Source: Hydrogenophilales bacterium CG_4_10_14_3_um_filter_63_21
GTDB taxonomy: Bacteria > Pseudomonadota > Gammaproteobacteria > Burkholderiales > Thiobacillaceae
DNA length: 37,288 bases
Direction of reading: 5' to 3'
Assembly: GCA_002784045.1 (NCBI GenBank)
Contig: PFJX01000044.1
Span: forward strand, 1-37,288
Below, one piece after another: positions 1-37,288 of this stretch. Numbering within the stretch: the stretch's first letter is position 1; each line of letters opens with the position of its first letter. Both the position numbers and the translations under genes were made by a program. The notes under the pieces were generated by a model. That model was not told where the DNA came from, did not search any database, and saw only the letters and a program-made list of their open reading frames with translations.

Positions 1-9
1 CATTCCTCG

Positions 10-1032
10 ATGGAAATACGCTCTACCGTTCAGACTCATACCATGTTGGAAAAGACTCAGGGTTTCGGTTGTGCGGCTCTTGGGTTAACCTGCCAGGTGT
101 TTTCGGGTTTTGCAGCAGCACCCAGGGTCTTCTCCAGACGGGTTGATAGGTCCAGGAAGTGCCCCGGACAACCGTTTCAGACTCTGTTGATCCCTTTGAT
201 AATCCGCGCCACCTTGCTTTCTCGTCTGCCCTACGTCGCGTTGTTCGCCGCTTTGCTGCTGCTGGCCTGGGCGCTGGCGTACTGGACCTGGGTGTTTCTT
301 GCGCCGCGCCAGGCGGGCCAGGCCCACGCGGTTAGCGCGCCGGTATTGAGCAAGTTGCTGGCCGAGCAGGCGGTGGCCTTCCACCTGTTCGGCGGCGCGG
401 CGCCGGGGGCGCGGGAGCAGGGGCCGGCGGCGGCGCCTTCGAATATTGGTGTGCGTGGGATTTACGCCGCGCGCGATGGCCGCTCCGGCTTTGCCGTGCT
501 GGTTCTGGACGGACATCCGGTTGCGGCGCTGTTGGGCAAGGCGTTCGCGCCGGGCATGGTGTTACAGGGGGTTTATGCCGATCGCGTGGAGATTCAGCGC
601 AATGGCCAGATCGAGACCGCGCGCCTGGCGCCGGTGGCCGTTTTCGTGCCGGGCATGGACCGCCCGGTGGCAGCCTCTAGTGAGCCCTCCGCATTGCGGG
701 TTGTTGTGCACGAGTTGGGGCCTGGCCAATTTGGTTTTTCCCGCACCCAGATGCTGGAGGCATTGAAGCGCGCCGATCAACTCCCTTTGCTTGGGCGTTT
801 CGGGCCGCATCCGCGCGGCGGCGCGGTGCTGGAGCAAAGCCCGGCCGGTGGGCTGCCAGAAAAGCTGGGGCTGAAGGTCGGCGATGTGGTCACCGGGATC
901 AATGAAAAATCGCTGGCGGGGCCGCGTGACGTGATGCGGCTTTACCAACAATTGGTGGAGAGCGAGAAGGTGAGCGTGGATGTTTTGCGAGCGGGCGAAA
1001 AAATGAATCTCGGCATACAGGTGGCGCCATGA
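10..1032 (+). CDS. gspC: Type II secretion system protein GspC (inner-membrane, PDZ-containing)
   Basis: Inner-membrane component that links the secretin GspD to the inner-membrane platform of the type II secretion system. Numbered from the ATG at 10, one hydrophobic helix lies at about residues 73-97, a periplasmic homology region follows, and a PDZ domain fills about 264-340 (GLKVGDVVTGINEKSL is the typical core). The first ~58 codons look non-coding: they have no family resemblance, and GspC proteins normally begin just before the membrane helix. The real start is therefore probably one of the in-frame TTG/CTG codons at 184-214; no clear ribosome site decides between them. The stop overlaps the gspD ATG by 4 bp, which indicates translational coupling. 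Family call is firm; the start is not. Confidence 0.85.
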   Translation: MEIRSTVQTHTMLEKTQGFGCAALGLTCQVFSGFAAAPRVFSRRVDRSRKCPGQPFQTLLIPLIIRATLLSRLPYVALFAALLLLAWALAYWTWVFLAPRQAGQAHAVSAPVLSKLLAEQAVAFHLFGGAAPGAREQGPAAAPSNIGVRGIYAARDGRSGFAVLVLDGHPVAALLGKAFAPGMVLQGVYADRVEIQRNGQIETARLAPVAVFVPGMDRPVAASSEPSALRVVVHELGPGQFGFSRTQMLEALKRADQLPLLGRFGPHPRGGAVLEQSPAGGLPEKLGLKVGDVVTGINEKSLAGPRDVMRLYQQLVESEKVSVDVLRAGEKMNLGIQVAP

Positions 1033-3083
1033 ACGGGCGGTTATTGGGGTTGCGGGCGGTGTTGGCGGCCTCCCTGTCGGCGGCGGCGCTGGCTACTTCG
1101 CCGGCCTCGGCGGCTGCGCCGCAGGGGCCGGTGATGTTGAATTTCGTCAATGCGGAGATCGATTCCGTGGTGCGGGCGATGGGGCAGATCACCGGCAAGA
1201 ACTTTCTGCTGGACCCGCGGGTAAAGGGGACGATCAATATCGCTTCCGTGCATCCGGTCAGCGCCGACCTGGCCTATCAGATTCTGATTTCTTCCTTGCG
1301 TATGCAGGGCTTCACGGCGGTGGAAGGCAAAGGCTTGGTGAAAATCGTGCCGGAGGCGGATGCCAAGCAGCATTTCAGCCAGACTTACGGCCGCGTGGTG
1401 AAAAGCGGTGGCGACCAGGTGGTGACTCAGGTCTATCCGCTGCAATACGCCACGGCGGCGCAACTGGTTACCGTGTTGCGTCCGCTGATCGCGCCGAATA
1501 ACGCGGTATCGGCTTATCCCGGTTCGAACACGCTGGTCATCACCGATTACGCCGACAACCTCAAGCGCATCACGCAGATCATCGAGGCCATCGACCGGCC
1601 GAACGATGCCGAATTCAACATCATCAAGGTGCAGCATCTTTCCGCGATCGAGCTTGCGCAGCAGCTTTCCCGCCTGTTCGCCGATCCGGCCGGCGCGCAC
1701 TCCGGCCCGGTGGCCGCCGGTAATACGCTGCTGATTGCGGCCGATGGCCGCAGCAACAGCCTGCTGGTGCGCACCGACAACCAGGGCAAGCTGGACACCC
1801 TGCGCGCCATGGTGGCGCAACTGGATACGCCGTCTTCCGCGATGAGCAACTTGCAGGTGGTGCATCTGCGCAATGCGGATGCGACCAAGTTGGCGGAAAC
1901 CCTGCGCGCGCTGGCGGCGGGGGAGGCGCGCGGCGCTGGCGTGCCAGCCCCGGCGCAAGCCGCGCCCGCGGTGGGCGGCGCAACTGGCCCGGGGGTGACC
2001 ATTCTGGCGGATGCCGCGACCAATTCACTGGTGATCAACGCGCCGGACCATCTCTACAACAGCCTGCGCGCGGTGATCGACAAGCTGGATGCGCAACGCG
2101 CGCAGATCTTTGTCGAGGCGTTGATCGTGGAAGTGACCAGCGCCAAGGCGGCGGAGTTGGGCATTCAATGGCAAGGTCCGCTGATCCAGCGCAATGGCGA
2201 CTATGCGCTGGTGGGCGGGACCAACTTTTCCAGCGGCGGCAACAATCTACTCTCGCTTTCCGCGGCGGCGGCGAGTGGGGCGGTCACTTCGTTGCCCAGC
2301 ACAGGCCTGAATCTGGCGCTGGGACAGGTCCTCAACATCAATGGCAAGCCGGTCACTACCCTGACCGCGCTGGCGCGCCTGTGGGAGGGGGATAGCGACG
2401 CCAACATCCTGTCCACGCCCAATCTGCTGACGCTGGACAATGAGGAAGCCAAGATCGTCATCGGCCAGAACGTCCCCTTCATCACCGGCAGCTATGCCCA
2501 GGGCGCTTCCGGCGCCGCCGGGGCGACGGTGAACCCGTTCCAGACCATCGAGCGCAAGGATGTCGGCCTGACCCTGAAGGTCAAGCCGCAGGTATCGGAA
2601 GGCGGCACCATCAAGCTGCAAATCGTGCAGGAAGTTTCTAACGTCAGCGACGCGACCAACCAGGCGGGCATCATCACCAACAAGCGGTCGATCGAGACCA
2701 CGGTACTGGTGGGTGATGGCGAGGCCATCGTGCTGGGCGGGCTGATTCAGGACGATGTTCAGAATGGGGTCGACAAGGTGCCTGGCCTGGGCGACATCCC
2801 CTTGTTGGGAGCCCTGTTCCGCAGTGAAACCCGCAAGCGCACGAAGACCAATCTGATGGTTTTTCTGCGCCCGGCGGTGGTGCGCAGCCCGGAAGCGATG
2901 TCCGGCCTCACGCAAAACCGCTATGACTACATCCGCAATATTTACAGCGCCTTTCCGGCGCCGAAACGCTGGCTGATGCCGGATATTTCGGCCGGCAATC
3001 TGCCCAACCTGAAACTCGATCGCGTGCTCGCGGCGAAGCCAAAATCGGCTGCGCCCACGGCTGAGAAAGCACCGACACCTTGA
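1029..3083 (+). CDS. gspD: Type II secretion system secretin GspD
   Basis: Forms the outer-membrane channel through which folded exoproteins leave the cell. The 684 residues match the usual length. A Sec signal peptide (cleavage near residue 29, after SPASA) is followed by an N0 domain (from about 33; FVNAEIDSVVRAMGQITGKN), the repeated N1-N3 domains (about 125-370, with a Gly/Ala/Pro-rich insert in N3), and the secretin beta-barrel domain (about 400-640), which has the signature VPGLGDIPLLGALFRS near 583-598. There is no lipobox. The ATG overlaps the gspC stop, and the gene runs directly into gspE. The family assignment is unambiguous. Confidence 0.96.
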   Translation: MNGRLLGLRAVLAASLSAAALATSPASAAAPQGPVMLNFVNAEIDSVVRAMGQITGKNFLLDPRVKGTINIASVHPVSADLAYQILISSLRMQGFTAVEGKGLVKIVPEADAKQHFSQTYGRVVKSGGDQVVTQVYPLQYATAAQLVTVLRPLIAPNNAVSAYPGSNTLVITDYADNLKRITQIIEAIDRPNDAEFNIIKVQHLSAIELAQQLSRLFADPAGAHSGPVAAGNTLLIAADGRSNSLLVRTDNQGKLDTLRAMVAQLDTPSSAMSNLQVVHLRNADATKLAETLRALAAGEARGAGVPAPAQAAPAVGGATGPGVTILADAATNSLVINAPDHLYNSLRAVIDKLDAQRAQIFVEALIVEVTSAKAAELGIQWQGPLIQRNGDYALVGGTNFSSGGNNLLSLSAAAASGAVTSLPSTGLNLALGQVLNINGKPVTTLTALARLWEGDSDANILSTPNLLTLDNEEAKIVIGQNVPFITGSYAQGASGAAGATVNPFQTIERKDVGLTLKVKPQVSEGGTIKLQIVQEVSNVSDATNQAGIITNKRSIETTVLVGDGEAIVLGGLIQDDVQNGVDKVPGLGDIPLLGALFRSETRKRTKTNLMVFLRPAVVRSPEAMSGLTQNRYDYIRNIYSAFPAPKRWLMPDISAGNLPNLKLDRVLAAKPKSAAPTAEKAPTP

Positions 3084-3088
3084 TCGCC

Positions 3089-4573
3089 ATGCCGAATATC
3101 GACCCCGCCGTCGTCCGCCGTATTCCCTACCACGCCGCGCGCGGCCAGGGAGTCGTCGCCGCGCGCCAGGTCGGCGATGCGATCGAACTCTGGGTGCGCG
3201 AGGGCGCCAGTGTGGCGGCGCTGTCCGAGGCGCGCCGCATCCTCGCCGCGCCCTTGTTGCCGGTGCTGCTGGCGGCGGCGGAGTTCGATGCCCGGCTGGC
3301 CCAGGCCTACGCGCGTGAGGAAACCCATGCCGCGCAGATCATGGACGACCTGGAACAGGAGATCGACCTCTCGGCGCTGGCCCAGGACATCCCGGCGGTG
3401 GGCGATCTGCTCGAATCGGACGACGACGCGCCGATCATTCGCCTGATCAATGCGCTGCTCGCCCAGGCCTTGCGCGAGGGCGCTTCCGATATCCACCTGG
3501 AAGCCTATGAAAATCGCTCGCTGCTGCGTTATCGCGTGGACGGCATCCTGCGCGATGTGATGAAGCCGCCGCGCGCTTTGCACGCGGCGCTGGTTTCCCG
3601 GATCAAGGTCATGGCCAGCCTGGACATCGCCGAGAAGCGTCTGCCGCAGGATGGCCGCATCTCGCTGCGGGTGGCCGGGCGGCCCGTCGATGTGCGCGTT
3701 TCCACCTTGCCCACCGGCCACGGCGAACGCGCGGTGCTGCGCTTGCTCGATAAGCAGCACGGCCGCCTGGAGCTGGAAGCGCTGGGCATGGATGCGCTCG
3801 CGTTGCGCGGCCTCGACCAGCTCATTCGCGCGCCGCACGGCATCATCCTGGTCACCGGCCCCACCGGCTCGGGCAAGACCACCACGCTGTATGCCGCGCT
3901 CTCAAGGCTGGATACCAGCCGGCTCAACATCATGACGGTGGAAGATCCGATCGAGTATGACCTCGACCAGATCAGCCAGACCCAGGTCAATCCGCGCATC
4001 GACCTCACCTTCGCCCGCGCCCTGCGCGCCATCCTGCGGCAGGATCCGGATGTGGTGATGATCGGCGAAATCCGCGACCTGGAAACCGCGCAGATCGCGG
4101 TGCAGGCCTCGCTCACCGGCCACCTGGTGCTCGCCACCTTGCATACCAACGACGCCCTGGGCGCGGTCACTCGACTGGCCGACATGGGGGTGGAGCCCTA
4201 TCTGCTGGCCACCAGCCTGATCGGCGTGCTCGGCCAGCGCCTGGTGCGCCGCCTGTGCCCCGTCTGTAAGCGCGGCGCCCCGCCCGATGCCACGGAGCGA
4301 GCCGCCCTCGCCGGCTTGGCCGTGCAACAGGTGATGCACGCGGTCGGCTGTCCGGAATGCAACCACACCGGCTATCGCGGCCGTACCGGGGTGTACGAGT
4401 TGTTCTCCTTGAATGACGCCGCCCGCCGCCTCATTCACGACGGCGCCAGCGAGGCCGTGCTGCGCGCGGCGGCCGCGGGCGGCGGCTGGATCAGCCTGTA
4501 CGAAGACGGCCTGCGCTGGGTGGCCGCCGGGGAGACCACGCTGGAAGAAGTGATGCGGGTGGCCAGGGCATGA
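3089..4573 (+). CDS. gspE: Type II secretion system ATPase GspE
   Basis: Cytoplasmic hexameric ATPase that powers pseudopilus assembly. It has Walker A GPTGSGKTTTLYAAL (about residues 256-270), an Asp box, Walker B with DPDVVMIGEIRD, a His box LTGHLVLATLHTNDA, and the C-terminal tetracysteine zinc motif of GspE/PilB ATPases (CPVC near 390, CPEC near 421). The ATG at 3089 is used here. A TTG at 3080 would add three codons and overlap the gspD stop as TTGA, matching the coupling seen at gspC/gspD, so either start is possible. Tetracysteine and Walker motifs are intact, so the protein should be active. Confidence 0.95.
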   Translation: MPNIDPAVVRRIPYHAARGQGVVAARQVGDAIELWVREGASVAALSEARRILAAPLLPVLLAAAEFDARLAQAYAREETHAAQIMDDLEQEIDLSALAQDIPAVGDLLESDDDAPIIRLINALLAQALREGASDIHLEAYENRSLLRYRVDGILRDVMKPPRALHAALVSRIKVMASLDIAEKRLPQDGRISLRVAGRPVDVRVSTLPTGHGERAVLRLLDKQHGRLELEALGMDALALRGLDQLIRAPHGIILVTGPTGSGKTTTLYAALSRLDTSRLNIMTVEDPIEYDLDQISQTQVNPRIDLTFARALRAILRQDPDVVMIGEIRDLETAQIAVQASLTGHLVLATLHTNDALGAVTRLADMGVEPYLLATSLIGVLGQRLVRRLCPVCKRGAPPDATERAALAGLAVQQVMHAVGCPECNHTGYRGRTGVYELFSLNDAARRLIHDGASEAVLRAAAAGGGWISLYEDGLRWVAAGETTLEEVMRVARA

Positions 4574-4595
4574 CGGTTGGTGTCCGTTAACTGGC

Positions 4596-5813
4596 ATGGC
4601 CGGTTTCCGCTTCGAAGCCATAGATGCCGCCGGTCGCCGCGAGACTGGCGTGTTGGAGGCCGATACGCCGCGCCAGGCGCGCGCGCAGTTGCGCGAGCGT
4701 GGACTGATTCCCACCCAGGTCGAGCTATTGCTGGAAACCGTCGAGAAACAGGAGAAGCGCGGTTATCGGCGCGAGCGCGGCCTGTCCACCACCGATCTCG
4801 CGCTGGCCACCCGCCAGTTGGCCACTTTGCTGGCCGCCGGCCTGACCATGGAAGAAAGCCTTTCCGCGACCATCGAACAGTCGGAATCCGTCGCCACCCA
4901 GCGGGTGTTGGCGGGGGTGCGCGGGGAAGTGCTGGGCGGCGCTTCGCTGTCCCGCGCGATGGTGCGTTATCCCGCCGTGTTCTCCGAGCTGTATTGCACC
5001 CTCGTGGCAAGCGGTGAGGACTCCGGCAAGCTCGGCGCCGTGCTGGAGCGCCTGGCGGATTACATCGAGGCGCGCAATACCCTGCGCCGCCGCGTCAGCC
5101 TGGCCTTCATCTATCCCGCTCTGGTCACCGGCGTTTCCGTCCTGGTGGTTACCGGCCTGCTCACCTACGTGGTGCCGCAAGTGGTGGCGGTGTTCGAGAA
5201 CTCCCACCAGACCCTGCCCCTGCTCACCCGCGCGTTGATCGGCCTGTCCGCGTTGCTGCGCGGCTACGGCCTGTACTTCCTCGCCGTGCTGGCCGCCGCC
5301 CTGTTCCTGTTCCGCCAGGCATTGAAAGGCGAAGACTTTCGCCGCCGCTGGCATCACACCCTGCTGCGCTTACCGTTGATCGGCCGCCTCACCCGCACCG
5401 TGAATACCGCGCGCCTGGCCAGCACGCTGGCTATCCTTTCCGGTAGCGGCGTGCCGCTACTTTCCGCCTTGCAGGCCGCCGCCGGTGTGGTCGGCAACCT
5501 GCCCATGCGCGGCGCCGTGGACGAGATATACAAGCGGGTGCGCGAGGGGGGCAGCATGAGCCGCGCCATCGCCGCCACTGGCCTGTTTCCGCCGGTGATG
5601 GCCCACCTGGTCGCCAGTGGCGAAAAAAGCGGCCGCCTGCCGGAAATGCTGGAGCGCATCGCCAGCCAGCAGACCCAGGAACTCGACACCCGCGTGCTTT
5701 CCCTCACGGCGCTGCTGGAACCCTTGCTGATCCTGGCCATGGGCGGCGTTGTTCTCCTCATCGTGCTGGCGATTCTGATGCCCATCTTCGAGATGAACCA
5801 GATGGTTCATTGA
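4596..5813 (+). CDS. gspF: Type II secretion system inner-membrane platform protein GspF
   Basis: Polytopic inner-membrane protein of the secretion platform that works with the GspE ATPase. The 405 residues, the N-terminus FRFEAIDAAGRRETG and the two repeated cytoplasmic T2SSF domains (the ASGEDSGKL and ASGEKSGRLPEML boxes recur) are diagnostic. Membrane helices lie at about 170-200, 221-240 and 373-402. It starts 22 bp after gspE. No gspG or other pseudopilin gene follows: the stop codon TGA lies at the edge of an inverted-repeat element, and the next gene is leuC. The remaining gsp genes must be elsewhere if the system is complete. Confidence 0.95.
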   Translation: MAGFRFEAIDAAGRRETGVLEADTPRQARAQLRERGLIPTQVELLLETVEKQEKRGYRRERGLSTTDLALATRQLATLLAAGLTMEESLSATIEQSESVATQRVLAGVRGEVLGGASLSRAMVRYPAVFSELYCTLVASGEDSGKLGAVLERLADYIEARNTLRRRVSLAFIYPALVTGVSVLVVTGLLTYVVPQVVAVFENSHQTLPLLTRALIGLSALLRGYGLYFLAVLAAALFLFRQALKGEDFRRRWHHTLLRLPLIGRLTRTVNTARLASTLAILSGSGVPLLSALQAAAGVVGNLPMRGAVDEIYKRVREGGSMSRAIAATGLFPPVMAHLVASGEKSGRLPEMLERIASQQTQELDTRVLSLTALLEPLLILAMGGVVLLIVLAILMPIFEMNQMVH

Positions 5814-5952
5814 ACCTGGAAACGGCAGTTGACCGCTCGTTCGCCCTCGTGAGGCCGCGCGGATGCCAAGGCTTACGCCTTCGATCACGGCCACCGAGTG
5901 GGTGAGCCCGCTACGCACACTCGGGTGCATTCAACGGCCGTTTCCAGGTTGA
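5811..5952. repeat. 142-bp structured inverted-repeat (MITE-like) element after gspF
   Basis: Two 22-nt arms, 5811-5832 and 5931-5952, are inverted copies matching at 20 of 22 positions (shared core AACCTGGAAACGGC). They enclose 98 bp with smaller hairpins: AAGGC-TTAC-GCCTT at 5868-5881, and CACCGAGTG (5892-5900) pairing with CACTCGGGTG (5918-5927) with one bulge. The gspF stop TGA forms the first three bases of the left arm. The layout resembles a miniature inverted-repeat element or a long structured intergenic RNA. No second copy was seen in this window, and no target-site duplication is obvious. Confidence 0.6.
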
Positions 5953-5961
5953 ATCGCTCTG

Positions 5962-5986
5962 TTCGGCCCGCCAGCGGGCCTCCCAC
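5962..5986. repeat. REP-like palindrome, GGCCCGC/GCGGGCC family (copy 1)
   Basis: TTCGGCCCGCCAGCGGGCC followed by TCCCAC. It is the same dispersed repeat as those at 26435-26459 and 30817-30841. The stem GGCCCGC/GCGGGCC encloses a 2-nt loop. It sits between the inverted-repeat element and leuC. This copy differs from the other two by a base in the loop and one in the GTAGGAG-like end. Confidence 0.65.
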
Positions 5987-6050
5987 GCCGCCATCGCCTC
6001 ACCCCGTCCCGACGTGAAATAATCCCCCCCTTTCTTTTGCAGCCCCCGTC

Positions 6051-7499
6051 ATGACCCCGCGCACCCTTTACGACAAACTCTGGGACGCCCACGTCGTCCT
6101 CAGGCAAGCCAATGGCACCACGTTGATTTATATCGACCGCCATCTGGTGCATGAAGTGACCAGCCCACAGGCCTTCGAGAGCCTCAAGCTGTCCGGCCGC
6201 AAGCTGTGGCGGGCAAAGACGATCCTGGCTACTCCCGACCACAACGTGCCGACCACCGATCGCGCCGCCGGCATCGTCGATTCCGTGGCGCGCACCCAGG
6301 TGGCAACCCTGGACGCCAACTGCGCCGAGTACGGACTCAACGAATTCCGCATGGACGACCGCCGCCAGGGCATCGTCCATGTCATCGGTCCGGAACAGGG
6401 CTTTACCCTGCCTGGCGCCACCCTGGTGTGCGGCGATTCGCATACCAGCACGCACGGCGCCTTTGCCGCGCTGGCGTTCGGCATCGGTACTTCCGAAGTC
6501 GAGCACGTGCTGGCGACGCAATGCCTGTGGCAGGCCAAGTCGAAGGCGATGCTGGTGAAAGTGGACGGCGACCTGCCGGCCGGCGTCACCGCCAAGGACA
6601 TCGCCCTGGCCATCATTGGAAAAATAGGGACGGCGGGTGGGACCGGCTACGCGCTGGAATTCGCCGGTTCCGCCATTCGCGCCTTGTCGATGGAAGGCCG
6701 CATGACCTTGTGCAACATGGCGATCGAGGCCGGCGCCCGCGCCGGCATGGTGGCGGCGGACGAGAAGACGATTCGCTATGTCGAAGGCCGCCCGCAGGCC
6801 CCGAAAGGGGCTGCCTGGGAGCAGGCCGTGGCGTACTGGCGCACGCTGCATTCCGACACGGGCGCGGCGTTTGATGCGGTGGTGGAGCTGGACGCCGCCG
6901 ACATCCGCCCGCAGGTGACCTGGGGGACGTCGCCGGAGATGGTGCTTTCGGTGGAAGATCGGGTGCCGAACCCGGCGGATGCACCCAATGCCGTGAAGAA
7001 AGCGGATTGGGAACGCGCGCTGGCTTATATGGGCTTGAACGCCGGCACGCCGATGACCGAGATCACCATTGACAAGGCTTTCATCGGCTCCTGCACCAAT
7101 TCGCGCATCGAAGACCTGCGTGAAGCCGCCGCCGTGGCGCGCTGGGCGGTGGCGAATGGCCACCGTGTCGCCGCGAATGTGAAACTGGCGATGGTGGTGC
7201 CGGGTTCCGGCCTGGTGAAGCGCCAAGCCGAAGCCGAGGGCCTGGATCGGGATTTCATTGCCGCCGGCTTCGAGTGGCGCGAGCCGGGCTGTTCCATGTG
7301 CCTGGCGATGAACGCTGACCGCCTGGAACCGGGCGAGCGTTGCGCCGCCACTTCCAACCGCAACTTCGAGGGCCGCCAGGGCCAGGGTGGCCGCACCCAT
7401 CTGGTGAGCCCGGCGATGGCGGCGGCGGCGGCGGTATTCGGACATTTTGTTGATATTCGAGATTTGAGACTGGCTAACCGAGGCGAGGTGATGAGATGA
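6051..7499 (+). CDS. leuC: 3-isopropylmalate dehydratase large subunit
   Basis: Catalytic large subunit of isopropylmalate isomerase (leucine biosynthesis, 2-isopropylmalate to 3-isopropylmalate), an aconitase-family [4Fe-4S] enzyme. The cluster ligands are visible as Cys348 in [11 protein letters not shown] and Cys414/Cys417 in CSMC. The N-terminus [13 protein letters not shown] and the [20 protein letters not shown] box are typical. Length is 482 residues, slightly above the usual ~470. It opens the leu cluster and overlaps the following small lipoprotein gene by 4 bp (ATGA). A long minus-strand open frame over it is a GC-rich shadow. Confidence 0.97.
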
Positions 7500-7660
7500 C
7501 AACTCCGCAAAAATGGATTTTGTTCGGCGTGGTGAAGTTGCTGCTGTTGGCGGTGGCCGTGGGCGTGGTGTTCAGCATCTATGGCTGCAACACGGTCCGT
7601 GGCGTCGGCCAGGATGTGCAAAAGGCGGGTGAGGCCATCCAGCGAGCAGGCAACAAATGA
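7496..7660 (+). CDS. Entericidin EcnA/B-like small lipoprotein
   Basis: A 54-residue protein. It has a hydrophobic N-terminal helix (about residues 9-28), a lipobox-like SIYGC with the predicted lipidated Cys near residue 31, and the short tail [18 protein letters not shown] typical of entericidins. Entericidins are small cell-envelope lipoproteins; E. coli EcnB is bacteriolytic and EcnA antagonises it. The ATG overlaps the leuC stop by 4 bp, and the stop overlaps the leuD ATG by 4 bp, so it is translationally locked into the leu operon. No second entericidin is adjacent. The role here is unknown. Residue Tyr at lipobox position -2 is slightly unusual but tolerated. Confidence 0.85.
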
Positions 7661-8295
7661 ACCCGTTCAACCTCCTGCACGGCCTGGTCGCGCCGCTCGA
7701 CCGCGCCAACGTCGACACCGACGCGATCATTCCCAAGCAATTCCTCAAGTCGATCAAGCGTTCCGGCTTCGGCCCCAACGCCTTTGACGAATGGCGCTAT
7801 CTGGATCGCGGCGAGCCGGGCATGGATTGCTCGAAGCGCCCGATCAACCCGGATTTCGTGCTCAACCAGCCGCGTTACCAGGGGGCTTCCGTGCTGCTCG
7901 CACGGGAAAACTTCGGCTGCGGCTCCAGCCGCGAACATGCCCCGTGGGCGTTGGAGGACTACGGCTTCCGCGCCATCATCGCTCCCAGCTACGCCGACAT
8001 CTTCTTCAACAACTGCTTCAAGAACGGCATTCTGCCCATCGTCCTGGCCGCCGAGGTGGTCGATCGGCTGTTTCGGGAAACCGAGGCGCAAGCGGGTTAC
8101 CGCCTGACCATCGACCTCGCCGCGCAGACCGTGGTTACGCCCGCGGGTGAGGTGATTCCCTTCGAAGTCGATGGCGAGCGCAAACACCGTCTGCTAAACG
8201 GCCTCGATGACATCGCGCTGACCCTGCAACACACCGACCAGATCAAAGCCTACGAGGCGCGCCGCAAGGCGGAAGCGCCGTGGTTGTTCACCTGA
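7657..8295 (+). CDS. leuD: 3-isopropylmalate dehydratase small subunit
   Basis: Small (swivel-domain) subunit that pairs with LeuC. The 212 residues match the family, with the N-terminal [20 protein letters not shown] segment and the [15 protein letters not shown] loop that is diagnostic for LeuD. The ATG overlaps the entericidin-like stop. leuB begins 11 bp downstream at its preferred start. Confidence 0.97.
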
Positions 8296-8306
8296 AGGGA
8301 AAAACA

Positions 8307-9422
8307 ATGAAAACGAGCGAAGCAAAGTTTCGCGAGCCGCAAGGCGAGAGGCCGAAGGCCGTCAAACTCGCAGTTCTACCGGGTGACGGCATCGGCCCCG
8401 AGATCGTCGCGCAGGCGGTGAAGGTTCTCGATGTGCTCAAGCGCGACGGCGCCAAGATCGAGATGGAGTACGGCAACATCGGTGGCATCGGCTATGACCG
8501 GGAAGGCGATCCGCTGCCGGAATCGACGCTGAAGCTGTCGAAACAAGCGGATGCCGTGCTGCTGGGCGCGGTCGGCGGCCCGCAATATGACACCCTGGAT
8601 CGCCCGTTGCGCCCGGAACGCGGCCTGTTGCGCATTCGCAAGGAGCTCAACCTGTTCGCCAACCTGCGCCCGGCCTTGCTTTACCCGGAACTGGCCGGGG
8701 CCTCCTCGCTCAAGCCTGAAGTGGTGGCGGGGCTGGACATCATGATCGTGCGCGAACTGACCAGTGGCCTGTACTTCGGCCAGCCGCGCGGCATCGAAAT
8801 CCGCAAGGGTGAACGGGTGGGCTTCAACACCATGTTCTATTCCGAGAGCGAAATTCGCCGGGTCGCCCATATCGCCTTCGCCATCGCCATGAAGCGCGGC
8901 AAGCGCCTGTGCTCGGTGGAGAAGGCCAATGTGCTGGAGTGCTCGGAACTGTGGCGGGAGGTGGTGGCCGAGGTGGCGAAGCGTTACCCCGAGGTCGAAC
9001 TGTCCACGATGTACGTGGACAACGCCGCCATGCAACTGGTGCGCAACCCGAAGCAGTTCGATGTGATTGTCACCAGCAACCTGTTCGGCGACATCCTCTC
9101 CGATGAAGCCTCGATGCTCTCCGGCTCCATCGGCATGTTGCCCTCGGCCTCGCTGGACGAGCACAACAAGGGCATGTACGAGCCGATCCACGGCTCCGCC
9201 CCGGACATCGCCGGCCGAGACATCGCCAATCCGCTGGCGACGATTCTTTCGGTGGCGATGATGTATCGCTATACCTTCGCCGAGGCCGCCACGGCCGACC
9301 GGATCGAAAACGCGGTGAAGCAGGTTATCGCCCAAGGCTACCGCACCAGTGACATCTGGACTGCGGGCGGCACCAAGGTATCGTGCTCGGCGATGGGCGA
9401 TGCCGTCGTCGCCGCGATGTGA
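8307..9422 (+). CDS. leuB: 3-isopropylmalate dehydrogenase
   Basis: Oxidatively decarboxylates 3-isopropylmalate to 2-oxoisocaproate using NAD+, the third step of leucine synthesis. It shows [14 protein letters not shown] near the N-terminus, [27 protein letters not shown], the metal-binding DNAAMQLV region and [12 protein letters not shown]. The ATG at 8307 is preferred over the upstream GTG at 8280, which overlaps leuD, because AAGGGA lies at a good distance before it. The resulting 371-residue product carries about 20 extra residues before the usual LeuB N-terminus. Confidence 0.95.
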
Positions 9423-9432
9423 GGAGAAATCC

Positions 9433-10032
9433 ATGGGCCAGGCACAACACAAACTTCTCTCGGCGGACGACTATTTCGCCTCCCCCGTCGAAACCCGTTG
9501 GGAGCTGATCGAGGGGGTGGCCTGGGATATGGACGCTGCCCCCGTGCTGATTCATCAACGGGTGTCGAGCCGGGTCGAGGTGAGCCTGAGCAATTGCATG
9601 GAAGCGCTCAGCAAACGCGGTGGTGACGATGGCGATGGCGGCAGCAACACGCCGCCCTGCGTGTTGCTGCACGCCCCGGTGGACGTGCGCCTGGGCGACA
9701 TCACCGTGGTGCAGCCGGATGTCATGATCGTCTGCGACCCGGCCAAGCTGGCCAATGGCAAGTATGTGAACGGCGCGCCGGACATGGTGATGGAAGTGCT
9801 CTCCGCCAGCACGGCGAAGAAAGACCGTCGCCTGAAACTGCGCCTGTATCAGTCGGCGGGGGTGGCGGAGTATCTGATCCTCGACCCTTACGGCAAGACC
9901 GTGGAGCGGTATCTGCTCGAAGCCGGGCAATATTTGCTGCCGCCGGAGACTCTCGGGCCGGAGGATGAGATCGAGTTGAAAGTGCTGCCGGGCGTGTGCA
10001 TTGCCCTGACAGACTGGTTTCTGGAAGATTGA
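9433..10032 (+). CDS. Uma2-family (DUF820) restriction-endonuclease-fold protein
   Basis: 199-residue member of the Uma2 family, which adopts a PD-(D/E)XK nuclease-like fold; biological role poorly known. It shows the family's signature order: TRWELIEGV near the N-terminus, VVQPDVMIVCD (candidate metal-binding Asp), MEVLSAST (candidate Glu), then a Lys-containing segment RLKLRLYQSAGVAEYLILDP. All putative catalytic positions look present. The start ATG at 9433 has GGAG upstream, 10 bp after leuB. The family is abundant in cyanobacteria and patchy in proteobacteria, so its place between leuB and asd suggests a later insertion (inference). Confidence 0.88.
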   Translation: MGQAQHKLLSADDYFASPVETRWELIEGVAWDMDAAPVLIHQRVSSRVEVSLSNCMEALSKRGGDDGDGGSNTPPCVLLHAPVDVRLGDITVVQPDVMIVCDPAKLANGKYVNGAPDMVMEVLSASTAKKDRRLKLRLYQSAGVAEYLILDPYGKTVERYLLEAGQYLLPPETLGPEDEIELKVLPGVCIALTDWFLED

Positions 10033-10036
10033 AAAC

Positions 10037-10058
10037 GGTGCGCGTGGCGCACCCTACC
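10037..10058. repeat. REP-like palindrome between uma2 and asd
   Basis: GGTGCGC-GTG-GCGCACC is a perfect 7-bp stem with a 3-nt loop (10037-10053), followed by CTACC. On the minus strand it reads GGTAGGGTGCGCC, so it has a GTAG head like the other REP-like repeats in the window. It starts 4 nt after the stop of the Uma2-family gene. Confidence 0.6.
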
Positions 10059-10083
10059 TCATTGAAATAGAAGGATCGCAAAG

Positions 10084-11196
10084 ATGAAAAGCGTGGGACT
10101 GATCGGTTGGCGCGGCATGGTGGGCTCGGTGCTCATGGGCCGCATGAGGGAAGAGCGGGATTTTAATCTCATCGATCCGGTGTTCTTCACCACCTCCAAT
10201 GTGGGTGGCAAGGGCCCGGATGTGGGCCGCGACGTCCCGCCCCTGAAAGACGCCCACTCCATCGACGAACTGAAGGCGATGGACATCATCATCACCGCCC
10301 AAGGCGGCGATTACACCCAGTCGGTGTACCCGAAGCTGCGCGCGGCCGGCTGGACCGGCTACTGGATCGACGCCGCCTCCACGCTGCGCATGGTGGACGA
10401 GGCCATCATCATCCTCGACCCGGTCAACAAAAACGTGATCGAGAATGGCCTCGCCCATGGCGTGAAGACTTATGTCGGCGGCAACTGCACGGTGTCGCTG
10501 ATGCTGATGGCCATCGGCGGCCTGTTCGACGCTGGCCTGATCGAATGGATTTCACCGATGACTTATCAGGCCGCCTCAGGGGCGGGCGCGCGCAATATGC
10601 GCGAGCTGATTCAGCAGATGGGCGCGGTCCACGGCGAAGTGAAGCCATTACTCGACGACCCGGCTTCCGCCATCCTGGAGATCGACAAGAAAGTGGCGGA
10701 TTTCATCCGTTCCGATCGCTATCCGCTGGACGCCTGGCCGGCCCCCCTGGCTGGCAACCTGATTCCCTGGATCGACGTCGCCCTGGCCTCCGGCCAGTCC
10801 AAGGAAGAATGGAAGGCGCAGGTGGAAGCCAACAAGATTCTTGGCCGTGGCGACAATCCAATCCCCATTGACGGCCTCTGCGTGCGCGTCGGCGCGATGC
10901 GCTGCCACTCCCAGGCGCTCACCATCAAGATGACTCGCGATGTGCCGCTGGGCGAAATCCACAGCCTCATCGCCGCGCATAACCCATGGGTGAAAGTGAT
11001 TCCCAACGACCGCGAGATCACGCTGCGCGAACTGACCCCCGCCGCCGTCACCGGCACCCTCGGCGTGCCGGTCGGCCGCATCCGCAAGCTCAACATGGGG
11101 CCGCAATACCTGACTGCTTTCACCGTCGGTGACCAGCTCCTCTGGGGCGCGGCCGAGCCGCTGCGCCGCATGCTGCGCATCCTGCTGGAGTCCTGA
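10084..11196 (+). CDS. asd: Aspartate-semialdehyde dehydrogenase
   Basis: Converts aspartyl phosphate to aspartate semialdehyde with NADPH, the branch point to lysine/diaminopimelate, threonine and methionine. The 370-residue protein is of the Gram-negative type. It has the NADP-binding [18 protein letters not shown] start, the catalytic Cys135 in [10 protein letters not shown] and [10 protein letters not shown] near the C-terminus. AAGGA lies about 9 bp before the ATG. The next gene is a paralogue 1 bp downstream. Confidence 0.97.
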
Positions 11197-11197
11197 G

Positions 11198-12118
11198 TTG
11201 ACGTCCCACTTCGATTTGGCGGTGCTGGGCGCGGACGATCCCTTGGGTGAAGCCGTTCTGCGCTTGCTGGAAGAGCGCGAAGTTGCCGTCGGCAAGTTGT
11301 ATCCGCTAACCCTGAACGACGCCGATGCCACGGTCGGCTTTGCCGGCCGTGACTGGCCTTGTCTGACGGAACGGGAATTCGACTTTAGTCTGGCGCAGGC
11401 ATTGGTGGTGGCGACCCGCGCGAGCGCGGCCAAAGCGCTCGCCGCCCAGGCGCTCGCCGCTCGGCCAGCCATGCCGGCCATCGCGGTGGAAGGCGTCGAG
11501 CCCGCCCCCGCCGTGGGGGTGGCGCGCGTCCTCAGGGTGGTCGATGCTCTGGCGGGCGTGCATAGCGCGGAAGCCTTTGTTGCTCTGTCGGTGGCGATGG
11601 CCGGCAAGGTCGGCGTCGATGAACTGTCCAGCCAGACGCGCGGCCTGTTCAACCTGGACGCAGCGGACCCCGAAATTTTTCCGCTACAGATCGCTTTCAA
11701 TCTGATGCCGCTGCCCGACCAGGACTACGACGCGATGTTGGCCGAAGCCACCTGGCGCCTGCTGGGAAAATCAGTCGATGTCAGCTACAGCAGCATTCAG
11801 GCGCCGATGTTTTTCGGCGCCGCCGTCATGCTGCATGTTCGCACCGCGCGGCCAGTGGAACTAGACAAGCTGCGGCTGGCAATGACGCGCGCCGAGGGCA
11901 TTACCCTGATGGAAAACGAGTTGCCCGCGGGTATACCCACCCCCGCGACCGATGCGGCGGAAAGCGATGACGTGTTTATCGGCCGTATCCAGGCCAGGGC
12001 CACGGGAAACCATCTCAAACTCTGGCTGGTATTCGACCCCCTGCGCCTGGAGGCCGCGCAGATCGTGGCGACCGTGGAAAATTGGATTGATAAGCCAACA
12101 AATTCGATGCTAACGTGA
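11198..12118 (+). CDS. USG-1-like aspartate-semialdehyde dehydrogenase paralogue, probably non-catalytic
   Basis: A 306-residue protein with the semialdehyde dehydrogenase dimerisation-domain pattern (FNLMPLPDQDYD, VSYSSIQAPMFFGAAVMLHV). The NADP-binding glycine loop is degenerate (LAVLGADDPLGEAVLRLL), and there is no GGNC catalytic Cys. It matches the Usg family found beside asd in many proteobacteria. The start is TTG at 11198, supported by GGAG 7 bp upstream, 1 bp after the asd stop; an upstream in-frame start at 11129 would overlap asd by 68 bp. It may be a structural partner or a relic; its function is unknown. Confidence 0.85.
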   Translation: MTSHFDLAVLGADDPLGEAVLRLLEEREVAVGKLYPLTLNDADATVGFAGRDWPCLTEREFDFSLAQALVVATRASAAKALAAQALAARPAMPAIAVEGVEPAPAVGVARVLRVVDALAGVHSAEAFVALSVAMAGKVGVDELSSQTRGLFNLDAADPEIFPLQIAFNLMPLPDQDYDAMLAEATWRLLGKSVDVSYSSIQAPMFFGAAVMLHVRTARPVELDKLRLAMTRAEGITLMENELPAGIPTPATDAAESDDVFIGRIQARATGNHLKLWLVFDPLRLEAAQIVATVENWIDKPTNSMLT

Positions 12119-12233
12119 GCATTCCTTCAAATAGCGCGCCTAACCCCTTGAGAGATTTCAAACAATTGTGCGGACTCAGGTTGTTGGCGCGTGCCATCGC
12201 GGCATAAGGGTTAGAGGACATAAGGGCGGAGAG

Positions 12234-15026
12234 ATGCGTAAATCACTGAAAATCAGCGGGTTGTTCGGGGCATTGCTGTTCGTGGTGGGTGCCGCGGAAG
12301 CGGCCGGACTAGGCAAGCTCAGCGTCCAGTCGGCGTTGGGCCAGCCGCTCAAGGCCGAGATCGAACTCCTCTCCGTCAACAAGGACGAACTCCCCGCGGT
12401 AACCGCGCGTTTGGCGGGAGCCGATGCCTTCAGGCAGGCGCGCATCGAGCGTAGCGAGGCGCTCGCCACGTTGCGTTTCAGCGTCGAACAGCGCGCCAAT
12501 GGGCAGCCGGTGATTCGGGTGAGTTCCAGCGCCCCGATTGCCGATCCGTTCCTGGACCTGCTGATCGAGGTCAACTGGAATTCCGGCCGCCTTCTGCGCG
12601 AATACACCGTTCTGCTGGACCCGCCCGCCGAGGCCAAAGCCGCGCCGATCCGAGTGGTGGCGCCACCCGAGGCCGCGCGGTCCGCCCAGCCGCAGTCCGC
12701 CGAAGTCCTCGCCCCTGTGCCAGAACGCAAAGCGGTTACAGAAACCGCCCGGCCCAAGATGCCGGAACCGGTTTCAGCCAAGCAGCCCAAGCGTTATGGC
12801 CCGGTGAAATCCGGAGAGACCCTGCGCGGAATCGCGGGCAAGGTGAAGCCAGACAGCCTCACCCTCGAACAGATGTTGGTCGGCCTTTACCAGGCCAACC
12901 GGAATGCGTTCTATGCCGGCAACATGAATCGTCTCAAGCGCGGCCAGGTACTCAATGTTCCGACCGCCGAATCGGTGCATCTCCAGGCTTCGCCGGCGCA
13001 GGCGGCACGCACCGTGCAAGGCCATGCCGCCGACTGGCACGCCTATCGCCAGAAAGTGGCCGAAATGGCGGGGGAAGCCCCGGCCGCCAAGGCGCCGGAG
13101 CCCGCTACCGGCAAGCTCGCGCCGAAGGCCGAAGAAAAGGCTCCCCCGGCCGCCGCCGCACCCAAGGACGTGCTCAAACTCTCCAAGGGCGAGCCTGGTG
13201 CCGCCGGCCGGCCCGATGCCAATACTCAGGCAAGGTTGCAAGCGCTGGATGAGGAGTTGGCCGCCAAGGGCCGCGCCTTGCAGGAGGCACAGGACCGAGT
13301 CGGGCAACTTGAGCGCACCGTGCGCGACATGCAGAAGTTGCTTGAGCTCAAGACTCAGGAAGCCGCCAAAGCGCCACCCGCCGCGGCCGCAGGCCAGCCG
13401 CCGAAGGCGCGGGCGCCCGCGCCTGTCGCGCCAGCTCCGCCGTTGGTGAAACCGAAACCCGCTCCTGTAGTCATGCCGGCGCCGGTGCAGCAGCCGAGTT
13501 CGAGCTGGATTTCCACGTTTATCAGCAATCCAATTTATGTCGGTGGCATCGTCGCCGCGGTGCTGCTGTCCGTGCTGCTGTGGATGATGATGGTGGGCAG
13601 TCGCCGCCGCCAGGGGCTCAACAAGTTCGAAGACAGCATCATGACCGGCGGGGAATTCAAGAACAACGCCGTGTTCTCGGCGACTTCCTCCACCACCAAC
13701 GCGGCGGGCACCACGACCGAAGGCAGCATGTTGTTGACCGACTTCAGCCGTCTTGGGCTGGGTGCGATCGACACCCATGAGGTCGACCCCATCGCCGAGG
13801 CCGAGGTCTACATGGCCTATGGCCGCGATGCCCAGGCTGAGGAGATCCTCAAGGAAGCGCTGAACAAGGACCCCAGCCGCCACGAAATCGCCCTCAAGTT
13901 GCTGGAAATCTACGCCGCCCGCAAGGACACGCTGGCTTTCGAAACGGTGGCCAGTGAACTGTATGCCGGCATGGCTGGGCAAGCGACACCGGTGTGGCAG
14001 CGTGCCGCCGAGATGGGGCGCAGCATTGATCCTTCGAACCCACTCTATCGGGCAACGGCTTCCGAGATGCCCTCCGTATCCGCCTTTGCCGCCAAACCGA
14101 ATGGCCGGTCTGTCGCCCCAGCCGCGGCCGCCGCACCCGCTGACGATTTTCCGCAAGGAGCGGGGCAGAAGGACGACTGGGCCGCCCCGGCGCCTGGTCG
14201 GGATGCGGATTTCGACATCCCGGCAGTGGCCGCCGCCGCGACCAGCACGTTGTTCGCGCCGCGCGACGAAGCGCGTGTCCAAGAGCCGCTCGTGGCGCAA
14301 TCGCCGAAACAGGAGGTCTTCACCGCTTCCCTGCCGGGGGATGACTTTGCGTTGGAGTTCGAGCCTGCCACGTCCGCGCTGCCCGCGGCAGCCGAGGCCA
14401 CGCCGTTTGCCGAGGATAGGGGCTGGGATGTTCCCTCTGCTGCCACGCTTGAGCCGGTGATGGAAGCGGAAGTGGAAGTGGAAGCGGAAGCCCCGCTGGA
14501 AACCTATACGGCGGCCGAGGCGCCGGCCTGGCAGGAACTGCCCGCGGATAGGAAATTCGAGGCGACCCCGGTGTTTGAAGAAGCCCTTGAGCCCGTCGAG
14601 GCGCTTGAATCCGTGCCGGTGCTCGATTTTTCTGGTATCGACCTCGAACTGGAAGCGGAACCCGCCGCATCCACTGAAACGGAGTCCGTGGTCGAGATGC
14701 CCGCCCCGGTCGAGGCTGAGCCGGTGATCGAAGTATTCGCACCCACGGAGGACTTTGCTCCGGACATGATCGAGGAATTCACGCCCGCCCCCGTGGCCGA
14801 GCCGGTCGAGCCGATAGCCGGAGTGCAGCCCGCGGCCGCCACGCCGCCGGCTGAAGTGGCCGATTCCGAACTGTGGGAAGAAGCCAACACCAAGCTCGAT
14901 TTGGCGCGTGCTTATCTGGAAATGGGCGACAAGGAAGGTGCCCGCGAAATCCTCCAGGAAGTGTTGGGCGAGGGCGATTCACAGCAGAAGGCCAATGCCG
15001 ACAAGTTGTTGGCTGAGGCGGGCTAA
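12234..15026 (+). CDS. fimV: FimV/HubP-type pole-organising LysM protein
   Basis: Large inner-membrane/periplasmic protein that in other bacteria organises the cell pole and supports type IV pili, twitching and cyclic-AMP signalling. A signal peptide (cleavage near residue 23) precedes the conserved FimV N-terminal domain (LGKLSVQSALGQPLKAEIEL). Then come a LysM peptidoglycan-binding domain (about 186-245), a coiled coil (about 333-382), and a transmembrane helix (about 433-456, then GSRRR). A TPR-like cytoplasmic segment (about 519-566), a long acidic low-complexity region and the FimV C-terminal TPR motif (about 880-929) follow. The ATG at 12234 is preferred over the GTG at 12168 because the signal peptide begins there and AAGGG/GGAG precede it. 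Length is 930 residues. Confidence 0.93.
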   Translation: MRKSLKISGLFGALLFVVGAAEAAGLGKLSVQSALGQPLKAEIELLSVNKDELPAVTARLAGADAFRQARIERSEALATLRFSVEQRANGQPVIRVSSSAPIADPFLDLLIEVNWNSGRLLREYTVLLDPPAEAKAAPIRVVAPPEAARSAQPQSAEVLAPVPERKAVTETARPKMPEPVSAKQPKRYGPVKSGETLRGIAGKVKPDSLTLEQMLVGLYQANRNAFYAGNMNRLKRGQVLNVPTAESVHLQASPAQAARTVQGHAADWHAYRQKVAEMAGEAPAAKAPEPATGKLAPKAEEKAPPAAAAPKDVLKLSKGEPGAAGRPDANTQARLQALDEELAAKGRALQEAQDRVGQLERTVRDMQKLLELKTQEAAKAPPAAAAGQPPKARAPAPVAPAPPLVKPKPAPVVMPAPVQQPSSSWISTFISNPIYVGGIVAAVLLSVLLWMMMVGSRRRQGLNKFEDSIMTGGEFKNNAVFSATSSTTNAAGTTTEGSMLLTDFSRLGLGAIDTHEVDPIAEAEVYMAYGRDAQAEEILKEALNKDPSRHEIALKLLEIYAARKDTLAFETVASELYAGMAGQATPVWQRAAEMGRSIDPSNPLYRATASEMPSVSAFAAKPNGRSVAPAAAAAPADDFPQGAGQKDDWAAPAPGRDADFDIPAVAAAATSTLFAPRDEARVQEPLVAQSPKQEVFTASLPGDDFALEFEPATSALPAAAEATPFAEDRGWDVPSAATLEPVMEAEVEVEAEAPLETYTAAEAPAWQELPADRKFEATPVFEEALEPVEALESVPVLDFSGIDLELEAEPAASTETESVVEMPAPVEAEPVIEVFAPTEDFAPDMIEEFTPAPVAEPVEPIAGVQPAAATPPAEVADSELWEEANTKLDLARAYLEMGDKEGAREILQEVLGEGDSQQKANADKLLAEAG

Positions 15027-15049
15027 GCGAGCCTCTCATTGGCAAACCC

Positions 15050-15640
15050 GTGCACCCGGCAAGCCGTATTCTGATCTACCTCCTGGCAGTCCTGGCAATC
15101 CCGGGGCTGCCTTTTTTCTGGCTGCCGCTGTTGCTGATTTTTGCCCTGGCCGTCGATTCCCCGCGTCAACCCTGGCGTCTGATCTGGCGCACCCGCTGGC
15201 TGTTGCTGGTGTTGTTCCTGGGCTATGCCTACAGCCTGCCGGGCGAACCCGCCTTGCTCTGGCTGGGCGCGTTTTCACCGACCCACGAAGGCCTCGCGCG
15301 CGGTGCTCAGCAGGCCTTGCGCTTGTTGGCGCTCCTGCTCTGGCTGGATCTGCTGGTGCTGCGTCTACCCACTGCGTCGTTGATGGCGGGGGTCTATTCC
15401 TTGTTGCGGCCGTTCGCCTGGCTTGGACTCAACGTGGAACGCGCCGCCCTGCGCCTCGGCCTGACCCTGCGCGCCATCGAAGGGCTGGAACGTGGGCGCG
15501 GCAACCTGCATCGCCTGTTCGGTGAAGAACTGGGCGCTGATTTGCCGACGACTGTTCACCTGGAAATACAAGCCATGCAACTGCGAGATATGGCCCTCCC
15601 CGCACTCATAGGAACCCTGTTGCTATGGTTGAGCGCGTAG
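15050..15640 (+). CDS. CbiQ/EcfT-like integral membrane protein, solitary
   Basis: A 196-residue hydrophobic protein with about five predicted helices, starting at GTG 15050. The middle resembles T components of energy-coupling-factor transporters (RLLALLLWLDLLVLRLPTAS, then SLLRPFAWLGLNVERAALRL). There is no ATPase or substrate-binding partner next to it. The C-terminal AMQLRDMALPA is only a weak match to the Ala-Arg-Gly coupling motif. It overlaps truA by 16 bp, so it is co-transcribed with it. It might use a shared ATPase elsewhere or have lost transport function. Family call is moderate; role unknown. Confidence 0.65.
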   Translation: MHPASRILIYLLAVLAIPGLPFFWLPLLLIFALAVDSPRQPWRLIWRTRWLLLVLFLGYAYSLPGEPALLWLGAFSPTHEGLARGAQQALRLLALLLWLDLLVLRLPTASLMAGVYSLLRPFAWLGLNVERAALRLGLTLRAIEGLERGRGNLHRLFGEELGADLPTTVHLEIQAMQLRDMALPALIGTLLLWLSA

Positions 15641-16410
15641 CCCTGGGCCTGGAATACGACGGCCGCGCTTTCCATGGCTGGCAGACCCAGCCCGATGGCA
15701 ACACCGTGCAGGATTATCTGGAACGCGCGCTCGCCGTGATTCATGGCGCCCCGGCGCGCACCGTGACGGCGGGGCGTACCGATGCCGGCGTCCATGCCAG
15801 TGCCCAGGTCGTACATTTCGATGCCCATCATTCGCGCCCGCTGCAGGCCTGGGTACGCGGCGTCAACGCACATCTGCCGGACAGCGTCTCGGTGTTGTGG
15901 GCGCGTGGGGTGGCGGAGGATTTCAACGCCCGCTTTTCCGCGCAAGAGCGGCTCTATCGTTATTTCTTGCTCAATCGTCCCGTGCGTCCCGCCTTGTTGG
16001 CCGGGCGAGTGGGCTGGATGCACGGCCCTATCGACGAAGCCGCGATGAATATCGCTGCGGCCTACCTGCTAGGCAGCCACGATTTCTCCGCTTTCCGCGC
16101 CGCCGAATGCCAGGCGAACAGCCCCATCCGCGAACTGCGCGAGGCCAGCGTCACGCGGGATGGCGAAATGTTGACTTTTCAGTTCCGCGCCAATGCCTTC
16201 CTGCACCACCAGGTGCGCAACATGGTCGGTGGCCTGCTCCGGGTTGGCCTGGGGCGGCGCCCGCCGGAATGGCTGGCAGAGGTTCTCGAAGGCCGCGACC
16301 GCACCCGCGCCGCCGCCACCTTCGCGCCGGATGGCTTGTACCTGGCGGGCGTGCGCTACGATTCACGCTTCGGTCTACCCAGTCCCCCGCCAATGAAATC
16401 AGCCGGGTAG
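15625..16410 (+). CDS. truA: tRNA pseudouridine(38-40) synthase
   Basis: Makes pseudouridine at positions 38-40 of the tRNA anticodon stem-loop. It shows the N-terminal LGLEYDGRAFHGWQTQP, the catalytic Asp53 in AGRTDAGVHA, and the C-terminal FRANAFLHHQVRNMVGGLL motif. Length 261 is normal. The start ATG at 15625 lies inside the end of the preceding membrane-protein gene. It precedes trpF, as in many betaproteobacteria. Confidence 0.96.
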   Translation: MVERVALGLEYDGRAFHGWQTQPDGNTVQDYLERALAVIHGAPARTVTAGRTDAGVHASAQVVHFDAHHSRPLQAWVRGVNAHLPDSVSVLWARGVAEDFNARFSAQERLYRYFLLNRPVRPALLAGRVGWMHGPIDEAAMNIAAAYLLGSHDFSAFRAAECQANSPIRELREASVTRDGEMLTFQFRANAFLHHQVRNMVGGLLRVGLGRRPPEWLAEVLEGRDRTRAAATFAPDGLYLAGVRYDSRFGLPSPPPMKSAG

Positions 16411-16433
16411 TCCATCCGAAATCCGAAATCCCC

Positions 16434-17066
16434 ATGACCCGAGTAAAAATCTGCGGCATCACCCGCGTCGAAGATGGCCTCGCCGCGGCCCACGCCGGCG
16501 CGGATGCCATCGGCCTGGTGTTCGTTGGCAAAAGCCCGCGCCACGCCACACCGGAACAGGCGCGTGAGATCGCCCGCGCGCTGCCGCCCTTCGTCTCCAC
16601 AGTTGCTCTATTCGTCAACCCAACGGCCGCAGAAGTTGAAGCCGTATTGAAAACCGTGCGCCCGGATGTTCTGCAATTCCACGGCGAAGAGCCTCCGGCG
16701 TTCTGTCGTTCCTTCGGTGTGCCCTATCTCAAGGCCTTTCGGGTGAGGCCGGGAGTCGATTTGCTACAATCCGCCGCTTTGTATGCCGACGCTCAGGGCT
16801 GGTTGCTGGATGCCTGGAGCGAAGCTGCGCACGGCGGCACCGGCGAACATTTTGACTGGGATTTGATTCCCCTCGATTTGCCCAGGCCGACCGTGCTGGC
16901 GGGGGGGCTAGCTCCTGCCAACGTGGCCGAAGCCGTGCGCAAGGTTCGCCCCTGGGCCGTGGATGTCAGTAGCGGCGTGGAATCGAGTAAAGGCATCAAG
17001 GACGCGGCGAAAATCGCCGCCTTCATGAAGGAAGTAAACCATGCACATGTCACAGTTGGAATATAA
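16434..17066 (+). CDS. trpF: Phosphoribosylanthranilate isomerase
   Basis: Isomerises N-(5-phosphoribosyl)anthranilate in tryptophan biosynthesis; a (beta/alpha)8 barrel. The catalytic pair is visible: Cys7 in VKICGITR and Asp126 in LLDAW. DVSSGVE near the C-terminus forms the phosphate-binding loop. The start at ATG 16434 gives 210 residues; a much longer open frame reaching back to 15897 runs through truA in another frame and is not real. The gene's end overlaps trpB by up to 26 bp. Confidence 0.96.
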
Positions 17067-18252
17067 CCAGCCTGATAGCAAAGGGCACTTCGGCCCCTAC
17101 GGCGGCGTGTTCGTCGCCGAGACGCTGGTGGCCGCGCTCGACGAACTCAAGCGCGAATACGAGGCGGCGAAGCGCGATCCCGATTTCCTGGCCGAATATC
17201 ACTACGAACTGCGCCATTACGTCGGTCGCCCCAGTCCCATCTACCACGCCAAACGCTGGTCGGAAATGCTCGGTGGCGCGCAGATCTACCTCAAGCGCGA
17301 AGACCTCAACCACACCGGCGCGCACAAGATCAACAACACCATCGGCCAGGCGCTGCTAGCCCGGCGGATGGGCAAGAAACGGGTGATCGCCGAGACCGGC
17401 GCTGGCCAGCATGGTGTCGCCTCCGCCACGGTCGCCGCCCGCTACGGCATGGAATGCGTGGTCTATATGGGCGCCGAGGACATCAAACGGCAGTCGCCCA
17501 ACGTGTTCCGCATGAAGTTGCTGGGCGCCAAGGTGGTCGCCGTCGAATCCGGCTCCAAGACCCTCAAGGACGCCCTCAACGAAGCCATGCGCGACTGGGT
17601 TACCAACATTGAATCGACTTTCTACATCCTGGGCACCGCCGCCGGCCCGCACCCCTACCCCATGCTGGTGCGCGACTTCCAGTGCGTGATCGGCGACGAA
17701 TGCCTGGTGCAGATGCCGGAAATGATCGGCCGCCAGCCGGATGCGGTGATCGCCTGTGTCGGCGGCGGCTCCAACGCCATCGGCATCTTCTACCCCTACA
17801 TCCCGATCGCGGGCGTGCGTTTGATCGGGGTCGAAGCCGGTGGCCGCGGCATCGCCAGCGGCCAGCACGCGGCGACGCTCTCCGCCGGCACGCCTGGCGT
17901 GCTGCATGGCTTCCGCAGTTATCTGATGCAGGACGGCAACGGCCAGATCATCGAAACCCACTCCATCTCCGCCGGCCTCGACTACCCCGGCGTCGGCCCG
18001 GAACACGCCTGGCTGAAGGATACCGGACGCGCCGAATACGTCAGCATCGACGATGACGAAGCCCTCGCCGCCTTCCATAACCTGTGCCGTTTCGAAGGCA
18101 TCATCCCCGCCCTGGAATCCAGCCACGCCCTCGCCCACGCCGCCAAGATCGCACCGACCATGGACAAGGACCAGGTGCTGCTGGTGAACCTGTCCGGGCG
18201 GGGGGACAAGGACATCAATACGGTGGCGAAGCTGAGCGGGATCGAGTTGTAA
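17041..18252 (+). CDS. trpB: Tryptophan synthase beta chain
   Basis: PLP enzyme that condenses indole with serine in the alpha2-beta2 tryptophan synthase. The PLP lysine is Lys96 in [10 protein letters not shown]; the glycine-rich phosphate loop [12 protein letters not shown] and the [10 protein letters not shown] segment are intact. Length 403 is typical. An alternative ATG at 17047 would remove two residues and match the usual N-terminus (MSQL). In this genome trpA is not adjacent: four accessory genes separate the two. Confidence 0.97.
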
Positions 18253-18256
18253 GTAA

Positions 18257-18270
18257 TATCAATATTGATA
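18257..18270. promoter_or_regulatory. Palindromic candidate operator before hicA
   Basis: TATCAATATTGATA is a perfect 14-bp palindrome ending 4 bp before the hicA ATG, in an AT-rich patch unlike its surroundings. HicB antitoxins commonly repress their own promoter through such palindromes, so an autoregulatory operator is plausible. Assignment is inferred from position and symmetry only. Confidence 0.5.
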
Positions 18271-18274
18271 CTGA

Positions 18275-18538
18275 ATGGCTAAAATAGACGACGTCCTGGC
18301 AGGGATGCGGAAGAACCCGCAGGGTGTGCGTTTCTCGGATTTGTCCAAGGTTTGCGAGCATTTTTTCGGCGAAGCGCGCCAACTTGGAACCAGTCATCGG
18401 GTTTTTCGCACGCCCTGGCCGGGTGATCCGAGAGTGAATATTCAGATGGGCGAGGGCGGGAAGGCCAAGCCCTATCAGGTCAGACAGGTATTGCAGGCGA
18501 TTACCAAGTTGAAAGGGGTGCACGATGATCAATCCTGA
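18275..18538 (+). CDS. hicA: HicA-family toxin (mRNA interferase)
   Basis: An 87-residue protein with the HicA double-stranded-RNA-binding-like fold pattern. The candidate catalytic His41 lies in GTSHRVFRTPW, and the C-terminus AKPYQVRQVLQAITKL matches the HicA end. HicA toxins bind and cleave mRNA and are neutralised by HicB. Its stop overlaps the next gene, a HicB-like antitoxin, by 14 bp. The toxin-first order is usual for hicAB. It begins 22 bp after trpB. Confidence 0.85.
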   Translation: MAKIDDVLAGMRKNPQGVRFSDLSKVCEHFFGEARQLGTSHRVFRTPWPGDPRVNIQMGEGGKAKPYQVRQVLQAITKLKGVHDDQS

Positions 18539-18851
18539 CCATTACACCTACCGTGTTACCTGGTCCGAGGAAGACGGCGAATATGTCGGTCTGTGTGCCG
18601 AATATCCGAGCCTTTCCCACTTGGCAACGATCCGAGGCGAGGCATTGGAGGGCATTTCCGCACTGGTGCGCGATGTGGTGGCCGACCTCGCTGCGAATGG
18701 CGAATCCGTCCCGGAACCCCTGGCCGAGCGCCACTTCAGCGGCAAGTTCATGGTGCGGGTGCCGCCGGAATTGCACCGCTCACTTGTTACGCGGGCGGCG
18801 GAGGAAGGGGTTAGCCTCAATCGGTATGTCAGTGCCAGGTTGGTTGGGTAA
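18525..18851 (+). CDS. hicB: HicB-family antitoxin with ribbon-helix-helix C-terminus
   Basis: A 108-residue protein. The N-terminal half has the HicB partial RNase H-like fold pattern (YRVTWSEEDGEYVGLCAEYP, ALEGISALVRDVVADL). The C-terminal half ends in a ribbon-helix-helix segment (GKFMVRVPPELHRSLVTRAA) followed by EEGVSLNRYVSARL. It would bind HicA and repress the operon, possibly at the 14-bp palindrome upstream of hicA. Confidence 0.88.
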   Translation: MINPDHYTYRVTWSEEDGEYVGLCAEYPSLSHLATIRGEALEGISALVRDVVADLAANGESVPEPLAERHFSGKFMVRVPPELHRSLVTRAAEEGVSLNRYVSARLVG

Positions 18852-18868
18852 GCCACTCGGGCGTTGCC

Positions 18869-19132
18869 ATGAAAATCAGTTATCACGAAACGGATGACAT
18901 CCTGCGCATCGAATTGAAGATGGGAAAGATCGTCAGGGATGTATCCATGAACTGGAATGTAACTATTGGATACACCGACTCCTGGGTGGGTGAAATCACG
19001 ATACTCGACGCAAGGCAGGCCGGTTTGTTTCCCATGGTACTGGAAGGGTGTTGCATCCCGTGTGATTATGTTCCCAGCCGCAAGGCAACAAGGGACTATC
19101 TGAATCAAGGTGAAGCCGATGCCGATAATTAA
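18869..19132 (+). CDS. DUF2283-like small protein
   Basis: An 87-residue protein beginning MKISYHETDDILRIEL and continuing to VGEITILDARQ, which matches the short beta-rich DUF2283 pattern. It contains a Cys-Cys pair (EGCCIPCDYVP) late in the sequence. DUF2283 genes often sit in toxin-antitoxin-like neighbourhoods but their role is not established. It overlaps the following CopG-type antitoxin gene by 14 bp, so the two are probably co-translated. No clear ribosome site precedes its ATG. Function unknown. Confidence 0.7.
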   Translation: MKISYHETDDILRIELKMGKIVRDVSMNWNVTIGYTDSWVGEITILDARQAGLFPMVLEGCCIPCDYVPSRKATRDYLNQGEADADN

Positions 19133-19442
19133 CGATTACGAACTCGAAATCCTCGACGCTTACGAGAAAGGCCAACTCAAGTCCGTTGCCGGCATAGCCG
19201 AGATTGCGAAGTTCAAGGCGGCCGCGCGTGCTACCGCCATCAAGGATCGCCGAGTCAACATACGCCTGTCCTCCGGCGATCTGAGTGACATTCAAGTCAA
19301 GGCGCTCGAAGAGGGGGTGCCCTACCAGACGCTCATCGCAAGCGTTCTCCACAAATACGTTACCGGCCGTTTGGCCGAGACATCCGCTACCAGGCAACCT
19401 CGTCGCGCAACGGCGAAACGCCGCGCGACATCGGGTAGCTGA
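19119..19442 (+). CDS. CopG-type antitoxin (BrnA/CopG_antitoxin-like)
   Basis: A 107-residue protein resembling the CopG_antitoxin family. It has an acidic start (NDYELEILDAYEKGQLKSV), RRVNIRLSSGDLSDIQVKAL forming the ribbon-helix-helix strand and helix, and the family signature EEGVPYQTLIASVLHKYV. A basic tail (RQPRRATAKRRATS) follows. The ATG at 19119 has AAGG 8 bp upstream and is preferred over GTG 19110. The usual partner of this family is a BrnT/COG2929-type toxin, which is absent; the neighbour is the DUF2283-like gene. Confidence 0.78.
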   Translation: MPIINDYELEILDAYEKGQLKSVAGIAEIAKFKAAARATAIKDRRVNIRLSSGDLSDIQVKALEEGVPYQTLIASVLHKYVTGRLAETSATRQPRRATAKRRATSGS

Positions 19443-19475
19443 CGGTTACACACCCTCTTTGTCTGGACAAAACCC

Positions 19476-20273
19476 ATGAGCCGAATCGGACTAACCTTCA
19501 CTCAACTCAAAGCCCAGGGCCGCAAGGCGCTGATTCCCTTCATTACCGCCGGCGATCCGGCGCCGGCCAATACGGTGCCGCTGATGCACGCTCTGGTCGA
19601 AGGTGGCGCCGACATCCTGGAACTGGGGGTGCCGTTCTCCGACCCGATGGCGGATGGGCCGACCATTCAGCGGGCTTCTGAGCGGGCGCTGAAATATCAC
19701 GTCGGACTCAAAGACGTGATCGCGATGGTGGCCGAGTTCCGCAAGTCAAACACCGCCACACCGGTGGTGTTGATGGGCTACGCCAACCCGATCGAGGCGA
19801 TGGGCTGGGATGGCTTCTGTAGCACCGCCGCCGCCGCCGGGGTGGATGGCGTGCTGACTGTGGATTACCCGCCTGAGGAATCCGCCGAGTTCGCCGCGAA
19901 ATGTGCCGCTGTCGGGTTGGACAACATCTATCTGCTGGCGCCGACCACGCCCCCCGCGCGGATCGAAGCGGTGGCGAAACTGGCGCGGGGGTTCATCTAT
20001 TACGTCTCGCTGAAAGGGGTGACCGGCGCTGCGACCATCGACATGAGCGAAGTTGCCGCCCGCCTGCCTGCCATCCATGCGGCCACCGGCCTGCCGATAG
20101 GCGTCGGCTTTGGCATCCGCGACGCGGCTACGGCGCGGCAGGTGGCCGAGGTGGCGGACGCGGTGGTGATCGGTTCGCGCATCGTGCAGGAGATCGAGCA
20201 ATCCGCACCCACGGCGATGCTCGGCAATGTGAAGGCTTTCGTGGCTGGCGTGCGCGCCGCCCTGGACAAGTGA
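19476..20273 (+). CDS. trpA: Tryptophan synthase alpha chain
   Basis: Cleaves indole-3-glycerol phosphate to indole and glyceraldehyde 3-phosphate and channels indole to TrpB. The catalytic residues Glu49 and Asp60 are both present in [14 protein letters not shown]; the phosphate-binding VGFGIRD loop is near the C-terminus. Length 265 is normal. It lies 33 bp after the CopG-type gene, so the islet must be transcribed through, or trpA must have its own promoter. accD starts 10 bp downstream. Confidence 0.97.
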
Positions 20274-20283
20274 AGGAAATGCC

Positions 20284-21150
<867 letters not shown>

Positions 21151-21181
21151 GCCGTCGGTCAATCTGGCGCCATTTCAGCGC

Positions 21182-22483
21182 ATGACTGATTCCCGCTCCC
21201 CCAGCCCCTCCCTCGGGGGGGAAGGGGGGTTGGCTGGCTGGCTGGCCCATCTCGAAGCTCGCAACGCCAGCGCCATCGTTCTCGGCCTGGAGCGGGTCCG
21301 CGAAGTCGCCGCCAGGCTCAATCTGTCTCCGGGTTTTCCTCTCATCACGGTCGGCGGCACCAACGGCAAGGGGTCCGTGTGCGCGTATCTGGAAACCATG
21401 CTGGACGCGGGGGGCTATCGCGTTGGCTGTTACACCTCGCCGCATCTGCTGCGCTACAACGAGCGGGTTCGCATCGCGGGCAGCGAGGTCCGCGACTCCA
21501 ATCTGTGCCGCGCCTTCGCGGCGGTCGAAGCCACGCGCGGGGACATTCCCCTGACCTATTTCGAGCAGGGTACGCTGGCGGCGTTGTGGCTGTTCCAGGA
21601 AGCCGGCGTGGACGTCGCTGTCCTGGAAGTGGGGCTGGGCGGGCGCCTCGACGCGGTCAATCTGTGGGATGCCGATTGCGCCGTGGTGGCTAGCGTGGAC
21701 CTCGACCACCAGGCTTTTCTCGGCGACAGCCGCGAGCTGATCGGCTTCGAGAAGGCCGGGATCTACCGGGGCGGCCATCCGGCCATCTACGGCGATGCGA
21801 ATCCGCCGGCCAGCTTGCTCGACCACGCCGCCGCCATCGGCGCCGATCTCCTGCGTTTGGGGCCGGACATTCATGTTGAACTGGCAGAAGACGGCTGGAC
21901 CTGCCGGGTGCGAGAGGCGGTGTTTACCGCCTTGCCGCGTCTGGCCATGCCCGGCGCGCATCAGTTCGGCAACGCGGCTTGCGCCATCGCCGCCCTGCAT
22001 ACCCTGCGCCAGCGTCTGCCGGTGCCGATGCGGGCCATTCGCGCCGGCATCGCGGCGGCGCGCCAGCCGGGGCGTTTCCAGGTGGTCGGGCAAGCGCCTC
22101 TGCGCATCCTCGACGTGGCGCACAACCCCCATGCGGCGCGGGCTCTGGCCGCGAATCTGGGCAACCTGCCTGCCACCGGAAAGGTCCACGCCGTGTTCGC
22201 CATGCTGGCCGACAAAGATGTGGATGGGGTGATCGCCTCGCTTGCGCCCCATATCGACTGCTGGCAGGTGGCCGGGCTTTCCGGGCCGCGCGGGCTATCT
22301 GGCGCGGCCCTGGGTGAGCATCTGGCAGCGTGTTCGCTGGAATACCTGGTGCATGTCGATGTCGCCACGGCGTGGGCTACGGCATGCCGGCTGGCGGGGC
22401 CGGCTGATACAATCGCGGCCTTCGGTTCCTTTCATACCGTGGCCGAAGTGATGGCGTTCTCTACTCCCAACCCGCATGGCTGA
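21182..22483 (+). CDS. folC: Bifunctional folylpolyglutamate/dihydrofolate synthase
   Basis: Adds glutamate to folates and to dihydropteroate. It has the P-loop TVGGTNGKGSV, the Mur-ligase-like segment YTSPHLLRYNERVRI, LEVGLGGRLDAVN and DVAHNPHAARALA. Length is 433 residues from ATG 21182. The first 16 residues (SRSPSPSLGGEGG region) are not conserved in the family and come from a C/G-rich repeat. A TTG at 21230, right after GGAAGGGGGG, would give an almost standard FolC N-terminus. The 3' end overlaps the next gene by 8 bp. Confidence 0.94.
   Translation: MTDSRSPSPSLGGEGGLAGWLAHLEARNASAIVLGLERVREVAARLNLSPGFPLITVGGTNGKGSVCAYLETMLDAGGYRVGCYTSPHLLRYNERVRIAGSEVRDSNLCRAFAAVEATRGDIPLTYFEQGTLAALWLFQEAGVDVAVLEVGLGGRLDAVNLWDADCAVVASVDLDHQAFLGDSRELIGFEKAGIYRGGHPAIYGDANPPASLLDHAAAIGADLLRLGPDIHVELAEDGWTCRVREAVFTALPRLAMPGAHQFGNAACAIAALHTLRQRLPVPMRAIRAGIAAARQPGRFQVVGQAPLRILDVAHNPHAARALAANLGNLPATGKVHAVFAMLADKDVDGVIASLAPHIDCWQVAGLSGPRGLSGAALGEHLAACSLEYLVHVDVATAWATACRLAGPADTIAAFGSFHTVAEVMAFSTPNPHG
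21195..21246. repeat. C/G-run repeat and (TGGC)4 tract at the folC 5' end
   Basis: CTCCCTCGGGGGGGAAGGGG lies at 21208-21227 inside a wider imperfect palindrome, followed by four tandem TGGC units at 21231-21246. The G7 run (21215-21221) and G6 run (21224-21229) are prone to slippage. The sequence resembles dispersed intergenic repeats of the CCCTCTCCC/GGGAGAGGG kind. It encodes the odd SRSPSPSLGGEGG stretch if the ATG at 21182 is used. Confidence 0.45.
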
Positions 22484-23147
22484 AACTCCCCTATCGCAAG
22501 ATGCTTTGACGCAGGATCAGATGGCACATCGCCGCCGCGCTCGGCGCCGCCTGGTGGGCGCGGTGGCGATTGCGCTTGCCGCTGTGCTGATTCTGCCTAT
22601 GCTGTTCGACCCCGAACCGAGGCCACTGGGGCCGGATGTGGATATCCGCATTCCCGCGCCCAGCACCCCGTTCGTGCCGGCCCCGGCCGTGGTTCCCGCG
22701 CTCCCCGCGGCCCCCGCCGCGGACGAACCGCCGGCGCAAGCCGCCGAACCGACGCTGCCGGCTGCCGCTCACGTGCCCCCCGTGGCCGAAACCGTTAGCG
22801 AAACCGCTACCGCCAAGGTAGAGAAAGGGGCCGCGAAGACCGCCGCCAAACCTGCCGAGAAGGCTGCCGACAGGCCTGACATGAAATCGCCACCGCTCCC
22901 CTTGTTCAAGCCCAGCGGCGCTTTCGCCAGCCACGGTTTCTATCTGCAACTGGGCGCTTTCGGCAGCGCCAGCAACGCCAGGTTGTTGCAGGCGAAGGCC
23001 GCGGCCGCCGGCTTCAAGGTGAACATGGCCGATTCCAACGGCCAATATCGGGTACGAGTGGGGCCGATCCCGGAAAAAGACCGTGCCCTGGAAATGCAGG
23101 CGAAGCTCAAGGCCAAGGGTTTCACTTCGGTCATGCTGGGACCGTGA
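22476..23147 (+). CDS. SPOR-domain membrane protein, DedD-like
   Basis: A 223-residue inner-membrane protein that probably binds denuded septal peptidoglycan. Basic cytoplasmic residues (RRRARRR) precede one transmembrane helix (about 27-46), then a proline/alanine-rich periplasmic linker. A C-terminal SPOR domain follows (about 148-223; FYLQLGAFGSASNARLLQAK, then YRVRVGPIPEKDRALEM). E. coli DedD, in the same place between folC and cvpA, has this architecture and acts in cell division. The ATG lies inside the end of folC. Confidence 0.88.
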   Translation: MAETPLSQDALTQDQMAHRRRARRRLVGAVAIALAAVLILPMLFDPEPRPLGPDVDIRIPAPSTPFVPAPAVVPALPAAPAADEPPAQAAEPTLPAAAHVPPVAETVSETATAKVEKGAAKTAAKPAEKAADRPDMKSPPLPLFKPSGAFASHGFYLQLGAFGSASNARLLQAKAAAAGFKVNMADSNGQYRVRVGPIPEKDRALEMQAKLKAKGFTSVMLGP

Positions 23148-23171
23148 GTTCATCGCCATGAGTTTGCCACC

Positions 23172-23660
23172 ATGACTTCGCTGGACTTGATCGCGCTCGG
23201 AATCTTCACGTTTTCCGCCGTTCTCGGCCTGATGCGCGGCCTCACGCGCGAGGTGCTCTCCCTGCTTTCCTGGTGCGTGGCCTTCTATGCCGCGAAGTCG
23301 TTCGCACCCTTGCTGGCGCCCTGGATACCCGGTCTGGATGCGCCCGCGCTCAGCCACGCGGCGGCGCTGGTGGTGATTTTCGTGGCGGTGCTGATCGTGG
23401 CCAGCCTGTTTGCGGCAGCGCTCGGCGGCCTGGTCAAGGTGGCCGGGATGGGGGCCTACGACAGCATCCTGGGTGGCCTGTTCGGGGCCGCGCGCGGCGG
23501 CCTTATTCTGCTCATGCTGACCCTGCTGGCCGGGTTGACCGCGTTGCCCAAGACCCCCGCCTGGCGCGCTTCCCTGATCCACAACCCCCTGGAACAGGCT
23601 ACGGCCAAGCTCAAACCCTGGTTGCCCGCGGATCTGGCGGCCCTGATTCAATACCCTTGA
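23172..23660 (+). CDS. cvpA: CvpA family inner-membrane protein
   Basis: A 162-residue polytopic membrane protein with about four helices. It begins TSLDLIALGIFTFSAVLGLM and has the RGLTREVLSLLSW motif and the GAARGGLILLMLTLLAGL segment of CvpA. In E. coli CvpA is needed for colicin V production and lies directly upstream of purF, exactly as here (10 bp gap). Its biochemical role is unresolved. Confidence 0.92.
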   Translation: MTSLDLIALGIFTFSAVLGLMRGLTREVLSLLSWCVAFYAAKSFAPLLAPWIPGLDAPALSHAAALVVIFVAVLIVASLFAAALGGLVKVAGMGAYDSILGGLFGAARGGLILLMLTLLAGLTALPKTPAWRASLIHNPLEQATAKLKPWLPADLAALIQYP

Positions 23661-23670
23661 GGCTTTCTCC

Positions 23671-25191
<1,521 letters not shown>

Positions 25192-25193
25192 CA

Positions 25194-25224
25194 TGTAGCG
25201 CCGGCTTCCAGCCGGCGTCTCTTT
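25194..25224 (+). terminator. Stem-loop after purF (REP-like; possible terminator)
   Basis: CGCCGGC-TTCCA-GCCGGCG forms a perfect 7-bp stem with a 5-nt loop (25199-25217), followed by TCTCTTTT. The T-rich tail makes it a plausible intrinsic terminator for purF. The sequence also belongs to the TGTAGCGC repeat family seen at 33107-33133, so it may be a REP element reused as a terminator. Confidence 0.6.
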
Positions 25225-25241
25225 TCATTGGCGATCCCATC

Positions 25242-26423
25242 ATGAACCCAGAACACCCCCTTCAGCCCGAAACCCTGGCCGTTCGCGCCGGAACCGTGCG
25301 CAGCCAGTTCAACGAGCATTCCGAGGCGATGTACCTTACCTCCAGCTTCGTCTTCGCCAGCGCCGCCGAGGCCGCCGCGCGTTTTTCCGGCACCGAGCCA
25401 GGGCCGATCTATGCGCGCTTCACCAACCCCAGCGTCACCATGTTCGAGGACCGCCTGGCCGCCCTCGAAGGCGCCGAGCGTTGCGTCGCCTTCGCATCCG
25501 GCATGGCGGCCATCCTGGCCACGGTGATGGGCCTGATGAAAGCGGGCGAACATATTGTCGCCTCGCGCTCCATCTTCGGCTCCACCGTGCAACTGTTCAG
25601 CAACATCCTCGGCCGCTTCGGCGTCGAAACCACCTTCGTCTCGCCCACCGACCCGGAAGAATGGCGCGCGGCGGTGAAGCCCAACACCCGATTGTTCTTC
25701 GTCGAATCGCCCTCCAACCCGCTCACCGAAGTCAGCGACATCCGGGCGCTGGCGGACGTCGCCCACGCAGCCGGCGCCTGGCTGGCGGTGGACAACTGCT
25801 TCTGCACTCCGATCCTGCAACGCCCGCTGGACCTCGGCGCCGACATCGTCATCCACTCCGCCACCAAGTATCTGGACGGGCAGGGCAGGGTACTGGGCGG
25901 CGCCGTGCTGGGCAGGAAAGACCTGATGGAAGGCGTCTACACCTTCCTGCGCACCGCCGGCCCGACCCTGTCGGCGTTCAACGCCTGGGTGCTGCACAAG
26001 GGCCTGGAGACCCTGGGCATCAGAATGCAGGCGCATTCCGCGGGTGCACTGGAACTGGCGACCTGGCTGGAGGCGCATCCCAAGGTCAGCCGTGTGCTCT
26101 ACCCCGGCCTGCCTTCGCACCCGCAACACGCACTCGCCCTACGCCAGCAGAAGACCGGCGGCGGCATCGTCGCCTTCGAGGTCGTGGGCGGCAAGGACGC
26201 GGCCTGGAAAGTCATCGACGCCACCCGCGTCATGTCCATCACCGCCAACCTGGGCGATACCCGCACCACCATCACCCACCCCACAAGCACCACCCATAGC
26301 CGCATGACCCCGGAACAACGCGCCACCGCCGGCATCGGCGACGGCCTCATCCGCATCGCGGTGGGCCTGGAAGCCGTCGTGGATTTACAAAACGATCTGG
26401 CGCGCGGTCTCGACGCGCTCTGA
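25242..26423 (+). CDS. metZ: O-succinylhomoserine sulfhydrylase
   Basis: PLP enzyme of the Cys/Met-metabolism family that makes homocysteine from O-succinylhomoserine and sulfide. The N-terminus (LAVRAGTVRSQFNEHSEAMYLTSSF broken into typical blocks) and the PLP Lys209 in HSATKYLDGQGRVLGG are characteristic of MetZ rather than MetB or MetC. Length 393 is right. The gene follows purF after a hairpin, the common betaproteobacterial order. Assignment to the succinyl rather than acetyl substrate rests on this context and family pattern. Confidence 0.92.
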   Translation: MNPEHPLQPETLAVRAGTVRSQFNEHSEAMYLTSSFVFASAAEAAARFSGTEPGPIYARFTNPSVTMFEDRLAALEGAERCVAFASGMAAILATVMGLMKAGEHIVASRSIFGSTVQLFSNILGRFGVETTFVSPTDPEEWRAAVKPNTRLFFVESPSNPLTEVSDIRALADVAHAAGAWLAVDNCFCTPILQRPLDLGADIVIHSATKYLDGQGRVLGGAVLGRKDLMEGVYTFLRTAGPTLSAFNAWVLHKGLETLGIRMQAHSAGALELATWLEAHPKVSRVLYPGLPSHPQHALALRQQKTGGGIVAFEVVGGKDAAWKVIDATRVMSITANLGDTRTTITHPTSTTHSRMTPEQRATAGIGDGLIRIAVGLEAVVDLQNDLARGLDAL

Positions 26424-26434
26424 ACAGGGTGATT

Positions 26435-26459
26435 TTCGGCCCGCGAGCGGGTCTCCTAC
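26435..26459. repeat. REP-like palindrome, GGCCCGC/GCGGGCC family (copy 2), overlapping the cbiO stop
   Basis: TTCGGCCCGCGAGCGGG followed by TCTCCTAC. On the minus strand it reads GTAGGAGACCCGC, and its first TAG (26458-26456) is the stop codon of cbiO. It lies between the convergent metZ and cbiO genes. One stem base differs from copy 3. Confidence 0.7.
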
Positions 26460-27226
26460 CAATCGTGGGTATGCCAGTGCCGATGTTCCACGCCGCCGTG
26501 CCGGTGGCGGTGCACATGCGCCAGGTTGGCGGCCACCAGCTTGTCGGTGTCACTCAAAAACGGTTCGATCGGGCCGTCGTAGAGCAGGCGGTGATCCTCG
26601 CCCAGCACCAGGGTGCGTGAACCCAGTTCCGGCGCCAGGCCGAGGTTGTGGGTGGTGGTGAGCAGGGTGATCGGCAGGTCGGCGAGGAAATCCACCAGCC
26701 AGCCCGTGCTGCGCGGGTCCAGGGATGCGGCGGGTTCATCCAGCAACAGCAGTTTCGGTTCCACCACCAGCAGCGCGGCCAGCGCGACTTTCTGTTTCTC
26801 GCCGCCGGACAGGGTGAACGGGGGGCGCTTCAGGAACGGCGTCACCCCGAGCAGATCGGCCCAGTGCGCGACCCGCTCGGGTATGCCGGAAAGCCCCATC
26901 TGGCGCGGCCCGAATGCGATCTCGTCGTACACCGTCGGGTTGAACAGCATCACATCCGGGTTCTGGAATAGCAGCGCCACTTCCTGACGGAAGCGGTGGC
27001 GCAAGGGGCCGTGCCTGAGTTCATCCGGCGTGATGTGCTGCTCCTCATAGAACACCGCGCCGGCCTGCGGCGCGATCAGGCCGTCGAGGATTTTCAGGAG
27101 GGTGGACTTGCCGCTGCCGTTGCTGCCCAGCAATACCGCCTTCTCACCCGCCGCCAGCATGAAGCGCACCTCCACCAGGCTGGGTTTGTCGCCGTAGCGG
27201 TGGCTCAAGGCCTCGACCCGGATCAT
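26456..27226 (-). CDS. cbiO: Cobalt/nickel ECF transporter ATPase
   Basis: A-component ATPase that powers the CbiM-CbiQ metal transporter. It has Walker A LLGSNGSGKSTLLKIL, the Q-loop region LFQNPDVMLFNPTVYDE, the ABC signature FTLSGGEKQKVALAALLV, Walker B LLLLDEPAASLDP, and a His switch (TTTHNLG). Length 256 from the ATG at 27226, which overlaps the cbiQ stop by 4 bp. The C-terminus is His-rich (HVHRHRHGGVEHRHWHTH), which may bind metal. A longer open frame extending upstream through cbiQ is in the wrong frame. Confidence 0.95.
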   Translation of the reverse strand: MIRVEALSHRYGDKPSLVEVRFMLAAGEKAVLLGSNGSGKSTLLKILDGLIAPQAGAVFYEEQHITPDELRHGPLRHRFRQEVALLFQNPDVMLFNPTVYDEIAFGPRQMGLSGIPERVAHWADLLGVTPFLKRPPFTLSGGEKQKVALAALLVVEPKLLLLDEPAASLDPRSTGWLVDFLADLPITLLTTTHNLGLAPELGSRTLVLGEDHRLLYDGPIEPFLSDTDKLVAANLAHVHRHRHGGVEHRHWHTHDW

Positions 27227-27774
27227 CTGAACACGCCGCGCGATTGCATGGCCTGCGCCGACTCGTGCGCGTTGGCCAGCGCCCGATCGAGCAGCCAGGC
27301 GGCGGCATGGGCGGCGGCGCGGTAGCGGGCGCGCAGGCCGGCCGGGCGCGGGCAGCGGCTTTGCAGGCCGAGGCGGAATTCCTCCAGGGTGCGTTTCAGC
27401 CCCAGCGACTGGCTCACCGCCAGCACCAGGAGGAAGGAGAGGCGGCGGGAGAATGCCAGCGCCTGGAACAGATCGACGCGGGCGATGAAGAGAAAGGTGA
27501 GCAGGGCCATCAACAGCACGCGGAGGTTGACCGTGAGGAGCCAGTCCAGCGGCAGGCTGCGGGTCTGCCACCAGTAGTAGGCCATATAGGCGAGCGAAAC
27601 CGTGCCGCTGAACGCCGCCGTGGCCAGCAGCGCGCGGCGCAATAGCCGGCCGGCATCCAGGCCGGACAACATGAGTACCGCGCCGAGCCCCGCCGCCAGC
27701 CAGGCGGGTGAAGTCAGCCAGGAGGCGGCGAGGAGGATGATCAGGTAGGCGGCGAGTTTGCCGGGTTCAGTCAT
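27223..27774 (-). CDS. cbiQ: Cobalt/nickel ECF transporter T component
   Basis: Transmembrane coupling subunit that transmits ATPase motion to CbiM. The 183 residues are shorter than the usual 220-250; the N-terminal helices look reduced. The C-terminal coupling region is recognisable, with SAQAMQSRGVF as the second Ala-Arg-Gly-type motif, and there are about four hydrophobic helices. It overlaps both cbiM (8 bp) and cbiO (4 bp). Identity comes from both sequence and position. Confidence 0.85.
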   Translation of the reverse strand: MTEPGKLAAYLIILLAASWLTSPAWLAAGLGAVLMLSGLDAGRLLRRALLATAAFSGTVSLAYMAYYWWQTRSLPLDWLLTVNLRVLLMALLTFLFIARVDLFQALAFSRRLSFLLVLAVSQSLGLKRTLEEFRLGLQSRCPRPAGLRARYRAAAHAAAWLLDRALANAHESAQAMQSRGVFR

Positions 27775-28414
27775 TCCGGTAGCGTAACCGCAATCGCTCG
27801 ATCAGGCGCCCGCCCAGCACCGTCAGGGCGCCTTCGCCCAGGCCCAGGAGGGCGTGAGGGATCAGCAGCGCGGGCAGGGTGACCGACCAGCCGAACGGGA
27901 AGTACAGCGGCGCGCCGGCCGCGTCATGGGCGATCAGGGGCTGCGCGCCGAGGGCCAGGGCGATCAGCAGTGAAGGCAGGCACAGGCCGATCCAGCCGGC
28001 GGCGAACAGGGCGACGATGGGCCAGCGGCGCAGCGCGAGATACAGTCCGCGCGCCGCCAGCGCTCCGGCGAAGCCCATCGCCAGCGCATTCAGGGGCAGG
28101 GTGGTAACGCCGCCGTCGCCGAACAGCAGGGCCTGGATGGCGAACACCATGGAGGCGGCCATGAAGGCATTCCAGATGCCGAAACTCGCCGCCAGTAACC
28201 CCACTCCGGTGACATGCGCGCTGGTGCCGCCGGGCAACGGCAGGGCGATGAAGGACAGCGCGAACGAGGCTGCCGTCAGCGCAGCCAGCCAGGGCAGGGT
28301 GGCTTCATCCAGTTCGCGCGCCACCCGCTTGGCGCCATAAGCCCACAAGCCGGCGGCGAGGCCGTAGAGCGGCAGGTACATTTGCGGGGCGATGAAACCG
28401 TCTGGGATGTGCAT
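27767..28414 (-). CDS. cbiM: Cobalt/nickel ECF transporter substrate-specific component CbiM
   Basis: S component that binds Co2+ or Ni2+. The N-terminus MHIPDGFIAPQ is the invariant CbiM/NikM metal-binding segment, in which the amino group and His2 chelate the ion. The motif LPLPGGTSAHVTGVGLLAA with a second conserved His follows, and about six or seven hydrophobic helices span 215 residues. Whether cobalt or nickel is preferred cannot be read directly; the NikK/NikL-like partners upstream favour nickel. Confidence 0.94.
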   Translation of the reverse strand: MHIPDGFIAPQMYLPLYGLAAGLWAYGAKRVARELDEATLPWLAALTAASFALSFIALPLPGGTSAHVTGVGLLAASFGIWNAFMAASMVFAIQALLFGDGGVTTLPLNALAMGFAGALAARGLYLALRRWPIVALFAAGWIGLCLPSLLIALALGAQPLIAHDAAGAPLYFPFGWSVTLPALLIPHALLGLGEGALTVLGGRLIERLRLRYRND

Positions 28415-28455
28415 GGGGCGTTGTTAAACCGAGATTGTCATTTGGCCGAAGCAGG

Positions 28456-28531
28456 CCTGTAGCGCAGGCGCCCTGCCTGCTTCTTCCTTCTGATCAGGGC
28501 CACGATGCAGGCGGGACGCCTGCGCTACAGG
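28456..28531. repeat. Inverted REP pair (TGTAGCGC family) between cbiM and the outer-membrane protein gene
   Basis: Two 25-nt units lie in inverted orientation: 28456-28480 (CCTGTAGCGCAGGCGCCC...) and 28507-28531 (...GACGCCTGCGCTACAGG). They match at 23 of 25 positions and are separated by 26 bp. Each unit itself forms a short hairpin. The arrangement is that of a REP doublet. It fills much of the 175-bp gap at 28415-28589; I see no gene in the rest of that gap. Confidence 0.75.
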
Positions 28532-28589
28532 TGGAGCTGCTTTCGTAGCTGCGGCCAATGGACCATACGAGTTGATGAACGGTCGGGGG

Positions 28590-29582
28590 TCAGAACATTG
28601 CCGAGAAGGTGGCGATGAGGCGGTATTTCTCCTTGCCCTCTGCGCCTTGCAACACGGTGCCGGGGGTGGCGTTGAGTTGCGTCCAGATCGGTTTTTTCAC
28701 GGCCAGGCCCAGGCTCATGTTGTCCTTGTAAAGGCGCACGCCGATCACGCCGTAGAGGATGTCGCCCCCGGTGTCCGGGTTGGGGCCGGGTACGGTGCTG
28801 TCGTCATCCTTGCCCAGGTTGAGATAGTTGAGTTCGACGTTGCCGTCCAGGCGGAACTTGCTCTCCGGAATGGTCATCAGGCGGTGCGAGAGAGCGGTAT
28901 TGACGCGGGTCTCGGTACCGAATTTCATGGAATTGCCATCGTCGTAGCGGTAGCGCTGGAAGCGAATCTGGTTCACCTCGAACACCACCGTGTCGTTTTC
29001 GCTGAACTGTTTGGTGGCGGTCACGCCGTAGTTGAAGCTGGATTTGCCGAAGCCCAGCGATTTTCCGGGGTCGATCGTTCCATTGCTCAAGACATGGTTG
29101 GCGTTGCCGGTGGGCAGGCTCGCGTCCAGGTTGGCTGTGAAATGCCAGTCGGCCAGGTCGTCCAGGCTTTCGTTGGCCGGCACCAGCAGGAAGCGCTCGT
29201 CGTACTTGAAGCCGATCACCGCGGTCAGGGAGAGATCGGTGGCGCCGCGCGAATTCAGGCCGCCGGCTTCATCCATTTTCATGTTGTAGGGCTGGATGGC
29301 GTAGAGCGAAAGCCAGGGCTTGAAGCCGTAACCCACGCCGGCCATCCAGTAGGCGTTGTAATCGACTTCCGGGTTGGCGGGGTTGCTGTCGAAGGTTTTG
29401 AACTTCGCGTAATCCAGCTTCACCAGCCCCAGCCACTTGCCTTCCGGCAGGGTGGCGGAACTGGAGGTTTCCACCGGCGCGCCGGGGCCTTCCAGACCGG
29501 CTGCCCCCAGCGAGGCGACGCCGTGGTGGGCGAGGGCGGGAGTGGACACGGCGGTGAGCAGGGCGCAATACAGCGACTTCAT
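28590..29582 (-). CDS. Outer-membrane transporter-like beta-barrel protein in the metal cluster
   Basis: A 330-residue exported protein. The signal peptide ends ...TPALA and the predicted mature N-terminus is HHGVASLG. The rest is a run of alternating amphipathic strands with aromatic turns and ends in ATFSAMF, a C-terminal Phe typical of outer-membrane barrels. It resembles the outer-membrane 'transporter' family related to phenol-degradation MetA proteins; no plug domain or TonB box is seen. The ATG overlaps the upstream nikL-like gene by 4 bp, so it belongs to the metal operon. A metal-uptake role is inferred from context only. Confidence 0.7.
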   Translation of the reverse strand: MKSLYCALLTAVSTPALAHHGVASLGAAGLEGPGAPVETSSSATLPEGKWLGLVKLDYAKFKTFDSNPANPEVDYNAYWMAGVGYGFKPWLSLYAIQPYNMKMDEAGGLNSRGATDLSLTAVIGFKYDERFLLVPANESLDDLADWHFTANLDASLPTGNANHVLSNGTIDPGKSLGFGKSSFNYGVTATKQFSENDTVVFEVNQIRFQRYRYDDGNSMKFGTETRVNTALSHRLMTIPESKFRLDGNVELNYLNLGKDDDSTVPGPNPDTGGDILYGVIGVRLYKDNMSLGLAVKKPIWTQLNATPGTVLQGAEGKEKYRLIATFSAMF

Positions 29583-30010
29583 GATTTCTTCTCCCTTACA
29601 TAGAGCGACAGGAATCCGAACAGGCCGAGGATGACGGCGATGCCGACCACGATGCGGCTATAGCGTTCGTAGGCCGGCTTGTCCGGGCTTGCCACCTGGG
29701 CGGCGGCATCGGACTTCAGAGTGAAGTCGAGACCGTGGCCGTCCTCGGAGATGGCTTTGATGCGCCAGTCCCCGGCGCGGTCCGGAAGAAACGCGATGCG
29801 CCCCTGGCTATCCGTACGGCCGACCTGATAGGGCAGTTTTTCGCCGGCATGAAATATTTCGTAACCCTCGAAGGTGAAGGGTGTGTTGTCGACATAGAAC
29901 AGCTTCACTACCACTGCCTGGGCGCTCGACACGGTGTATTGCAGGTCGTGGGCTGCGCTTGGGCGCGCCAGGCAGAGCAGCGCCACGATAAGAAAACGGA
30001 TGGCTTTCAT
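29579..30010 (-). CDS. NikL-like periplasmic accessory protein with C-terminal membrane anchor
   Basis: A 143-residue protein with a signal peptide (cleavage near SAA|HDL), a beta-rich domain (VKLFYVDNTPFTFEGYEIF, VGRTDSQGRIAFLPDRAGDWRIKA) resembling carboxypeptidase-regulatory/NikL domains, and one C-terminal transmembrane helix (about 118-136) followed by REKKS. The start ATG at 30010 overlaps the stop of the upstream gene by 4 bp. NikL proteins accompany nickel-specific ECF transporters; assignment rests on architecture and context. Confidence 0.72.
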   Translation of the reverse strand: MKAIRFLIVALLCLARPSAAHDLQYTVSSAQAVVVKLFYVDNTPFTFEGYEIFHAGEKLPYQVGRTDSQGRIAFLPDRAGDWRIKAISEDGHGLDFTLKSDAAAQVASPDKPAYERYSRIVVGIAVILGLFGFLSLYVREKKS

Positions 30011-30702
30011 TTGATTTCGAATTGCAGGCTGCTGGCGTGGATGGCCTTGTCCGCCCTGGCATCGTTCAAGGGCAGGTCGAGACTGGCCTGGATGAGCTGG
30101 AAGCCTGGATTCTGCAAGCGGATGTTGACCATGCCTTCGCTGTCGCTGACGCCACGGGGCTTGCCGAAATAGGCTACGGTCACGCCGGCGGTGGGCTTGC
30201 CCTGGTACCAGGCGGCAAGGCGCAGCTTTTCGCCGGTCCGCAAGGACAGCGGATTGCTCAGCGGTACCAGTTCGAGATTGCGGGTCAATGCCTGGCTCAG
30301 GCCCGTGCCCCACTGGTCGATGCGCTTCACACCCTCCAGGGACAGCCAGCTTTCGATCACCGGGCCGGCTTCGCTCCTGGGCAGATTTTTCGTGCCGTAG
30401 GGGGTCTTGCTCCAGTAGCCGCTGGAGGCGAGAAACCAGCTCGCCGCGCAATCGCCTTTCAAGGTGACGGGATAGGCGCGGCCGCGTTCGGCGCTGATCT
30501 CCTGTCCGGCGGCGTTGTAGCAGGTCGCCTGCTTCACGTAGTCCGTCTTGTATTCCAGCGCCTTTGCCCCCTCATGTCCGGAGCGCTCATGGCCGTAGGC
30601 CAGGGTGTGGAGAAGGCCGCTGCGTTCGATCCAGAGGTCGTGTGCCTGGCCGGAACCATGCAGCAACAGGAGGCAGGCGAGGAATAGTGGACGATGCGAC
30701 AT
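30007..30702 (-). CDS. DUF4198 (NikK-like) periplasmic protein
   Basis: A 231-residue exported protein. The signal peptide ends at GSGQA and the mature chain begins HDLWIERSG, the conserved His-containing start of DUF4198/NikK proteins. It has two Cys (QATCYN and GDCAAS, possibly a disulfide), and a C-terminal Ig-like half (GKPTAGVTVAYFGKPRGVSDSEG). DUF4198 proteins are common beside CbiM/NikM-type transporters and are proposed to deliver metal. It is first in the cluster, downstream of an AT-rich palindromic region. No Shine-Dalgarno motif precedes its ATG; the signal peptide fixes the start. Confidence 0.82.
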   Translation of the reverse strand: MSHRPLFLACLLLLHGSGQAHDLWIERSGLLHTLAYGHERSGHEGAKALEYKTDYVKQATCYNAAGQEISAERGRAYPVTLKGDCAASWFLASSGYWSKTPYGTKNLPRSEAGPVIESWLSLEGVKRIDQWGTGLSQALTRNLELVPLSNPLSLRTGEKLRLAAWYQGKPTAGVTVAYFGKPRGVSDSEGMVNIRLQNPGFQLIQASLDLPLNDARADKAIHASSLQFEIK

Positions 30703-30734
30703 GGCGGGAGAGAAACGGGATGCGGATGTCGGGA

Positions 30735-30767
30735 TAATACCGCATCGGTATTACGAATACATAATAC
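30735..30767 (-). promoter_or_regulatory. Palindromic AT-rich candidate operator before the metal-uptake cluster
   Basis: Three related half-sites are present. TAATACC-GCATC-GGTATTA (30735-30753) is a perfect 7-5-7 palindrome. GTATTACGAATAC (30748-30760) is a 5-3-5 palindrome, and TAATAC at 30762-30767 pairs with GTATTA at 30748-30753. The set lies 33-65 bp before the NikK-like ATG, where a promoter should be. GTATTACGAATAC resembles one half of the E. coli nik operator (GTATGACGAATAC), so a NikR-type repressor is possible; the standard 16-bp spacing is absent. Confidence 0.5.
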
Positions 30768-30816
30768 TTCTTATTATTGCGGGGTGAGGAAGAAATATCG
30801 TTCGCAGGCGCGGTGG

Positions 30817-30841
30817 TTCGGCCCGCGAGCGGGCCTCCTAC
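30817..30841. repeat. REP-like palindrome, GGCCCGC/GCGGGCC family (copy 3), abutting the gcvR stop
   Basis: TTCGGCCCGCGAGCGGGCC followed by TCCTAC. On the minus strand it begins GTAGGAGGCCCGC immediately after the TGA of gcvR. It shares its flanking CAATCG with copy 2. A stem-loop here could stabilise the gcvR 3' end. Confidence 0.7.
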
Positions 30842-31378
30842 TCAATCGCGCGCCGGTTCCATCACCGCGTCGAGGTTGAGGTTGTCGCAGTACTCGAAGA
30901 AATCGCCGCGCAGCGTCGGCAGGTGCATGTCGCCGGGCACGCCGACCGTCATGTTGACCGAGAACATGGCCGTGCCGGTGTGCGGCGCGGGGTAGGTGTC
31001 GGTGGTGAGTTCCTCGATGTTGATGCCCTGGCGCGCGAAGAAATCGGCCAGGCTGTGGACGATGCCGGGATGATCCATCGCCACCACGTTGACTCGGTAG
31101 GGTACTTGTGGTGTCTTGCGTTCGGCCCGGTGAGTGCGCTTGTGGATGATGGCAAGGCCAAGTTCGCCGCCGACCGAGTCAAGCCGGTCTTCCAGTTTGG
31201 TTAGCGCGTTCCAGGGCCCGGAAATCAGGATCAGGATGGCGAACTGGCCGCCCAACACCGCCATGCGGGATTCCTCGATATTGCAGCCGACTTCGGCGAT
31301 GCGGTTGGTGAAACGCTGTACCAGGCCAACCTTGTCTTCGCCGGAAGCGGTGATGGCTAGATAGTCGATGTTGCTCAT
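30842..31378 (-). CDS. gcvR: GcvR-like ACT-domain regulatory protein
   Basis: A 178-residue protein with two ACT domains: residues about 5-80 (YLAITASGEDKVGLVQRFTN) and 93-170 (RVNVVAMDHPGIVHSLADFF). This is the architecture of the glycine cleavage repressor GcvR, which acts by binding the activator GcvA and not DNA. No gcvA or gcv genes are in the window. It is divergent from tatD, with about 80 bp between the starts. The GcvR name follows family resemblance; the physiological target is unverified. Confidence 0.85.
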   Translation of the reverse strand: MSNIDYLAITASGEDKVGLVQRFTNRIAEVGCNIEESRMAVLGGQFAILILISGPWNALTKLEDRLDSVGGELGLAIIHKRTHRAERKTPQVPYRVNVVAMDHPGIVHSLADFFARQGINIEELTTDTYPAPHTGTAMFSVNMTVGVPGDMHLPTLRGDFFEYCDNLNLDAVMEPARD

Positions 31379-31455
31379 GGGGGTTTCCGTTGGCTTGAAG
31401 GATGCGCAATTGTAGCCAGTGCGGGGCGGCTGGCCTATCTCGCCAGGCGAGCATA

Positions 31456-32244
31456 ATGCCGCGCATGAGCACCCTCATCGACAGCCACTGCCACCTGGAC
31501 GCCGGCGAATTCGACCCGGATCGCGCTGCCGTTTACGCGCGGGCGAAGGCGGCAGGAGTGGCGATTCAGGTTGTTCCCGCCGTCACCCGAGCGAACTTCG
31601 CCGCAGTCGAGGCCACTTGCCGCCGTTATCCCGGCTGTCTGCCGGCCTGGGGTATGCATCCCCTGTATATCCACACGCATCAAGCCGATCACCTGGACGA
31701 TCTGCGCCGCCAGATCGAGGCCTGGCGGCCGGTGGCCATCGGCGAAATCGGGCTCGATTTGTTCGTGCCGGGGCTGGATTTCGCCACTCAGGAAATCTTC
31801 TACGTCGAGCAACTCAAGATCGCGCGCGAATACGACCTGCCGGTGTTGCTGCATTGCCGCCGCGCCAATGACCAGATCCTCAAGCAGTTGCGTCGGATTG
31901 TTGGAAAAACCGCTGTGAAAGGCGGTATCGCCCATGCCTTCAGCGGCAGCCGGCAGCAGGCCGAGGCCTTCATAAAACTGGGTTTCAAACTGGGTTTCGG
32001 CGGCGCCTTCACCTGGGATCGGGCGACGAGGTTGCGTGCACTTGCCTTCGAGCTGCCGTTGGACGCCATCGTCCTGGAAACCGACAGCCCGGATATTCCG
32101 CCGGCCTGGATCGGCAAGGGGCGCAACGAACCCGGCGAGGTGGCGGGCATCGCGGCGGCGCTGGCGGAGCTGCGCGGGACGACGTTGGAAGAAGTGGCGC
32201 GGCGCACCACGGCGAATGCGCGGGAAGTACTGGGGATTCCGTAG
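31456..32244 (+). CDS. TatD-family metal-dependent hydrolase
   Basis: A metal-dependent hydrolase of the TatD DNase family (TIM barrel). The metal ligands are visible as DSHCHLD near the N-terminus, GEIGLD, LLHCRRAND, HAFSGS and LETDSPDIPP. Length is 262 residues from ATG 31456, which has AGGCGAG 5 bp upstream; ATG 31465 would give the more usual MSTLIDSHCH start. The stop codon TAG is supplied by the GTAG head of the 33-bp inverted repeat. Related proteins act as 3'-5' exonucleases or D-aminoacyl-tRNA deacylases; the exact substrate is not predictable. Confidence 0.92.
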   Translation: MPRMSTLIDSHCHLDAGEFDPDRAAVYARAKAAGVAIQVVPAVTRANFAAVEATCRRYPGCLPAWGMHPLYIHTHQADHLDDLRRQIEAWRPVAIGEIGLDLFVPGLDFATQEIFYVEQLKIAREYDLPVLLHCRRANDQILKQLRRIVGKTAVKGGIAHAFSGSRQQAEAFIKLGFKLGFGGAFTWDRATRLRALAFELPLDAIVLETDSPDIPPAWIGKGRNEPGEVAGIAAALAELRGTTLEEVARRTTANAREVLGIP

Positions 32245-32323
32245 GATGTGGTGAGCGATAGCGAACCGCATCATGCCGCGCGTGCCTGGGTGATGCGGTT
32301 CGCTATCGCTCACCACATCCTAC
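32241..32323. repeat. Perfect 33-bp inverted repeat between convergent tatD and the flavoprotein gene
   Basis: Arms 32241-32273 and 32291-32323 are exact reverse complements over 33 bp (they begin GTAGGATGTGGTGAGCGATA), with a 17-nt loop. The arms contain the stop codons of both convergent genes: TAG at 32242-32244 for tatD and TGA at 32312-32310 for the flavoprotein. There is no U-tract. A very stable bidirectional stem-loop or a REP doublet is implied. Confidence 0.85.
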
Positions 32324-33554
32324 GTCGAGCCCCCAACCCCACCGCCCGGCCACTGGCGAAACAGGCGGTGAGCAGGTAGCCGCCGGTGGGGGCTTCCCAG
32401 TCGAGCATTTCGCCGGCGCAGAACACACCGGGCAGGCCGCGCAACATCAGGTGTTCGTCCAGGTCTTCGAAACGCACGCCGCCAGCACTGCTGATGGCTT
32501 CGTCGAGTGGGCGCGGGGCGGTCAGCCGTAAAGGCAGGGCCTTGATCGCGGGGGCGAGTTGCGCGGGGTCGGCATACGCCTCGGCACCCAACACTTCGCG
32601 CAACAGGCCCGCTTTGAGGCCGGCGATGCCGACCCGGCTTTGCAGATGGCTGGAAAGCGAGCGCGAGCCACGCGGATGCGTCACCTCCGCCGTCACCCGC
32701 TCAAGCGATTTGCCGGGTGCGAGGTCGAGGTGGAGGAGGGCGTTGCCATCGGCTTCGATGCGATCGCGCAGTGGGGCCGAGAGGGCGTAGATCAGGCTGC
32801 CTTCGATGCCGGTCTCGGTGATGACGCATTCGCCCTGCCGGTGAATTTCCTGGCCAGCGCCATCGCGGTAATGGGCGACCACCGTTTTCAGCGGCTGCCC
32901 GGCAAAGCGGGCACGGAAATGCTCGCTCCAGGCGAGGTCGAAACCGCAATTGGCCGGGCGCAGCGGCGCGATGTCGATGCCGCGCGCGCGCAAGAGTGGC
33001 ACCCAGGCACCATCGGAACCCAGCTTCGCCCAACTGCCGCCGCCCAGGGCGAGGATCACGGCATCGGCGGCAATGGTTTTGTCGCCTTCGGGGGTGGCGA
33101 ATAAAAGCTGCCGGCGGGACGCCGGCGCTACATCGGGTTCCCACCCCAGCCAGCGATGCCGTACATGGAAGTTCACCCCCGCCTGGCGCAATCGATGCAG
33201 CCAGGCGCGCAGCAAGGGCGCGGCTTTCATTTCACGCGGAAACACGCGCCCGGAACTGCCGACGAAGGTTTTGATACCAAGGCCCGCGGCCCAGGCGCGC
33301 AGGTCGTCGGCACCGAAGCTGTCAAGCAGCAATTCGATGTCGCCGCGGCGCGCGCCGTAGCGGGAGAGGAAGGGTTCGCGCGCTTCCGAATGCGTGAGGT
33401 TGAGGCCGCCCTTGCCGGCCATGAGGAACTTGCGGCCGACCGAGGGCATGGTGTCGTAGAGGTCGATCTGCGCGCCCGAGCCAGCCAAGGCCTCCGCCGC
33501 CATCAACCCGGCCGGCCCGCCACCGATGATGGCGACGTTCTTGGGTACGCTCAC
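32310..33554 (-). CDS. BaiN/HI0933-like FAD-dependent flavoprotein (TIGR03862 type)
   Basis: A 414-residue FAD-dependent oxidoreductase-like protein. The dinucleotide-binding motif VAIIGGGPAGLMAAEAL is at the N-terminus. GRKFLMAGKGGLNLTHSE, ILALGGGSWAKLGSDG and FCAGEMLDWEAPTGGYLL are family signatures. GTG 33554 is the start; it overlaps the recJ stop by 4 bp (GTGA), implying coupling. Residues in the DVAPASRRQ stretch are encoded by a REP element (33133-33107) inserted in frame. The final residues (RRRMW) are encoded by the repeat arm at 32310-32323. Substrate unknown. Confidence 0.88.
   Translation of the reverse strand: MSVPKNVAIIGGGPAGLMAAEALAGSGAQIDLYDTMPSVGRKFLMAGKGGLNLTHSEAREPFLSRYGARRGDIELLLDSFGADDLRAWAAGLGIKTFVGSSGRVFPREMKAAPLLRAWLHRLRQAGVNFHVRHRWLGWEPDVAPASRRQLLFATPEGDKTIAADAVILALGGGSWAKLGSDGAWVPLLRARGIDIAPLRPANCGFDLAWSEHFRARFAGQPLKTVVAHYRDGAGQEIHRQGECVITETGIEGSLIYALSAPLRDRIEADGNALLHLDLAPGKSLERVTAEVTHPRGSRSLSSHLQSRVGIAGLKAGLLREVLGAEAYADPAQLAPAIKALPLRLTAPRPLDEAISSAGGVRFEDLDEHLMLRGLPGVFCAGEMLDWEAPTGGYLLTACFASGRAVGLGARRRMW
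33107..33133 (-). repeat. REP-like element inside the flavoprotein coding sequence
   Basis: On the minus strand it starts ATGTAGCGCCGGCGTCCC and continues GCCGGCAGC. The GCGCCGGC/GCCGGC hairpin and TGTAGCGC head match the purF-distal copy at 25194. Length 27 bp is a multiple of three, and it encodes the in-frame DVAPASRRQ stretch. Confidence 0.8.
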
Positions 33555-35239
33555 AGCTCGCTCCAGTGCGCCAGGTTGAATTGCAGTGCCTTGTTGCCGT
33601 TCCACTCGTTTACCTCCGGCCGATACACCGCCTGGATGCGCTCCGGTAGCGGCGTGTCGTGGAAGAACAGGATGGCGTCGGCGCTTACGCCCTTGCCGGA
33701 GAGGCGCAACTTGAGGTGTTTCTCGCCGACCAGGCGCTGACTCTGCACGCTGAATTCGCCGTGAAAAGCGGGCGCAGGGAAGCCCTGGCCCCAGACCGCG
33801 CCGCGGATGGCTTCGGCATTTTCCAGGGTGCATTCCTGAGGAGTCAGTTCACCGTCGGTTTCGATCAGCTTTTCCAGGTCGGCGGCGGAGAGGCTTTCCC
33901 GCGCCACGGCTTCGAAGGCGGCCGTGAAAGTGTCCAGCCCTTCGCGGCGCAGGGTAAGGCCGGCCGCCGCCGCGTGGCCGCCGAACTTGAGGATCAGGCC
34001 GGGGTGGTGGCGATCCACCACGTCCAGGGCATCGCGCAAATGGAGACCCGGAATCGAGCGGCCGGAGCCTTTCAGGAGGCCATCGCCGCCGTCGGCGAAA
34101 ACGATCGTCGGGCGGTGATGGCGTTCCTTCAGGCGCGAGGCGAGCAGGCCGACCACGCCCTGGTGCCAGGCCGGGTCGAACAGGGTGAGGCTGGCGCCCT
34201 CACTCACCTGGATGCCGTCGAGCAGAGCCAGGGCCTGATCCTGCATGTCGGCCTCGATCTCGCGGCGTTCGCGGTTGAGGCGGTCGAGTTCCCCGGCCAG
34301 CTGCTTCGCGGTGGCTTCGTCGCGGGCCAACAGGCATTCGATGCCCACGCTCATGTCGGCCAGGCGGCCGGCGGCATTGAGGCGCGGGCCGATGACGAAA
34401 CCGAGGTCTTCCGCGCCTGCGCGTTCCACCTTGCGTCCCGCCGTCGCGAACAGGGCCTGGATGCCGGGCCGCGCCAGGCCTTTCTGCATGCGCATCAGAC
34501 CTTGCGCTACCAGCAAGCGGTTGTTGGCGTCCAGCTTGACCACATCGGCCACCGTGCCGAGCGCGACCAGGTCGAGCAGTTCGGCCAAATTAGGTTGGGG
34601 ACGGTGATCGAAGGCGCCGCGTTTTCTCATTTCCGCGCGCAGCGCCATCAGCACGTAGAACATCACCCCGACGCCGGCCAGGTTCTTGCTGGGGAAGTCG
34701 CAGCCGGGTTGGTTCGGGTTGACGATCAACGCGTCCGGCAGCGTGTCGCCAGGCAGGTGGTGGTCGGTGACCAGCACTTCCAGCCCCAAGCGTTTCGCTT
34801 CCTCGATGCCGGCGTGGGCGGCAATGCCGTTGTCCACGGTAATCAACAGGTCGGGTTTGTGCCCTGAAGCCAACTGCGCGATCTCCGGCGATAAGCCGTA
34901 ACCGTATTCGAAGCGGTTGGGGACGATGTAGCCCACCTTCGCGCCCAGAGCGGTCAAGCCGGTTACCGCGACTGCGCAGGCGGTGGCGCCGTCGGCGTCG
35001 TAGTCGGCCACCACCAGCAGTTTCTCGCCGTCGCGAATAGCATCCGCCAGGCGCGATGCCGCCGCCACGCAGTTTTTCATGTCGGCATAGGGCAACAGTT
35101 CCATCAGCTTGTGCTTCAGGTTGTCCGGCGCCTGGACGCCGCGCGCGGCATACAGGCGTGCCAGCAGCGGTGGCAGGCCGGACTGGCGCAGCGCCTGGGC
35201 GGCGGTTTCGGAATAGGGGCGGGGGAAGAGTTTCAGCAT
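33551..35239 (-). CDS. recJ: Single-stranded-DNA-specific exonuclease RecJ
   Basis: A 5'-3' single-strand exonuclease of recombination and repair, DHH family. The N-terminal motif VVADYDADGATACAVAV, ITVDNGIAAHAG, the DHH motif LVTDHHLPGD, and KFGGHAAAAGLTL (DHHA1) are all present. Length is 562 residues from ATG 35239; a TTG 6 bp upstream is the alternative. It is divergent from the ferredoxin-reductase-like gene (about 50 bp apart) and translationally coupled to the downstream flavoprotein gene. Confidence 0.96.
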   Translation of the reverse strand: MLKLFPRPYSETAAQALRQSGLPPLLARLYAARGVQAPDNLKHKLMELLPYADMKNCVAAASRLADAIRDGEKLLVVADYDADGATACAVAVTGLTALGAKVGYIVPNRFEYGYGLSPEIAQLASGHKPDLLITVDNGIAAHAGIEEAKRLGLEVLVTDHHLPGDTLPDALIVNPNQPGCDFPSKNLAGVGVMFYVLMALRAEMRKRGAFDHRPQPNLAELLDLVALGTVADVVKLDANNRLLVAQGLMRMQKGLARPGIQALFATAGRKVERAGAEDLGFVIGPRLNAAGRLADMSVGIECLLARDEATAKQLAGELDRLNRERREIEADMQDQALALLDGIQVSEGASLTLFDPAWHQGVVGLLASRLKERHHRPTIVFADGGDGLLKGSGRSIPGLHLRDALDVVDRHHPGLILKFGGHAAAAGLTLRREGLDTFTAAFEAVARESLSAADLEKLIETDGELTPQECTLENAEAIRGAVWGQGFPAPAFHGEFSVQSQRLVGEKHLKLRLSGKGVSADAILFFHDTPLPERIQAVYRPEVNEWNGNKALQFNLAHWSEL

Positions 35240-35289
35240 GTTCAAATATTCCAGGGCGCTGTTTTGCGCGTCAGCTTGATCTCTCTATT

Positions 35290-36780
35290 ATGCGGGCCAT
35301 GGCCCATTTCCTCCCCCTCTCCCGCGTCGCCCGCCTGGTGGGCGAATCCCGCACGGTCATCCAGCGCATGATCCATGATGGCAAGCTGTCCACGTTCGAC
35401 GGCATGGTGGACATGAACGAACTTCTGCGTGTGTTCCCCGATGTGCAATGGGAGGACAACGGCGAATTCAAACGGGTCGAAGAGATCAAGGCCAAGGCCT
35501 TTGCCCGTCGCGTCTACGAACATGCCCTGCCGGACAAGGAAGTGCTGGCCGAGCGGCTGTTCGAGATGGGCCGCGAATTCGCCGCCGCCAAGACCCTGTT
35601 GCTGCACTACGACGAGGTGCTGCGTTTCCTCGACGACAAACTGGACGATGTCACGGAGGCGGGTGCGGGGGTTGCCAACCCAGCCGTCCAGCAGGCGGTC
35701 GTCGATCTCAAACAATGGCTGAGACAGGAACTTGAAGCGCGCCCCAAGGACACCGAGCGCGCCCAGTCCCTGCTGGCCCAGGAAAATGTGATGCGCATCA
35801 TGTCCGCTCAGGTAACGGTTCTCCCAGCAGGCCACGAATTCTCCGTGGAAGGCAACGACACCCTGCTGGAAGCGGCCCTGCGCGCCGGTATCCCGCTTAA
35901 TTACGGATGCAGCAACGGCAATTGCGGCGAGTGCAAGGCACGCCTGGTATCCGGCCAGGTCAAGAAAGTGCATCCACACGACTTCGTGCTCAAGGATGCG
36001 GAAAAGGCTGACGGCGCCTTCCTGCTTTGTTCCTACACGGCGGTCAACGATGTGGTGGTGGAAGCCGGCGTTTCCGGCGCCGATGACATCCCGCTGCAGG
36101 ACATTTCCACCCGGGTGAAGGCGGTAGAAATGCTCAACGACCGCATCGCCGCCCTGCACCTCACCGCGCCGCGCAGCCAGCGGCTGCATTTCCTCGCTGG
36201 ACAGCGGGTGACGCTGACCGCCGATGGCGTCAGCGGTGAGTATTACGTGGCGAGCTGCCCGTGCGAGGAGCGCCACATCGAACTGCATATCCGCCGCGAC
36301 AACCGCCCCTTCTCGCGCCATGCCCTCGCTGACCTGGCCAAGGAAGACGTGGTGCGCGTCGACGGCCCGCATGGCCGCTTCGTGATGAAACTGGATTCAC
36401 GCCGGCCGGTGATTTTCGTCGCCTGGGAAGACGGCTTCGCGCCGATCAAGAGCCTGGTGCAGCACGCCATGAGCCTGGAAATCGCCGAATCCATGAGCCT
36501 CTACTGGGTGGCTGGCGCCGTTGCCGACAGCGTCGGCCACTATCAGGAAAACCTCTGCCGCGCCTGGGCCGATGCCCTCGACGATTTCACCTACCAGGCG
36601 CTGGATACCGCCGCCGGCACCACGGCCGCCATTGCCGAATCCATCCTCGCCCAACACCCCGATCTGTATCGCGCCGACATCTATGCCGCCGGCCCCCACG
36701 CCTTCCTGCAAGCCCTGCAAGCCGGGGCGCTGGCGCGCGGCCTGTCGCCGTTGGGCTGGCACGGGGAGACGATCGAGTAG
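35290..36780 (+). CDS. HTH-like/2Fe-2S ferredoxin/degenerate reductase fusion protein
   Basis: Three parts, numbered from ATG 35299. Residues about 1-150 begin with a helix-turn-helix-like segment (SRVARLVGESRTVIQRMIHD, MVDMNELLRVFP) and a helical region. A plant-type 2Fe-2S ferredoxin domain (about 170-255) has ligands Cys204, Cys209, Cys212 and Cys244 with C-x4-C-x2-C spacing. An FAD/NAD reductase-like module follows (about 265-493). In it the RxYS FAD motif is GEYY (near 313), and the GGTG NAD loop is replaced in AWEDGFAPIKS (near 375). Two starts are possible, ATG 35290 or 35299; neither has a ribosome site. Function unknown; a redox-sensing regulator or an electron-transfer protein is possible. 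Confidence 0.82.
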   Translation: MRAMAHFLPLSRVARLVGESRTVIQRMIHDGKLSTFDGMVDMNELLRVFPDVQWEDNGEFKRVEEIKAKAFARRVYEHALPDKEVLAERLFEMGREFAAAKTLLLHYDEVLRFLDDKLDDVTEAGAGVANPAVQQAVVDLKQWLRQELEARPKDTERAQSLLAQENVMRIMSAQVTVLPAGHEFSVEGNDTLLEAALRAGIPLNYGCSNGNCGECKARLVSGQVKKVHPHDFVLKDAEKADGAFLLCSYTAVNDVVVEAGVSGADDIPLQDISTRVKAVEMLNDRIAALHLTAPRSQRLHFLAGQRVTLTADGVSGEYYVASCPCEERHIELHIRRDNRPFSRHALADLAKEDVVRVDGPHGRFVMKLDSRRPVIFVAWEDGFAPIKSLVQHAMSLEIAESMSLYWVAGAVADSVGHYQENLCRAWADALDDFTYQALDTAAGTTAAIAESILAQHPDLYRADIYAAGPHAFLQALQAGALARGLSPLGWHGETIE

Positions 36781-36787
36781 CAAGCCT

Positions 36788-36803
36788 TCCGGCGGCAGCC
36801 GGA
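36788..36803 (+). terminator. Short stem-loop after the fusion gene
   Basis: TCCGGC-GGCA-GCCGGA forms a perfect 6-bp stem with a 4-nt loop 8 bp after the stop codon. No T-run follows, so termination is uncertain; it may be a Rho-independent remnant or a 3'-stabilising hairpin. The rest of 36804-36951 holds a smaller hairpin (ATACCGTTCGGTAT at 36903-36916) and no convincing gene. Confidence 0.4.
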
Positions 36804-36951
36804 CCACGGTGAAACAACTACGCTGCCGTAGGAGCGGACCGTGCGATGAAGCCCCTAAGCGAACGGCTAAGCAGCCAAAAAACGGCTGCCAAGCCGCTGC
36901 TTATACCGTTCGGTATCCGCGATGGCCGGTAGAAGCCAGGGCGCAATAAAA

Positions 36952-36969
36952 TGGGGGCAAAAGCCCCCA
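36952..36969 (-). terminator. Intrinsic terminator of the small membrane protein gene
   Basis: TGGGGGC-AAAA-GCCCCCA is a perfect 7-bp stem with a 4-nt loop. On the minus strand it is followed by TTTTATT, giving a classic terminator 19 bp after the stop of the 38-residue gene. Confidence 0.8.
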
Positions 36970-36988
36970 AATCTCGGAATGGCCTGAC

Positions 36989-37105
36989 TCAGATTTTCAC
37001 GATGTCGAACAGGACCAGGATGCCGAAGTGGAAGACGATGAAGATTGTGACGGCGGCGATGACGGCGGTGTTTTCGCTCTTTTCAAAGAGTCGCTGCATG
37101 TTCAT
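36989..37105 (-). CDS. 38-residue single-pass membrane protein, unknown function
   Basis: A short gene with GGAGAA 8-9 bp before its ATG and a strong terminator behind it, so it is probably real. The product has a short charged N-terminus (MNMQRLFEKSEN) and one hydrophobic helix (about residues 13-34, ending LVLFDIVKI), with a His in the membrane (FHFG). It resembles the small stabilising subunits that accompany respiratory complexes in general form, but I cannot match it to one. It lies 91 bp after the end of another minus-strand gene and may be its operon partner. Confidence 0.7.
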   Translation of the reverse strand: MNMQRLFEKSENTAVIAAVTIFIVFHFGILVLFDIVKI

Positions 37106-37196
37106 GGGAAGTTCTCCAGTTAGGGATTTAATGTAGGAAGGAACGATACGTTTCCGCCCGCGCCAGGTCGAGCCCCCGGCTTGACGGAAGTCAAAT

Positions 37197-37288
37197 TCAG
37201 TGGCTCGTCCCTTCCGACAGCCGGGTCTTGTTCCACACGTTGTATTTGCCCACCGGCCGCTTCATGGGCAGGCGCTTGATCTCTTTCA
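37197..37288 (-). CDS. C-terminal end of an unidentified gene (truncated by the window edge)
   Basis: Reading in from the right edge on the minus strand, an open frame ends in ...RPVGKYNVWNKTRLSEGTSH followed by TGA at 37199-37197. Only about 30 residues are visible; they are basic and have no recognisable motif. It is followed at 91 bp by the 38-residue membrane protein gene in the same orientation. That it is a real gene is an inference from strand, spacing and codon pattern. Confidence 0.45.
   Translation of the reverse strand, partial: KEIKRLPMKRPVGKYNVWNKTRLSEGTSH

Follow-up and report, generated by a model that had tools for sequence, protein, structure and literature searches.

In SoxR, a MerR protein with a 2Fe–2S cluster, the cluster is held by a cysteine motif of its own in the MerR C terminus. 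The BenC, T4moF and GcoB reductases (PDB 1krh, 4wqm and 5ogx) are built from a ferredoxin domain, an FAD-binding domain and an NAD-binding fold, in this order. For sulfur oxidizers, excerpts of the literature describe Hyphomicrobium SoxR (of the ArsR type) and sHdrR as sulfane-sulfur-responsive repressors of sulfur oxidation (PMC10451225 and PMC12423496) and DsrL as a redox protein tied to DsrAB (PMC7596348), and portray the sensing of inorganic sulfur by these bacteria as little known (PMC10451225). A search of the open-licence literature returned no paper on a fusion such as the one encoded in the window (the whole 37,288-nucleotide stretch of DNA that was analysed), in which a helix–turn–helix (HTH)-like head precedes a ferredoxin and a reductase-like body. 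The protein belongs to a subfamily that, as newly seen here, tracks dissimilatory sulfite reductase near-strictly.

The gene occupies a single open frame of the forward strand (35299–36780, stop codon included), encodes 493 amino acids and has full-length homologues. A preliminary description of this DNA had the frame begin at 35290; conservation places the start at the ATG at 35299, where the homologues begin in our alignments, and the upstream ATG overlaps a TATTAT box (35286–35291). Numbered from 35299, the positions that it gave for the cluster cysteines (C204, C209, C212 and C244), for GEYY (313–316) and for WEDG (376–379) are exact, and its account of an HTH-like N terminus, a complete 2Fe–2S site and a reductase-like C terminus in one protein is borne out by the open frame, Pfam and conservation. 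Alignments begin at or before residue 6 in 61 of 66 related loci. A chance frame and an assembly error or sequencing slip were considered and ruled out, as the gene is conserved across many genomes.

A winged HTH-like segment is predicted for residues 1–47 (35299–35439) from AlphaFold2, Foldseek, alignments and Pfam HTH_17 matches among subfamily members; L13, R18, Q22, G35, L42 and P47 are invariant in this segment of the aligned members. AlphaFold2 then places a helical region (residues 54–168; 35458–35802) that includes one helix of 43–44 residues (80–122/123). The plant-type 2Fe–2S ferredoxin domain follows (residues 170–256; 35806–36066; Pfam Fer2, 2.5e-13) and contains the four cysteines. 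Next comes an FAD-binding-domain fold that lacks the FAD motif (residues 273–361; 36115–36381; FAD_binding_6, 7.9e-6, and Foldseek). In the alignment of relatives, GEYY (36235–36246) stands in place of RxYS, and a nearby Cys-Pro-Cys (residues 320–322; 36256–36264) holds the two cysteines that define the subfamily. The chain ends in an NAD-binding-domain fold (residues 366–493; 36394–36777; NAD_binding_1, 1.8e-4), for which all ten-residue blocks of the AlphaFold2 model score at least 86 and in which WEDG (36424–36435) replaces the GGTG loop of the aligned relatives. For the full protein, the model has a mean pLDDT of 84.3 and a pTM of 0.63.

The body resembles GcoB, T4moF and BenC in sequence and in fold: these reductases share its domain order and are its best matches, and the predicted model matches 5ogx, a BenC-type reductase fold, at a Foldseek E value of 1.4e-24. 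Compared with them, the fusion protein has lost RxYS and mostly GTG, and has gained the cysteine pair, the HTH and the coil. It scores 102 bits against the BenC family, for which the cut-off is 430, and each of its NCBIfam matches falls below the cut-off. With the flavin motif and nucleotide loop both absent, the window protein is, by its motifs, not a BenC-type reductase; its own genome additionally encodes an ordinary reductase (L002), which has RxFS and GGTG.

From 199 matched stretches, 155 were left after the removal of copies and 145 were readable at both motifs, comprising 111 proteins with cysteines at 320 and 322 and 34 without. In the alignment, none of the 111 has RxYS (its first arginine alone occurs in 8) and one has GTG, whereas RxYS is found in 34 of the 34 ordinary reductases, GTG in 33 and the cysteine pair in none; the 111 were defined by this pair and so all have it, and the residue between the two cysteines is a serine in G067. 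Thirteen further subfamily genomes all have the cysteine pair and lack RxYS (0/13). The loop, read in these genomes other than G161, G187 and G257, is SGTG in G124, G162, G197 and G227, so that together with G287, which is one of the 111, the members that keep GTG are five genomes, all of family f38. In an 84-row maximum-likelihood tree, a single branch (support 100/99) separates all Cys-pair rows from the ordinary reductases. The preliminary description had set against its own reading homologues with intact motifs throughout the same orthologous group; the 34 ordinary reductases fall across that branch. To judge from motifs and alignment, the window protein is therefore a member of a subfamily and not a lone decayed copy. 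The loss of both motifs is conserved across this subfamily, apart from the loop in f38; the letters GEYY and WEDG, the conservation of which had been proposed as a check, are not.

None of the members read retains the flavin motif, and most have lost the nucleotide loop as well. As far as sequence can tell, this supports the earlier proposal that the reductase part has ceased to be a standard FAD/NADH enzyme, and extends it to the whole subfamily. The body could still be an oxidoreductase that binds nucleotide or flavin in an altered manner, as its C-terminal fold is confidently predicted, the G-F-A-P-I-K-S that follows the loop is mostly retained, and a first arginine or a GTG survives in the few members noted above. 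We consider this very improbable given the complete absence of RxYS from the 111, in which the tyrosine of GQY and the glycine and arginine of the LYWGGR strand are also mostly lost. The same set has gained Q267 (in all), N418, R421, D425 and D428, and the four cluster cysteines are present in 93 of 93 long and 14 of 14 short rows aligned. A functionless, decaying pseudo-enzyme would account for the lost cofactor motifs, for an internal deletion in G241 and for the split frames of L096 (see below), but is exceedingly improbable in view of the many invariant columns, the new invariant residues and the retention of the subfamily in 14 of the 16 dsrA-bearing families of the order sample.

The order sample comprises 300 genomes, of which 64 have a dsrA-profile match (61 over the cut-off) and 142 have soxB. 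Subfamily members were counted in 55 genomes (56 matches at E ≤ 1e-60 minus G209, an ordinary reductase; the cysteine pair was read in all 55), and every one of the 55 has dsrA. Screening the 236 dsrA-negative genomes with the window protein at the same threshold gave a single match, the ordinary reductase of G209, and yielded no member, including none in the 86 that are soxB-positive, and six of the eight genomes that are dsrA-positive and soxB-negative have one. Nine dsrA genomes were missed at first and were re-screened at 1e-10, the top match and most of the remaining ones being read. This added a short Cys-pair protein in G266, bringing the count to 56 of 64 dsrA genomes, and showed only ordinary-type reductases among the matches read in the other eight (G033, G034, G037, G045, G132, G256, G277 and G286; two weak matches in G132 were left out). 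Fisher's test gives p = 4e-51 for the association, a value that ignores kinship. In a partial control, limited to the listed genomes of families that contain both kinds (f11, f20, f21, f35, f39, f48 and f49), a member occurs in 12 of 17 dsrA-positive and 0 of 24 dsrA-negative genomes; family f35 alone has none in its three dsrA-positive genomes.

The association recurs in part in another class. Of the 101 genomes in the order to which G531 belongs, 7 encode a member at E ≤ 1e-80, and all 7 are among the 19 with a dsrA-profile match, although the match reaches only about 1e-25 in G699 and G739, a strength like that of dsrB; the remaining 12 dsrA-profile genomes are without a member at this threshold. 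Twenty genomes were reached through named loci; 19 of these have a Cys-pair protein, and a dsrA-profile match was found in 15 of the 20 (14 over the cut-off). L040, L082, L086 and L090 have a member and no dsrA match, and all are metagenome bins. A phylum sample of 398 genomes contributed only rows with loci that were read, and the co-occurrence counts come from the other samples. Because its relatives occur almost only in Dsr bacteria, the protein is probably an undescribed part of the Dsr sulfur pathway. One record with the gene, titled Bordetella parapertussis (L075), is a metagenome bin, and its title looks misassigned.

Linkage to dsr genes varies between lineages. In 11 of the 55 genomes (G083, G264, G201, G014, G243, G273, G190, G221, G241, G271 and G103), no more than 15 kb separates the fusion gene from dsrA. 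It is a member of a dsr operon only in G221 and G190; elsewhere it is near or unlinked. In G221, a single strand carries dsrA, B, E, F, H, C, M and K, a DsrL-like flavoprotein, a 4Fe–4S protein, NrfD-type, CobB-type and DUF4202 genes, cysG and then the fusion gene, behind which more genes follow on the same strand. G190 has a similar order followed by a CDGSH protein (assigned by eye save for dsrA and the CDGSH gene). The fusion gene is located between dsr and sox genes in G083 and precedes a DsrL-like gene in G531, where dsrA is on another contig. The genome of the window has two dsrA genes, both on contigs other than that of the fusion gene. DsrEFH is associated with the oxidative type in excerpts of PMC11406059, and its presence points to an oxidative Dsr type, most likely reverse and sulfur-oxidizing. 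A small DUF6967 protein adjoins dsrA in both clusters (L203:9927–10172 and L210:11568–11825). A gene for a pyridine nucleotide-disulfide oxidoreductase (L083:4601–5998; SthA-like by eye) immediately precedes the fusion gene in Halochromatium and its relatives.

These neighbourhoods bear on two other functions. The protein may act within the Dsr machinery in electron transfer or as a scaffold, with the ferredoxin linking DsrAB/DsrL, DsrMK or another donor to an acceptor, the pseudo-reductase docking and the head binding a protein or aiding dimerization. Its position among redox subunits in the G221 operon, the adjoining DsrL-like gene in G531, the invariant ferredoxin site and the absence of the HTH from some early-branching and some derived members are all consistent with this, and we treat it as a serious rival that is possible but doubtful, since the G221 operon already has a DsrL-like gene and the HTH-like head is present in 52 of the 55 subfamily genomes of the order sample, across 13 families. 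A function in sulfur relay or persulfide handling, in which DsrEFH/DsrC or TusA-like carriers hand sulfane sulfur to the cysteine pair and the cluster reduces or oxidizes it, would fit the contrast in these cysteines between the 111 proteins so defined and the 34 ordinary ones. It would also fit the DsrC-like genes near the fusion gene in L203 (10873–11202, a copy extra to the operon dsrC) and L207 (5308–5661), a neighbour that the four clustered loci of the neighbourhood comparison have in common. This function is improbable: neither Pfam nor NCBIfam gives the window protein a sulfurtransferase family match, and the HTH would be left unexplained.

The head itself is predicted to be a MerR/excisionase-like winged helix followed by a long coil, with weak scores. 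Its Pfam matches in the window protein are below the cut-off (Phage_Cox, 0.0043; HTH_17, 0.14, at 12.9–15.9 bits against a cut-off of 27); among 43 members compared with Pfam at E ≤ 0.05, HTH_17 was found in 17 and Phage_Cox in 9. Modelled alone, the N-terminal 165 residues have a pLDDT of 76.8 and a pTM of 0.38. MerR regulators, Pukovnik Xis (TMt 0.69) and BldC (TMt 0.70) are near the top of the Foldseek matches of this model; chains of Xis and BldC range from 0.64 to 0.70 in TMt, with E values of 0.098, the best obtained, or worse. MerR, Xis, BldC, GlnR or Par types make up 36 of the best 50 rows, judged from titles and, for some structures, from the known type of the protein. The structural comparison with MerR and excisionase folds that had been suggested returned a predicted likeness for residues 1–47 and the long helix that follows, at scores that are weak; the fusion differs from MerR, excisionase and BldC proteins in having a head under Pfam cut-offs that is attached to a ferredoxin–reductase body. 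A profile of the N terminus matched in 22 of 150 genomes, every time within a frame of fusion length, and in the order sample the N terminus lies inside the match in 52 of 300 genomes (the 55 subfamily genomes minus G078, G145 and G241).

Headless Cys-pair proteins also exist, partly alongside the long form in the same genomes. Of the 111 proteins, 92 have the HTH and 19 lack it within the stretch compared; these 19 short rows include contig-end cases (L049, L056, L076 and L077) and L096, leaving 14 true short forms, among them G241 with its internal deletion. In L096 (5995–7474), the HTH-coil and the ferredoxin–pseudoreductase body are two adjacent open frames, which represent either a split gene or a two-gene state that preceded the fusion; it is a long branch of odd composition. 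With the tree rooted on the branch that separates ordinary from Cys-pair proteins, the earliest group (98/67) contains the short forms of f15 and f34 together with L096, the second contains those of the other class (the remainder joins at 88/92), and the long forms branch next (84/78), with later loss of the head in f50 and G241. Given the early short forms and the two frames of L096, the head was either gained once, late, or lost several times. Headless sequences say that the module can presumably do something without DNA. Several short forms (L147, L149, L150, L152 and L153) have scattered neighbours that are not dsr genes (metH, DJ-1-like and glutaredoxin-like, by eye).

We also searched for a DNA target. 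The preliminary description had pointed to the intergenic region between recJ and the fusion gene, in which comparison by eye of upstream regions from the same genus reveals a conserved element, AATATT-N7-GCTGTTTTG (35245–35266). Action on this region is unsupported so far: AATATT-N7-GCTGTTTKG matches the genome perfectly at this one site, two others occurring at two mismatches, and recJ accompanies the gene in 45 of the 66 loci, none of them among the gammaproteobacterial L080–L084, L086–L091, L094 and L096. A general recJ-linked function was rejected on the same count and on the other neighbours found elsewhere. In the Thiobacillus group (L010 and L057–L073), a different inverted repeat, GAATC...GATTC, is visible by eye upstream of the gene in several loci.

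When up to one mismatch is allowed, a palindrome, TACCC-N4-GGGTA, occurs upstream of dsrA in 25 of the 64 regions of 300 bases taken from the order and gammaproteobacterial sets. It does not track the HTH form: at this stringency it is present in 19 of the 52 regions that have this form and in 6 of the 12 that lack it. In the other class it is absent from all 16 dsrA upstream regions, including the three that have the HTH form. Scored over 400 bases with another consensus, 17 of 61 HTH regions reach at least 10 compared with 1 of 24 regions without the HTH, 13 of these 24 being from the other class, in which the palindrome is absent. Palindrome scoring leaves out L222 and L227, for which a dsrA start could not be located, and the 300-base scoring also leaves out second dsrA copies. 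At one mismatch, CTACCC-N4-GGGTAG occurs 8 times a strand in the genome of the window, compared with 14 for a reversed control. The copy upstream of dsrA in this genome (L213, C33:2385–2400) is its sole perfect CTACCC-N4-GGGTAG. As the palindrome occurs both with and without the HTH form, it lends no support to the fusion protein as its reader.

SoxR shares with the fusion protein the idea of a MerR-like head combined with a 2Fe–2S cluster (2zhg, Foldseek rank 39, E 0.76); the cluster cysteines of the fusion protein lie in a separate plant-type Fer2 domain and, by this layout, the window protein is not SoxR. Hyphomicrobium SoxR and sHdrR differ in being of the ArsR type and in having been studied with shdr and sox rather than dsr, and the excerpts of the two papers mention no Fe–S cluster. 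DsrL differs in being a 4Fe–4S flavoprotein whose FAD and NAD(P) domains belong to another type, according to domain matches and excerpts of PMC7596348. The protein may act in the manner of Fe–S or sulfane-sulfur regulators, of which SoxR and sHdrR are examples, but is not itself one of them.

We tentatively favour, at somewhat less than an even chance, a Dsr-specific regulator of Fe–S redox or sulfur state with putative DNA binding. The co-occurrence with dsrA, the linkage to dsr genes, the well-supported branch and an N-terminal profile found only in fusion-length frames argue for it; the weak HTH scores, a palindrome that does not follow the HTH, the early headless forms, dsrA genomes without a member, members without dsrA and the unlinked gene of this genome argue against it. 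Such an accessory protein would be specific to dissimilatory sulfite reductase, most likely of the reverse, sulfur-oxidizing kind, and would derive from a ferredoxin reductase in which the flavin motif has been lost and, for most members, the NAD(P) loop as well. The 2Fe–2S cluster would be present and no flavin bound, with a Cys-Pro-Cys dithiol replacing residues beside the flavin motif. Cluster and dithiol would change redox or sulfane-sulfur state with Dsr flux, and the change would be relayed to a winged-helix head that may bind DNA as a dimer through its long helix, tuning the transcription of sulfur-oxidation genes. The preliminary description, which had suggested that the cluster redox state may be coupled to DNA binding or to a partner, stands in its reductase loss and predicted HTH; the tie to dsr, the invariant cysteine pair and the headless forms were absent from it.

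In its most specific form, which we think rather unlikely as a whole, the protein would be a dedicated regulator of Dsr oxidation in Proteobacteria: a retired reductase whose flavin pocket has been refitted with Cys-Pro-Cys and senses sulfane sulfur or redox state together with the 2Fe–2S cluster, the MerR-like head reporting to promoters. As a near-constant companion of dsrA, the gene offers a genetic handle on Dsr-type oxidizers and a possible marker of the pathway, and the subfamily provides an example of an enzyme body that has been turned into a likely sensor.
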